Shown piece by piece: positions 1 through 64,000 of a DNA stretch of 64,000 nt. This DNA is from Burkholderiaceae bacterium. GTDB lineage: Bacteria > Pseudomonadota > Gammaproteobacteria > Burkholderiales > Burkholderiaceae_C. The stretch lies in assembly GCA_030654805.1 (NCBI GenBank), contig JAURWR010000040.1:50205-114204 (forward strand), written 5' to 3'. The notes below the pieces were generated by a model. It was not told where the DNA came from and did no database searches. It was given only the letters and a program-made list of their open reading frames with translations. Position 1 is the first letter of the stretch, and each line of letters starts with the position of its first letter. The position numbers and the translations under genes were made by a program.

Positions 1-121
1 CTTTGCAGCGCCCGCATGTGCTGAAACGCGCCCCGCCGCTGGCTCGCTGGCGAGACGAGGCCCAGAGCCCACCGGGCCATCCCGCACGCGAATCCGAAGT
101 GCTCAGCACGAAGGTACCCCG

Positions 122-2419
122 ATGACCACCAAGAACGACAGCAAAACAGCCGAACTGCGCCGTGCCGCGCTCGAATACCACGAGTTTCCGACGCCGGGCA
201 AGATCGCGATCGCGCCGACCAAGCAGCTGGTGAACCAACGAGATCTGGCGCTCGCCTACTCGCCCGGCGTGGCGGCCGCCTGCGAAGAGATCGTGGCGGA
301 TCCGGCCAACGCCTTCAAGTACACCGCGCGCGGCAACTTGGTGGCAGTGATCACCAACGGCACCGCAGTGCTGGGCCTCGGCGACATCGGCCCGCTGGCC
401 GCCAAGCCGGTGATGGAGGGCAAGGCGGTGCTGTTCAAGAAGTTCGCCGGGATCGATGTGTTCGACATCGAGCTGGCGGAGCGCAACCTCGACAAGCTGA
501 TCGACACCATCGCATCGCTGGAGCCGACCTTCGGCGGCATCAACCTTGAAGACATCAAGGCACCGGATTGCTTCTACGTCGAACGCGCCTTGCGCAAGCG
601 GATGAAGATCCCGGTCTTCCACGACGACCAGCACGGCACGGCAATCGTCGTCGGCGCGGCGCTGCTGAACGCGCTGAAGGTCACCGGCAAGGACATCAAG
701 CAGATCAAGTTGGTCACCTCCGGTGCCGGCGCTGCGGCATTGGCGTGCCTGAGTCTTCTCGTGAAGTTGGGGCTGCCGCGCGAGAACATCTGGGTCACCG
801 ACCTCGCAGGTGTGGTCTACGAAGGTCGCACTGAACTGATGGACGAGGACAAGATCGTCTTCGCGCAGAAAACCGCGCATCGCAGCCTCGCCGACGTGAT
901 GCGAGGGGCCGACGTGTTCCTTGGATTGAGCGCCGGCGGTGTGCTGAAAAAGGAAGTCGTCGCAACGATGAGTCCTTGCCCGGTGATTTTCGCGCTGGCC
1001 AACCCGACACCGGAGATTCTTCCCGAGGAGATCAAGGAGGTGCGCAGCGACGCGATCATCGCGACCGGCCGCACCGACTACCCGAACCAGGTCAACAACG
1101 TCCTGTGCTTTCCCTACATATTCCGCGGCGCGCTTGATTCAGGAGCGACGACGATCACGGTCGAGATGGAGATCGCGGCTGTCCATGCGATCGCTGATCT
1201 GGCGCAGGCCGAGCAGAGCGAAGTGGTGGCCGCCGCGTATGCGGGTGCGAACCTCAGCTTCGGACCCGAGTACCTGATCCCCAAGCCGTTCGATCCCCGG
1301 CTGATGATGCGGATCGCGCCCGCAGTTGCCGAAGCCGCCGCAGCGTCCGGCGTGGCCGCCCGGCCGGTACTCGACATGGACGCCTACCGCGAGCGCCTGC
1401 AGAGCTTCGTCTACGCGTCGGGCACGACGATGAAGCCGATCTTCAACCTGGCCAAGCGCGCGCAGAAGAAGCGCGTCGCCTACGCCGAAGGTGAAGACGA
1501 GCGCGTGCTGCGCGCCGCGCAGATCGTCGTGGACGAAGGTCTGGCGCGTCCGACGCTGATCGGGCGTCCCGATGTCATCGCCACCCGGGTCGAGAAGTTC
1601 GGCCTGCGCCTCGAGGCGGGTCGCGATTACGACCTGGTCAATACCGACAAGGACGACCGGTACCGCGACTACTGGCAGACCTACCACCAGCTCACCGCGC
1701 GCAAGGGCGTCACAGCGCAATTCGCCAAGATCGAGATGCGTCGGCGTCTGACGTTGATCGGCTCCATGCTGCTGCACAAGGGCGAGGTCGACGGCATGCT
1801 GTGCGGCACCTGGGGAAACACCGCGCTGCATCTGAACTACATCGATCAAGTGATCGGCCTCCGGGAAGGTGCCCGGACTTTCGCCTGCATGAACGGACTG
1901 CTGCTGCCTGGACGTCAGGTGATGCTGGTCGACACCCACATCAACTACGACCCGACCGCCGAACAGCTGGCCGAGATCACGATGATGGCGGCCGAAGAAA
2001 TGGTGCGCCTGGGGCTGCGGCCGAAGGCAGCATTGCTCTCGCACAGCAATTTTGGCTCCAGCAACCACCCGTCGGCGGTGAAGATGCGCGATACCCTGAC
2101 TTTGCTGCGACAGGGTGCGCCCTGGCTCGAAGTCGACGGGGAGATGCACGGAGACACGGCCCTCGATGCCGACTACCGCCGTGGCCTGATGCCCATGAGC
2201 ACGTTGAGTGGCGAAGCCAACCTGCTGGTACTGCCGAACATCGACGCGGCGAACATCGCCTACAACCTGCTGAAAACAGCGGCTGGCGGCGGCATCGCCA
2301 TCGGCCCTGTGCTGCTCGGAGCGGCCAAACCGGTGCACATCCTCACGGCGTCTGCGACGGTGCGCCGCATCGTCAACATGACCGCGCTGACGGTGGCAGA
2401 CGCCAACGCGACTCGCTGA
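122..2419 (+). CDS. maeB: NADP-dependent malic enzyme (malic enzyme + phosphotransacetylase-like C-terminal domain)
   Basis: 765 aa ORF; N-terminal malic enzyme motifs ([20 protein letters not shown]) and C-terminal Pta-like region. Confidence 0.95.
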
Positions 2420-2645
2420 CGCCGCCTCAAGAGCCGCACGGTTCAGGGGCTTTGTGACGTTTCGAAGTCAGATTCGACCCCATTGAATAGCCCCCGCATG
2501 ACCCGGTTTACCTCAATCATGCGAAGCCATTAATGGATGTGAGCACATACTTATTGACAGGAAAGCATGCCCTGACTTGAGGCGCAGCCTTGAGATTTTC
2601 AGCTCGATTCGGTACCATCGGCCTTTCCGAATCAAGGGACAACCC

Positions 2646-3080
2646 GTGTTTTTCTCTGGCCCGTTGGGGGATCAGCAATGCATCGTCTGGTCAGCAAAAA
2701 CAGCCGCAATCGCTGTTTCATTGGCTGCCGCGCTGTGGGCTCCCGGAACGGTTTGGGCCAGGGATTCGCACCAAGAAGGCGTCGGCGAACGATCCGTCGT
2801 CGCATTGGAGCAACTCCCTGGCGAAGCCCGGAAAACCCATCGATTGATTCATTCGGGCGGACCGTTTCCATACAGCAAAGATGGAACGGTGTTTGCCAAT
2901 CGGGAGCGTTTGCTGCCAGCTCATACCCGTGGGTACTACCGCGAATACACCGTCCCGACCCCAGGTTCACGTGACCGAGGCGCCCGACGCATCATCTGCG
3001 GTGGGTTGCGGTTGGTGGCACCTGAGGCCTGTTTTTACAGCGGCGATCACTACGCGAGCTTCGGCCGCATCGTGCCGTGA
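2646..3080 (+). CDS. Secreted guanyl-specific ribonuclease (barnase/RNase Sa/N1-T1 family)
   Basis: GGPFPYSKDGTVFANRERLLP...YYREYTVPTPGSRDRGARRIICGG...YSGDHYASF with Glu/Arg/His catalytic pattern; hydrophobic N-terminal signal; GTG start at 2646 with AAGGGA upstream is inferred (ORF track starts at TTG 2577). Confidence 0.85.
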   Translation: MFFSGPLGDQQCIVWSAKTAAIAVSLAAALWAPGTVWARDSHQEGVGERSVVALEQLPGEARKTHRLIHSGGPFPYSKDGTVFANRERLLPAHTRGYYREYTVPTPGSRDRGARRIICGGLRLVAPEACFYSGDHYASFGRIVP

Positions 3081-3119
3081 TTGCCGCTCTGGTTTTTTGT
3101 CCATAGGAGGAACGAGTCC

Positions 3120-3515
3120 ATGCTTTTGCAGACCGTCCGTTCGAACATTGTTCAATCGATCCGCGCCTATAGCGTGGAGGATCTGATGCAGGCGGCGCAT
3201 AACGCCGATCAGCATTTCCTCTACGCCAATTTGACGACGGCCCAGGCCAAGCAGGATGTCCTGGACACCATCGCCGAGTCGTTCCTGTTTCCGGTTCATT
3301 TCGGCAAGAACCTCGATGCGCTCTACGACTGCATGACCGATCTGGTGCACAAGGCTGGCTCGCAACCTGGGTTCGTCGTGGTGCTGGAGCAGCTGCCCGA
3401 CAACCCTCGGTTTGACCGTGAGGCGCGTGAGCAACTGCTCGATGTGTTCCGGGATGCGGCCGATTTCTGGGCCGAGCGAAAGGTCCCGTTCAGGTGCTTC
3501 TATTCTTTTCAGTAG
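3120..3515 (+). CDS. Barstar-family ribonuclease inhibitor
   Basis: FPVHFGKNLDALYDCMTDL barstar core; AGGAGG Shine-Dalgarno before ATG 3120; directly downstream of the RNase gene. Confidence 0.9.
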   Translation: MLLQTVRSNIVQSIRAYSVEDLMQAAHNADQHFLYANLTTAQAKQDVLDTIAESFLFPVHFGKNLDALYDCMTDLVHKAGSQPGFVVVLEQLPDNPRFDREAREQLLDVFRDAADFWAERKVPFRCFYSFQ

Positions 3516-3551
3516 CCCGCTCTCAAGAACTCGGTTCTTGGGAGCGGGCTA
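3513..3551. repeat. 18-bp near-perfect inverted repeat (hairpin) overlapping the barstar stop codon
   Basis: TAGCCCGCTCTCAAGAAC-TCG-GTTCTTGGGAGCGGGCTA, one non-Watson-Crick position. Confidence 0.8.
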
Positions 3552-3556
3552 CCGAA

Positions 3557-3682
3557 ATGCCCAGCGCCTCCGAAAAGCCCGCCAAGCCTGCCGCCAAGAG
3601 CGCGGCGGGAGCGAACTTCGGCATGAACATGCCGCTGATGAGCAGCGCATTCGACACTTCGATGTGGTTGAACGCCGCCTGA
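3557..3682 (+). CDS. Possible 41-aa small protein (MPSASEKPAKPAAKSAAGANFGMNMPLMSSAFDTSMWLNAA)
   Basis: Open frame between the hairpin at 3513 and the terminator at 3704; no homology recognised. Confidence 0.3.
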   Translation: MPSASEKPAKPAAKSAAGANFGMNMPLMSSAFDTSMWLNAA

Positions 3683-3703
3683 CGGCGACTTGTTGAGCGA
3701 GGC

Positions 3704-3731
3704 AACAAGGCGGCCTGCGGGCCGCCTTGTT
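3704..3731. terminator. Bidirectional hairpin between convergent genes
   Basis: AACAAGGCGGCC-TGCG-GGCCGCCTTGTT perfect 12-bp stem, T/A-rich arm ends. Confidence 0.8.
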
Positions 3732-3746
3732 CATGGTCGCGTCAAC

Positions 3747-4505
3747 TCATCGAACCGCAGCGCACAACGCCAAGTACTCGGACACGGCAACCTCCTCGGC
3801 GCGGCGCTGCAGGTCGAATTCGCCCGCAAAGCCGCGCTCATCGAGCCAGCGGCCCAGCGTGTTGCGCAGGATCTTGCGGCGCTGCGAGAACGCCACGGTC
3901 ACCAGTTCACCCAGCAGCTGCGCATCGACATCGACCCGCGCTGGCAGAGGCAGCATGCGCACGACGGCCGATCGCACCTGCGGTGGCGGATCGAACGACT
4001 CCGGCTCGACATCGAGCACCGATTCGATCTCGTAGCGCCATTGCAGCATGACCGACAAGCGGCCGTAGGTCTTGCTGCCAGGACCCGCCGCCATGCGCTC
4101 GACAACCTCCTTCTGCAGCATGAAGTGCTGGTCGAGGACCTGCGCGGCCACCGGAAGCAGATGGAAGAGGATCGGCGTCGAGATGTTGTACGGCAGGTTG
4201 CCGACCACCCGCAAAGGCTGCCCGGAGGCCTCCGACAGAGCGGAGAAATCGACGTTCAACACATCGGCCTCGATCACATTCAATGCCGGCCAAAGTCGCA
4301 GGCGCGCTGCCAGATCGCGGTCGAGCTCGATCACGGTCAACCGCTCGCAGCGTTCGAGCAGCGGGAAAGTCATCGCACCGAGGCCCGGCCCGATTTCGAC
4401 CAGCGCTTCGCCCGGGCTCGGTGCGATCGCGTCGATGATGGCGCTGATGGCAACACGGTCGGTCAGGAAGTGCTGCCCGAAGCGCTTGCGTGCGATGTGG
4501 GTCAT
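3747..4505 (-). CDS. rsmA: 16S rRNA (adenine1518-N6/1519-N6)-dimethyltransferase
   Basis: [29 protein letters not shown] motifs. Confidence 0.96.
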
Positions 4506-4565
4506 CAGCGCTCCTGCACCGTCTGACCACGCAGGATCATCAACACGGCTGCATTCAGCGTGCGA

Positions 4566-5906
4566 TCACTGGGGCGGATCGCGCAACTCCACATAAGCGC
4601 GGGCTCGCAGTTCACGGGCCCACTCGGCGTAGGCCTCGTCGTACTTTTTCTCACGCAGCACGTTGCGGGCTTGGTCCCGCTCCTGCTTGGTATCGAGCGT
4701 TGCCTGCCGTCGTTCAACGACCTGGATGAGATGCACGCCGAATCGCGAGACCACCGGGTCGGAGATACCGCCGATGGGCAGCGCATTCATCGCCTCTTCG
4801 AACTCCGGCACGAAGGTGCCCGGCGAGGTCCAGCCCAGATCGCCGCCTTGAGGGGCACTGCCGTCTTCGGAGTTGTCTTTCGCGAGTTGCTCGAAACTGC
4901 TGGTGCCGGCCTGAACCTGCCGCTTGAAACCGGCCAGGCGGCGCGCCGCTGTAGCCTGATCGAACTCAGCGGTGATCTTCAGCAGGATGTGGCGCGATCG
5001 AGTCTCGGGGACCGAGAAGGCCTGACCGTCACGACGCTCCACGAGCTTCAAGACATGAAAACCGGCCCCGGTGCGCAGCAGCGAGTCGGCCACCTGTCCA
5101 CTCTTCAATCCTCGGATCAGTTCGACGAACGCATCCGGCAAGCGGTCCGCCGCGCGCAGACCGAGCGCACCACCCTGGGCCTTGTTCGCATCCTCAGAGA
5201 TTTCGAGCGCCACGGCTGCGAATGATTCGCCCGCCTTGGCGCGAGCCAGCGCAGCCTCCGCGCGCGCCTGGCGTTCGGCGATCAACGACTCGGTGGCGTT
5301 CTCGGGCACCGTGACGAGAACCTGCGCGATGTTGTACTCGGTGCGCGATGACGACTCGGAACGCTGCTTGGAGATCAGGGCATCGATGTCGGCTTCGGTG
5401 ATTCGGATGCGTGCCTGAACCTCCCGCTCGCGCACGCGCTCGACCAAGATCTGGTCACGGAGGTTCTTGCGAAAGCGTGCAAAGTCGATGCCGTCCTCGG
5501 TCAGCCGCTGGCGCAGCTGCGCCAGCGTCACCTGATTCTGCGAGGCCACATTGGCTACGGCACGATCGAGCTCGCTGTCATCGATGCGCTGTCCACTCTC
5601 ACGCGCGTGCGTGATCTGGGCGCGCTCGTCTATCAGCAGATCGAGCAACTGGCGACGCAATTCGGCTTCAGGCGGCAACGCCGTCTTGGTGCGCACCGCG
5701 TTTTCCCGCACGCGCGCCAAACGCTGCTCCACTTCGAGCGCAGTGACCAGTTCCTGGTTCACCACGGCGAGGATGAAGTCGCCGCTGCGCGCGGAGGCAT
5801 TCGACGCTCCAATGCGCGGCGCCTGGGCCGCAGCCGGTGAGGGCAGACTGACAAGCGCGCCAATGGCTACGGCAGCTACAACGATCGATCTCAAGGCGTC
5901 AGTCAT
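4566..5906 (-). CDS. surA: Periplasmic peptidyl-prolyl isomerase SurA
   Basis: N-terminal signal, SurA-N chaperone region, two parvulin domains (SRHILLKI, GDLGWTSPGTFVPEFEEAM); start at MTDALRS. Confidence 0.93.
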   Translation of the reverse strand: MTDALRSIVVAAVAIGALVSLPSPAAAQAPRIGASNASARSGDFILAVVNQELVTALEVEQRLARVRENAVRTKTALPPEAELRRQLLDLLIDERAQITHARESGQRIDDSELDRAVANVASQNQVTLAQLRQRLTEDGIDFARFRKNLRDQILVERVREREVQARIRITEADIDALISKQRSESSSRTEYNIAQVLVTVPENATESLIAERQARAEAALARAKAGESFAAVALEISEDANKAQGGALGLRAADRLPDAFVELIRGLKSGQVADSLLRTGAGFHVLKLVERRDGQAFSVPETRSRHILLKITAEFDQATAARRLAGFKRQVQAGTSSFEQLAKDNSEDGSAPQGGDLGWTSPGTFVPEFEEAMNALPIGGISDPVVSRFGVHLIQVVERRQATLDTKQERDQARNVLREKKYDEAYAEWARELRARAYVELRDPPQ

Positions 5907-8400
5907 AAAAGGAGAAAGTGTTCTGGGAGCTCGCCGGCGCGTCTCGCAGCAGCCGGTAACCAGGGACATTGTCCTTCAGCACCTGGAGCGGATTGGACCC
6001 GAGCCGCGAGAGGCCGACCAGTTCGAGCTGGAAGAGCAAACGCGTTGTGGCTTCGGCCTGTCCGGTAGAGAGCCGCTCGGCCACGACCCGCGTGATCCAG
6101 CAGCCGGCATCGTATTCGAGCCCGAGGATCGCATCGACGAGGCGGCTGTCGCGGGTGCTGTAGTTGACGCGGCCGACGGTGTAGAGCGAACCGTTGCAAC
6201 TGGCCGGATCGCCACGTGACTCGCCAGCAAGATTGCGGGCGTCGGGGGTGCGCCCAAAGATCGGCCACTGCCAGCCAAGCTCCAGCTGCTCGCTCAAGTT
6301 TCGCGTCTGCCGGAAGACCGCACTGACGGTGTGGAACGGCTTCGGGGAATACGCCGCGCCGACGGTCGATCGCACGCTCGCGCCAAGCTGCGGGCTGTAC
6401 TGCATCGTGGCCGACAACGACCAGTTGGGAATCACGCTCGTCGATCCGAGCAACAGCAGATCCGAGATGCGCTGCGTGAGCGTGGTGCCCTGGGGCGTGA
6501 CCCGCTGGTCGCTGAACAGGTAGCGCTGCACCACGCCGAGTCGCATCGACTCGCCACCGCTGATTGGATCAAGCAGGCGGGTGGTCACTCCAGCGGTCAA
6601 CTCGTGGGAGTCTGAAACACGGTCGACACCGGAGAATGCGTTCTCGGTGAATATCGACTCGAAGTTGAAGTCACGGGGCGCGGAATCAAAGTTCGGCAGG
6701 AAGCTCTGCTTGCGGTAGGGCGTGTTGACGTACAGCAGCCTCGGCTCCAGCGTCTGACGCAAGTCCTTGCCAAACCAGGACGAGTCCCGCTCCAGCACCC
6801 AGGCGCTGTCGAGGCTGAAGGTCGGTATCACGCGCGTGGCCTGCTTGCGGCCGTCAGACATCGGGCTGTCGAGAGAATATGACGCGGCGTTCACGGACAC
6901 CTTCGGTGCCAGCGTCCAGCCGGGTGTCACCCACGGCCAGCTGAGGCTGGCAAGCGCATGCGCGCGCAGGCCGGTCAGGCGATTCGCGTTATTGACACTA
7001 CCGATCGGGTTGGCAAACCGGTTGAACTCGCCCTCGAACTCGACCTCGAAGCCTTCGCCCACCGACTGCAGGGTCCGGGCGCCGATCTGCGGCAGGCGCT
7101 CGTACGGCGCGTCGATCAGGCTGCCTGCGTTTTGTAGAACCTGCCATCGCATCGCCCGAACATAAGTCGTCCATTCGCCAAATGGGCGCGTCGCCTGGAT
7201 GTCGGAAAGCTGCAGCCGCGGCGTGATGGTGTTCAGGTCGCGCCGGAAGTCCTTCCAGTAGTTGTCGTCGGAGACACGCTGCACCTGGATTCTCAGGCGC
7301 GTCTCGTCAGGCCACGCAACCTCGTGCTTTGCCCCGAACGAATACCGCTCTCGACCCGCCTCGCGGTCGTTGGGCAACAGGTTCAGGTTGAGCTCACCGT
7401 GATAGTTCTCCTCGAGGTAGCGAAACTCGCTGCCCAGACCCACTCCGCGCCGAAGGCTGGCCGAGGGGGTGAAGGTCGCATCCCGATTCGGCGCGATGTT
7501 CCAGTACCAGGGCACCTCGACGCGCACGCCGCTGCGGCTGTCGATGGCGACGCTCGGGGGCAACCAACCGGACTTGCGCTCATCGGTCAGCGGAAAGCTC
7601 AACGCCGGGGCCCAGAGGATGGGCACGCCGAGGAAACGCAGCACCGCTCCCTCGGCAATGCCTTCGTTGTTGTTGAAGTCCATCTTGACGCGGTCGCTGG
7701 TCAACAGCCAGTCCGGGTCTCCGCTGCCGTCGGCCGGGCAACTGCTGTATGTCGCTTTTGTCGCGACCGTGCGTTGGCTGTCGATGAAATCGATGCGCTC
7801 GGCCTTTCCGCCGGCTGCGGTACGACCGAAGTAGTACGTCGGATGGATGAAGTACCCCTCGAAGCGCTGGACCTTCAATTGCAGCTCGGGGCCGGTGTAG
7901 CGGTTGCCTTCCTGGTTGATCTTCACGTTTCCACGTGCCAGTGCGAGGTCTTCGACCTGGTCATAGCTCAACAGGTCGGCCTGCAACGTCAGGTCGCCAC
8001 GGCGAAGCACCGCGTCGCCTTCGGCAATCGTCTCCAGATCGGGACGACCGCGCACCTTTTGCGCAAGCACCGCGATCGGCAACTGCTTGCCGGCCTCACC
8101 GCGAGGCAGCGGCAGCAGCTTGGGGGAGAGCCGCAACTCGATGCCGGAGTCGGTAATCAACGGCAGCACCGGGATCTGTGCGGCGGCCGGCGCTGCGGCA
8201 GGTATCGGGACCGAGCCAATGGGCGGCCGACCCCACTGCGCCCAGGCTGGGCCACCGGCCGCCAGCAGCGCTGCGGTCAGTGGCAGCAGCGGCCATGCAC
8301 GGCCGCAACCCGGTGCGACAAGGGATGTCGAGCCGCCGGGACACAGCAAACGGACGAGTGGACGAGGCAGCAAAGGCGAAGAAATGCAGACGGGAGGAGG
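5899..8400 (-). CDS. lptD: LPS-assembly outer membrane protein LptD
   Basis: OstA-like N-domain and beta-barrel sequence; neighbour of surA; 5' start uncertain (ORF open to 8664). Confidence 0.92.
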   Translation of the reverse strand, partial: PPPVCISSPLLPRPLVRLLCPGGSTSLVAPGCGRAWPLLPLTAALLAAGGPAWAQWGRPPIGSVPIPAAAPAAAQIPVLPLITDSGIELRLSPKLLPLPRGEAGKQLPIAVLAQKVRGRPDLETIAEGDAVLRRGDLTLQADLLSYDQVEDLALARGNVKINQEGNRYTGPELQLKVQRFEGYFIHPTYYFGRTAAGGKAERIDFIDSQRTVATKATYSSCPADGSGDPDWLLTSDRVKMDFNNNEGIAEGAVLRFLGVPILWAPALSFPLTDERKSGWLPPSVAIDSRSGVRVEVPWYWNIAPNRDATFTPSASLRRGVGLGSEFRYLEENYHGELNLNLLPNDREAGRERYSFGAKHEVAWPDETRLRIQVQRVSDDNYWKDFRRDLNTITPRLQLSDIQATRPFGEWTTYVRAMRWQVLQNAGSLIDAPYERLPQIGARTLQSVGEGFEVEFEGEFNRFANPIGSVNNANRLTGLRAHALASLSWPWVTPGWTLAPKVSVNAASYSLDSPMSDGRKQATRVIPTFSLDSAWVLERDSSWFGKDLRQTLEPRLLYVNTPYRKQSFLPNFDSAPRDFNFESIFTENAFSGVDRVSDSHELTAGVTTRLLDPISGGESMRLGVVQRYLFSDQRVTPQGTTLTQRISDLLLLGSTSVIPNWSLSATMQYSPQLGASVRSTVGAAYSPKPFHTVSAVFRQTRNLSEQLELGWQWPIFGRTPDARNLAGESRGDPASCNGSLYTVGRVNYSTRDSRLVDAILGLEYDAGCWITRVVAERLSTGQAEATTRLLFQLELVGLSRLGSNPLQVLKDNVPGYRLLRDAPASSQNTFSFYD

Positions 8401-8519
8401 TGGCGCAGGCCACAAGCGCGAACGGCGGTTTGTAAAATTGATTATCCATGAGGGTGTGGCAGCGACTGCCCCCGTATGACCCGCCTTTTTGCCCCTGCGC
8501 GCCGACCCGCCGCCCTTCC

Positions 8520-9626
8520 ATGACCCCTCTGACTTCCTCCATCGCTCCTGATGTTCAACCTGGCGTGGTCTGGGCCGACCCGGTCCGACGCGATGGCTTC
8601 CATTGCTGGATCGACGCGATCGCTCCCGTGCATGGCCTGCGCGCCGAGACGCTGCGGCCCGCATCCAGTGACGCGAGTTTCCGGCGCTACCTGCGCATCG
8701 ACGGCACCGCGACCAGCTTCATCGTGATGGATGCGCCACCCACACACGAGGACGTGCGCCCCTTCGTGGCCGTGGCCTCTCTGATACGGGACGCACACCT
8801 GAACGCGCCCCACGTGCTGGCACAGGATGTCGAGCACGGCTTCTTGCTGCTGAGCGACCTCGGCTCCCGGCTCTACCTCGGAGAGTTGCAGACCGCGGTG
8901 GCAGTTGAGGACCATCCCACTGTCGAACGCCTGATGCGCTCCGCGATGTCGGCACTGGTCGCGTGGCAGCAGCGCGTCGATGCGAGTACCTTGCCGGCGT
9001 ACGACGACGCGCTGCTGCGACGCGAGCTGGCGCTGTTTCCCGAGTGGTGCGTGCAGCGCGAGTTCGGCGTCACCTGGACCGCCGACGAGCAGGCGACCTG
9101 GGCCACCACCTGCGACCTGCTGGTGAACAGCGCGCTGGCCCAGCCGACGGTGGCGGTGCACCGCGACTACATGCCGCGCAACCTGATGGTGTGCGATGCA
9201 ACCGCAGTCGGCGAGGACGTGCTGGCCAGCCCTGGCATCCTCGACTTCCAGGACGCGGTGCGCGGACCGATTAGCTACGACGTGGCGTCAATGTTGCGCG
9301 ACGCTTTCATCAGCTGGGACGAGGAACAGGAGCTCGACTGGGCGATCCGCTACTGGCAGCAGGCGCGCAAGGCCGGCCTGCCGGTGCCGGCCGACTTCGG
9401 CGAGTTCTGGAAGCCTCTCGAATGGATGGGCCTGCAACGCCATCTGAAAGTGCTGGGCATCTTCTGCCGCCTCAAGCACCGCGACGGCAAGCCGGCCTAC
9501 AGCACCGACCTGCCTCGGTTCTTCCACTACGCACACAAGGTGGCAACTCGATACGAAGGCCTGGGCCCGCTGGCGCGTCTGATCGAGCCGCTGATGGGTG
9601 CCACGCGAGTCGACGCGTTCTACTGA
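8520..9626 (+). CDS. amgK: N-acetylmuramate/N-acetylglucosamine kinase-like aminoglycoside phosphotransferase
   Basis: SSDASFRRYLRI, VHRDYMPRNLMV, GILDFQDAVRGPISYDVASML; divergent from lptD. Confidence 0.85.
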   Translation: MTPLTSSIAPDVQPGVVWADPVRRDGFHCWIDAIAPVHGLRAETLRPASSDASFRRYLRIDGTATSFIVMDAPPTHEDVRPFVAVASLIRDAHLNAPHVLAQDVEHGFLLLSDLGSRLYLGELQTAVAVEDHPTVERLMRSAMSALVAWQQRVDASTLPAYDDALLRRELALFPEWCVQREFGVTWTADEQATWATTCDLLVNSALAQPTVAVHRDYMPRNLMVCDATAVGEDVLASPGILDFQDAVRGPISYDVASMLRDAFISWDEEQELDWAIRYWQQARKAGLPVPADFGEFWKPLEWMGLQRHLKVLGIFCRLKHRDGKPAYSTDLPRFFHYAHKVATRYEGLGPLARLIEPLMGATRVDAFY

Positions 9627-9644
9627 CCTTGCGGCGTCTGCGGC

Positions 9645-11123
9645 TCAGGCTCGCACCACCGTGACGGTGCAGTCCGCCTGCGCCACCACCTGCGAGCTGA
9701 TGCTGCCGAGGTAACGACGCAGCGTCGAGTTGCCTCGCGCGCCCATCACGATCTGATCGACCTGGTTGCGTGCGGCAAAGTCGACGATGGCTGCTGCGGC
9801 ATCAGGCGCCTCGAGCACGTGGAATGTCAGGCGCCCGTCTTCGAGGTTCAGCTGCTTGCTGATCGGTCGCGCCCAATGCTTCAGGCCGACCAGCTGCTTG
9901 ACGTGGCGGCTCTGGCCATCAGGATCGACCAGCTGATCCATGCCGATGCGCGCGGTCTTCATCACGCTCACGCAGGCCAAACGGGCGCCGGGTTCGGTCA
10001 CCACGATGCGGCGCACCGTCTCGCGCAGCCGCTCGAGCAACTCGTCCGCAGCCTGATCGACGTCGATGGCAGCCATCACGATCGGGCATCGCATGACCCG
10101 GCTGGTCACGCCCTCGACCGGGACACTCTCGGGTTCGGCACCGATGGCGAAGAACCAGCGCTTCAGCCGCTGGAGCGCGCCGCTGACGTGCGCGCGCTGG
10201 GCCCGGGCCGTGAGCGGCACCTGCGTCGGGTCCTGCAGGGCCAGCGCCAGCTGCGCACCGCTCTGCCAGCGTTGCTCGGCCTTCACTTCCAGGCATTTCA
10301 GGATCACCTCCTGCAGCCAGGGCGGGCAATCCGCACGCAGTGCGCGCGGCGGAATCGGGTCCACGTAGAGGCGGCGGCGCAGGCCGCGTACCGTGACGGG
10401 CGATCCGAAAGGCCGCTGGCCGGTGGTGAAGTGATAGAGCATCACTCCCAGTGCGAACAGGTCGGAGCGCGGATCGTCGCGCACGTATTGAACCTGTTCG
10501 GGCGAGATGTACGGCCCGGTGCCCATCGGCAGTGAGAACTCCTCGTCCAGCAGGTCGGGCAAGCGGTCGTGGTGCGACAGGCCGAAGTCGACCATCACCG
10601 CCATACCGTCGGGCCGGAAGACGATGTTGCTGGGCTTCACATCGAGGTGCACCAGATGCTGGCGGTGCAGGTCGTGCAGCGCGGTGGCGACGCGCGAGCC
10701 GATCTCGATGACTTCGTCGATCGCCAGCGGCGCTTCGTCGAGACGCGCGCGCAGCGACGGCCCGTCGATGCGCTCCATCACGAGGTAGGGCTCGCGGCTG
10801 AAATCACCCCGCGCGACAAAGCGCGGCACGTGCGGGCCCTGTAACGCCGGCAGGATCATCTGCTCGACCTCGAAGCCGACGATCGAGGCGGGGTCTTCAC
10901 CGCCCATGATGCGCGGCACTTTCATGATCAGCGGCAGATCGGCAGGGATGTCGGTCGGCGTGGGCTCGATCCCTTCGGCACCCGGCACGCGGGTCACCCG
11001 CCACAGGTGTGCCATGCCACCGGTGTGCAGCTTCTCTTCGAGCTGCCAGCCATCGACGATGGCGCCGACGACCAGCGGTGCGCGGACGACCGGCCCCAGT
11101 GTGGAGTCTGTTTCAGTTTCCAT
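9645..11123 (-). CDS. Ser/Thr protein kinase fused to C-terminal universal stress protein domain
   Basis: Kinase motifs HLVHLDVKPSNIVF, MVDFGLSHHD; C-terminal UspA signature MGARGNSTLRRYLGSISSQVVAQADCTVTVV. Confidence 0.9.
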   Translation of the reverse strand: METETDSTLGPVVRAPLVVGAIVDGWQLEEKLHTGGMAHLWRVTRVPGAEGIEPTPTDIPADLPLIMKVPRIMGGEDPASIVGFEVEQMILPALQGPHVPRFVARGDFSREPYLVMERIDGPSLRARLDEAPLAIDEVIEIGSRVATALHDLHRQHLVHLDVKPSNIVFRPDGMAVMVDFGLSHHDRLPDLLDEEFSLPMGTGPYISPEQVQYVRDDPRSDLFALGVMLYHFTTGQRPFGSPVTVRGLRRRLYVDPIPPRALRADCPPWLQEVILKCLEVKAEQRWQSGAQLALALQDPTQVPLTARAQRAHVSGALQRLKRWFFAIGAEPESVPVEGVTSRVMRCPIVMAAIDVDQAADELLERLRETVRRIVVTEPGARLACVSVMKTARIGMDQLVDPDGQSRHVKQLVGLKHWARPISKQLNLEDGRLTFHVLEAPDAAAAIVDFAARNQVDQIVMGARGNSTLRRYLGSISSQVVAQADCTVTVVRA

Positions 11124-11856
11124 CGGCGAGTCGGGCAGCGAGCGACTGCGGCAACCCGGCCGCGCGGATCTTGGCCATCGCGGCCTCGTGGTCGTACGGA
11201 ACGCGCCAGTACGTGAGCTGCGTCGCATCCTCGTCGTAAAGGGCGTAGCACGCAGCCGGATTGCCATCGCGCGGCTGACCCGCTGATCCAGGAATCACCA
11301 GCCAGCGGCGGCTGGCAAGCAGCGGGATCGCCTCACCGGCCACGGGAACGAAGGAACCGGACTTGCCCGCCACCGACAGGTGGTAAAGCATGGGCTCGTG
11401 CATGTGACCGCAGAAGGTGATCCGCTGGCGCGTGGCCTGCAGGCTGCGCACCGCCTCGGACTTGCCCTCGACGTAGGCCCAATCCGGAGGGGCGTAGGCG
11501 TTCGCGTGCACGAACAACAGGTCGCCGCGCTCGTGGGTCAACGGCAACCGGGCAAGGAAATCGAGCTGGCCGACGTCGAGCCGCTCGCGCGTCCACTCGA
11601 CCACGAAGCGCGCGTCCGCACGCATCGTGGTCCGCGCTCCTTGCACGACCGCCGCGTCGTGGTTGCCCATCACGACCGTGGCGCCGCGCTCCACATGCTG
11701 GCGAACGCAGTCCACGACCCAAGCGGGATCGGCACCGTAGCCGACGAAGTCACCGACAAAAGCGTGTTGTTGTGCACCCTGCATCGCCGCATGTTCCAGC
11801 ACCGCCTGAACCGCCTCGCGGTTGGCGTGCAGATCGGTGATGACGGCGATCTTCAT
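11113..11856 (-). CDS. Calcineurin-like metallophosphoesterase
   Basis: MKIAVITDLHANREA, GDFVGYGADP, VMGNHDAAV, CGHMHEP; 3' end overlaps kinase start by 11 bp. Confidence 0.9.
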   Translation of the reverse strand: MKIAVITDLHANREAVQAVLEHAAMQGAQQHAFVGDFVGYGADPAWVVDCVRQHVERGATVVMGNHDAAVVQGARTTMRADARFVVEWTRERLDVGQLDFLARLPLTHERGDLLFVHANAYAPPDWAYVEGKSEAVRSLQATRQRITFCGHMHEPMLYHLSVAGKSGSFVPVAGEAIPLLASRRWLVIPGSAGQPRDGNPAACYALYDEDATQLTYWRVPYDHEAAMAKIRAAGLPQSLAARLADGN

Positions 11857-11914
11857 GGCTCGGCTATTCTGAACCGCCCTTCACCATCCATCATTACGGT
11901 GCAGAAACTTCAGC

Positions 11915-12658
11915 ATGAATTTGCCCGCCTCAACGCTCACGATTTTTCTCACCGCCGCATTTGCACTCGGCCTGATGTGCTGGGAGCGCGCGCGACCCCA
12001 TGTGGATTACCCGACCGACTGGCACTGGGTGGCTCGGGCAACGGGTTTCGGTTTGACCGGCGTCTTATTGACGATGCTCTTGGGTGGATGGATCGAGGCT
12101 CATGCCACCGTGTTTTCATTTTTGCGACAAGATAACTCCCTGACTGCGCTGCCTGACTATCTACAGGGTTTCATCGGTTATCTCTGCGTGACTTTCATCG
12201 TGTACTGGTGGCACCGTTTCCGCCATCAAAGCGACCGCTTGTGGACACTGTTCCACCAGATTCATCACAGCACCTACCGACTCGAAGTCGCAACCGCCTT
12301 CTACGCACACCCGACCGATTTCCTGGCAACCACCTTGATCGTCAGCGCGGTGTCCTATGGGCTGCTGGGCTACGGTCTGGACGCGGCGGCCTGGACGGCG
12401 TTCTGGGTCGGCATATTCGAGTTGTGGGAGCACACGAACATCCAAACCCCTCGCTGGCTGGGCTATGTCATCGTCCGACCCGAAATGCACCGCGTGCATC
12501 ACGAGAAAGACCAGCACAGGAACAACTATGGTCTTCCGATCTGGGACATGCTGTTCGGAACCTATGAAAACTCCATGCGATCTGTCGCCTGCGGTTTCAG
12601 CAAAGAACAGGAGGAACGGGTTTTATCGATGCTGCTCTTCAAGCACGCCGATCGATAA
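11915..12658 (+). CDS. Sterol desaturase / fatty acid hydroxylase family membrane protein
   Basis: Histidine motifs WWHRFRH, HQIHHS, HRVHHEKDQH. Confidence 0.9.
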   Translation: MNLPASTLTIFLTAAFALGLMCWERARPHVDYPTDWHWVARATGFGLTGVLLTMLLGGWIEAHATVFSFLRQDNSLTALPDYLQGFIGYLCVTFIVYWWHRFRHQSDRLWTLFHQIHHSTYRLEVATAFYAHPTDFLATTLIVSAVSYGLLGYGLDAAAWTAFWVGIFELWEHTNIQTPRWLGYVIVRPEMHRVHHEKDQHRNNYGLPIWDMLFGTYENSMRSVACGFSKEQEERVLSMLLFKHADR

Positions 12659-12672
12659 CCACGTCGCACGGG

Positions 12673-14094
12673 TCACTTACCGATACAGAACCGGCTGAAT
12701 ATCTCGCCGAGCAACTCATCCGGCGTCGATTGACCGACGATCTCGCCGAGGGCGCCTTGTGCAAGGCGCAGTTCTTCGGCCAACAGATCGAGCGCGGGCG
12801 CAACGCCGGTCAATTGCCGCGTCGCTTCATCGACATGCGCACGCGTCTGCTGCAACGCGTGGACATGCCTTGCTCGTGCGGTGTAGACGCCCTCGGGGTG
12901 CTCATGCCAGCCCGCCAGTTCCAGCAGGCGTCGGCGCAGCGCGTCGAGCCCGGCGCCGGTCTTGGCCGAAAGCCGCAGATCCGATGGGCCGCCAGCGGCG
13001 GAGCCCTGCGACAAGTCGGCCTTGTTGTAGACATCGAGCACGCGGCCGGCTCCAGCCAAAGAGCGCGGCAGGCGCTGTCGAATGGACTCATCGCCCGCGT
13101 CGTGATTTGGGTCGCCCATCCGCGTCAAGTCATGCAGGAACAGCAACGCATCGGCACCCTCGATCTCGGCCCAACTGCGCGCAATGCCGATCTGCTCGAT
13201 GGTGTCGTCGGTCTCACGCAAGCCGGCGGTGTCGATCACATGGACCGGAACCCCTTCGATCTGAATCGTCTGGCTGACCTTGTCGCGCGTCGTGCCGGGG
13301 ATCGGCGTCACGATGGCGAGCTCGGCACCGGCCAGCGCATTCAACAGCGAACTCTTGCCCACGTTGGGCTGACCGGCAATCACCACCGTGATGCCGTCGC
13401 GCAGCAAGGCGCCCTGGCGTGTCCGCTCCTCGATGCCACGCAGCTTGTCCGTGATCGCCGAGAGCTGCCCTTGCGCATCGGCCTGCTGCAGGAAGTCGAT
13501 GTCTTCTTCGGGAAAGTCGAGCGTGGCCTCGACCAGCATGCGCAGGCGCATCAGTTGTGCATCGAGTTCGCCGATCTCGGCCGAGAAGCCGCCGCTCAGC
13601 GAACGGGTCGCCGAGCGTGCGGCGGCCTCGGTGCTGGCATCGATGAGATCACTGACGGCTTCAGCCTGGGCCAGGTCGAGCTTGTCGTTGAGGTAGGCAC
13701 GCTCGGTGAATTCACCCGGCACAGCGAGGCGCAACCCGGGCAGCACCGGCTGGCCGGTGGTGGTGTCGATCGCCGATGCGGCCTCGAGGCAGCGCGCGAG
13801 CAGCAGCTGCAACACCACCGGGCCACCATGGGCCTGAAGCTCCAGCACGTCTTCGCCGGTGTACGACTGCGGCGCCGGGAAGTGAATCGCCAGACCGTGA
13901 TCGATCGGCGCACCATTCGCGTCGAGAAACGGTTGAAGCGTGGCGTGCCGAGCCACCAATGGCCGACGACACAACGCATCGATCAGCGGGCGGAGGCAGC
14001 GGCCCGAGACCCGCACGATACCGACCGCTGCTCGCCCCGGTGCAGTGGCGACAGCGACGATCGGGTCATGGTGGCGCGGCAGCATGCGGCGCAT
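12673..14094 (-). CDS. mnmE: tRNA uridine-5-carboxymethylaminomethyl modification GTPase MnmE
   Basis: [24 protein letters not shown]-terminal FCIGK. Confidence 0.97.
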
Positions 14095-14147
14095 TCTCTT
14101 CTGTGACGCGATCGCCGCAGGCTTTCACGGCATCCGCCCGCGCCGCG

Positions 14148-15857
14148 CTACTTCCCGATCACCCCCATCTGCTTGTTGATCATGTACTGCTGAGCGATCG
14201 ACAGGATGTTGTTGGTCAGCCAGTACAGCACCAGACCGGCCGGGAACACGAAGAACATGACCGAGAACACCAACGGCATGATCCACATCATCTTGGCCTG
14301 CATCGGGTCGGCCGGCGTGGGATTCAGCCAGGTCTGCAACAAGCTGGTGCCGGTCATCAGGATCGGCAGGATGAAATACGGGTCCTTGGCCGACAGGTCG
14401 GTGATCCAGCCGATCCACGGTGCGTTGCGCATCTCCACGCTGGCCAGCAGCACCCAGTACAGCGCGATGAAGAACGGCATCTGCACGAAGATCGGCAGGC
14501 ATCCGCCCAGCGGATTGACCTTTTCCTCACGGTAGATGCGCATCATTTCCTGCTGCATCTGCTGTGGCTTGTCCTTCAGCCGTTCGCGCATCTCCATCAC
14601 GCGCGGGTTGACTGCCTTCATCTTCGCCATCGACCGATAGGCGGTGGCGTTGAGCCAGTAGAAGGCGATCTTCAACAGGAACACCAACCCGACGATGGCC
14701 CAACCCCAGTTGCCGATCAGCTTGTGCAACTGCGTCAGCAGCCAGAACAACGGCTTGGACAGCACGGTGAGCCAGCCATAGTCCTTGACCAACTCCAGTC
14801 CCGGCGCAAGCTGGCTCAGCTTGTCTTCTTCCTGCGGGCCTGCGAACAGGCGCGCGTCGAGCGTCTGCGTGGCTCCTGGGGCCAGCGTGCCCAGCGGCAC
14901 GATCATGCCGACCGAGTACTGGTTGGTGTCGACCTTGCGGGTGAAGAATTCGCGTGGACGCTTGTCGTCGGCGGTGGCTCCCAGCAGCCAGGCGCCTGCG
15001 AAATAGTGCTGCACCATCGCGACCCAACCATTGTCGGCTGCGGTGTCGTGGTCGGGCTTGTCGGTGGCAGTGCGCTTCTCGATGCTCTTGAACTCGACCT
15101 TGTGGAACTTGGCTGCATCGGTGTAGACCGCCGGGCCCGTGAAGGTGAAATAGAAGCTCGACTCGCCCTCTGGCGCGTTGCCGTCTCGTACGAACTGGTA
15201 ATACACCTGAGGCGTCACCGGCACGGTCGACACATTGAGCATGTCGTGCTTCACGGCCACCACATAGCTGCCACGCTGGAAGGTGTAAGTCTTGATCAGC
15301 TTGATACCGCCGACCTCGGGAGATTCGAGCTTCACTTCGAGACGATCCTGGCCGTCCTTCATCGTGAGGTCGCCGGGAACCAGGTTGAATACGGTCAGGT
15401 GGTTGGGCATCGCTGCACCGCCTTGCGCGGCAATCAACCCCGTCTGCGCTTTGTAGAGACGGCTGGGTGACTCGTCGAACAACACGACGTTCTTGTTGCG
15501 ATCGGCGTGATCGGCCTGCTTCAGCAACTCGAGTCGAACCATCGAGCCCCCCTGCGTATCGACAGTGGCTTTCACCAGATCGGTCGTGATCTCGAACTTC
15601 TGCGACTGCGGCGGCGCGTTGGTGGCAGCAGCCGCATCGGCGATCGGCATTGCAGCCGTGACAGCAGCCGACGGCAGGGCAGCTGCTGCTGGTACTGCGG
15701 CGGAACCGGCTGGCGCCGGTCCGCTGGCTGCGGTCTGCGTCACCTTGGACGCGCCGAACATCGAGGGCTGCCCGTTGTGCTTGTTCCAAGCGTCCCACAA
15801 CAGGACGACGGACATCAAGAACACCACCCACAGCAGAGTGCGACGCATTTCGGTCAT
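14148..15857 (-). CDS. yidC: Membrane protein insertase YidC
   Basis: MRRTLLWVVFLMSVVLLWDAWN start and 60KD_IMP C-terminal region; locus order. Confidence 0.97.
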   Translation of the reverse strand: MTEMRRTLLWVVFLMSVVLLWDAWNKHNGQPSMFGASKVTQTAASGPAPAGSAAVPAAAALPSAAVTAAMPIADAAAATNAPPQSQKFEITTDLVKATVDTQGGSMVRLELLKQADHADRNKNVVLFDESPSRLYKAQTGLIAAQGGAAMPNHLTVFNLVPGDLTMKDGQDRLEVKLESPEVGGIKLIKTYTFQRGSYVVAVKHDMLNVSTVPVTPQVYYQFVRDGNAPEGESSFYFTFTGPAVYTDAAKFHKVEFKSIEKRTATDKPDHDTAADNGWVAMVQHYFAGAWLLGATADDKRPREFFTRKVDTNQYSVGMIVPLGTLAPGATQTLDARLFAGPQEEDKLSQLAPGLELVKDYGWLTVLSKPLFWLLTQLHKLIGNWGWAIVGLVFLLKIAFYWLNATAYRSMAKMKAVNPRVMEMRERLKDKPQQMQQEMMRIYREEKVNPLGGCLPIFVQMPFFIALYWVLLASVEMRNAPWIGWITDLSAKDPYFILPILMTGTSLLQTWLNPTPADPMQAKMMWIMPLVFSVMFFVFPAGLVLYWLTNNILSIAQQYMINKQMGVIGK

Positions 15858-16111
15858 GAGAACAACTTTTCGTTAGGGACGGGATCGTGACCGCCGGGAC
15901 ACCAGGGATGGCAACGCAGCACCCGCCTCGCGGCGAGGTAGCTGCCGACGGCCGCGCCATGGGATTCGAGCGCGCCGATCGCGTAGACGGAACAGGTCGG
16001 CTCGAATCGGCATGACGAGCCCAGCCAGGGACTCAACAGCAACCGATACAGCCGCACGACGCCCACCAGGGCGCGCTGCGCAGCAGACGGTGCGGGAGCG
16101 GTCCGATTCAT
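15854..16111 (-). CDS. yidD: Membrane protein insertion efficiency factor YidD
   Basis: GVVRLYRLLLSPWLGSSCRFEPTCSVYAIGALESHG. Confidence 0.96.
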   Translation of the reverse strand: MNRTAPAPSAAQRALVGVVRLYRLLLSPWLGSSCRFEPTCSVYAIGALESHGAAVGSYLAARRVLRCHPWCPGGHDPVPNEKLFS

Positions 16112-16539
16112 CGCCGCGCCCGGACCACGGCCGCCGTCATCAACGTGGCCAGTTCGTCGGAAACGACAGCGCCCAGGTGATCAGACGCCGCACTGACGAA
16201 TTCGGCGCGAGAAAACGGTGTGCGCAACCGAACAACCCACATGCCCGGAGGCAACCCGCAGGCATTGCTCACGGCCGCCCGGATTCGACGCTTCAGCAAA
16301 GTGCGCGTGACCGCACGCTTGGCATGTCGCTTGGGAACCACCAGGCCCAGCCAGCAGCCCGACAAGGCAGACTCATCCACAGGCAGGGGAGACACGGAGG
16401 CAGGTGCTGTTGACAACTCTGCGCGACCCGTGGTCGGCGCACGCGCCAGATGGTGCACGGCAAAGTGCGGCGATCGCACCTGACACGATGCATTGAGCAC
16501 CCGGGTGAAGTCTTCCGCTTGTGTGATGACGTGGATCAC
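16108..16539 (-). CDS. rnpA: Ribonuclease P protein component
   Basis: RLGLVVPKRHAKRAVTRTLLKRRIRA-like core (KRHAKRAVTRTLLKRRIR); GTG start 16539 inferred because longer ORF overlaps rpmH. Confidence 0.9.
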   Translation of the reverse strand: MIHVITQAEDFTRVLNASCQVRSPHFAVHHLARAPTTGRAELSTAPASVSPLPVDESALSGCWLGLVVPKRHAKRAVTRTLLKRRIRAAVSNACGLPPGMWVVRLRTPFSRAEFVSAASDHLGAVVSDELATLMTAAVVRARR

Positions 16540-16594
16540 AGCGGTCGCACGGATGAACCCCGTGTGATGTGTGGCATCACGCGGGGAATCGGCT

Positions 16595-16729
16595 TCAGAC
16601 CGCGAGGCGCTTGCGGCCCTTGGCGCGACGTGCGTTGATGATGGCTCGGCCACCGCGGGTCTTCATGCGGACCAGGAAGCCGTGGGTGCGGGCACGACGG
16701 GTCTTCGAGGCTTGGTAAGTGCGTTTCAT
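16595..16729 (-). CDS. rpmH: 50S ribosomal protein L34
   Basis: [44 protein letters not shown]. Confidence 0.98.
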
Positions 16730-16964
16730 AACGAATCCAATGTGGAAATGAAGGCGCCTTCTTAAGAGGCGCTCAGGGGTCTGAAGGATGTGCCGGTAGG
16801 CAGCAAGCAACTCGATCCAGGCTCGACCACAGGGTTGCGGCATGGCTGGTTCGATCGCGGGGCAACCTCGGATTAGACCAAGAAAGCGGCTGCTCGTCAA
16901 AACCCCGGCCTGCCGCCTCTCTGGTGGACGCACCGCCCATCACCTTCTCTTTGCGAAAACGAGC

Positions 16965-16973
16965 TGTGGATAA
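16965..16973. promoter_or_regulatory. Perfect DnaA box (TGTGGATAA)
   Basis: Exact match to reverse complement of TTATCCACA, 63 bp upstream of the dnaA start. Confidence 0.75.
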
Positions 16974-17035
16974 CTCGAAATTTCAAGGCTGTTTCGATTA
17001 GACTGCCGGACCTGGAAAGCGCGGTTCTTCACAAC

Positions 17036-18466
17036 ATGACCGAAGACCTCTGGCAACGCGGCTGCGAACGACTCGCCGCCGAATTGCCTGAACAACAGTT
17101 CAACACCTGGATCCGCCCTTTGCCGGCCGCCGTGGTTTCCGAAACCGTGGACGGAGCCACTGCGTGCCTGCTCGTTCCTAACCGGTTCAAGCTCGACTGG
17201 ATACGCAATCAATATGGTGGGCGCATCGAAGCGGTGTTGTCCGAGCTCGCGGGCAAACCCGTGCGGTTGGAGATCAACCTGGCGCCTCGTGACTCAGTGC
17301 CCCGCGCCGCTGTGCCGGTGACACCGGTTTCTGTCTCGTCACGCACTGTCGAACGGTCAAATACGCCTGGTTCCAGCGTGTCCTCTGTCACGCCGGTTGG
17401 TGGCGACGCCGCGCCAACCCAGTCCGGCCCCAGTGCTGGCTTGTCACGCCACCGGCTCAACCTGAGTCTGACGTTCTCGAACCTCGTGCCCGGTCGCGCC
17501 AACCAGATGGCACGCACCGCCGCGCTGCACGTGGCCGGTGCCCCGGGCCAGATGTACAACCCGCTGTTCATCTACGGCGGTGTCGGCCTCGGCAAGACCC
17601 ATCTGATGAACGCGGTCGGCAACGCGCTGCTGGCCGACCGGCCGGACGCACGGGTGCTGTACCTGCACGCCGAGCAGTTCATCACCGACGTCGTCAAGAA
17701 CTACCAGCGCAAGACCTTCGACGAGTTGAAGGCCAAGTACCACTCGCTCGACCTGCTACTGATCGACGACGTCCAGTTCTTCGCCGGCAAGGAGCGCACA
17801 CAGGAGGAGTTCTTCAACGCCTTCGAGGCGCTGCTGGCCAAGCGCGCGCACATCATCATGACCAGCGACACCTACCCCAAGGGGCTGGTCGACATCGACG
17901 AGCGGCTCACGTCGCGTTTCGACGCCGGGCTGACGGTCGCCATCGAGCCCCCCGAGCTGGAGATGCGCGTCGCGATCCTGATGAAGAAGTCCGAGGTCGA
18001 AGGCACCACGATGCCCGAGGACGTGGCGTTTTTCGTCGCCAAGAATGTGCGCGCCAACGTGCGCGAGCTCGAAGGCGCGCTGCGCAAGATCCTGGCGTAC
18101 TCGCGTTTCAGCCAGAAGGAAATCAACATCGCGCTGGCCCGCGACGCGCTGAAGGACCTGCTGTCGATCCAGAACCGGCAGGTCGGCGTAGAGAACATCC
18201 AGAAGACCGTCGCCGACTTCTACAAGATCAAGATCGCCGACATGTACTCGAAGAAGCGCCCGGCCAGCATTGCCCGACCGCGCCAGATCGCGATGTACCT
18301 GGCCAAGGAAATGACGCAGAAGAGCCTGCCCGAGATCGGCGAGCTGTTCGGTGGGCGCGACCACACGACAGTGCTGCATGCGGTGCGCAAGATTTCTGCC
18401 GAACGCCAGAAGAACCCCGAACTGAACCAGCAGCTGCACGTGCTGGAACAGACGCTGAAAGGCTGA
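17036..18466 (+). CDS. dnaA: Chromosomal replication initiator DnaA
   Basis: [55 protein letters not shown]. Confidence 0.99.
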
Positions 18467-18707
18467 CGCATGCGACAAGACGATCACGGCACCTGTCAAG
18501 GCACAGACCTGGGGACAACTTCAGGGCAAAAACGACTTGTCCACCGCGCCCGGTCGATTTGCAAAGTTGTTGTCTGCGACTCCCGGACTTCGAAAGCGTC
18601 TCTTCACAGGGTTCATCCACACGCAACCGATTGATTCAAAGACAGAAAATACGGTTCTGCACAGGTTGGCGTCACCCCTACTACTACGGCTAATTTGAGA
18701 GGTTCAC

Positions 18708-19826
18708 ATGATTGTCTTGAAGACAGCGCAAGAAAAACTTCTGAGTGCACTTCAGTCGGTGTCGGGAATCGTCGAGCGTCGGCACACCTTGCCCATCCTG
18801 GCCAATGTGCTCTTGCGGAAGAACGGGGGAGACATCGAGTTCACGACGTCGGACCTCGAAATTCAGGTCCGCACACGCAGTGATTTCGAAGGCGATGCCT
18901 CGACCTTCGCCACCACCGTCGGTGCACGCAAGCTGATCGACATCCTGCGTTCGTTGCCGGCCGATCAGATCGTCACGCTGAGCGCCAACCAGAGCAAGCT
19001 CACGCTGCAAGGTGGCAAGAGTCGGTTCACCCTGCAGACGTTGCCGAGCGACGACTTCCCGCTGGTGCAGGAGGCTGCCGATTTCGGACCCGCGTTCAAG
19101 GTGCCTCAAAGCACGTTGAAGAGCCTGATCGATCAGGTGCATTTCGCGATGGCGGTGCACGACATTCGCTACTACCTCAACGGCATCTTGTTCGTGGCCG
19201 AAGGCAAGAGCCTGACGCTGGTGGCCACCGACGGTCACCGCCTGGCGTTGGCGCAGGCCACGCTGGACACTGAAATTCCGAAGCAAGAAGTCATCCTGCC
19301 TCGCAAAACGGTGCTCGAGTTGCAACGACTTCTGAAGAGCGACAAGGGCAGCGAAGACCACCTGATCGAGATGCGCTTTGCCAGCAACCAGGCCAAGTTC
19401 AGTTTCAGCGGCATGGAGTTCGTCACCAAGCTGGTCGAGGGCAAGTTCCCCGACTACAACCGCGTGATCCCGAAGAACCACAAGAACCACATCACGCTGG
19501 GTCGTGTTCCGCTGCTCGCCAGCCTGCAGCGGGCTGCCATCCTGACGAGCGAGAAGTTCAAGGGAGTCCGGGTCAACATCGAGCCGGGCACGCTGCGCAT
19601 CGCTTCCAGCAACGCCGAGCAGGAAGAAGCCAAGGAAGAACTTGAAATCGACTACGGCGGCGACAGCATCGAGATCGGTTTCAACGTCACGTATCTGATG
19701 GATGCGCTGTCCAACATTGGTGCCGACATGATCAAGCTGGAGCTGCAGGACACCAACTCCAGCGTGTTGATCACGGTGCCCGAGCAGGCCGGTTTCAAGT
19801 ACGTCGTGATGCCGATGCGAATTTGA
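18708..19826 (+). CDS. dnaN: DNA polymerase III beta sliding clamp
   Basis: Full-length DnaN; C-terminal YVVMPMRI. Confidence 0.99.
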   Translation: MIVLKTAQEKLLSALQSVSGIVERRHTLPILANVLLRKNGGDIEFTTSDLEIQVRTRSDFEGDASTFATTVGARKLIDILRSLPADQIVTLSANQSKLTLQGGKSRFTLQTLPSDDFPLVQEAADFGPAFKVPQSTLKSLIDQVHFAMAVHDIRYYLNGILFVAEGKSLTLVATDGHRLALAQATLDTEIPKQEVILPRKTVLELQRLLKSDKGSEDHLIEMRFASNQAKFSFSGMEFVTKLVEGKFPDYNRVIPKNHKNHITLGRVPLLASLQRAAILTSEKFKGVRVNIEPGTLRIASSNAEQEEAKEELEIDYGGDSIEIGFNVTYLMDALSNIGADMIKLELQDTNSSVLITVPEQAGFKYVVMPMRI

Positions 19827-19923
19827 AGACCAGACGTTTGGAGTCCGGTGTTTCGATCACCGGATGCCTCCGCAAGACCTCTGTTGAAAGACCCCGCTGC
19901 GTTGGCAGTCGGCTGAACTGTGA

Positions 19924-22476
<2,553 letters not shown>

Positions 22477-22656
22477 ACCGGATAGGTTGTGTTAACTGCG
22501 AGATGTCAGCCGGCGTCGCGCTTGGGCCCTGGAAGTCGCTTAGCGTCGATCGACTCGCTTTGGGCTTATTGCCGAAAACAGTTATTTCCTCGATCTAGAA
22601 GTTGATTGCTGAACATTTGCGTGGTGGCCCCCGTCGCTAGCGGCGCGTTTGGAAGA

Positions 22657-24297
22657 ATGATGGACAGCAAGCACACCGGCATTCAGTTTCGGTTTCGAAA
22701 GAACGACAACATCGGAAGTCCGGAGGCGGAATCCGATGAGAGCTATCTTGCCGAGTGTTTCGTCGACACTGGCGACCTCGACGTGCTGCGCGACTTTAGC
22801 GACACGAAGCGCATCATCGTGGGGCGAACAGGCGCGGGGAAGAGCGCACTCGTCCGGAAACTCGTAGCGTACGAAGACCACGTTATCGAGCTAAAGCCCG
22901 AAAATCTCGCTCTCAATTTCCTCGCCAATTCCATGGTCCTTCGGTTCTTCGAGGAGGCTGGAACGCAACTCGATGTTTTCTATCAGCTTTTATGGAAGCA
23001 TGTGCTTGCGGTTGAATTGATTCGGTGCAAATACCGCATCACTAACGAGACCGCGCAGCGATCCTTTCTGGAGCGCTTCTCCAGTGTTTTCTCGCGCGAT
23101 CGTCCCAAAGAGCAGGCGATCGAGTACCTACGACAGTGGGGGGCTAACTTCTGGAACGAGACCGAGAGCCGGGTGAGAGAGGTCACAACGAAGATTGAAA
23201 GCGACCTGCGCGCTTCGATTAGTGGCACGGCAGCGGGAGCAAAGCTGGACGCCGGGGGCTCCGAGAAGCTCAGCGCCGAGGAAAAGCGCGAAGTCGTTCA
23301 GCGGGGTTCACGTGCCGTCAGCCAAGTGCAGTTGGCAGCGCTGAGCAACGTGCTGCGGCTATTGGAAGAGGAGATATTTAGCGACGCACAGGAAGGGTAC
23401 TTCGTGGTCATCGACGACCTCGACACACGATGGGTGGACGATGGCCTGAAATTCAAACTGATCCGCGCGCTAATTGAGACCGTGCGGGCCTTCCGCCAAG
23501 TGCGGCGTGTCAAAGTGGTGGTCGCGATACGTTTGGACTTGCTACAGCGTGTTATCACCGCAACCCGCGACTCGGGGTTCCAGTCTGAGAAGTACGAGCC
23601 GCTTTACCTCCGGCTTCGATGGACAGCCCCGCAACTTGTGGAATTAGTGTCTAAACGCCTTAGTCGGCTCGTGCGTCAGCGATACACGTCGCGGGCCGTC
23701 ACGCTGGACGAAGTGTTTCCCCGCGAGATTCAGAAGAGCCGATTCGCCGACTTCCTGAGCGATCGCACTTCATTGAGACCCCGCGATGCCATCCTTTTTC
23801 TTAACGAGTGTCTCGCGCGGGCAGTTGATCGCCAGCAGGTGACGGCACAGATGGTGCTCGACGCGGAGGCGGCCTACTCCGAAAAACGTATCGACTCGTT
23901 GCAGGAGGAGTGGTCAGGCGTCTATCCCCGCGTAAGCGACTACATCAAGATTCTTTCGCGAAAGCCAAGTTCGTTTCCTGTCAGCGAACTGAGCCGAAAT
24001 GTCTTGGAAGATTGGGCAATGTCGACGCTGCTTGATGACGCCGATTCGTCCGACCCGGTTGCAAAGGCCGCGCGACACCACTTTCTGGATGGCAAAGGCA
24101 CTACCCTAGAGTTCGTACTTGTGCTACTGGACGCGCTCTACGCCGTGGGGGTCGTCGGAATCAAGACAGATCCTACGACTGCCTGCTCCTGGTCCTTTTA
24201 TTCGGACCATCGCCCCGCCCCCGGGTCGATCCGGCCCTCCTCTGTCGTGCAAGTGCAACCGGCGTTCTGGCGTGGATTGGGAGTGCGGGCAATCTGA
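22657..24297 (+). CDS. Lone P-loop ATPase (resembles Sll1717-type P-loop ATPases)
   Basis: Walker A GRTGAGKSALVRKL, Walker B YFVVIDDLDTRW; ORF open from 22606; lower GC and different codon use than flanking genes. Confidence 0.75.
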   Translation: MMDSKHTGIQFRFRKNDNIGSPEAESDESYLAECFVDTGDLDVLRDFSDTKRIIVGRTGAGKSALVRKLVAYEDHVIELKPENLALNFLANSMVLRFFEEAGTQLDVFYQLLWKHVLAVELIRCKYRITNETAQRSFLERFSSVFSRDRPKEQAIEYLRQWGANFWNETESRVREVTTKIESDLRASISGTAAGAKLDAGGSEKLSAEEKREVVQRGSRAVSQVQLAALSNVLRLLEEEIFSDAQEGYFVVIDDLDTRWVDDGLKFKLIRALIETVRAFRQVRRVKVVVAIRLDLLQRVITATRDSGFQSEKYEPLYLRLRWTAPQLVELVSKRLSRLVRQRYTSRAVTLDEVFPREIQKSRFADFLSDRTSLRPRDAILFLNECLARAVDRQQVTAQMVLDAEAAYSEKRIDSLQEEWSGVYPRVSDYIKILSRKPSSFPVSELSRNVLEDWAMSTLLDDADSSDPVAKAARHHFLDGKGTTLEFVLVLLDALYAVGVVGIKTDPTTACSWSFYSDHRPAPGSIRPSSVVQVQPAFWRGLGVRAI

Positions 24298-24451
24298 CCG
24301 GTGGGTAGACCAAGATCGATCGGCCTTTGTGGGGCAAGCAGGGTCCAGAAAATCACGTCAAACATCGGCGAATCAGTGATCATCTTTTGGCGGCGAATTC
24401 TCGTGGTTTAACGGCCGCTGAGGGTTGTAAGCAGGTAGTTGAGCCGAGCCA

Positions 24452-24832
24452 TCAAGCCTGCCACACCCCAAACCCCGCCTCCCGCAACCCGATCGCCAAC
24501 TCCACCTCCATCTCCTGCGCGGCCTCGTACGGCATCGGGTTGTAGACCGCGTACAGCGCCGGCAGCAGGCGCAGGCCATACTCGAAGACGTAGCGGTTCG
24601 CCTGGATGCCGGCCTTGTGCTTGTCGAAGCGCAGGTCGGGGTCGAGGCCGGTCATGCCGACGTAGACGAAGGGTTTGCCGAGTTGGTGATCGGGGTTGGC
24701 CTGGCGGAAGCGGGGTTCGTTCCACACGCGGTCGTCGAGTTCGACGACGTACACATGGTGATGGTGTCGGCCAGGGCGGCGCGCGGGCCGCAGCGGGTGC
24801 TTCGCCGGCGTCACATCCAACCCTGGCGCCAC
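24452..24832 (-). CDS. GIY-YIG-like small protein
   Basis: HVYVVELDD...FVYVGMTGLDPDLRFDKHKAGIQ...EMEVELAI pattern. Confidence 0.55.
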   Translation of the reverse strand: MAPGLDVTPAKHPLRPARRPGRHHHHVYVVELDDRVWNEPRFRQANPDHQLGKPFVYVGMTGLDPDLRFDKHKAGIQANRYVFEYGLRLLPALYAVYNPMPYEAAQEMEVELAIGLREAGFGVWQA

Positions 24833-25097
24833 TGGCTGGCGTCGGTCAGCTCACGCCAGTGCAGAAAAAAGGCCCGCTTCGAGTGCACGGCCTCCAGCTC
24901 GACCTGGTTGATGCGCACTTCAGGCGGCTCGGGCTCGACCACGCGGATCACGACGAAGTGCTTCTCCTTGTGGCGCGGCGCCACGGCCGTCCACTTGCTT
25001 AGCAGCAGCTTCTTCGGGCTGAGCGGGTTCTTGGGCGGGCGCGTTGTCGGCGATGGCGCCTGCGGCACGTCAGCATGCCGCCGAAGCGCGGCGGTCA

Positions 25098-25098
<1 letters not shown>
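24811..25098 (-). CDS. Trp-rich conserved protein (TIGR02450-like)
   Basis: NPLSPKKLLLSKWTAVAPRHKEKHFVV...VELEAVHSKRAFFLHWRELTDASQWRQGW; ATG overlaps SDR stop. Confidence 0.8.
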
Positions 25099-25892
<794 letters not shown>

Positions 25893-26048
25893 GTGATCTC
25901 CTTCGATGTGAGCCCGCGTTGTAAAGCACGCAGCAATAACCCCAGGCCGGCGAAGCGGCCTGAATCGGGTGTGGGGTGCGAAGGCGCACGGAGCAGCCGG
26001 CGGGCCGTCCGCGACGTTTCATCGCGGTGCCCCCGGCGCAGCGCCGCG

Positions 26049-26378
26049 TCAGTGCGGGCGCTGCGAGAACCGCTCGATGGCCTGCGCGGCCAGGACCTCG
26101 GACGAGACATTGCGCTCGAGCGACGAACAGGACAGCCCGGCCGTCGCATAGGTCATGTTCTCGTAGAGCTCGGCGGCCGACGGATAGGTGCGCAGCACCG
26201 CCACCCGCGCCACATCGGGCAGCGGCCCCGACAGGGCGTCTTTCAACCGGGAGACCACATTCCGGTACCGTTCGGCGTCCACCGACCCGCCGATGCGCTC
26301 GATGTGTTCGAGCACGTGGGCGAGCGAGAAAGCGGTGTGGACCGAAGCGCGAATCGACTCGACATGGGACGACGACAT
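26049..26378 (-). CDS. Hypothetical protein
   Basis: MSSSHVESIRASVHTAFSLAHVLEHIERIGGSVDAERYRNVV...; divergent from TerB-like gene, intact reading frame. Confidence 0.6.
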   Translation of the reverse strand: MSSSHVESIRASVHTAFSLAHVLEHIERIGGSVDAERYRNVVSRLKDALSGPLPDVARVAVLRTYPSAAELYENMTYATAGLSCSSLERNVSSEVLAAQAIERFSQRPH

Positions 26379-26432
26379 GGTGCATCTCCTTGAAGCCTGA
26401 CAGGTTTTCGGCACGCAAGACGCGCGCCTGAA

Positions 26433-27497
26433 GTGACGATGGCGGTTGATCGGTCACGGAACCTTCCCCCGCCGACCCACCCGAACGCCTTCGTCCGCCC
26501 TTGCCTTTTTCTCCCGGAGCCCGAATTGACCTCATCCGAAACCCAAGCCATCGTCACCGTCAGCCTGCTCGCCGCCTTCGCCGACGGCGACAAGCACGAC
26601 CGTGAGCGCAGCGAGGTCAAGCGCATCGCCGACGGGTTGTCGCAGGCCGACGGCATCCACCTGCCCACGCTGTACCAGGACGTGCTGATGAAGCGGGTGA
26701 CGCTGGCGTCGGTGGTGCCGGCGCTGGCCAGCAGCGAGGCGCGGCAACTGGCGTACGAGATGGCGGTGTGCGTGTGTGATGCCGACGGCGCGCAATCGGC
26801 GGCCGAGCAGGTATTTCTTGCCGAACTGGGCCGCGCATTGCAGATCAATGCGCCGGCCGCCGCCGAATTCCGACAGCAGGCGGAGGCGATGGCCTCGGCG
26901 CCGCTGGCGGGTGCAGCAGGTGTCGCCAGTGTTGCCAGCGCGGCAGGTGCCCCCGGCGCCGCTGCCGCCACGCCGAGCATCGACCACGCGGCGCTCGATG
27001 CCGCGATCCTGAACGCGGCCATCGTCAACGGCGCGCTCGAACTGCTGCCGGAAACGCTGTCCACGATGGCGATCATTCCGCTGCAGATGAAGCTGGTCTA
27101 TCGCATCGGCAAGGCGCACGGCTACGAACTCGACAGCGGCCACGTCAAGGACTTTCTCGCCACCGCCGGTGTCGGCCTGACCTCGCAGTACCTGGAGCAG
27201 GCCGGCCGCAAGCTGCTCGGCGGCCTGTTGGGCAAGATCGGCGGCGGGCTGCTGCGCGGCGTCGGCAACCAGGCGGTCAGCTCGGGCATGAGCTTCGCCT
27301 CGACCTACGCGCTCGGCCACGTCGCCAAGCGCTATTACGCGGGCGGCCGCACCTTGTCGGCCCAAATGCTCAAGGACACCTACGCCAGCGTGACGCAGCA
27401 GGCGCAAGGCCTGTACAGCCAGCACCTGCCGGCCATCCAGCAGCGCGCCCGCACGCTGGATGCCGGCAAGGTGATGGCGATGGTGCGCGGGGCCTGA
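26433..27497 (+). CDS. TerB-like/DUF697-like protein
   Basis: TerB-like N-terminus (VSLLAAFADGDKHDRERSEVKRI...CDADGAQSAAEQVFLAELGRAL) and Gly/Ala-rich EcsC/DUF697-like C-terminus. Confidence 0.75.
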   Translation: MTMAVDRSRNLPPPTHPNAFVRPCLFLPEPELTSSETQAIVTVSLLAAFADGDKHDRERSEVKRIADGLSQADGIHLPTLYQDVLMKRVTLASVVPALASSEARQLAYEMAVCVCDADGAQSAAEQVFLAELGRALQINAPAAAEFRQQAEAMASAPLAGAAGVASVASAAGAPGAAAATPSIDHAALDAAILNAAIVNGALELLPETLSTMAIIPLQMKLVYRIGKAHGYELDSGHVKDFLATAGVGLTSQYLEQAGRKLLGGLLGKIGGGLLRGVGNQAVSSGMSFASTYALGHVAKRYYAGGRTLSAQMLKDTYASVTQQAQGLYSQHLPAIQQRARTLDAGKVMAMVRGA

Positions 27498-27512
27498 CCG
27501 CCGCCGCGCCGG

Positions 27513-28496
27513 TCACCCCGGCAGCAGTCCGGGGGTCGCGTCCCAGCGACCTTGCTTGTCGACCCACAGCACACCCACACCCCATTGCCGCGCCAGCGCT
27601 GCGATGCGCTCGGGCCCGGCCATGAACATCACCTTGGTCAGCGCGTCGGCGCGCATCGCGCTGTCGGCGATGACGGTCACGCTGCTCAACGCGGGCGGTG
27701 AGTCGCCGGTGGCCGGATCGATGATGTGGTGGTGCCGGCGGTCGGCGCTGAAGGTGCTGCGGTGGTCGGCTGAGGTGGCGAGCGCGCGGCCATCCAGGCG
27801 CAACGCGGTGAGCAGCCGCGCGGAGTCGTGCGGATCCTCGACGCCCACGGTCCACGGCTGGCTGCGGTCGTTGTGGCCGAGGGCGCTGAACTCGCCGGTG
27901 TCGATCAGCGCATGCTCGATGCCGTGCGCCTGCAGCGTCGCACGCACCGCATCGGCCGCGTAGCCCTGGGCGATGCCGTTGAGGGTGACGGCCATGCCCG
28001 AGCGCAGGAAACGCACGCGGTCGCGACCGATCTGGATCTGCTGCCAGCCGGTGCTTGCCTGCGCCTCGATGCGCTCGGCGTCGGTCGGCAGGCGGCCGGC
28101 CTGGCGGGCGCGGTCGTAGGCAGACCACAGCGGTTGCACGGTCACGTCGAAGGCGCCGCCGCTGCGTTCGGACACCCGCCGCGCTTCGCGCAGCACGGCC
28201 AGCAGGTGGGCGCTCGGCGCCCGCAGGCGGCCGTCCCGGTTCAGGCGACACAGTTCACTGTCGTCGCGGAAGAGGCTCATCGACGCTTCGACATCGCGCA
28301 GCGTGGCGGCCGCAGCATCGAGCGCGCGATCGGCCTGTGCCGCATCGGCATGCGCGGCGCGCAGCCGCACGGTGGTGCCCAGCGCCAACAGCGGGCGGGT
28401 GCGCCATTGCAGGTCGGGGCGGTTGACGGTTGCCGCGCGTGTCAGCAGGGCGCTGCCCAGTCCCAGGCTGGCGATCAGCAGGGTGCGTCGCTTCAT
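27513..28496 (-). CDS. apbE: FAD:protein FMN transferase (ApbE/NosX family), possible Tat signal
   Basis: MSLFRDDSELCRLNR, TLNGIAQGYAAD, HHHIIDPATGDSP; N-terminal MKRRTLLIAS. Confidence 0.92.
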   Translation of the reverse strand: MKRRTLLIASLGLGSALLTRAATVNRPDLQWRTRPLLALGTTVRLRAAHADAAQADRALDAAAATLRDVEASMSLFRDDSELCRLNRDGRLRAPSAHLLAVLREARRVSERSGGAFDVTVQPLWSAYDRARQAGRLPTDAERIEAQASTGWQQIQIGRDRVRFLRSGMAVTLNGIAQGYAADAVRATLQAHGIEHALIDTGEFSALGHNDRSQPWTVGVEDPHDSARLLTALRLDGRALATSADHRSTFSADRRHHHIIDPATGDSPPALSSVTVIADSAMRADALTKVMFMAGPERIAALARQWGVGVLWVDKQGRWDATPGLLPG

Positions 28497-28510
28497 CGGG
28501 GTTTCCTTCG

Positions 28511-30697
28511 TCATGGCGAGACGTGCATGGCTGGGGGGTGTGCCGGGCCGGGCGGCAGCGCGTGCACCGGGATCACACGGCCCTTGCGGGTGGCCATGAT
28601 GCGCGGCGCGCAGAGCTGGTCGCTGTCGTGGATGGCCACGCAGTCCATGCACTGGAAGCACTCGGCGTAGTCGATCTTGCCGACGGGCTCGATGGCCTGG
28701 TACTCGCACTTGTGGCGGCAGGTCTGGCAGGGCTGGCCGCACTCGGCGCGGCGCGGCAGCCAGTTCAGCAGCCGGATGCGGCCCAGCACCGCCAGACCGG
28801 CACCCAGCGGGCACAGGTAGCGGCAGTAGGCCTTGTAGACGACGGCGTTGAGCACCAGCAGCCCGACGGCCCACAGCAGGTAGGGCCACGAGCGATCGAA
28901 CATCAGCGTGATCGAGGTCTTGAACGGCTCCACCTCCACCAGCCGGTCGGTCCACACGGGGCTGACGAAGGCGGTCGCTACGATGACCGCCAGCACGACG
29001 TACTTCAGGGTCTTCAACCGGGCATCGATGCGGGTGTGCAGCTTGAGTTGCGGCACGCGCGCCCAGCGGGCGAGCCTGGCGACGAACTCCTGCAGCGCGC
29101 CGAACGGGCACAGCCAGCCGCAGAAGGTGCCGCGGCCCCAGGCCACCAGGCTGATCGCGACGAAGGCCCACAGCAGCACCGTCATCGGGTCGTACAGGAA
29201 GAAGTCGAGGCTGCGCCCGGCCATCAGCGCATGGATCAGCGCGGTGATGTTGACGATGGAAAGCTGCCCCTGCGCATACCAGCCGATGAAGACCAGCGTG
29301 AACAGCAGCCAGGCCAGCCGCACCCGCTCCAGCCGCTTCGTCGAGCGCACCAGCCAGGCCGGTCGCGCCAGCACCACGCTGAGGCCGGCCAGCGCCGCCA
29401 CCAGCAGCCCGAGTTCCCAGGCGCGGCCCGACCAGATCGAATGCCAGGTCTTCTCGTTGCTGCGCGGCTGCTCGGCATAGGCGGTGGGCAGCTGCGCGCG
29501 CAGCGTGAACTCCTTGCGCGCGCGCTCGGGCAGGATCTGGCCCTTCGCGCGCGTGACGCTCAACGCGAAGTCCAGCGGCTGCGACGGGTCGAGGCTGGCC
29601 TGGTTGATGACCTTGAAGATGCGCCAGCGGGTATCGGGGCCGAGCCAGGCGTCGGGCAGGCTCGGTTGGCCGTCGACGTTGAAGTCGCGTATTTCCAGCG
29701 GCAGGCCACCTTGCCCGAGCGTCAGCCGGTCGGGCACGGCGCCGACCGCGTAGTCGTCGCTCATGAAGCTGTAGCGCCCGCGCGTGGCCACCAGGAACGC
29801 GTGGTCGCCGGGTTCGAGCCAGCCGGTCAGGAACTCCCAGGCCTTCGGCGTCAGCAGGTTGCGACCCACGCTCGGCACGTTGAGGTGAGCCACCAGCATC
29901 TCGCTGAACAGCGCGTCGGGTGACTCCAGCGCGACCGGGTCCTGGCCTTCACCCACCGTGCCCTTGAAAGCCGCCTCGATGTCGCGGTTACGCCATGCGT
30001 GGTGCGTGACCAGGCCGTTGCGTTCCAGCGCCGCGAAATCCTGTGCTTCGTACAGTTCGGGCTTGATGCGACCGATCAGGTCGGGATCGCGGCCCGCAGC
30101 AAAACCCAGCTTGGCACGCGCGATGGCCAGCGAGGCCGACAGCAGGCTCTGGTTGATGATGCGCACGGAGGCCGTCGCCTTCGACACGCCATCGATGTAG
30201 ACGTTGGCGCTGCCGACCTGGCCGCCCCGGTTCTGGTTGGAGCCGATCTTGATGCTCTGCTGCAGCGCCAGGCCCTTGTACTGGTCGACGAAGCGGAACA
30301 GCGGCACCTCGCCCAGGCCTTCGAGGAACACCGGCTCGTGATGGGACAGCACCCGCACGTCCAGGAAGACGCCCTTGGCGTCCAGCGCGATCAGCAGGTT
30401 GACCGGCGTGCCGGAATAGCCGGGCACCGGGGCGAAGTCGATCGACTCGAACACATAGCCGACCAGCACGGTGCTGGTCAGGTCGTTCTTGAACAGCGGC
30501 CACACCGGCAGCGCGGCATCGCGGTCGCCGACGGTCAGTGGCAATGGAAAGAGTTCGGTCAGCCGCTCCTTGGTGAGCGTGCTGGCCGAAGCGGACAGCG
30601 CGAGCAGGGCAGAAAAGGCGAACAGCGCGAGCAGTCTGAGCGCGCGACCCGCCTGACGCAGCGCCTTGCTCAGGGGGTGTGTGACACGAGGGCGCAT
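28511..30697 (-). CDS. nosR: NosR/NirI family membrane flavo/iron-sulfur protein
   Basis: FMN-binding periplasmic domain, TM segments, FCGWLCPFGALQE and CRYLCPLGAGL motifs, CQTCRHKCEYQAI ferredoxin-like tail. Confidence 0.85.
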   Translation of the reverse strand: MRPRVTHPLSKALRQAGRALRLLALFAFSALLALSASASTLTKERLTELFPLPLTVGDRDAALPVWPLFKNDLTSTVLVGYVFESIDFAPVPGYSGTPVNLLIALDAKGVFLDVRVLSHHEPVFLEGLGEVPLFRFVDQYKGLALQQSIKIGSNQNRGGQVGSANVYIDGVSKATASVRIINQSLLSASLAIARAKLGFAAGRDPDLIGRIKPELYEAQDFAALERNGLVTHHAWRNRDIEAAFKGTVGEGQDPVALESPDALFSEMLVAHLNVPSVGRNLLTPKAWEFLTGWLEPGDHAFLVATRGRYSFMSDDYAVGAVPDRLTLGQGGLPLEIRDFNVDGQPSLPDAWLGPDTRWRIFKVINQASLDPSQPLDFALSVTRAKGQILPERARKEFTLRAQLPTAYAEQPRSNEKTWHSIWSGRAWELGLLVAALAGLSVVLARPAWLVRSTKRLERVRLAWLLFTLVFIGWYAQGQLSIVNITALIHALMAGRSLDFFLYDPMTVLLWAFVAISLVAWGRGTFCGWLCPFGALQEFVARLARWARVPQLKLHTRIDARLKTLKYVVLAVIVATAFVSPVWTDRLVEVEPFKTSITLMFDRSWPYLLWAVGLLVLNAVVYKAYCRYLCPLGAGLAVLGRIRLLNWLPRRAECGQPCQTCRHKCEYQAIEPVGKIDYAECFQCMDCVAIHDSDQLCAPRIMATRKGRVIPVHALPPGPAHPPAMHVSP

Positions 30698-30841
30698 GAA
30701 AGTGCTCAGCAATGAAACAGGAGGGGCGTGACCGGCAAGTGCCGGGCCATCCCGGGTTTGTCGCGGTGTCCGGCGGATTGTCGTCTTGCCGATGCGCGGC
30801 CGAGGCCCGCCCCGGGTGAACACCGAGGCGCAGTGGTGACA

Positions 30842-31762
30842 ATGTCGGGCGTCCCTTCCGCTTGCCCTCTCGACCCTGTGACTGGCCACTCCCTCTTTGC
30901 TTCGCGCTTGTCGCTCTACCTGGACCTGATCCGCTGGAACAAGCCGGCCGGCAGCTACCTGCTGCTGTGGCCGACGCTGTCGGCGCTGTGGATCGCGGCC
31001 GGGGGCTTTCCCGGGTGGCACCTGCTGGTGGTGTTCACGCTTGGCACGGTGCTGATGCGCAGCGCCGGTTGCACCGTCAACGACGTGGCCGACCGCGAGT
31101 TCGACCGCCACGTCAAGCGCACCGCGCAGCGGCCGGTGACCTGCGGCGCGATCTCGGCGCGCGCGGCGCTGCTGTTCGGCGCTGCGCTGGCGCTGGCGGC
31201 GTTCGCGCTGGTGCTGACGACCAACCGGCCGACCATCCTGTGGAGCTTCGCGGCGCTGGCGGTCACGGTGTTCTATCCGTACACCAAGCGCTTCTTCTCG
31301 ATGCCGCAGGCGGTGCTGGGCGTGGCGTTTAGCTTCGGCATCCCGATGGCGTTTTCGGCGGTGCGCGGCGAGGTGCCGGCGGTCGCCTGGGGACTGCTGC
31401 TGGGCAACCTGTTCTGGGTGCTGGCCTACGACACCGAGTACGCGATGGTCGACCGCGACGACGACCTGAAGATCGGCATCCGGACCTCGGCGATCACGCT
31501 CGGCCGATTCGACGTGGCGGCGGTGATGGGGTTCTACGCGGTGTACCTTGCGGTGTGGGTGGTCATCGGCCACCAGCTCGGCCTGGGCCCGGCGTTCTTC
31601 GTCGGGATCGCGATTGCCGGTGGCTTGGCGGGCTGGCATTTCACGCTGATTCGCGACCGCGCGCGCGACGGCTGCTTCCGCGCGTTCCGGCTCAATCACT
31701 GGGTCGGGTTTGCGGTGTTGGCGGGCGTAGTGGTCGAGTCGCTGTGTCGGCACCTCGCCTGA
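30842..31762 (+). CDS. ubiA: 4-hydroxybenzoate octaprenyltransferase
   Basis: [55 protein letters not shown]. Confidence 0.96.
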
Positions 31763-31809
31763 AGCCAAGAACCACGCTGCTCAGCGACAAGTGATCGACA
31801 GATTTTTCG

Positions 31810-31834
31810 TCATACGATACGATCATCGATATGA
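31810..31834. promoter_or_regulatory. Imperfect inverted repeat at vapB start: candidate autoregulatory operator
   Basis: TCATACGAT...ATCGATATGA with one-base bulge, overlapping ATG 31831. Confidence 0.45.
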
Positions 31835-32040
31835 ACACCGTTACCGTTTCGCCAAAATTTCAGGTCGTCATTCCGCTGGAAGTGCGTCGCCGCATGAAGC
31901 TCGAACCGGGCGCGAAGCTGATGGTGATCGAGACCCCGGGTGGTTTGCGGCTGGTGCCGTTGAAGCCCCCAGTGGCGCTGCGCGGCATTGCGCGCGGCAT
32001 CACCACCGACATTGAGCGTGAGCCGGATCGCTTGCCGTGA
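31831..32040 (+). CDS. vapB: AbrB/MazE-fold VapB-like antitoxin
   Basis: MNTVTVSPKFQVVIPLEVRRRMKLEPGAKLMV. Confidence 0.88.
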   Translation: MNTVTVSPKFQVVIPLEVRRRMKLEPGAKLMVIETPGGLRLVPLKPPVALRGIARGITTDIEREPDRLP

Positions 32041-32465
32041 CATCAGCGGCAGCGCCCCGTCGTCGTGCTCGATCCACGGCAAAGAGGGCGGCAACGCCCC
32101 AACCCCTCGTGCTCGATTCCTCGTGCTGGATGGAGTACTTTGCCGATACTGACCGGGCTGATTTGTTCGCAGCCGCCATCGAGTCACCCGAACTGCTGAT
32201 CGTGCCGGTGCTGACCGTCTACGAAGTCTTCAAGAAGCTGTCGCGTGACGCCGACGATGAGACGGCGGCGGCGGCCTTGTCGTTGATGCAGCGCGGCCGC
32301 GTCGTCGCCATCGACATGAACCTGGCCCTGACCGCCGCTGTCAATGGCTTGCCGCTGGCCGACAGCCTGATCTACGCCACCGCCTTGCAACACGGCGGTT
32401 TGCTGTGGACCCAGGATGCGCATTTCGAAGGCTTGCCGAACGTGACCTACTTTCGCAAGCCTTGA
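32037..32465 (+). CDS. vapC: PIN-domain VapC-like toxin
   Basis: VLDSSCWMEYF...LADSLIYATALQHGGLLWTQDAHF; ATGA overlap with antitoxin stop. Confidence 0.9.
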   Translation: MTSAAAPRRRARSTAKRAATPQPLVLDSSCWMEYFADTDRADLFAAAIESPELLIVPVLTVYEVFKKLSRDADDETAAAALSLMQRGRVVAIDMNLALTAAVNGLPLADSLIYATALQHGGLLWTQDAHFEGLPNVTYFRKP

Positions 32466-32468
32466 GCA

Positions 32469-33740
32469 TCACGGGTACAGCCCGCGCTCCTCGCGGGCGG
32501 TCAGGATGCGTTCGCAGGCCACCGCGAAGGTGGCGGTGCGCAGCGTGATCTGGTGGCGGTCGGCGGTGTCCCAGATGTGCTTGAGCGCATCGACCATGAT
32601 CTTGTCGAGTCGCACGTTGATCTCGTCCTCGCTCCAGAAGAAGCTGCTGAAGTCCTGCACCCACTCGAAGTAGCTGACGGTCACGCCGCCGGCGTTGCAG
32701 ATCACGTCGGGCACGACCAGGATGCCGCGGTCCTTCAGCACGTCGTCGGCTTCGGGCAGCGTCGGGCCGTTGGCGCCTTCGAGCACCAGCCGCGCCTGGA
32801 TGCGCTGCGCGCGCGCCGGGGTGATCTGGCCTTCGAGCGCGGCCGGGATCAGGATGTCGCAATCGACGTCCCAGAAGTCCTCGTTGTCGATGCGACCCGC
32901 ATCGGCGTAGTTGCCGATGCCGTGATCGCGCTTGAGCACCGCCGCCGTGTCGGCCATGTCGAAGCCCTTCGGATTGACGAGCGTGCCGGTGTGGTCCTGC
33001 ACCGCGACGAGCGTGGCGCCGGCCTGCACGAACAACTCGGCGGCGGCGCTGCCCACGTTGCCCATGCCCTGCACAGCGACTCGCGCGCCGTCGAGGTTCA
33101 GGCCGATGCGCCGGGCGGCTTCGCGACCGGTGACGAACACGCCGCGCCCGGTGGCCTTGACGCGCCCCAAGGAGCCACCCAGATGGATCGGCTTGCCGGT
33201 GACCACGCCGGTGGCGGTGGCGCCGGTGTTCACCGAATAGGTGTCCATCATCCACGCCATGATCTGGGCGTTGGTGTTGACGTCGGGCGCCGGGATGTCG
33301 CGCTGCGGGCCGATGATGATGCCGATCTCGCTGGTGTAGCGGCGCGTCATGCGCTCCAGCTCCTTCAGCGACAGCTGCTTCGGATCAACGCGAATGCCGC
33401 CCTTGGCGCCACCGAAGGGCAGACCGACGCCGGCGCACTTGACGGTCATCCAGGCGGCCAGCGCCATCACCTCTTCCAGCGTCACGTCGGGGTGGTATCG
33501 CACGCCGCCCTTGCCGGGCCCGCGCGACAGGTTGTGCTGGACGCGAAAGCCCTCGAAGTGCCGCACCGTGCCGTCGTCCATCTCGATCGGCACGTCGACG
33601 ATCAGCGCGCGTTTCGGTCGCTTGAGCGTCTCGACCCAGCGGGCCAGGTGCCCCAGGTAGGGGACCACCCGGTCGACTTGCGACAGGTAGGTGTGCCACG
33701 GGCTGGTGGCGGTCGGGCTCAGGTAGGACAGGTCGCTCAT
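32469..33740 (-). CDS. gdhA: Glu/Leu/Phe/Val-type glutamate dehydrogenase
   Basis: [36 protein letters not shown]. Confidence 0.94.
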
Positions 33741-33843
33741 TCGGGTCTCCGAAGTGAGCTTTGACTGTAGGCCGGTCCTGTCCGGCAGGCCAGCGGAAAG
33801 GCCTGCGAGAGGGGTGTTGAGCGAACCCGCCGCGACGCTGGAC

Positions 33844-34659
33844 TCAGCGGCCGAATTCGTCGCCCAGCTCAACGGCCCGCTGCTGGGCCGCTTTCAGTGC
33901 GCGAACGAAGGCCGCGCGGACCCCGTCGGCGTCGAGTGAGGCGATCGCGGCATGCGTGGTGCCGCCTTTGGAGGTGACGCGTTCACGCAGCACGGCGGGC
34001 GTCTCGTCGGAGTCGCGCGCCAGCGAGGTGGCGCCCGCCAGCGTGGCCACTGCCAGTTGTTTGGACTGTGCTGCACTCAAGCCCATGCCGGTGCCGGCCT
34101 CGATCAACGCTTCGAGCACGTAGAACACATAGGCCGGGCCGGAACCCGACAGCGCGGTGACGGCGTCCAGCTGCTCTTCGCGATCGACCCACAAGGTCTG
34201 GCCGGTGGGCGCAAGCAGCATCTCGATCTGAGCGCGCTCGTCCGGCGACACCGCCGCCCGCGCATACAGCCCCGACATGCCTTCGCCGATCAGCGCCGGC
34301 GTGTTGGGCATGGCGCGCACCACGCGATCGCTGCCGGTTGCCTGGGCGATGGCATCGGTGCGGATGCCGGCCATGACGCTCAACTGCAACGCGCCGCCGA
34401 CATGCGCGAAGCAGGGGGCAGCCGCAGCCTTGAAAAGCTGCGGCTTGACCGCCCAGGCCACGCAGTCGGCGCTGGCAAGCGTTGCATCCGCTTCGCCGAG
34501 GGTGCGCACGCCGAAGCGTGATGCCAACGCGTCGCGCTGCGCCGCGTTCGGTTCGACGACGCCGATGCAAGCGGCCGACCAGCCGCTGCGCAGCAGCCCG
34601 CCGATCAACGCGCCGGCCATGTTGCCGCCGCCAATGAACGCGATGGAGGACAGCGTCAT
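33844..34659 (-). CDS. proC: Pyrroline-5-carboxylate reductase
   Basis: [42 protein letters not shown]. Confidence 0.96.
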
Positions 34660-34675
34660 GCGCGGCCCGGCACCG

Positions 34676-35680
34676 TTATTGCGCCTTGGCCGGTGCGGTC
34701 GTGGTCGCAGGTTTTGCTGCGGGCTTCTTGGCGGCCGGCTTGGTGGCGGTGGTGGTCGCAGCCGCTGGTGTCTTGGCCGCAGCCTTTGCTGCGGGTGCCG
34801 CAGCGGCGGAGTCGCCGGCCTTCGATGCCGCCGTGGAGCCGCCCGAAACGCCCAGCGCGCCACCGGTGCCCAACCCGCCCTTGACGGTCTGCGCCTTGTA
34901 GTTGCGCACCGCGCGTATCAGTTGGTTGTACGAGTCGGCGAAGGCCGCCATGATGAGCTTGCCCTCGGGAGAGTTCGAGTAGCCACCGGCGCCGCCGCCC
35001 AGGCCGCCGCCGAACAGTCCGCCCATCACGTTGAAGTCCATGTTCTTGGCGCTGCCCTCGGCCGCCGCCAGCTGAACGCCGGAGCGGTTGTCGATCATGA
35101 TCAGCGTGGTCGACGCTTCGTTGGACTTGATGCCGCCGGCGATCGCACCGGCCACGCCGAGCGCGCCGCTGAAGCCACCCAGCGCGCCACCCATGCCGCC
35201 GGTGTTCTGGCTGAACTGGATGCTCGGGCTCATCGTGTAGTCGGCCGCGACCATCTGGCCCTTGCCGAAATTGCTGCCGCCGCGAGCTTCACCGCTTTGT
35301 TGCAGCGCGCGCTCGGTGTTCATGTTCTGCATCGCGTTGCCGCGCTCGACCACGACAAAGCAGTTGGACTGCTGAATCATCATGCGGATGACCGGCACGG
35401 TCGAGCCGAGCTTGTGGTTGCGCAGTTCCTGGTACCACGACGCGGCCTGGTCTTCAACGACGCCGAGGGTGCCGAGCGACGCGTCGCAGTGCTCGAGAGC
35501 GCTGTTGGCATTGGCCGTGGTTGCTCCTCCGGCCGAGCCGGTGACAGGACCCTTTTCACCACCGCCGATGACGGGCGCTGTAGACACGCAACCACCGAAC
35601 GCGAGGAGGGCAGCGCCGATCCCCAGGCTGGTGATGGTTTTGCGGACGACGGACGCGCTGTGGCGAGGTGAGCTTTGCAT
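34676..35680 (-). CDS. CsgG-like lipoprotein with Ala/Lys/Pro low-complexity C-terminal tail
   Basis: Lipobox-like LLAFGGC; FVVVERGNAMQNMNTERALQQ...VAADYTMSPSI; tail AAKTPAAATTTATKPAAKKPAAKPATTTAPAKAQ. Confidence 0.78.
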   Translation of the reverse strand: MQSSPRHSASVVRKTITSLGIGAALLAFGGCVSTAPVIGGGEKGPVTGSAGGATTANANSALEHCDASLGTLGVVEDQAASWYQELRNHKLGSTVPVIRMMIQQSNCFVVVERGNAMQNMNTERALQQSGEARGGSNFGKGQMVAADYTMSPSIQFSQNTGGMGGALGGFSGALGVAGAIAGGIKSNEASTTLIMIDNRSGVQLAAAEGSAKNMDFNVMGGLFGGGLGGGAGGYSNSPEGKLIMAAFADSYNQLIRAVRNYKAQTVKGGLGTGGALGVSGGSTAASKAGDSAAAAPAAKAAAKTPAAATTTATKPAAKKPAAKPATTTAPAKAQ

Positions 35681-35739
35681 GATTTTTCCTGGGTAGAGCG
35701 GTGATACGGACAACCAAAAAGGACTGTAACCGCAGCTCA

Positions 35740-38700
35740 TTACAAAAGGCCTCCCTCTACCGGTGGATGCGCTCGGCGAGCTGTGTGCAGAACGTCACGC
35801 TGCGACAGCAACTCGACGTTGCCACCGGCGGCGGTGGTGTTGACCGTGATGGTTTGCTCAGTGCAGAAGCGCAGCAGGTAGTGCGGCCCACCGGCCTTCG
35901 GGCCGGTGCCGCTCAGCCCCTCGCCGCCGAACGGCTGCACGCCGACCACCGCGCCGATCATGTTGCGGTTGATGTACACGTTGCCGACGCGAGCCATGTC
36001 GGCCGCGCGCACCCCACGGCTGTCGATGCGGGTCTGCACGCCCAGGGTGAGCCCGCAGCCCAGCGCGTTGATCTGGGCAATCACCGCAGCGATGTCGCCG
36101 CCCCAGCGCACGACGTGCAGCACCGGGCCGAAGATTTCCTGGCGCACTTCGGCGATGCGCGGCAACTCGAAGGCGATCGGTGCGATGAGGCGTGGCACCG
36201 CCCTCGCGGCCAGCGGCGCTTCGCCGATCAGCGTCGCCTCGCGGCGCAGGCGAGCGATGTGGCGCTGGATGTTGTCGAACGCCTCGTCGTCGATCACCGG
36301 CCCGACATCGGTGGACAGCAGCGCCGGATCGCCCACCTTCAGTTCCTGCAGCGCACCGCGAATCATCCCGATCACGGGGTCGGCCACGCCTTCGTGCACG
36401 CACAGCAGCCGCAGCGCCGAGCATCGCTGGCCGGCACTTCGGAAGGCGCTCTGCACCACGGCATCGACGACCTGCTCGGGCAGCGCGGTGCTGTCGACCA
36501 CCATCGCGTTGATGCCACCGGTCTCGGCGATCAGCGGCACGATCGGACCGTCCTTGGCAGCCAGGGCCCGATTGATCACGCGGGCGACTGCCATCGACCC
36601 GGTGAAACAGACCCCGGCCGTGCGCGCATCGGTCACCAGTGCGGCGCCCACCGTCTGGCCCGGCCCGTGCAGCAGCGCGAGCGCGTCGGCGGGTACGCCG
36701 GCGGTGTGCAGCAGCGCGACCAGTCGCTGCGCGACTGCCGGCGTCTGCTCGGCCGGCTTGGCGGCCACCGTGTTGCCGGCGACCAGCGCGGCGGCGACCT
36801 GACCGGCAAAGATCGCCAGCGGAAAGTTCCAGGGGCTGATGCACACGAACACCCCGCGACCGTGCAGGCGCAGCTCGTTGCGCTCGCCGGTCGGGCCCGG
36901 CAGCGTCTGCGTGCGCAGGCTGCTTTCGGCCTGGTCGGCGTAGTAGCGCAGGAAGTCGACCGCCTCACGCACCTCGGCGACGCAGTCGCCCAGCGTCTTG
37001 TGAGCTTCTTTCACCAGCAGGCCGCAGAACTCGGGCAACCTCGCTTCGAGCGCGTCGCCTGCGCGTCTCAACGCATCGGCGCGCTCGGTCAGCGGTGTGG
37101 CGCGCCAGGCGTCGCGGGCGGCGTGCAGCCGCGTCATCGCGGCATCGACGTCGGCCGGTGTCGCCACAGCGACCGCGTCGACCTGCGCCGACGCGATCGC
37201 CTGAAGCAGCGGCGTGCGCTCCGCCAGGCAAGCCAGGTCGAACCCGGCTGAGTTGCGCCGGCCGGTCGACGAGGCGGGTTGCGCTTTCGCATCCCACCCG
37301 AACATCGACACCGGCGGCGCCAGCCCCGGCGCGGCGGCCGGCACCAGCGGCGACGCCAGCACGCTGTCGATGGTGATCGACTCGTCGGCGAGCTGATGCA
37401 CGAACGAGGAATTGGCGCCGTTCTCGAGCAGCCGGCGCACCAGGTAGGCGAGCAGATCGCGGTGTTCGCCGACCGGTGCGTAGACCCGCACCGGCACGTC
37501 AGCGTGTCGTGCGACCTCGCGGTACACGCCCTCGCCCATGCCGTGCAGGCGTTGCAACTCGAAGCGCGCGCCTTGCCGTTGTCCCATCTGCAGGATGGCC
37601 GCCACGGTGCCGGCGTTGTGGGTGGCGAACTGTGGGTAGATCACGTCGGCGTGGCCGATCAATGCTCGCGCGCAGGCCAGGTACGACAGGTCGGTGTGGT
37701 GCTTGTGGGTGTAGACCGGGTAGCCGGCCAGCCCCAGTTCCTGGGCGCGCTTGATCTCGCCGTCCCAGTACGCGCCCTTGACCAGTCGCACCATGAATCG
37801 CAAGCCATGCTGCCTTGCGATTCGCGCCACCTCGTCGACGACCTCCAGCGCCCGCGTCTGGTAGGCCTGGATGGCCATCCCGAAGCCCTGCCACTGCGGG
37901 AACTGCGATGCGATGCGAGCCGCCAGCGCCTCGAACACATCGAGCGACAGCTCAAGACGGTCGCTTTCCTCGGCGTCGATGGTGAGGTTGATGTTGGCGC
38001 GTGCGGCTGCCTCGACGAGTTGCCAGGCCCGTGGCAGCAACTCTGCAAAGACCCGATCGCGCTGCGTCTCCTCGTAACGCGAGAACAGGGCGCTGAGCTT
38101 GATCGAAATGCCGTCGTGCGCCTCCGGTCTTGCGGCCACCACGCCAACCGCGATGTGCCGGATGGCGTTCAGGTACGCGGCCAGATAGCGCAGTGCATCG
38201 GTCTCGGTGCGCGCGCCTTCGCCCAGCATGTCGTAGCTGTAGCGCAGGGAGTGGCCGCCGACCGGTGACCGACTCTCAGCCGCGTGGGCCAGTCGCGCCG
38301 CCTGTGCTGCCACCATCGCCTCGCCGATGTGGCGGCCCAGAACGAACTGGCGCCCCAGCAGCTGGATCGCGCGTACCGCTGCGGTAACCACCGCCTGCGC
38401 GCCCAGGCGCTGGAGCAGGCCGGCAGGGTTGTCGCCGTCGGGCAGGAATTTCTTTGAGAGCGCGATGGCCTGCGCCGACAGCCCGGCCAGCAGCGCGTGC
38501 GGGCCTGCGTGGTGACCGCCGAACGACGCGTGGCCGAGTTGATCGGCGGTCAGTGCGATGGCGGTTTCGATGTCGGGCACGCGCAGCAGCGACTCCGCCA
38601 GCCGCATCAGCGCCAGACCTTCGGCGCTGGAGATCGGGTACTCGCGCAGCAGCGACTCCATCGACCAGAATGGCGCCGGCTGGTCGCGCACCGCCTGCAC

Positions 38701-38859
38701 CCACGGGCGGGCCTGACCGACCACCTCGCTCCAATCCAGTGCCGCCCGCAGTGGCGGGGCCAAGCGACCCAGGACCGCCAGCTCCGGTCGGGTCGGGTGG
38801 GGCAGCCGGGCGCGATCGTGAATGACAGGAGGGTCCGAGACGGGATCGGGTGTCGACAC
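35740..38859 (-). CDS. putA: Bifunctional proline dehydrogenase / L-glutamate gamma-semialdehyde dehydrogenase
   Basis: PRODH barrel (VRLVKGAYWDGEIKRAQ) plus ALDH (CISPWNFPLAIFAGQVAAAL, SAGQRCSALR). Confidence 0.96.
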   Translation of the reverse strand: MSTPDPVSDPPVIHDRARLPHPTRPELAVLGRLAPPLRAALDWSEVVGQARPWVQAVRDQPAPFWSMESLLREYPISSAEGLALMRLAESLLRVPDIETAIALTADQLGHASFGGHHAGPHALLAGLSAQAIALSKKFLPDGDNPAGLLQRLGAQAVVTAAVRAIQLLGRQFVLGRHIGEAMVAAQAARLAHAAESRSPVGGHSLRYSYDMLGEGARTETDALRYLAAYLNAIRHIAVGVVAARPEAHDGISIKLSALFSRYEETQRDRVFAELLPRAWQLVEAAARANINLTIDAEESDRLELSLDVFEALAARIASQFPQWQGFGMAIQAYQTRALEVVDEVARIARQHGLRFMVRLVKGAYWDGEIKRAQELGLAGYPVYTHKHHTDLSYLACARALIGHADVIYPQFATHNAGTVAAILQMGQRQGARFELQRLHGMGEGVYREVARHADVPVRVYAPVGEHRDLLAYLVRRLLENGANSSFVHQLADESITIDSVLASPLVPAAAPGLAPPVSMFGWDAKAQPASSTGRRNSAGFDLACLAERTPLLQAIASAQVDAVAVATPADVDAAMTRLHAARDAWRATPLTERADALRRAGDALEARLPEFCGLLVKEAHKTLGDCVAEVREAVDFLRYYADQAESSLRTQTLPGPTGERNELRLHGRGVFVCISPWNFPLAIFAGQVAAALVAGNTVAAKPAEQTPAVAQRLVALLHTAGVPADALALLHGPGQTVGAALVTDARTAGVCFTGSMAVARVINRALAAKDGPIVPLIAETGGINAMVVDSTALPEQVVDAVVQSAFRSAGQRCSALRLLCVHEGVADPVIGMIRGALQELKVGDPALLSTDVGPVIDDEAFDNIQRHIARLRREATLIGEAPLAARAVPRLIAPIAFELPRIAEVRQEIFGPVLHVVRWGGDIAAVIAQINALGCGLTLGVQTRIDSRGVRAADMARVGNVYINRNMIGAVVGVQPFGGEGLSGTGPKAGGPHYLLRFCTEQTITVNTTAAGGNVELLSQRDVLHTARRAHPPVEGGLL

Positions 38860-38890
38860 GTGGGCCTCCCTGGCGGGTTTGTGGTTGCCG

Positions 38891-39577
38891 TCAGCGCGCG
38901 CCGAAGATCGCGGTCCCGACGCGGACCAGGGAGGCGCCTTCGGCGATGGCCGCTTCCAGGTCGTTGGTCATGCCCATCGACAAGGTGTCGAGATCCAGGC
39001 CCGCGCGCTGCAGGTTTGTCAGCAGCTCTCGCAAGCGCCGGTGCGGTACACGCTGGGCCGCTGGATCGGTCGCAGGCTCGGGAATCGCCATCAGGCCTCG
39101 CAGTTCGACTCGGGGCAGCACCGCGACGGCGCGGGCGATGCCGGGCACCTCATCGACCGCGAGCCCGCTCTTGCTGGCCTCGCCGCTGATGTTGACCTGC
39201 AGGCACAGTTGCAGCGGCGGCAGATGCGGCGGGCGCTGTTCGCTCAGTCGCTGTGCGATCTTCAGCCGGTCGATCGTGTGCACCCAGTCGAACGACTCGG
39301 CGACGATGCGGGTCTTGTTGCTCTGCAGCGGGCCGATCAGGTGCCACTGGATCTGTTCGCGCAGGTCGGCCAGCGCGGCGATCTTGTCGATGCCTTCCTG
39401 CACGTAGTTCTCGCCGAAGCAGCGCTCGCCGGCTTCGAAGGCCGCCCGCACGCGGTCGGCCGATTGGGTCTTGCTGACGACGAGCAGCGTGACGCTTTGC
39501 ACGGGCCGATCAGCCGTTGCGCAGGCCCGGGCCATGCGCCGATGCACTTCCTGTATGTTCTGAACGATCGTCGCCAT
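38891..39577 (-). CDS. YggS-family pyridoxal-phosphate homeostasis protein
   Basis: VSKTQSADRVRAAFEAG, FGENYVQE, WHLIGPLQSNK, MGMTNDLEAAI. Confidence 0.95.
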   Translation of the reverse strand: MATIVQNIQEVHRRMARACATADRPVQSVTLLVVSKTQSADRVRAAFEAGERCFGENYVQEGIDKIAALADLREQIQWHLIGPLQSNKTRIVAESFDWVHTIDRLKIAQRLSEQRPPHLPPLQLCLQVNISGEASKSGLAVDEVPGIARAVAVLPRVELRGLMAIPEPATDPAAQRVPHRRLRELLTNLQRAGLDLDTLSMGMTNDLEAAIAEGASLVRVGTAIFGAR

Positions 39578-39670
39578 AATCTTTGTCAGTATCTGCCGAT
39601 AACAGCGGCACTGCAGTGCCTGCGAAGCTGCTGCCACCCCGCCCGTCGACCCCGCCTTCTAGCGAGCCCC

Positions 39671-40714
39671 ATGGACATCACCCAACTGCTGGCGTTTTCG
39701 GTCAAGAACAAGGCCTCGGACTTGCACCTGTCATCGGGCCTGCCGCCGATGATCCGTGTCAACGGCGACGTGCGTCGAATCAACGTGGACCCGCTCGAGC
39801 ACAAGGATGTGCACTCGATGGTCTACGACATCATGAACGACTCGCAGCGCAAGGCGTACGAGGAAGTTCTGGAGTGCGACTTCTCGTTCGAGATCCAGGG
39901 CCTGGCCCGGTTTCGGGTCAATGCGTTCAACCACAACCGGGGCGCTGGCGCGGTGTTCCGCACCATTCCGTCGAAGATCCTGACGCTGGAGCAACTCGCC
40001 ACGCCGAAGATCTTCGCCGAGCTGGCGCTCAAGCCGCGCGGCATGGTGCTGGTGACCGGCCCGACCGGCTCGGGCAAATCGACCACGCTGGCGGCGATGG
40101 TCAACCACCTGAACGAAAACGAATACGGCCACGTGCTGACCGTCGAAGACCCGATCGAGTTCGTGCATGAATCGAAGAAGTGCCTGATCAACCAGCGCGA
40201 GGTCGGACCGCATACGCTGAGCTTCAACAACGCGCTTCGTTCGGCCCTGCGTGAAGACCCGGACGCCATCCTGGTGGGCGAAATGCGCGACCTGGAAACG
40301 ATCCGCCTGGCGTTGACGGCCGCTGAAACCGGCCACCTGGTGTTCGGCACGCTGCACACCTCGAGTGCCGCCAAGACCGTCGACCGCATCGTCGACGTGT
40401 TTCCGGCGGCCGAAAAGGAGATGGTCCGCGCGATGCTTTCGGAGTCGCTGATCGGCGTGATCTCGCAGACGCTGTGCAAGACGAAGGACGGCACCGGCCG
40501 GGTCGCCGCGCACGAGATCATGCTGGGCACCGCCGCCATCCGCAACCTGATCCGCGAAAGCAAGATCGCGCAGATGTACTCGGCGATCCAGACGGGCAAC
40601 AGCGTCGGCATGCAGACGCTCGATCAGAACCTGGCCGACCTGGTTCGGCGCAATGTGGTGGCGCCGAACGAAGCCCGCGCCAAGGCCAAGTTCCCCGAGA
40701 ATTTCCCCGGGTGA
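39671..40714 (+). CDS. pilT: Type IV pilus twitching motility ATPase PilT
   Basis: GPTGSGKSTTLAAMVNHLN, EDPIEFVH, GEMRDLETIRLALTAAETGHL. Confidence 0.97.
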   Translation: MDITQLLAFSVKNKASDLHLSSGLPPMIRVNGDVRRINVDPLEHKDVHSMVYDIMNDSQRKAYEEVLECDFSFEIQGLARFRVNAFNHNRGAGAVFRTIPSKILTLEQLATPKIFAELALKPRGMVLVTGPTGSGKSTTLAAMVNHLNENEYGHVLTVEDPIEFVHESKKCLINQREVGPHTLSFNNALRSALREDPDAILVGEMRDLETIRLALTAAETGHLVFGTLHTSSAAKTVDRIVDVFPAAEKEMVRAMLSESLIGVISQTLCKTKDGTGRVAAHEIMLGTAAIRNLIRESKIAQMYSAIQTGNSVGMQTLDQNLADLVRRNVVAPNEARAKAKFPENFPG

Positions 40715-40786
40715 TGGACGGCCCCCCAGTCGCTGCGCTACCGCCTTGCAGGCCGCGCCGGGCCAGCGGCCCAGCTCCTCGCCAGG

Positions 40787-40813
40787 CACAAACAGTCCAC
40801 CGGACTGTTTGTG
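40787..40813. repeat. Perfect 12-bp inverted repeat in pilT-pilU spacer
   Basis: CACAAACAGTCC-ACC-GGACTGTTTGTG. Confidence 0.85.
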
Positions 40814-40834
40814 TCCGGGCTCGGCCCCCGAGGT

Positions 40835-40881
40835 GCGCCACCCATTGGCCCGGGAGACCCGTGCCTTGGGCGTTGCTTGAT
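40835..40881. repeat. 47-bp direct repeat copy 1 upstream of pilU
   Basis: GCGCCACCCATTGGCCCGGGAGACCCGTGCCTTGGGCGTTGCTTGAT; one mismatch to 42096..42142. Confidence 0.9.
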
Positions 40882-40924
40882 GAGTGCACGCCTTGCTGCG
40901 CTTGTGCTTTTCTAAGGAAACACC

Positions 40925-42061
40925 ATGGAACGTGACCAGGCATCGAAATTCGTCAACGACCTGCTGCGACTGATGGTGTCGCGCAGCGGCTCAGACCTCT
41001 TCCTGACCTCCGATTTCCCGCCGGCCATCAAGGTCGACGGCAAGGTCACCAAGGTCTCGCCGCAGCCGCTGACCGGGCAGCACACGATCGCGCTGGCACG
41101 GGCGGTGATGAACGACAAGCAGTCCGCCGAGTTCGAGCGCACGAAGGAGTGCAACTTCGCGATCTCGCCGCAGGGCATCGGCCGATTCCGCGTCAATGCC
41201 TTCGTGCAGCAGGGCCACATCGGCATGGTGATGCGGACGATTCCGCAGACGCTGCCGACCATTGACGCACTGAATCTGCCCAAGGTGCTGAAGGACGTGG
41301 CCATGACCAAGCGCGGGCTGGTCATCTTCGTCGGAGCCACCGGTTCGGGCAAGAGCACCTCGCTGGCCGCGATGGTCGACTTCCGCAATGAGAACTCGTT
41401 CGGCCACATCATCACCATCGAGGACCCGGTCGAGTTCGTGCACCCGCACAAGAACTGCATCGTCACGCAGCGCGAGGTGGGCATCGACACCGACGGCTGG
41501 GAGCAGGCGCTGAAGAACACGCTGCGTCAGGCGCCGGACGTGATCCTGATGGGCGAGATCCGCGACCGCGAGACGATGGAGCACGCGGTGGCCTTTGCCG
41601 AAACCGGCCACCTGTGCATGGCCACGCTGCACGCCAACAGCGCCAACCAGGCGCTGGACCGCATCATCAATTTCTTCCCCGAAGAGCGCCGCGCACAGTT
41701 GCTGATGGACCTGTCGCTGAACCTCAAGGGCCTGGTGTCCCAGCGCCTGCTGCCGTGTCAAGAAGGCAAGGGCCGTGTCGCGGCGGTGGAGATCATGTTG
41801 AACTCCCCGTTGATTGCCGACCTGATCTTCAAGGGCGAAGTGGCCGAGATCAAGGAGATCATGAAGCGCTCGCGCGAGCACGGCATGCAGACCTTCGACC
41901 AAGCGCTGTTCGACCTGTACGAAAGCCGCGCGGTGACCTACGAGGACGCGATCCGCAATGCCGACTCTGTCAACGACCTTCGATTGCAGATCAAGCTGAA
42001 CAGCCAGCGCGCGCGCAACACCGATCTGGCGGCTGGCACCGAACACATGAGTATTGTCTGA
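40925..42061 (+). CDS. pilU: PilT/PilU-family retraction ATPase PilU
   Basis: GATGSGKSTSLAAMVDFRN, EDPVEFVH, GEIRDRETMEHAVAFAETGHL. Confidence 0.96.
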   Translation: MERDQASKFVNDLLRLMVSRSGSDLFLTSDFPPAIKVDGKVTKVSPQPLTGQHTIALARAVMNDKQSAEFERTKECNFAISPQGIGRFRVNAFVQQGHIGMVMRTIPQTLPTIDALNLPKVLKDVAMTKRGLVIFVGATGSGKSTSLAAMVDFRNENSFGHIITIEDPVEFVHPHKNCIVTQREVGIDTDGWEQALKNTLRQAPDVILMGEIRDRETMEHAVAFAETGHLCMATLHANSANQALDRIINFFPEERRAQLLMDLSLNLKGLVSQRLLPCQEGKGRVAAVEIMLNSPLIADLIFKGEVAEIKEIMKRSREHGMQTFDQALFDLYESRAVTYEDAIRNADSVNDLRLQIKLNSQRARNTDLAAGTEHMSIV

Positions 42062-42095
42062 GCCCCCCAGTCGCTTGCGCTCCTGCCCCCAAGGG

Positions 42096-42142
42096 GCGCC
42101 ACCCATCGGCCCGGGAGACCCGTGCCTTGGGCGTTGCTTGAT
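42096..42142. repeat. 47-bp direct repeat copy 2 downstream of pilU
   Basis: GCGCCACCCATCGGCCCGGGAGACCCGTGCCTTGGGCGTTGCTTGAT. Confidence 0.9.
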
Positions 42143-42184
42143 CGCAATAGGCACTGCTTAGTGGTGGGTCTGTAGGATTCGGGG

Positions 42185-43087
42185 ATGAGCATCCGAACCT
42201 ACGAGCCGATCTCCCCGCAGCGCGTCGCCTTTCTCGGCCTGGGCGTGATGGGCCATCCGATGGCCGGCCATCTGGCCCGTGCTGGGCACCACGTCACTGT
42301 CTACAACCGCACGCGGTCCAAGGCCGATGGGTGGGTCGCCGAGCATGGCGCCTTCAGCGCGACGGCCGCCTCGACGCCGCGTGACGCGGTGAGCGGCGCG
42401 ACGCTGGTGTTCGCCTGTGTCGGCAACGACGACGATTTGCGCTCGGTGGTGCTCGGCGAGCACGGCGCATTCGCCGGCATGGCGCCGGGTGCGGTGTTCA
42501 TCGACCACACCACGGCCTCGGCTGCCGTTGCGCGAGAACTTAGCGCTGCCGCTCTGCCGCTCGGCCTGCGTTTCATCGACGCGCCGGTGTCGGGGGGCAA
42601 CGTCGGTGCGATCAACGGTGCGTTGACGGTGATGTGTGGTGGCGATGCCGCCGCCTTTGCACGCATGCAGCCGGTGGCGCTGGCCTACTCGAAAGCCGTC
42701 ACGCTGCTCGGCGACAGCGGCGCCGGCCAGCTGGCGAAGATGGTCAACCAGATCGCGATCGCCGGGCTGGTTCAGGGCCTGGCCGAGGCCATCGCCTTCG
42801 GTGAGCAGGCGGGGCTCGACATGAAGGCCGTGCTCGGCGTCATCGGCAAGGGCGCTGCACAGAGCTGGCAGCTGGACAACCGCGGCCCGACGATGGTCGA
42901 CGGGAAGTTCGACTTCGGTTTCGCAGTCGACTGGATGCGCAAGGACCTGGGCCTGGTGCTGGAAGAGGCCAAGCAAAACGGCGCCCGGCTGCCGGTCACC
43001 GCGCTGGTCGATCAGTTCTATGCCGATGTCCAGGCCGCCGGCGGGCGGCGCTGGGACACCTCCAGCCTGATCACCCGGCTGCGTTGA
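42185..43087 (+). CDS. NAD(P)-dependent oxidoreductase, 3-hydroxyisobutyrate dehydrogenase family
   Basis: VAFLGLGVMGHPMAGHLARAGH, DAPVSGGNVGAINGALTVM. Confidence 0.92.
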   Translation: MSIRTYEPISPQRVAFLGLGVMGHPMAGHLARAGHHVTVYNRTRSKADGWVAEHGAFSATAASTPRDAVSGATLVFACVGNDDDLRSVVLGEHGAFAGMAPGAVFIDHTTASAAVARELSAAALPLGLRFIDAPVSGGNVGAINGALTVMCGGDAAAFARMQPVALAYSKAVTLLGDSGAGQLAKMVNQIAIAGLVQGLAEAIAFGEQAGLDMKAVLGVIGKGAAQSWQLDNRGPTMVDGKFDFGFAVDWMRKDLGLVLEEAKQNGARLPVTALVDQFYADVQAAGGRRWDTSSLITRLR

Positions 43088-43089
43088 TC

Positions 43090-43105
43090 GCCCGCCTTCG
43101 CGGGC
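43090..43105. terminator. Hairpin between convergent genes
   Basis: GCCCGC-CTTC-GCGGGC followed by TT. Confidence 0.6.
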
Positions 43106-43111
43106 TTCACG

Positions 43112-43741
43112 TCACTTCGAGGCGGGCGCGGTGGTGTTCAGATTGGCCAGCTCGTTCTCACTGATGATCTCGAACACTCGCACGACCTTTTGCACGCCGC
43201 TGACACCACGCGTGATTTCGGCGGCGCGCATGGCCTCGCGCTCGGTGACACGACCCATCAGGTAGACCGTTCCGCGCTCGGTGACGACCTTCACGGCCTG
43301 GGCGAGCACATCTTTTGAGTCGATCAGCGATGCCTTGACCTTGCCGGTCACGATGGCGTCGGTTCCGATGCTCGACGAAGGTAGCTCCTTCACGATGGCC
43401 AGCTCGTTGACGATCGAACGCACGTTCTCGACGCGCGATACCGTCTTTTCAATCAGCGCCCGGTCGGCATCGCTGGTCACCTCGCCGGTGATCAGCACCA
43501 GCCGGCTGTAACTGGTCACGCTGACCCGGCCGCGCGAGCCGATCGCTTCTGAGTTGCGACTGAGCGCCTTGAGTTCGATCGCCTCGTCCTCGAGCTGGGT
43601 GCCGGAGGTGCGCCGGTCGGTGTAGACCGCCGTGCCGCCGACCATCGCGCCGCCAAGCACCAGCGGGAAGCAGCCCGTCAACGTGGTCGACATGGTGACA
43701 GCTGCCAGCAGTGACAGGGCCAATTTGGACAATCGATTCAT
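43112..43741 (-). CDS. dolP: BON-domain lipoprotein (DolP/YraP-like)
   Basis: Lipobox TTLTGC; two BON domains; operon context with diaA. Confidence 0.9.
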   Translation of the reverse strand: MNRLSKLALSLLAAVTMSTTLTGCFPLVLGGAMVGGTAVYTDRRTSGTQLEDEAIELKALSRNSEAIGSRGRVSVTSYSRLVLITGEVTSDADRALIEKTVSRVENVRSIVNELAIVKELPSSSIGTDAIVTGKVKASLIDSKDVLAQAVKVVTERGTVYLMGRVTEREAMRAAEITRGVSGVQKVVRVFEIISENELANLNTTAPASK

Positions 43742-44328
43742 TCTTGTTCTCCGAGTAACTGTTGGTCCACCGCATCGCAGAGGCAGTGCAGGGCGAGGCC
43801 GTGGACTTCCTGGATGCGTGCGGTGCGATCGTGGGGCACACAGATGTGCACGTCGGTGTCCGTGAGTAAGGCGCCGAGCTTGCCGCCGGCCCGGCCGGTC
43901 AGTGCCACGACGGTCATGTCCTTGGCGTGCGCGGCGGCCACGGCCGCCAGCACGTTGCCTGAATTGCCGCTGGTGCTGATGGCGATCAGCAAGTCGCCCG
44001 GGTTGCCCAGCGCCTGGACCTGCTTCGAATAGATCGAGTTGAAGTCGTAGTCGTTGCCGATCGCGGTGAGGATGGAGCTGTCGGTCGTCAGCGCCAGCGC
44101 CGCCAGGCCGGGACGCTCGCGCTCGAAACGGCCGACGAATTCGGCGGCGAAATGCTGGGCATCGCTGGCCGACCCACCGTTGCCGCACACCAGCACCTTG
44201 CCGCCGGCGGTGATGCAGCCGACGACCGCCTCGACTGCATCGGCAATCGGCTTGCTGAGCACTTCAGCCGCCGCATACTTCAGGTCGGCGCTGTCGAAAA
44301 ACTGTTGCTGGATGCGTTGTTCAATCAT
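43738..44328 (-). CDS. diaA: SIS-domain protein, DiaA/GmhA family
   Basis: VCGNGGSASDAQHFAAEFVGRFERERPGLAALALTTDSSILTAIGNDY; ATGA overlap with dolP. Confidence 0.9.
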   Translation of the reverse strand: MIEQRIQQQFFDSADLKYAAAEVLSKPIADAVEAVVGCITAGGKVLVCGNGGSASDAQHFAAEFVGRFERERPGLAALALTTDSSILTAIGNDYDFNSIYSKQVQALGNPGDLLIAISTSGNSGNVLAAVAAAHAKDMTVVALTGRAGGKLGALLTDTDVHICVPHDRTARIQEVHGLALHCLCDAVDQQLLGEQE

Positions 44329-44407
44329 GGTTGATTGATCATAAGACGGCATCATGAAGCGCAGGTTCCGTGCAAATCGTCACCGAGCGTGACCAGCATG
44401 CCTCTGT

Positions 44408-44782
44408 TCAACCCGCGTCGAAAGCACCGCGCAACCACTCGATGCGATCGCCCTCGATCGCCACCACGTCGAACCGGCAGGCCGGCGGGGACGCCCAGGC
44501 GCGCAGAAAGCACTGCGCCGTGAAGATCAAGCTGCGCTGCTTGGTTGCGCTGACGCTGGCGGCCGCCCCGCCGTACCCAGCGGTCTTGCGAGCTTTCACC
44601 TCGACGAAGACCAGCGTGCCGTCGCGGTCGCGCAGGATCAGATCGATTTCGCCGCCCCGGGCGTGCGGTCCGGCTGCGACCCGATAATTGCGTTGCACGA
44701 GCGTGAGCCCGTGGGCCAGCAGATGCGCCAGTGCGCGGGCCTCGCCTCCATCTCCCACCGCCTTCGTCGTGACCACACCCAT
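44408..44782 (-). CDS. YraN/UPF0102 family protein
   Basis: GEARALAHLLAHGLTLVQRNYR...GGEIDLILRDRDGTLVFVEVKAR; start 44782. Confidence 0.92.
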   Translation of the reverse strand: MGVVTTKAVGDGGEARALAHLLAHGLTLVQRNYRVAAGPHARGGEIDLILRDRDGTLVFVEVKARKTAGYGGAAASVSATKQRSLIFTAQCFLRAWASPPACRFDVVAIEGDRIEWLRGAFDAG

Positions 44783-45680
44783 CGCCCCTTTGTTGCTCCA
44801 GGCTGCGGCCGCCGCGGCCGGCAGCCAGCAGTATCCCGCCGGTGCGTTGTACGTGGTCGCGACACCGATCGGCAACCTTGCCGATCTGACGTTGCGAGCG
44901 ATCCATGTGTTGTCGCTGGTCGATGCGGTGGCCTGTGAGGACACCCGGCACACGGCTCCACTGTTGCGCCACCTGGGGCTGGACAAGCCGCTGCTTGCGG
45001 TTCATCAGCACAACGAGCAGTCGTCGGCCGGCGATGTCATTGCGCGGCTGGCCCGCGGCGAGCGGGTCGCATATGTCAGCGATGCGGGGACGCCGGCCAT
45101 CAGCGATCCGGGGGCTGTGCTGGTGGCGGCCGTTGCGGTCTCGGGACGCCCTGTCGTGGCGGTGCCGGGCGCCAGCAGTGCCGTCACGGCGGTCAGTGTG
45201 GCGGGCGACACCGTCGGCAGCGGGTTTCTATTCATCGGCTTCCTGCCGACCAAGGGAAATGAGCGCGCGCTCGCACTGAAGACGCTCGCGGCTGCCAGCG
45301 AGACCCAGGTGTTGTTCGAGGCGCCCCACCGCATCGAGGCGCTTGCGGAGGGCCTGGCCGAAGCGTGCGGTGGGCGTGCCGTGACGCTTTGCCGCGAACT
45401 GACCAAGCAGTTCGAGACCGTGGCGACGCTGCCGGCCTCGGCGCTGCCCGGTTGGTTGGCCACCGACCCGAACCGGCTGCGCGGCGAGTTCGTGCTGGTG
45501 CTGCACGCGGTCGCGCCCAGCGAGTCGGCCGACGAAGCGGCTCGGCATGACATCGTGTTGCGCACCCTGTTGGCCGAACTGCCGCTGAAGCAGGCGGTGT
45601 CGCTGGCCGCCGCGCTGAGCGGTGCGCCACGCAATGCGCTGTACGCGCGGGCCCTGGCGTTGAAAGACGCATCTGCATGA
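44769..45680 (+). CDS. rsmI: 16S rRNA (cytidine1402-2'-O)-methyltransferase
   Basis: GALYVVATPIGNLADLTLRAIHVL, YVSDAGTPAISDPG, GFLFIGFLP; GTG start inferred. Confidence 0.95.
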   Translation: MTTPIAPLLLQAAAAAAGSQQYPAGALYVVATPIGNLADLTLRAIHVLSLVDAVACEDTRHTAPLLRHLGLDKPLLAVHQHNEQSSAGDVIARLARGERVAYVSDAGTPAISDPGAVLVAAVAVSGRPVVAVPGASSAVTAVSVAGDTVGSGFLFIGFLPTKGNERALALKTLAAASETQVLFEAPHRIEALAEGLAEACGGRAVTLCRELTKQFETVATLPASALPGWLATDPNRLRGEFVLVLHAVAPSESADEAARHDIVLRTLLAELPLKQAVSLAAALSGAPRNALYARALALKDASA

Positions 45681-45695
45681 CTCCCTCTCCCTCTG

Positions 45696-45775
45696 GGAGA
45701 GGGCAGGGGTGAGGGCGCTGGCCTGAGGGAGAGGCCTATTTCCCCGCCGCTGCCCCTCACCCCAACCCTCTCCCC
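45696..45775. repeat. Long imperfect inverted repeat (G/C-rich intergenic element)
   Basis: GGGAGAGGGCAGGGGTGAGGG (45696-45716) vs CCCTCACCCCAACCCTCTCCC (45755-45775), two mismatches. Confidence 0.8.
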
Positions 45776-45862
45776 AAAGGTGCGAGGGCGTCCGTCGCTT
45801 GCCCCTTGAAACCACCTGTGATGCCCCACTTCTACAATCGTTTGAGCTTTGAAAGACCACCG

Positions 45863-47338
45863 ATGATTTCGCGCGAACCCACCATCGAACGCCTGGGCAT
45901 TGCTCAGGCGTTGCTGATCGAGCCCTTCGGTCTGTCCGAAGCGGCGCTGACTCGCGCCCTGCAGGCCATCGCCACGCACCGCATCGACGACGCCGACCTG
46001 TACTTCCAATACACCCGCAGCGAGGGCTGGAGCCTGGAAGAAGGCATCGTCAAGAGCGGCAGCTTCGGGATCGACCAGGGCGTCGGCGTGCGCGCCGTGG
46101 CCGGCGAGAAAACGGCATTTGCCTACTCGGACGACATCTCCGAAGCGGCGCTGATGGATGCTGCGCAGACCGTGCGCACGATCGCCGCAGCGGGTCAGAG
46201 CCGGCGGGTGAAGATCGACACGGCGCGCAAGGTCGCTGGCAGCCGCGTGCTGTACGCACCGATGGACCCGATCGCGTCGCTCGACAGCACGCAGAAGGTG
46301 GCCTTGCTGGAGCGCGTGGAAAAGCTGGCCCGCGCGAAGGACCCGCGCATCAAGCAGGTGATGGCGAGCATCGCCGGCGAGTACGACGTGGTGCTGGTCG
46401 CCCGTGCCGACGGCACCCGAGCGGCCGACGTGCGGCCGCTGGTGCGCCTGAGCGTGACGGTCATCGCCGAGCAGACGCTCAAAGGTGAAGTGCGTCGCGA
46501 GACCGGCAGCAGCGGGGGTGGTGGCCGTTTCGGTTACGGCTACTTTGACGCCGCCGTGATCGAAAGCTACGTGAACGATGCCGTCAACGCGGCGCTCACC
46601 AACCTCGAATCCCGGCCGGCGAAGGCGGGCGAGATGAGCGTCGTGCTGGGGTCCGGCTGGCCGGGCGTGCTGCTGCACGAAGCCATCGGCCACGGACTCG
46701 AGGGCGACTTCAACCGCAAGGGATCGAGCGCGTTCAGCGGTCTGATCGGCCAGCGTGTTGCCGCCAAGGGTGTCACCGTGCTCGACGATGGCACGCTGCC
46801 CGACCGGCGCGGCTCGCTGAACATCGACGACGAGGGCAACCCCAGCCAGCGCAACGTTCTGATCGAGGATGGCATCCTGAAGGGCTACCTTCAGGACTCG
46901 ATGAACGCACGGCTGATGGGCGTCAAGCCGACAGGCAACGGCCGCCGTGAAAGCTACGCTGCGGTGCCGATGCCGCGCATGACCAACACCTACATGCTCA
47001 GTGGCGACAAGACGAAAGAGGAAATCATCGCCGGGCTGAAGCGCGGCTTGTATGCGTCCAACTTCGGCGGCGGGCAGGTCGACATCACGAGCGGCAAGTT
47101 CGTTTTCTCGGCCAGCGAGGCGTTCTGGGTCGAGAACGGCAAGATCCAGTACCCGGTGAAGGGCGCCACCATCATCGGCAACGGCCCGGACGCGCTGACC
47201 CGCGTCAGCATGATCGGCAACGACATGAAGCTCGACACCGGTGTCGGCACCTGCGGCAAGGAAGGTCAGAGCGTGCCGGTGGGCGTGGGCCAGCCGACGT
47301 TGCGCATCGATCGACTGACGGTTGGCGGCACCGCCTGA
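45863..47338 (+). CDS. tldD: Metalloprotease TldD
   Basis: LLHEAIGHGLEGDFNRKGSSAFSG, MPRMTNTYM, GGGQVDITSGKFVFSASEA. Confidence 0.96.
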   Translation: MISREPTIERLGIAQALLIEPFGLSEAALTRALQAIATHRIDDADLYFQYTRSEGWSLEEGIVKSGSFGIDQGVGVRAVAGEKTAFAYSDDISEAALMDAAQTVRTIAAAGQSRRVKIDTARKVAGSRVLYAPMDPIASLDSTQKVALLERVEKLARAKDPRIKQVMASIAGEYDVVLVARADGTRAADVRPLVRLSVTVIAEQTLKGEVRRETGSSGGGGRFGYGYFDAAVIESYVNDAVNAALTNLESRPAKAGEMSVVLGSGWPGVLLHEAIGHGLEGDFNRKGSSAFSGLIGQRVAAKGVTVLDDGTLPDRRGSLNIDDEGNPSQRNVLIEDGILKGYLQDSMNARLMGVKPTGNGRRESYAAVPMPRMTNTYMLSGDKTKEEIIAGLKRGLYASNFGGGQVDITSGKFVFSASEAFWVENGKIQYPVKGATIIGNGPDALTRVSMIGNDMKLDTGVGTCGKEGQSVPVGVGQPTLRIDRLTVGGTA

Positions 47339-47376
47339 GAAGCGACACCAGGCCTGCGTGGTACATTGCTTCGGCA

Positions 47377-47448
47377 ATGAAGCACGCTTTCGGTTTCTTC
47401 TACTTCTGGTTCTCAAACCGCACCGGCGGACGAGAGGCTAGCGCGTAG
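47377..47448 (+). CDS. Aromatic-rich leader peptide MKHAFGFFYFWFSNRTGGREASA (attenuator leader)
   Basis: 23 codons + TAG; FGFFYFWF control codons (5 Phe, 1 Tyr, 1 Trp) just upstream of intrinsic terminator and DAHP synthase. Confidence 0.82.
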   Translation: MKHAFGFFYFWFSNRTGGREASA

Positions 47449-47475
47449 ACAGACCGAAACGCAGACCGAATCTCG

Positions 47476-47507
47476 AAACCGCCGGGCACCCCCCGGCGGT
47501 TTTTTTT
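47476..47507 (+). terminator. Intrinsic terminator/attenuator before DAHP synthase
   Basis: AAACCGCCGGG-CACCC-CCCGGCGGTTT followed by T-run. Confidence 0.92.
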
Positions 47508-47567
47508 CGACCATGCAGGCTTCCTCGATCACGAGACAACCCATCCACCCGAACCCTGGAGCTCATC

Positions 47568-48683
47568 ATGCCCAACCAGAACGCCGCCACCGAAGGACGT
47601 CACGCACTCAGTGAAAGGACCAGCCAGACCGACGACGAACGCATCCGCGACGTCACCCCGCTGCCGCCACCCGAGCACCTGATTCGCTTCTTCCCGATCC
47701 GCGGGACTGCGATCGAGGCGCTGGTGGGCGAAACCCGCAAGCGCATCCGCCGCATCATGTCGGGCCAGGACGATCGGCTGCTGGTGATCGTCGGGCCGTG
47801 CTCGATCCACGACCCGGCGGCAGCGATCGAGTACGCACGCAAGCTGAAAGAGCAGCGCGACCGCCATGCCGACACGCTCGAAGTCGTGATGCGTGTTTAC
47901 TTCGAGAAGCCGCGCACGACCGTGGGCTGGAAGGGCCTGATCAACGATCCGTACCTGGACGAGAGCTACCGCATCGACGAGGGTCTGCGCATGGCCCGCC
48001 AGTTGCTGGTCGAGATCAATCGCCTCGGCGTGCCTGCGGGCAGCGAGTTCCTCGACACCATCAGCCCGCAGTACATCGGTGACCTGATCAGCTGGGGCGC
48101 GATCGGCGCCCGCACGACCGAGAGCCAGGTGCATCGCGAGCTGTCGTCGGGGCTTTCAGCGCCGATCGGCTTCAAGAACGGCACCGACGGCAACATCCGC
48201 ATTGCCACCGATGCGATCCAGGCGGCCGCCCGTCCGCACCACTTCCTGAGCGTGCACAAGAACGGTCAGGTCGCGATCGTCGAGACCACCGGCAACCCTG
48301 ATTGCCACCTGATCCTGCGCGGCGGCAAGGAGCCCAACTACGACGCGGCGCATGTCGCGGCGGCTTGCAAGGACCTGGCGGCCGCCAAGCTGCCGGCGAC
48401 GCTGATGGTCGACTGCTCGCACGCCAACAGCAGCAAGCAGCACGAGAAGCAGAACGACGTGGCCCGCGACATCGCGGCGCAACTGGCGGGCGGCAGCCGA
48501 AGCATTTTCGGCGTGATGGTCGAGAGCCACCTGAACCCCGGTGCGCAGAAGTTCAGCCCGGGCAAGGACGACCCGGCCAAGCTCGCGCATGGGCAGAGCA
48601 TCACCGACGCCTGCATCGGCTGGAACGACACGCTGACGGTGCTCGATACGCTGAGCAGCGCGATCAAGGCTCGCCGCCGCTGA
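47568..48683 (+). CDS. aroG: 3-deoxy-7-phosphoheptulonate synthase (class I DAHP synthase)
   Basis: VIVGPCSIHDPAAAIEYA, MRVYFEKPRTTVGWKGLINDP, MVDCSHANSSKQ. Confidence 0.96.
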   Translation: MPNQNAATEGRHALSERTSQTDDERIRDVTPLPPPEHLIRFFPIRGTAIEALVGETRKRIRRIMSGQDDRLLVIVGPCSIHDPAAAIEYARKLKEQRDRHADTLEVVMRVYFEKPRTTVGWKGLINDPYLDESYRIDEGLRMARQLLVEINRLGVPAGSEFLDTISPQYIGDLISWGAIGARTTESQVHRELSSGLSAPIGFKNGTDGNIRIATDAIQAAARPHHFLSVHKNGQVAIVETTGNPDCHLILRGGKEPNYDAAHVAAACKDLAAAKLPATLMVDCSHANSSKQHEKQNDVARDIAAQLAGGSRSIFGVMVESHLNPGAQKFSPGKDDPAKLAHGQSITDACIGWNDTLTVLDTLSSAIKARRR

Positions 48684-48709
48684 GCTGGCGAAGCAGGACG
48701 CCGCCGGGG

Positions 48710-49294
48710 TTACTCGGCGGCGGCGTCCTCGCGCTGGAGGCGTTCGCTCTTCCAGTAAACGTCGTCGCCACCCAGGCCATCGAGGTTCGCGCGGTTGAGC
48801 ACGCGGGCCAGCACGAACAGCAGGTCGCTCAGGCGGTTCAGGTAGTGCCGGGGCTCAGCCCGCACGGCCTCGACGGCGGCCAGTGCCACGACCGCGCGCT
48901 CGGCGCGGCGTGCGATGGTGCGAGCCACATGTGCCAGCGCGGCGCTGCGCGTGCCGGCAGGCAGGATGAATTCCTTCAGCCTGGGCAGCACGTCGTTGTA
49001 GCGGGCGAGGGCTTCATCGAGCTGGATCACGGCCGCGGTCTTCAGCAGCTCGTAGCCCGGGATCGAGAGCTCGCCGCCGAGGTTGAAGAGCTCGTGCTGG
49101 ATCACCACCAGCAGCTCGCGCACGTCGTCTGGCAGCGGCTCGGCGAGCAGCACACCGAGTTGCGAGTTGAGTTCGTCCACATCGCCCATCGCATGCACGC
49201 GCAGGCTGTCCTTGGACACTCGGTTGCCATCGCCCAGCCCGGTGGTGCCGTCGTCGCCGGTGCGGGTGGCGATCTGTGTGAGTCGGTTGGACAT
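48710..49294 (-). CDS. Cob(I)yrinic acid a,c-diamide adenosyltransferase (PduO-type)
   Basis: TRTGDDGTTGLGDGNRVSKDSLRVHAMGDVDELNS...RRAERAVV...YLNRLSDLLFVLARVLN. Confidence 0.94.
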   Translation of the reverse strand: MSNRLTQIATRTGDDGTTGLGDGNRVSKDSLRVHAMGDVDELNSQLGVLLAEPLPDDVRELLVVIQHELFNLGGELSIPGYELLKTAAVIQLDEALARYNDVLPRLKEFILPAGTRSAALAHVARTIARRAERAVVALAAVEAVRAEPRHYLNRLSDLLFVLARVLNRANLDGLGGDDVYWKSERLQREDAAAE

Positions 49295-49430
49295 GAATGA
49301 AGCCTGTTCCTGTGGTGCTGCCGGCGCGCGCGTCCGGGTCGGGGCAGCATGATGCCCGAACAAAGCCAGGCCATCTGCGCCTGCGCCGCCGAGTGAACAA
49401 TGTCGAGTCTGGCACCTTGAACGGTTCGCG

Positions 49431-50164
49431 ATGAATGCACCCCGTCCCATCCCTGTCCCCCCGTCGTTCACCGCCCGCCCCGTGCCCGCAGTCATGCTCG
49501 ATGGGTTGAAGGCACGCTTCGGTCCTCGCTGCTCGACGGCGCGGGCGGTGCGCGCGTCAACCGGCACGACCGGTGGGCCTTGCCCGAGTCGCCGATGCTG
49601 TTGATGGCGTTCCACGGCAGCGAAGCCGGCGTGCAGGAACAGGCAGCCGCCGTTCAGACCGTCGCAGCCGAGTTCGGCGGCGAGCACTTCCAGTGGGCCA
49701 CGACACCAGCACAGCGCACGACGCTGTGGACCGCGCGCCATCACGCCTACCTCGCCGGGCTGCAGACGAAGCCCGGCTGCAGCTGCGTCACCACCGACGC
49801 CTGCGTGCCGATCTCGCGTCTGGCGGAATGCATCAACGACAGTGTGGCCGAGGTCGAGGCCTCAGGCCTGCCGTACTTTTTGCTGGGCCACGTCGGCGAC
49901 GGCAACTTCCACCTCTGCTACCTGACCGATCCGATCCGACACGGCCCAAGGAGCACGAGACCGCCGAGCGATTGAATGCGCAACTGGTTCAGTGCGCGTT
50001 GCGACTCGGCGGAACCTGCACCGGTGAGCACGGCATCGGCCTGCACAAGCAGGGCTTCCTGATCGACGAGACCGGCGCGGGTGCGGTCGGCATGATGCGC
50101 GAAGCATCATGCGGGCGCTCGACCCGAAGAACATCATGAACCCGGGGAAGATCTTCGCGTGGTG
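49431..50164 (+). pseudogene. Degraded FAD-linked oxidase (GlcD/D-lactate dehydrogenase-like)
   Basis: N-terminal fragment LDGLKARFGPRCSTARAVR joined out of frame to C-terminal fragment (HVGDGNFHLCYL; GGTCTGEHGIGLHKQGFL; IMRALDPKNIMNPGKIFAW) spread over several frames; FAD-binding core missing. Confidence 0.88.
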
Positions 50165-50201
50165 AGCGCGTCTGTGGCGAAACCCGGATCCCGCTCCGCG
50201 T

Positions 50202-51845
50202 TCAATCCCCAGGTGCGCTGAGCGACCAGCGCTTGCTGATCTCGCCTGAGCCCTTGACGCTTTCGAGGTGCACCCCGAAGCCCCACAGCCGGGCCACGTG
50301 CTTGAGTACTTCCTGTGCACCGTCGTTCAGCGGGCGGTCGTTGTGTTGCGTGTGGCGCAGCGTCAGGGATCGGTCGCCGCGCACGTTGACGCTCCAGACC
50401 TGGATGTTGGGTTCGCGGCTCCCCAGGTCGTATTGCCTCGACAGCGCCTCGCGCACTTTGCGGTAGCCGGCGTCGTCGTGGATGGCCGACACCTCGAGTT
50501 CCTTTTCCTTCTCGTCGTCGGTGATCGCGAACAGCCGGAAATCGCGCATCAGCTTCGGTGACAGGTACTGCCCGATGAAGCTCTCGTCCTTGAAGTTGCG
50601 CATCGCGTGGTCGAGCGTCTCGAGCCAGTCCGACCCCGCGATGTCCGGGAACCAGTGACGGTCTTCTTCGGTCGGTTTCTGGCAGATGCGCTTGATGTCG
50701 GTGTACATCGCAAAGCCCAGCGCGTACGGGTTGATGCCGCTGTAGGCCTTGTGCCCGACCGGTGGCTGGTAAACGACGTTGGTATGCGACTTCAGCCATT
50801 CGATCATCACGCCGTCGGTCAGGTGGCCGTCGTCGTACATCGTGTTGAGCAGGTGGTGGTGCCAGAAGGTCGCCCAGCCTTCGTTCATCACCTGCGTCTG
50901 GCGCTGCGGGTAGAAATATTGCGCGACCTTGCGCACGATGCGCACGATCTCGCGCTGCCAGGGTTCAAGCAGCGGGGCATTCTTCTCGATGAAGTAGAGC
51001 AGGTTCTCCTGCGGCTCTTCGGGGAATCGCTTGGCTTCCTCGGCAGCTTTCTCGGCGCTCTTGCCGAACTTCGGCGGCAGGGTGCGCCACATATCGTTGA
51101 CCTGCTGCTGCGCGTAGGCCTCACGCTCGGTGCGTCGCTCGCGCTCCTGCGCCAGGCTCAACTTGCTGGGCCGCCGGTAGCGGTCGACACCGTGATTCAT
51201 CAGCGAGTGGCAGCTGTCGAGCATCTCCTCGACAGCATCGAGCCCGTGTCGCTGCTCGCATTCGGCGACGTAGTTCTTGGCATAGACGAGGTAGTCGATG
51301 ATCGACGACGCGTCGGTCCACATGCGGAACAGGTAGTTGCCCTTGAAGAAGCTGTTGTGCCCGTAGGCGGCGTGCGCGATCACCAGCGCCTGCATCGCCA
51401 TCGTGTTCTCCTCCATCAGGTAGCTGATGCAAGGGTTGGAGTTGATGACGATCTCGTACGCCAGCCCCATGTGGCCGCGGCGGTAGTTCTTCTCGGTCGA
51501 GATGAACTCCTTGCCGTAGCTCCAGTGGCGGTAATTCACCGGCATGCCGACCGATGCGTAGGCGTCCATCATCTGCTCGGCGGTGATGATCTCGAGCTGG
51601 TTCGGGTAGGTGTCGAGGCCGAAGCGCTCGGCGGTCTCGCGGATCACCGTGTGGTACTGGTCGATCGATTCGAACGACCAGTCGTTCGACGCCGGCAGCG
51701 GCTGCGCCGCGCGCGCTGGCGTCGCCACATCGGCCGCTCGCTTGACCCGGCCCGGGCGTTCCTTGATGACGCCGTCGAACACATCGGGCGTCGGGTCCTT
51801 GGCGGCCGTGAGGGGGGAGACGACAGGAGAAGACGCGGCGCTCAT
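50202..51845 (-). CDS. SpoVR family protein (YcgB-like)
   Basis: ISYLMEENTMAMQALVIAHAAYGHNSFFKGNYLF, QVMNEGWATFWHHHLL; start MSAASSP. Confidence 0.95.
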   Translation of the reverse strand: MSAASSPVVSPLTAAKDPTPDVFDGVIKERPGRVKRAADVATPARAAQPLPASNDWSFESIDQYHTVIRETAERFGLDTYPNQLEIITAEQMMDAYASVGMPVNYRHWSYGKEFISTEKNYRRGHMGLAYEIVINSNPCISYLMEENTMAMQALVIAHAAYGHNSFFKGNYLFRMWTDASSIIDYLVYAKNYVAECEQRHGLDAVEEMLDSCHSLMNHGVDRYRRPSKLSLAQERERRTEREAYAQQQVNDMWRTLPPKFGKSAEKAAEEAKRFPEEPQENLLYFIEKNAPLLEPWQREIVRIVRKVAQYFYPQRQTQVMNEGWATFWHHHLLNTMYDDGHLTDGVMIEWLKSHTNVVYQPPVGHKAYSGINPYALGFAMYTDIKRICQKPTEEDRHWFPDIAGSDWLETLDHAMRNFKDESFIGQYLSPKLMRDFRLFAITDDEKEKELEVSAIHDDAGYRKVREALSRQYDLGSREPNIQVWSVNVRGDRSLTLRHTQHNDRPLNDGAQEVLKHVARLWGFGVHLESVKGSGEISKRWSLSAPGD

Positions 51846-51903
51846 CCGGCAACCTCCGTGCTGCGTACTGCGGTGAATTCGCCTTTCGGATGGCTGGGCA
51901 GGC

Positions 51904-53187
51904 TCATGCGGGTGTCCCCTCTTTTTTGAACAGGTCGCGAAACACCGGGTAGATCTGCGAAGCCTCGGTGGCCTTGCGCACCGCGAACGCCTTGCTCTCG
52001 GCCGACAGCGCGGCGTACTCGTCCCACAGGTTCTGCTCTTCCTCGGCCACCTGCACGTAGGCGAAGTAGCGGCACAGCGGGAGGATCTTGTTGGCGAGGA
52101 TCTCGCGACAGCGGCCGCTGTCGTGGTGCCAGTTGTCGCCATCGCTGGCCTGCGCGCCGTAGATGTTCCATTCGGCGGTTGGGTAGCGCGCCCGTGCGAT
52201 CTCTTCCATCAGCACCAGCGCGCTCGACACCACCGTGCCGCCTGTCTCGGTGGAATGGAAGAAGTTCTGCTCGTCGACCTCCTGCGCCTGCGTGTGGTGG
52301 CGAATGAATACGATGTCGATCTTTTCGTAGTGTCGTGTCAGGAACAGGTACAGCAGGATGAAGAAGCGCTTGGCCAGGTCCTTGCGCGCTTCGTCCATCG
52401 ATCCCGACACGTCCATCAGGCAGAACATCACCGCCTTCGAGGTCGGCATCGGCACGCGCACGCGGCTGCGGTAGCGCAGGTCGATCGGGTCGAGGTACGG
52501 GATGCGCTTCAACCGCGTGCGCAGCGCTTCAATTTCGAGCCGCAACGGGGCGATCTCGTGCGCACGCGGATTCGGCTCCGGGTGGCTCAGCAAGTGATCC
52601 AGGTGCGCTTCGAGCCGGTGCAGCTCGCGCCGCGAACCGCTGCCGATCGCGATGCGCCGCCCGATCGCGCCGCGCATCGAGCGCACCACGTGCAGGTTGC
52701 TCGGGTTGCCGTCGCTGCTGTAGCCGGCGCGGTGCGTCTTGAACTCGGGCGTCTCGGCCAGGGTGGTGCGGGCGAGGTTGGGCAAGGCCAGGTCGTCGAA
52801 GAAGACCTGCATGAATTCTTCCTTGCTCAGGTGGAAGACGAAGTCGTCCTCGCCCTCGCCGGAGTCGCTGGCCTGCCCGCCGCCGCTCCCGCTGCCACCG
52901 CCGCCCTTCGGTCGCTCGATGCGATCACCGCGCACGTAGTCCTGGTTGCCCGGATGCACCATCTCGCGCTTGCCGCCGGGGCCGTGGCCGAACACCGGCT
53001 CGGAGATGTCGCGCTTCGGGATGTGGATGTCCTCGCCCTGCGCCAGGTCACGGATGCTGCGGCCATCGACCGCGCGCTTGACCGCCTCGCGGATCTGCTC
53101 CTTGTGGCGCCGCAGGAAGCGCTCGCGGTTGCCGATCGATTTGTTCTTGCCCGCGAGTCGCCGGTCGATGATCTGCTGGAACATCAA
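51904..53187 (-). CDS. YeaH/YhbH family (DUF444) protein with VWA-like region
   Basis: IIDRRLAGKNKSIGNRERFLRRHKEQI, CLMDVSGSMDEARKDLAKRFF. Confidence 0.95.
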   Translation of the reverse strand: MMFQQIIDRRLAGKNKSIGNRERFLRRHKEQIREAVKRAVDGRSIRDLAQGEDIHIPKRDISEPVFGHGPGGKREMVHPGNQDYVRGDRIERPKGGGGSGSGGGQASDSGEGEDDFVFHLSKEEFMQVFFDDLALPNLARTTLAETPEFKTHRAGYSSDGNPSNLHVVRSMRGAIGRRIAIGSGSRRELHRLEAHLDHLLSHPEPNPRAHEIAPLRLEIEALRTRLKRIPYLDPIDLRYRSRVRVPMPTSKAVMFCLMDVSGSMDEARKDLAKRFFILLYLFLTRHYEKIDIVFIRHHTQAQEVDEQNFFHSTETGGTVVSSALVLMEEIARARYPTAEWNIYGAQASDGDNWHHDSGRCREILANKILPLCRYFAYVQVAEEEQNLWDEYAALSAESKAFAVRKATEASQIYPVFRDLFKKEGTPA

Positions 53188-53194
53188 GCTCCCC

Positions 53195-53315
53195 CCCGTT
53201 GCGCCTTCGGCGCTCCCCCCCAGGGGGGCGCCGCCAGCGGCCCGGCGAAGCCGGTTCCGCGGCGTCTGCTGGACGGACGGCTTGCGCTTCGCTTGCCGAT
53301 CCGCGCTCCGGTGTT
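53195..53315. repeat. G/C-rich palindromic intergenic repeat-like element
   Basis: CGCTCCCCCCCAGGGGGGCGCCGCCAGCGGCCCGGCGAAGCCGG; related in composition to elements flanking pilU. Confidence 0.5.
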
Positions 53316-53317
53316 CA

Positions 53318-55240
53318 TCAGCTGCTCTTCCTGACGCGCAGGTACCACTCGCACAGCAGCCGCACCTGTTTCGGCGTGTAGCCCTTGGCGACCATGCGGG
53401 TGACGAAGTCCTCGTGCTTCTTGGCCTCGTCGGCGCTGGCCTTGGCGTTGAAGCTGATCACCGGCAGCAGCTCCTCGGTGTTCGAGAACATCTTCTTCTC
53501 GATCACGGTGCGCAGCTTCTCGTAGCTCGTCCACACCGGGTTGTTGCCGGCGTTGTTGGCGCGTGCGCGCAGCACGAAGTTGACGATCTCGTTGCGGAAG
53601 TCCTTCGGGTTGCTGATACCGGCCGGCTTCTCGATCTTCTCGAGTTCGCCGTTCAGCGAGCCGCGATCGAACACTTCGCCGGTGTCGGTGTCGCGGTATT
53701 CGTGGTCCTGGATCCAGTAGTCGGCGTAGGTGACGTAGCGGTCGAAGATGTTCTGGCCGTACTCGCTGTAGCTCTCCAGGTAGGCGGTCTGGATCTCCTT
53801 GCCGATGAATTCGGCATAGCGCACCGACAGGTGTTCCTTGATGAATGCGAGGTACTTCTGCTCGGTCTCGGCCGGGAACTGCTCGCGCTCGATCTGCTGT
53901 TCGAGCACGTACATCAGGTGCACCGGGTTGGCGGCGACCTCGGTCGAGTCGAAGTTGAACACCTTGCTGATGATCTTGAAGGCGAAGCGCGTGCTGATAC
54001 CGCTCATGCCCTCGTCGACGCCGGCGTAGTCGCGGTACTCCTGGAAGCTCTTGGCGCGCGGGTCGGTGTCCTTCAGGTTCTCGCCGTCGTAGACCAGCAT
54101 CTTGGAATACAGCGACGAGTTCTCGGGCTCCTTCAAGCGGGTCAGGATCGCGAACTGGCTCATCATCTTCAGCGTGCCCGGTGCGCAGGTCGCCTGCGCC
54201 AGCGACGAGCCGCGCAGCAGCTTCTCGTAGATCTTGACCTCTTCGGACACACGCAGGCAGTACGGCACCTTGACGATGTAGATGCGGTCGAGGAAGGCCT
54301 CGTTGTTCTTGTTGTTGCGGAACGCCTTCCACTCGCTCTCGTTGCTGTGGGCGAGCACGATGCCGTCGAACGGGATCGCGCCGAAGCCTTCGGTGCCCTT
54401 GAAGTTGCTTTCCTGCGTGGCGGTCAGCAGCGGGTGCAGCACCTTGATCGGTGCCTTGAACATCTCGACGAACTCCAGCAGACCCTGGTTCGCCAGGCAC
54501 AGACCGCCCGAGAAGCTGTACGCATCGGGGTCGTCCTGCGCGTAGGTTTCGAGCTTGCGGATGTCGACCTTGCCGACCAGCGAACTGATGTCCTGGTTGT
54601 TCTCGTCACCCGGCTCGGTCTTCGCGATGCCGATCTGCTTGAGTACCGACGGGTAGCGCTTGATGACCTTGAATTGGCGGATGTCGCCGCCGTACTCTTC
54701 GAGCCGCTTGACCGCCCACGGCGACAGCACCCGCTGCAGGTAGCGGCGCGGGATGCCGTATTCCTTTTCGAGGATCGGGCCGTCCTCGATCGCGTCGAAC
54801 AGGCCGAGCGGCGACTCGTTCACCGGCGAGCCCTTGATCGCGTAGAACGGCACCTCCTGCATCAGCTGCTTGAGGCGTTCGGCGATGCTGCTCTTGCCGC
54901 CGCCCACGGGGCCGAGCAGGTAGAGGATCTGCTTCTTCTCTTCGAGGCCCTGCGCCGCGTGGCGGAAGTAGCTGACCACCTGCTCGATGGCGTCTTCCAT
55001 GCCGTAGAACTCGGCGAACGCAGGGTAGATCTTGATGACCTTGTTGGCGAACAGGCGCGACAGGCGCGGGTCGTTGCGCGTGTCCACTGTCTGTGGCTCA
55101 CCGATCGCTTGCAGCATGCGCTCGGCCGCGCTGGCGTAGGCCACCCGGTTGCGTTTGCATTCGGCGAGGTACTCCTCGATCGAGAGTTCCTCTTCGCGCG
55201 TGCGCTCGAATCGAGCGGCGAAATGACTGATCACGTCCAT
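53318..55240 (-). CDS. PrkA family serine protein kinase (YeaG-like)
   Basis: LLGPVGGGKSSIAERLKQLMQ, PFDGIVLAHSNESEWKAFRNNKNNEAFLDR. Confidence 0.96.
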   Translation of the reverse strand: MDVISHFAARFERTREEELSIEEYLAECKRNRVAYASAAERMLQAIGEPQTVDTRNDPRLSRLFANKVIKIYPAFAEFYGMEDAIEQVVSYFRHAAQGLEEKKQILYLLGPVGGGKSSIAERLKQLMQEVPFYAIKGSPVNESPLGLFDAIEDGPILEKEYGIPRRYLQRVLSPWAVKRLEEYGGDIRQFKVIKRYPSVLKQIGIAKTEPGDENNQDISSLVGKVDIRKLETYAQDDPDAYSFSGGLCLANQGLLEFVEMFKAPIKVLHPLLTATQESNFKGTEGFGAIPFDGIVLAHSNESEWKAFRNNKNNEAFLDRIYIVKVPYCLRVSEEVKIYEKLLRGSSLAQATCAPGTLKMMSQFAILTRLKEPENSSLYSKMLVYDGENLKDTDPRAKSFQEYRDYAGVDEGMSGISTRFAFKIISKVFNFDSTEVAANPVHLMYVLEQQIEREQFPAETEQKYLAFIKEHLSVRYAEFIGKEIQTAYLESYSEYGQNIFDRYVTYADYWIQDHEYRDTDTGEVFDRGSLNGELEKIEKPAGISNPKDFRNEIVNFVLRARANNAGNNPVWTSYEKLRTVIEKKMFSNTEELLPVISFNAKASADEAKKHEDFVTRMVAKGYTPKQVRLLCEWYLRVRKSS

Positions 55241-55644
55241 GTCGATCTCCTGGCTGACTAGGAGGCGATGACGGGGCGACGGGCCCTGTCATCGTCTGGG
55301 GAAGTTCTGATGAAGTCCTAACTTCAGGGCTCCATCAGAGCTTTCCGCGATATCAACACCGACGGTTTCTAGCTTGTTCCTCACAGCGAGCGAGGAAGTC
55401 AAAAGAAGCTGGTGAACTGCACCTCAGTTTCAAATTCTCATGCCCACAGTACCAGCAATTTGTATGCCCTTGGAGAGGAAGTAACTTCAAAAAGGGTCTG
55501 ATACAGCGACTCTGCAACGCCGCATTCGGTTCCATTGAGAACTGGTTCACACCTGCACTCAACGCATCAGCCACGAACGGCGCTGACATCCCTTTCCAAG
55601 GGGATGTCAGTGAGCGCGAAGCGGATCGATGGCGGTGCTGCCGG

Positions 55645-56706
55645 TCAACCGCGGGCGTCGAAGGCCCGGATCGCCGAGGACATCTGCGACAGGGGCAGGA
55701 TCTCGTCGACCCCCCCGAGCTTGATGGCTTCCTTGGGCATGCCGAAGACGACGCAGGTCTCTTCGTTCTGCGCGATCGTGCGGGCGCCCCGGTCGTGCAG
55801 CAGCTTCATGCCGCGCGCGCCGTCGTCGCCCATGCCGGTCAGGATCAGCGCCAGCAGGTCTTTGCCGGCGCACTCGGCCGCGGAGCGGAACAGCACGTCC
55901 ACCGAGGGCTTGTGGCGGTTCACGGGCGGGCCGTCGGCGACCACGGCGAAATACTGGCCGCCGGCCTTGCGCAACTGCATGTGGCGCCCGCCCGGGGCGA
56001 TCAGCACGACGCCGCGTTCGAGCCGGTCTCCGTCCTTGGCCTCGCGGATGTTCATCTGGCAGAGGCCGTCGAGGCGCTGCGCATACATCGCGGTGAATTT
56101 TTCGGGCATGTGCTGCACGATCGCGATGCCGGGGCTGTCGCCGGGCAGCGAGGTCAGCACCAATTCGAGCGCCTGCGTGCCACCGGTCGAACTGCCGATC
56201 ACCACCGGCTTGTTCATCGACAAGGCATGCAGACCGGCGATGGGCGGCCTGGGTGCGGCGGCTGCGGCAGACGTGTTGACGCGTGGTGCCGACATGCCGG
56301 CGCGTGGCCGTGAGCGGGCGGCCGTCTTCAGCGTCTGAAGCAACTCGCGCCGCGAGTCCTCGAGGAACTGCTTGAGCCCCAGGCGAGGCTTGGCAACCAC
56401 CGCCACCGCGCCGGCCGCCAGCGCATCCAGCGCAATGCGGCTGCCATCGGTGGTCAGCGTCGAGCAGATCACCGTCGGGATCGGTGACTCCTCCATGATC
56501 TGGCGCAGGAACGTGAGACCGTCCATGCCGGGCATCTCGATGTCGAGCAGCAGCACGTCGGGACGGTTCTTGCGGATCGCCGGTCCGGCGATCAGCGGAT
56601 TCGGCGCACTGCCCATCAGTTCGATCTCGGCGTCGCCCTGCAGCAGGTGCATCAGCGTCTGACGCACCACGGCCGAGTCGTCGACCACGTAGACCTTGAT
56701 TGCCAT
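55645..56706 (-). CDS. cheB: Chemotaxis response regulator protein-glutamate methylesterase
   Basis: VYVVDDSAVVRQTL receiver; VVIGSSTGGTQALE, LTGMGDDGARGM catalytic domain. Confidence 0.97.
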   Translation of the reverse strand: MAIKVYVVDDSAVVRQTLMHLLQGDAEIELMGSAPNPLIAGPAIRKNRPDVLLLDIEMPGMDGLTFLRQIMEESPIPTVICSTLTTDGSRIALDALAAGAVAVVAKPRLGLKQFLEDSRRELLQTLKTAARSRPRAGMSAPRVNTSAAAAAPRPPIAGLHALSMNKPVVIGSSTGGTQALELVLTSLPGDSPGIAIVQHMPEKFTAMYAQRLDGLCQMNIREAKDGDRLERGVVLIAPGGRHMQLRKAGGQYFAVVADGPPVNRHKPSVDVLFRSAAECAGKDLLALILTGMGDDGARGMKLLHDRGARTIAQNEETCVVFGMPKEAIKLGGVDEILPLSQMSSAIRAFDARG

Positions 56707-56719
56707 GAAAGTGGGTTCC

Positions 56720-57205
56720 TCAAACCGGCACCGCAGTGACCTGCGGCGCATTCGGGCCGACGGTCCACGACAGCCGGCGGTAGGTATCGCCGCCGAGATC
56801 GTGGAACAGTACGCGCACCCCGTCCTGAGCCAGCGCATCGAGCGCCCAGCGGGCGTTGCGCTCGCCGACGTGCGCCGCGTTGGTAAACAGCTGCGGGAAC
56901 ATGTTGCCGCCCCCGTAGACGTAGGCTTCGCATTGCCGCGGGTCGATGCCGCGCTCCCGCAGCAGCGCGTACATCGTGTCGAGCGCGACCTCGGCGTAGG
57001 CACCGGTCTCGGTGACGCCGGCAACGGCCCGGCTCGCATGCACGATGTGGCACATCGCGCCCAGCGTGCGCCGCGGATCGGTGAGCACGATCGCCACGCA
57101 TGAGCCCAGCAGCGTTTCCAGGCGCTCACCACGCTCCGCGCAGACGACATCACCCGGATGCAGCGTGTGCAGCGGCCCCAGCGGTTCCAGAATCATCGGT
57201 TGCAT
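56720..57205 (-). CDS. cheD: Chemoreceptor glutamine deamidase CheD
   Basis: LGSCVAIVLTDPRRTLGAMCHIVHA, AYVYGGGNMFP. Confidence 0.95.
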   Translation of the reverse strand: MQPMILEPLGPLHTLHPGDVVCAERGERLETLLGSCVAIVLTDPRRTLGAMCHIVHASRAVAGVTETGAYAEVALDTMYALLRERGIDPRQCEAYVYGGGNMFPQLFTNAAHVGERNARWALDALAQDGVRVLFHDLGGDTYRRLSWTVGPNAPQVTAVPV

Positions 57206-57225
57206 CGGTTGTCGTCAGCCGTCAT

Positions 57226-58038
57226 TCATGGAGAGGTCTTGCGGAACGCACCGGGCGCCAGGGCCTGCAGCGGCGTGTTGCAGGCCACGCGGCCTTCGGC
57301 GGTGCCGATGAAGAACAACCCGCCGGGACGCAGCTGGGTCAGCACCCGGTCGACCACGTCGCGCTTGGTCGGCGCGTCGAAGTAGATCAGCACGTTGCGC
57401 AGGAAGATCACGTCGAAGGGCCCGATGTCCTCGATCGGCTGGCACAGGTTGAGCTGTCCGAAGCTGACGTGCGTGCGCAGCTTCGGGCTGATCTGGGCCA
57501 GGCCTTCGGAGGCCCCGTCCCCCCGCAGGCAGTGGCGGCGCATGCGCTCGGGCGAAACGTTGCGCAGCCGGTCCTCGGGGTAGACCGCCTCGATCGCGCT
57601 GCGCAGCACGCGGTCGCTGATGTCGGTGCCCAGGATCTTCCACTGGCTGCCGATGCGACCTTGCTGCTGCAGGTCGGACAGCAGCATCGCGGTGCTGTAG
57701 GCCTCGTCGCCGAACGACGAAGCGGCGCTCCAGACTGAAAGCTGCTGCGGCTTGTTGCGCGTCAGCTCCCGCTCCAGCAGGTCGTAATGCGCGGGCTCGC
57801 GGAAGAAATAGGTCTCGTTGGTGGTGAGCAGGTCGACGGCGACCTGGAACTCTCCACCGTCTTCGTCCTCAGAGATCAGCGCGAGGTAGTCCTCGTAGCC
57901 GCCGAGGCCGAGCCGCTGGATGCGCGGCCCGAGGCGCGACGAGATCAGCGGCTTCTTGCTGTCCGCGAAGGACAGGCCGATCGCCGAGTACATCAGGTCG
58001 GTGATGCGGCGGAAGGTGTCGTCACGCAGCGCTTCCAT
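57226..58038 (-). CDS. cheR: Chemotaxis protein methyltransferase CheR
   Basis: TTNETYFFREPAHYDLLE, FDVIFLRNVLIYFD. Confidence 0.96.
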   Translation of the reverse strand: MEALRDDTFRRITDLMYSAIGLSFADSKKPLISSRLGPRIQRLGLGGYEDYLALISEDEDGGEFQVAVDLLTTNETYFFREPAHYDLLERELTRNKPQQLSVWSAASSFGDEAYSTAMLLSDLQQQGRIGSQWKILGTDISDRVLRSAIEAVYPEDRLRNVSPERMRRHCLRGDGASEGLAQISPKLRTHVSFGQLNLCQPIEDIGPFDVIFLRNVLIYFDAPTKRDVVDRVLTQLRPGGLFFIGTAEGRVACNTPLQALAPGAFRKTSP

Positions 58039-58116
58039 GGATTCCTTCCGGATGGGGTGTAGGGTGGTGCAGTGCGGTCGGCTCGTTGCCGTTTCCGCGC
58101 CACCCGCCGCGTGGAC

Positions 58117-58641
58117 TCAGGCCGCCATCGGCTCCTGGGCCGCTTCGCAAAGCTGGGCCATCTCGTTCACGTCGAAGGCCTTGTCGGGCTCGAGGATGAT
58201 CACGAAGCGGTTCGCTACCTTGCCCATGCCGCGAATGAAGTCGCGACGTAACGAGGCACCGAAATTCGGCGGTGGTTCGATCTGATCGTTGCCGATGTCG
58301 ATCACCTCGCTGACGGCGTCGACGAGCAGGCCGAGTTCGACGCGTTCGCCGTCGCGCATGGCATCGAAGATCACGATGCAGGTCTTCTTGCCGATCTGGG
58401 CGGCCGGTCGGCCGAAGCGCGCCTGCAGGTCGATCACCGGAACCACCGCGCCGCGCAGGTTGATCACGCCGCGCACGAAGTCCGGCATCAGCGGGACCGT
58501 GGTCATCGGCCCGTACTGGATGATCTCGCGGACGGTGCGGATGTCCATCGCGAACACCTCGTTGCCGAGCAGGAAGGTGAGGTACTGGGACGGGGCTTCC
58601 TCAGCCGAGGAGCCGCCGCGAGTCGGGGCGTGCGTGCTCAT
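58117..58641 (-). CDS. cheW: Chemotaxis coupling protein CheW
   Basis: YLTFLLGNEVFAMDIRTVREII, GVINLRGAVVPVIDLQARFG. Confidence 0.95.
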   Translation of the reverse strand: MSTHAPTRGGSSAEEAPSQYLTFLLGNEVFAMDIRTVREIIQYGPMTTVPLMPDFVRGVINLRGAVVPVIDLQARFGRPAAQIGKKTCIVIFDAMRDGERVELGLLVDAVSEVIDIGNDQIEPPPNFGASLRRDFIRGMGKVANRFVIILEPDKAFDVNEMAQLCEAAQEPMAA

Positions 58642-58651
58642 GGCGTCCTCC

Positions 58652-60817
58652 TCAATAGGGACGGAAGTTGCCGTGCGTGCCGGTGGCCGCAGGCCGGCTT
58701 GTGGCGCCACCCTTGGCCACGCGCAATGGCGAGTTCGGTGACCGGCGCTCCATGCCGCCTGCCTCGGGTTTGCCTCGGCGAGCCGGTGCGGCATCGCCGC
58801 CGAGGTTGAAGAAGGCCACCGACTGCTGCAACTGCTCGGCCTGGCCCGACAGCTCCTCGGAGGTCGCGGCCAGCTCTTCGGACGCCGAGGCGTTCTGCTG
58901 CGTGGCCTTGCTGAGCTGACCCATCGCGCCGCCGATCTCCGTGACCGACTGGCTCTGCTCCTGTGAGGCGGCGGCGATCTCCTGCACCAGTTCGCTGGTC
59001 TTCTGGATGCTCGGCACGATCTCGTCGAGCAGCTTGCCGGCCCGTTCTGCGGTGCTGACGCTGTTGCTGGCGAGGTCGCCGATTTCCTTGGCGGCTTCCT
59101 GGCTGCGCTCGGCCAGCTTGCGCACCTCAGCCGCCACCACGGCGAAGCCCTTGCCGTGTTCGCCAGCGCGGGCCGCTTCGATCGCGGCATTGAGCGCCAG
59201 CAGGTTGGTCTGGTAGGCGATGTCGTCGACGATGCTGATCTTCTGGGCGATCTGCTTCATCGCGCTGACCGTCTGCGTGACCGCTTGGCCGCCGTCGCTG
59301 GCTTCCTTGCTGGCCTTGGTCGCCATGCCGTCGGTGACGCGGGCGTTGTCGCTGTTCTGGGCGATCGACGCCGACATCAGGTCGATGGACGCGGTGGTCT
59401 GCTCGACCGACGAGGCTTGCTCGCTCGCCGATTGCGACAGGCTCTGCGCCGTGGCGCTCACCTGGTTGGCGGCGCCGGTCAACGCATCCGCTGCGGAACG
59501 CACCTCTTCGATGATGCTGGCGAGCTTGTCGCAGCTGGTGTTGGCGTCCTGCTTGACCTGGTCGAAGGTGCCTTCGGCGTCGCGGGTGATGCGCTGCGAC
59601 AGGTCGCCGTTGGCGAGGCCCGAGAAGACACGGCCCACGTCCTCGATGATGCCCGCCAGCTTCTCGCTGGTGGCGTTGGCATCGTTGCGCACCTGACCGA
59701 ACGTGCCCTCGTAGTGGCGGGTGATGCGCTGCGACAGATCACCTGCCGCGAGTGCGCCGAACACGCGACCCACGTCGTCGAAGATCACCGAGGTGGTTTC
59801 CATCAACGAGTTGACGCCGGCGCACAGCTCGCCGATCGGGCCGCTCTTGCCATCCAGCGGGATGCGCTGCGTGAGGTCGCCGTTGCTGGCGGCGGCGGTG
59901 ACTTTTTGCGCCTGTTCCACGGCCTGGGTCAGCATGTTGGTGGCGTTGACCTGCGCGGTGACGTCGGTGGCGATCTTCACCACCTTTACCACCCGGCCCA
60001 TCTCGTCCTTGACCGGCGCGTAGACCGCCTGGATCCAGACCTCCTTGCCCGTCTTGCTGATGCGCTTGAACACCTCGTTCTGTGCCTTGCCCTCATTGAG
60101 ATCACGCCAGAACTGCGTGTACGCATGCGAGGCGGCCTGCGCCGGGTCGACGAACATCCGATGGTGCTTGCCGACGATCTCGCCGAGCGAATAGCCCAGC
60201 GTCTGCAGGAAATGGTTGTTGGCACTTTGCACGTGGCCACCCAGATCGAACTCGATGTAGGCGTACGACGTGTCGATGGCTGCCAGGATGCCGCGTGCGT
60301 TCTGCCGCTCGATCTCGGCCTCGGTGATGTCGTAACGCACGCCGAGGTACTTCATCGGCTTGCCGTTGTCGCCGAGGATCGGCGCGATGACCGCGTCGAC
60401 GTAGTAGGGCGTGCCGTCCTTCGCGCGGTTCTTGACGATGCCGCGGAAGATGTCGCCGCGGCCGATCGTCGACCACATCTGCTTGAACACTTCCTTGGGC
60501 ATGTCGGGGTGGCGCGTGGTGTTGTGGCCGTGCCCGATCAGTTCGTTCTTGGAGTACTTCGAGACCTCGAGGAACTTCTCGTTCACGCAGAGGATGTCGC
60601 CCTTCTTGTCGGCCTCCGAGACGATGCTCGTCAGGTTCATGACGTCGGTGCGTACCTTCAGCTCGGCTTCGACCTCGCTGAGGCGGGCCTGGACCTGGGC
60701 CAAGGTCGCTTCCAGATCCAGCCGGGCACGCTCCTGCTGAGCGACTTGCTCGGCGGCTTGCTGCAGTTGTGAGCCGGCCACGAGGCGGGCCATCCATGAG
60801 GTGGGAGACGGGTTCAT
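58652..60817 (-). CDS. Soluble methyl-accepting chemotaxis protein with two PAS domains and tandem HAMP-like modules
   Basis: PAS motifs ([41 protein letters not shown]), repeated [13 protein letters not shown] units, MCP signalling hairpin; no TM segment seen. Confidence 0.94.
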
Positions 60818-63057
60818 GCTGTTTGTCCTTCGGCGGAGAGGTGGGTGTTCGAGCCGGTGTGACGCGGAACTCTGGCGAACGCAGTTGACGGGCGCTCCGC
60901 CAGTTGGTTCAGGGAGGCGACGTCGAAGATCAGGGCGACCTCGCCGTTGCCGAGAATCGATGAGCCCGACATGCCGCGCAGGCTCCTGAACATGCGGCCC
61001 AGGGGTTTGATGACGGTCTGGTACTGGCCGAGCAACACGTCGACCATCACGCCGTAGCGCCTGGCGCCACACTGAATGACGACGACGCTGCTGCGTTCGG
61101 GTTCCGGCGAGTCGAGCGCGTAGAGCGTGCGCAGGCTCACGACAGGCAGCACGCGACCTCGCAGATCGACCACGCTGCGGCCGCTGGCGTCGAGCGCGGT
61201 CGTCGTGGATCGGCTCTCGATCACCTCGACCACCGCATCGAGCGGGAAGATGAATTTGGAGGTGCCCACACCGACCAGGAAGCCATCGATGATGGCCAGC
61301 GTGAGCGGCAGGCGGATCTCGATGCGCGAGCCTTCACCGACGTCGCTGTAGACATTCACCGAGCCGCGCAGCGCCTCGATGTTTCGGCGCACCACGTCCA
61401 TGCCGACGCCACGTCCGCTGAGGTTGGTGACCGTCTCTGCGGTGGAGAAGCCGGGCTCGAAGATGAGCTTGAGAATCTCGTCCTCAGGCGGCGTCACGCC
61501 GCGCTCGATCAGCCCCCGGTCCCAGGCGCGTTGCAGTACTTTTTCACGCTGAATGCCACGTCCGTCGTCGATGATTCGAATCAGGATGCTGCCTGATTCG
61601 TGGCAGGCCGACAGCGTCAGCTTGCCCTGCGCCGCCTTGCCTGCAGCCGCACGTTGTTCGGGGAGTTCGAGCCCATGGTCGAGCGCGTTGCGCACCAGGT
61701 GCATCAGCGGGTCGGCAATGCGCTCGACGACCGACTTGTCGAGTTCGGTGTCGCCGCCGACGATGGTCAGCGCCACGTCCTTGCCCAGTTCGGCTGCGGT
61801 GTCGCGCACCACGCGACGAAATCGCGAGAAAGTCTCGCCGATCGGCACCATGCGCATCTGGAGCGTGCCGTTTCGGATCTCCTCGATCAACCGACTGATC
61901 TCGGCGTTGGCTTCGATGAGTGAGCCCTGACGCGACTGGCGCGCCAGCAACGACGCGCCCGCGCCCGCGATGACCAGCTCGCCGAGCAGATTGATCACGT
62001 CATCGAGTCGATCTGCCGGGACGCGGATGAAGCGGGTGTCGTCGACGGTGGTGGTGACGGTGGTCGCGCGCTGCTTCTGCTGCTTTTGCAGCGCGGCCTC
62101 GACGACCTGCGGACTCAATGCACTGTCGGCCTGCAGTATTTCTCCGAGCAGCGGGGCCTTGCCTGAGGTCAAGGCCGCTGCCGACTGGCGCGCGAGAGCC
62201 TGCTGCAACTGCATCCGGCTGATGGCGCCGGCCGCAATCAGAATGTCGCCCAGGCGCGGGTTGTCGGGCATCGATTCGATCAGTTCCGCGATGGTCTGCG
62301 GCGATGCGTCGGGTTCGACCACGTGCAGCACGCAGTCATCGCGCACGAAGCTGAAAGCCGACTCGATGTCTGCGCGGGTCGCGGTGGTGTCCAACCGGAA
62401 TGCCAGGGCGAGGTGGCAGCTTTCGGGGTCGAGCGCATCGAGTGCCGGGACATCGGCGACATCGCAGGTGACCCGAGGGATGTCACCCATCCCGCCGACG
62501 TAGTGAACGATGGCCAGCGGGTCCATTCCGTTGCGGAAGGTGTCGGCACCGAATTGCACCGAGACATGCCAATGGTGCGGACTGGCCGGGGCAGCAACGA
62601 GGGCCACTCCGGCTGCTGCTGCCTTCGACGTTTCCACCGCAGGGCAACCACTGGCCACCCGCAGTCGCTCCACGAGCGCCGCGCGCGCTTGAACGTCGTC
62701 GGCAAGCTCGTCTTGCGGATGCTGGGCCGCATCCACCAAGACCCGAATCTGGTCGTTGCACTGAAGCAGCAACGAGCTGAGATCGGGTGTCAGGCACAAC
62801 GTGCCCTCACGCAGGCGGTCGAGCAGTGTTTCGACGTGATGCGTGAATGCCACCACCTTGTCGAGCCCGAAGATGCCGGCGGATCCCTTGACGGTGTGGG
62901 CGCAACGGAACAGTGCGTCGAGCAGCTCACGGTCTCCGGGGGCGTCCTCAAGCTGCAGCAAGAGCTGCTCGAGCATCTCGATTTGTTCGCGCGCTTCGCT
63001 GATGAAGGCCGGCAAGGCCTCGGCGATGAAACTGTTGTCGCTGTCGGCGGTGGTCAC
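60814..63057 (-). CDS. cheA: Chemotaxis histidine kinase CheA
   Basis: HPt ([16 protein letters not shown]), HATPase ([29 protein letters not shown]), CheW-like tail; GTG start. Confidence 0.95.
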
Positions 63058-63368
63058 GAGACGGCCTCCGTTGATTCGGGGGTCGCGAGCAAGGCAGACA
63101 GCCCGAGCGTTGCGCAGGCTTTGGCGAGAGGCGGGCTCGGGTTGAGCAGCCGCAGGGTGCGTTGCTGCCGCGCCAGGCCATTCGAGAGCGACGCCAGCAG
63201 TTGCAGACCGGCGGCATCGACCAGATCGACGGCGGCCGCGTCGACACAGCACTCGGGCGAGCAGCCGTCAGGGTTGCTGGCGTCGGCGAGCCAGGCAAGC
63301 CATTGCGGATGCAACTCGCCGACGGTGTAGATCGTCAGCTCTGCGGGCAGTGAATGGGCTTGCGGCAC
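63054..63368 (-). CDS. STAS-domain protein
   Basis: ELTIYTVGELHPQWLAWL...CVDAAAVDLVDAAGLQLLASLSNGL; GTGA overlap with cheA. Confidence 0.85.
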   Translation of the reverse strand: MPQAHSLPAELTIYTVGELHPQWLAWLADASNPDGCSPECCVDAAAVDLVDAAGLQLLASLSNGLARQQRTLRLLNPSPPLAKACATLGLSALLATPESTEAVS

Positions 63369-63381
63369 GGCGTGCTCCGGG

Positions 63382-63753
63382 CTAGGGCAGGATCAGCTTG
63401 GACACGGCGTCCAGCAACTGCGGTGGGTTGAAAGGCTTGACGATCCACGCCTTGGCGCCGGCCGCACGGCCCTGCTCTTTCTTGGCGTCCTGGCCTTCGG
63501 TGGTCAGCATGATCACCGGGGTGAACCGGTGCCGCGGGTGCTGCTTGACCTGGCCGACGAAGGTGATGCCGTCCATGTTGGGCATGTTCACGTCGCTGAC
63601 GATCAGGCTCACCTTGCCGGCCTTGTCCAGCTGCACCAGACCGTCCTTGCCGTCCACCGCCTCGATCACCTCATAGCCCGCGCGCACCAGCGCGATCTTC
63701 ACCACGGTGCGCAGCGAGCTCGAATCGTCGACGATCAGGATTGTCTTGGCCAT
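63382..63753 (-). CDS. cheY: Single-domain response regulator CheY
   Basis: TILIVDDSSSLRTVVK, SDVNMPNMDGITF, KAWIVKPFNPPQLL. Confidence 0.95.
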   Translation of the reverse strand: MAKTILIVDDSSSLRTVVKIALVRAGYEVIEAVDGKDGLVQLDKAGKVSLIVSDVNMPNMDGITFVGQVKQHPRHRFTPVIMLTTEGQDAKKEQGRAAGAKAWIVKPFNPPQLLDAVSKLILP

Positions 63754-63778
63754 GTTGCTGGTCGTCCTTGAAGTTGCA

Positions 63779-64000
63779 TCAGAAGAAGGTGGTCTCGGTG
63801 CTGCTGGCCGCCGCCGTGCTGGCCGCCATGAGCATGCCGCTGCCGCTGGCCGCGGCATGCTGCTCGGCGGTGGTGTAGCCCACGCTCAGCAAGGCGGCCC
63901 ACTCGGCGGCATCGGGCGCACGGCCCTCGGCCAAGGCGGTTTGCAGCCGGGCCATGGCCGCGCCGATCGAGGTGTTGACCTGGTCCAGGATCTGGTTGAC
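63779..64000 (-). CDS. C-terminal part of a truncated (window-edge) protein, probably chemotaxis-linked
   Basis: Open frame to window end: VNQILDQVNTSIGAAMARLQTALAEGRAPDAAEWAALLSVGYTTAEQHAAASGSGMLMAASTAAASSTETTFF. Confidence 0.6.
   Translation of the reverse strand, partial: VNQILDQVNTSIGAAMARLQTALAEGRAPDAAEWAALLSVGYTTAEQHAAASGSGMLMAASTAAASSTETTFF

Follow-up and report, generated by a model that had tools for sequence, protein, structure and literature searches.

In the E. coli pheL-pheA and trpL-trpE leaders, the stall codons overlap region 1, the 1:2, 2:3 and 3:4 helices are mutually exclusive and a terminator lies before the gene. Multivalent control is exerted by the leaders of E. coli ilvGMEDA and thrABC, where one leader carries codons of several related end products. 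Entry into the aromatic pathway of E. coli is controlled by three DAHP synthase isozymes and two repressors. An aroF attenuator has been put forward as a hypothesis for E. coli and Shewanella. The C. glutamicum aroR leader upstream of aroF contains Phe and Tyr codons and is reported to respond to Phe only (PMC11802643 and PMC4046766, after Neshat 2014). The uORFC-13-1 motif was described before aroF in Acholeplasma, with 24 examples from one Mollicutes genus and environmental sequences (PMC8632094), and the leader mRNA of S. meliloti trpL/rnTrpL begins at the trpL ATG (PMC7298713).

Here we describe a leader upstream of aroG, found in a 64-kb stretch of DNA (the window), which, with a 1:2 hairpin as its predicted element over the stall codons, resembles E. 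coli pheL-pheA and trpL-trpE in layout. It is very probably a translation-coupled (ribosome-mediated) aromatic transcription attenuator of aroG. No Rfam family reached its gathering threshold in the window; matches to the leader were at chance level only, none was found in 12 relatives, and the leader did not attain the gathering score of Phe_leader or Trp_leader. Pfam and NCBIfam contained no model covering the leader peptides. We found no report of an aroG attenuator in Betaproteobacteria, although an earlier mention is possible in the subscription literature (e.g. Vitreschak 2004, Panina 2001). The combination of a Phe/Tyr/Trp leader located upstream of aroG and occurring across most Burkholderiales was not found in the literature searched, Rfam, Pfam or NCBIfam.

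Leader ORF, terminator and predicted promoter upstream of aroG

The leader ORF starts at ATG 47377 and runs for 23 codons to a TAG at 47446-47448 (Table 1). Seven of eight consecutive codons are aromatic, and no other run of eight codons in the six frames of the whole window contains 7 or more; none so rich occurred in 40 simulated 64-kb sequences. The 205 distinct matching leader ORFs start with ATG in 200 cases and with GTG in 5. The arms of the terminator enclose a CACCC loop, its T-run consists of eight Ts, and 60 bases separate it from aroG, which is preceded by GGAG at 47558-47561. An earlier note made from the letters of this DNA had proposed a 23-aa leader ORF from this ATG with the tract FGFFYFWF, a terminator at 47476-47507 and an aroG start at 47568; all of these features are confirmed. 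Folding of the 229-nt leader was much more stable than that of dinucleotide shuffles (z = -6.3). A simple terminator scan made no call at the leader, probably owing to base pairing between the stem and some of the Ts in the T-run; in RNA folding the hairpin was plain. The terminator, a CCGCC..GGCGG hairpin with a T-run, was present in 199 of the 205 distinct leaders.

Table 1 Features of the aroG leader and flanking genes, in window positions
Feature	Position	Strand	Basis
tldD (metalloprotease), upstream neighbour, outside the switch	45863..47338	+	NCBIfam PRK10735
Predicted extended -10 promoter element TGGTACATT, 9 nt upstream of leader ATG	47359..47367	+	TGNTANNNT motif conserved at this place
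Leader peptide ORF MKHAFGFFYFWFSNRTGGREASA, stop included	47377..47448	+	205 distinct matching ORFs upstream of DAHP synthase genes
Stall tract FGFFYFWF: 5 Phe, 1 Tyr, 1 Trp codons	47389..47412	+	Amino acids conserved, synonymous TTT/TTC and TAC/TAT swaps in relatives
Region 1 (P1 5' arm) TTCTC, pairs with GAGAG 47432-47436	47410..47414	+	TTC bias; 1:2 own-versus-swapped comparison
Region 2, CCGGCGG (47423-47429) and CGAGA (47431-47435), antiterminator 5' side	47423..47435	+	GGCGG conservation; 2:3 coevolution
Region 3, TCTCG (47471-47475) and AAACCGCCGGG (47476-47486), antiterminator 3' side and terminator 5' arm	47471..47486	+	Sequence, duplex, folding
Region 4, terminator 3' arm CCCGGCGGTTT (47492-47502) and T-run (47500-47507)	47492..47507	+	Folding; terminator in 199/205 leaders
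aroG, class I DAHP synthase (3-deoxy-7-phosphoheptulonate synthase), regulated gene	47568..48683	+	NCBIfam TIGR00034, 523 bits (cut-off 173)

The tldD stop codon (47336-47338) leaves 38 bases for a leader promoter. Among 123 near relatives, defined by an AroG at least 70% identical, TGNTANNNT (typically GTGCTACATT) ended 6-9 nt upstream of the leader ATG in 105, against none of 5490 control positions; the spacing of 9 nt in the window is at the long end of this range. The base preceding the ATG was a pyrimidine in 116 of the 123. A Shine-Dalgarno-like site 4-18 nt upstream of the ATG was found in none of them, and 7 were counted in a control stretch. Judging from these sequences, the leader mRNA is probably leaderless in the species of the window, and the simplest reading places the transcription start on the A of the start codon. 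In Burkholderia and Massilia the leaders have a box of sequence TATAAA or TATAGT about 30-45 nt upstream, again with no Shine-Dalgarno; this spacing predicts a short 5' UTR. The predicted promoter and the probable leaderless start are additions to the earlier note, which had missed the promoter.

Competing helices and calculated folding around ribosomes

Three mutually exclusive helices can be drawn: P1 (1:2), the antiterminator (2:3, 12 pairs in two stretches) and the terminator (3:4, 11 pairs). The GAGAG at 47432-47436, which overlaps region 2, doubles as the P1 3' arm. Two competing pairings had been listed in the earlier note. The one between CCGGCGG (47423-47429) and CCGCCGG (47479-47485) is present and corresponds to the conserved antiterminator, whose second helix (CGAGA 47431-47435 with TCTCG 47471-47475) was absent from that list. 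The other, between CGGTTTC (47391-47397) and AAACCG, is not conserved; in the alignment relatives have other codons there, indicating that this pairing is local to the species of the window.

Coevolution of regions 2 and 3 was seen when arms were exchanged between leaders. The mean 2:3 duplex energy was -21.2 kcal/mol for own arms versus -18.7 +/- 0.2 kcal/mol for permuted arms; in the comparison by family, 20 of 22 did better with their own arms than with swapped ones (p = 1.2e-4). Pairing reached 87% in register and dropped to 22-60% once the arms were slid. A concerted change from CCGGCGG/CCGCCGG to CTGGCGG/CCGCCAG was found in Burkholderia, where the terminator was altered too. On the tree, the variable 2:3 column provided only five independent contrasts, 3-4 of them concordant and none discordant, so the formal strength of the 2:3 case rests on the whole duplex. 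The 1:2 duplex was better with own than with swapped arms in 16 of 22 families (sign p = 0.05, Wilcoxon p = 0.006); in these sequence comparisons, support for the 1:2 hairpin is weaker than that for 2:3. The last Phe codon of the tract, which belongs to the P1 arm, was TTC in 103 of 106 near relatives (103:3 for TTC to other), compared with 298 TTT to 123 TTC for the remaining tract Phe codons. This bias of the last codon argues for an RNA constraint on the synonymous choice. The other tract Phe codons of near relatives are mostly TTT, and Phe in aroG of the window is encoded by TTC only; the preference for TTT in the tract possibly reflects rare-codon tuning or avoidance of structure.

Folding was calculated with masked ribosomes, assuming a footprint that extends 12 nt past the first base of the A site. 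When RNA polymerase had yet to reach region 4, the calculated probability of the antiterminator was 0.99-1.00 with the A site at any tested codon from F5 to S13, and 0.00 with the ribosome at codon 15. Under this assumed footprint, stalls at F8, Y9, F10, W11 and F12 cover the P1 arm wholly or partly. Since these stalls both free region 2 and cover P1, the effective zone would include one or more codons for each of Phe, Tyr and Trp. A ribosome that has reached the TAG masks the end of CCGGCGG and all of CGAGA, giving a calculated terminator probability of 1.00 in the full transcript; before region 4, the first antiterminator helix still had a calculated probability of 0.78. For ribosome-free RNA, the calculation returned 0.79 for the antiterminator versus 0.19 for P1 before region 4, and 0.94 for P1 with 1.00 for the terminator in the full transcript. 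Because an antiterminator is possible before region 4 in both the stop-codon and the ribosome-free states, termination there would also rely on folding order. The calculated hairpin energies were -26.9 kcal/mol for the antiterminator and -19.9 kcal/mol for the terminator. Once region 4 was included, the equilibrium calculation mostly favoured the terminator in all states, which implies that the switch must be kinetic and decided during transcription, like known attenuators.

We infer leader translation, tRNA sensing and terminator readthrough from the observed features, their conservation and the 2:3 coevolution, together with the calculated folding around masked ribosomes. The promoter suggests a transcription start that coincides with the leader ATG or adjoins it. 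While aromatic tRNAs are charged, the ribosome would cross the tract to the TAG at 47446 and mask part of region 2; regions 3 and 4 would then pair and RNA polymerase would terminate at 47500-47507. Shortage of an aromatic aminoacyl-tRNA would make the ribosome stall in the tract and block the P1 arm (47410-47414), leaving region 2 free. Free region 2 would pair with region 3 ahead of region 4 synthesis, no terminator would form and aroG would be transcribed.

Amino acids that the leader may sense

Across the 205 distinct leaders, Phe was present in 205, Tyr in 197 and Trp in 149, a few of the automatic ORF picks in distant genomes being uncertain (e.g. L191, L118). In tract columns of near relatives, TTT and TTC, as well as TAC and TAT, interchange while the residue stays, which argues for selection on the peptide. 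The presence of Trp depends on the clade: it was found in 116 of the 123 near relatives versus 33 of the 82 distant relatives, and the AroG tree requires a minimum of 24 changes in Trp state. Leaders of the Oxalobacteraceae type (L144, L146, L151, L058, L066, L068, L072 and L074; Massilia, Rugamonas, Janthinobacterium and others) mostly do without Trp and keep Phe and Tyr. A link between Trp loss and a second DAHP synthase was considered and rejected, as leaders with and without Trp occurred at both one and two copies (63 genomes, by eye).

Sensing of Phe is highly likely, and the leader probably also responds to Tyr; for the species of the window, the balance tips somewhat towards sensing of Trp as well. 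That each of the three is sensed independently, making this a trivalent leaderless attenuator in which any single shortage would switch aroG on, is a tentative proposal falling short of even chances. The earlier note had stated that the leader reads Phe, Tyr and Trp together. The folding geometry is consistent with that statement, which is undercut by the many relatives lacking Trp and by C. glutamicum aroR, which carries Phe and Tyr codons and is reported to respond to Phe only. The same attenuator could instead answer in effect to Phe only (or to Phe and Tyr), the Trp codon being a bystander or structural RNA near the P1 arm, an alternative that we regard as a serious possibility, if one we would not bet on. 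Trp is absent from 7 of the 123 near and 49 of the 82 distant leaders, and Phe codons are more numerous than the others. C. glutamicum aroR, with Phe-Tyr-Phe, is reported to answer Phe limitation and not Tyr (PMC11802643), so codon content alone is no proof of sensing. Against a bystander role, Trp is a rare residue and yet is kept in 116 of 123 leaders of the window's family; it stands elsewhere in the tract in some leaders (L007, L038, L044), and the Trp codon of the window (47407-47409) lies where the calculated stall frees region 2 most clearly.

Distribution of the leader and comparison with known systems

Genome searches were carried out with R1, a covariance model of the leader. R1 had one strong match in the genome of the window and matched 197 of 201 genomes of its family (179 of 180 among those of good quality); the four family genomes with no match are assemblies of 55-90% completeness. 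Of the 300 sampled genomes of the order, 104 gave a match and about a quarter are counted as carrying the leader, with full-length matches in about 14 families; strong matches beyond the order were confined to one further family of the class. A DAHP synthase gene adjoins 153 of the 154 matches that were retrieved at E values no higher than 2e-6, the sole exception being a match at the end of a short contig. Weak matches (E 3e-6 to 1e-3) were mostly bare terminators or other loci and were rejected as DAHP synthase leaders. Three loci of one family (L214, L215 and L216; f208) have weak full-length matches (E about 1e-5) with no adjoining DAHP synthase.

Matching leaders lie upstream of DAHP synthase relatives in most Burkholderiales. 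Their pattern is FYFxYFWFS..GGREA in Comamonadaceae and neighbours, MSAKFYFYFFW(H/Y)L(R/K)PLADREG in Burkholderia, Paraburkholderia and Caballeronia, and FF..YFYFSxSxPxAVE in Massilia, Rugamonas and Janthinobacterium. Absence of conservation of the ORF, the tract or the exclusive stems had been named beforehand as evidence against an attenuator; all three are conserved, and ORF, tract, antiterminator and terminator are kept together upstream of DAHP synthase in 134 genus codes. The leader and its arms form a real, widespread and unannotated family, very probably of attenuators, whose putative peptide gene is overlooked by standard annotation.

At other loci of the window's genome, no such leader was found at the second DAHP synthase (59% identical to aroG; G000:C131:11265-12317, L002) or at pheA, which lies behind serC, and neither an aromatic nor a Trp-rich leader ORF turned up in the neighbourhood of trpE. 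The second DAHP synthase gene is located about 50 bases downstream of a HAD-type hydrolase. Tandem DAHP synthase genes with a single Trp-containing leader occur in one genus of another family, f203 (G638:C1:2562489-2564623, also G733 and G510). In Cupriavidus-type genomes (G644:C15, G644:C170; also L035, L042), the DAHP synthase most like that of the window (74-75%) has no leader and the other copy (65%) has one.

Beyond the tract, constraint shifts from peptide to RNA. GGCGG follows the tract in 187 of 199 leaders, in frame 0 in 89, frame 2 in 92 and frame 1 in 6; its retention across different frames indicates that the RNA, not the protein, is conserved there. The peptide segment beyond the tract shows no conservation as protein, a result that weighs against the released leader RNA or peptide acting in trans, with or without attenuation, as Sinorhizobium rnTrpL/peTrpL do. 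Such a role is unlikely here, for all that the predicted leaderless RNA of about 130 nt ending at the terminator has the layout of S. meliloti rnTrpL (PMC7298713). Still less probable is an ordinary tldD terminator beside a chance aromatic ORF, with aroG served by a promoter of its own downstream: a strong intrinsic terminator does stand between tldD and aroG, followed by 60 bases, but the ORF, tract, region 2 and promoter are conserved upstream of aroG in 134 genus codes and a comparable tract is absent from the rest of the window and from the simulations. A metabolite-binding riboswitch or T-box, either of which would fit a terminator-controlled biosynthetic gene, is barely credible given the lack of an Rfam family match in the window and 12 relatives, the restriction of conserved sequence to the ORF and attenuator arms, and the predicted near absence of RNA upstream of the ATG in the window's family.

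The translation-coupled attenuator would offer a concrete explanation of how aromatic-pathway entry is controlled in an order of environmental, plant-associated and clinical bacteria. Annotation, for its part, lacks an Rfam-type family for it and, in many genomes, the putative peptide gene. The change from predicted leaderless mRNA in Comamonadaceae to a predicted 5' UTR in Burkholderia and Massilia would be a natural experiment on ribosome loading in attenuators.

Among described systems, C. glutamicum aroR-aroF resembles this leader in having a leader peptide with Phe and Tyr codons before a DAHP synthase gene and in ribosome-mediated attenuation, which is very probable here; it differs in being actinobacterial and in carrying Phe-Tyr-Phe without Trp, the comparison covering codon content and layout. 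Leaders that carry Trp codons and leaders that lack them form a natural series in which to ask if a single leader responds to more than one related amino acid, a point on which C. glutamicum left doubt. The uORFC-13-1 motif likewise combines a predicted uORF with Phe codon(s) and a terminator before a DAHP synthase, but is described with at least one Phe codon and not with a mixed tract (PMC8632094). S. meliloti trpL precedes trpE(G) in an alphaproteobacterium, and its 5' end is known whereas that of the window's leader is predicted (PMC7298713). Mixed codons are shared with ilvGMEDA and thrABC, where they are branched-chain or Thr/Ile and not aromatic. E. coli pheL and trpL differ in sensing one amino acid, where several may be sensed here, in preceding other genes and in having a ribosome-binding site at the leader. 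If the trivalent reading is true, a single cis element would do the work of the E. coli isozymes and repressors.
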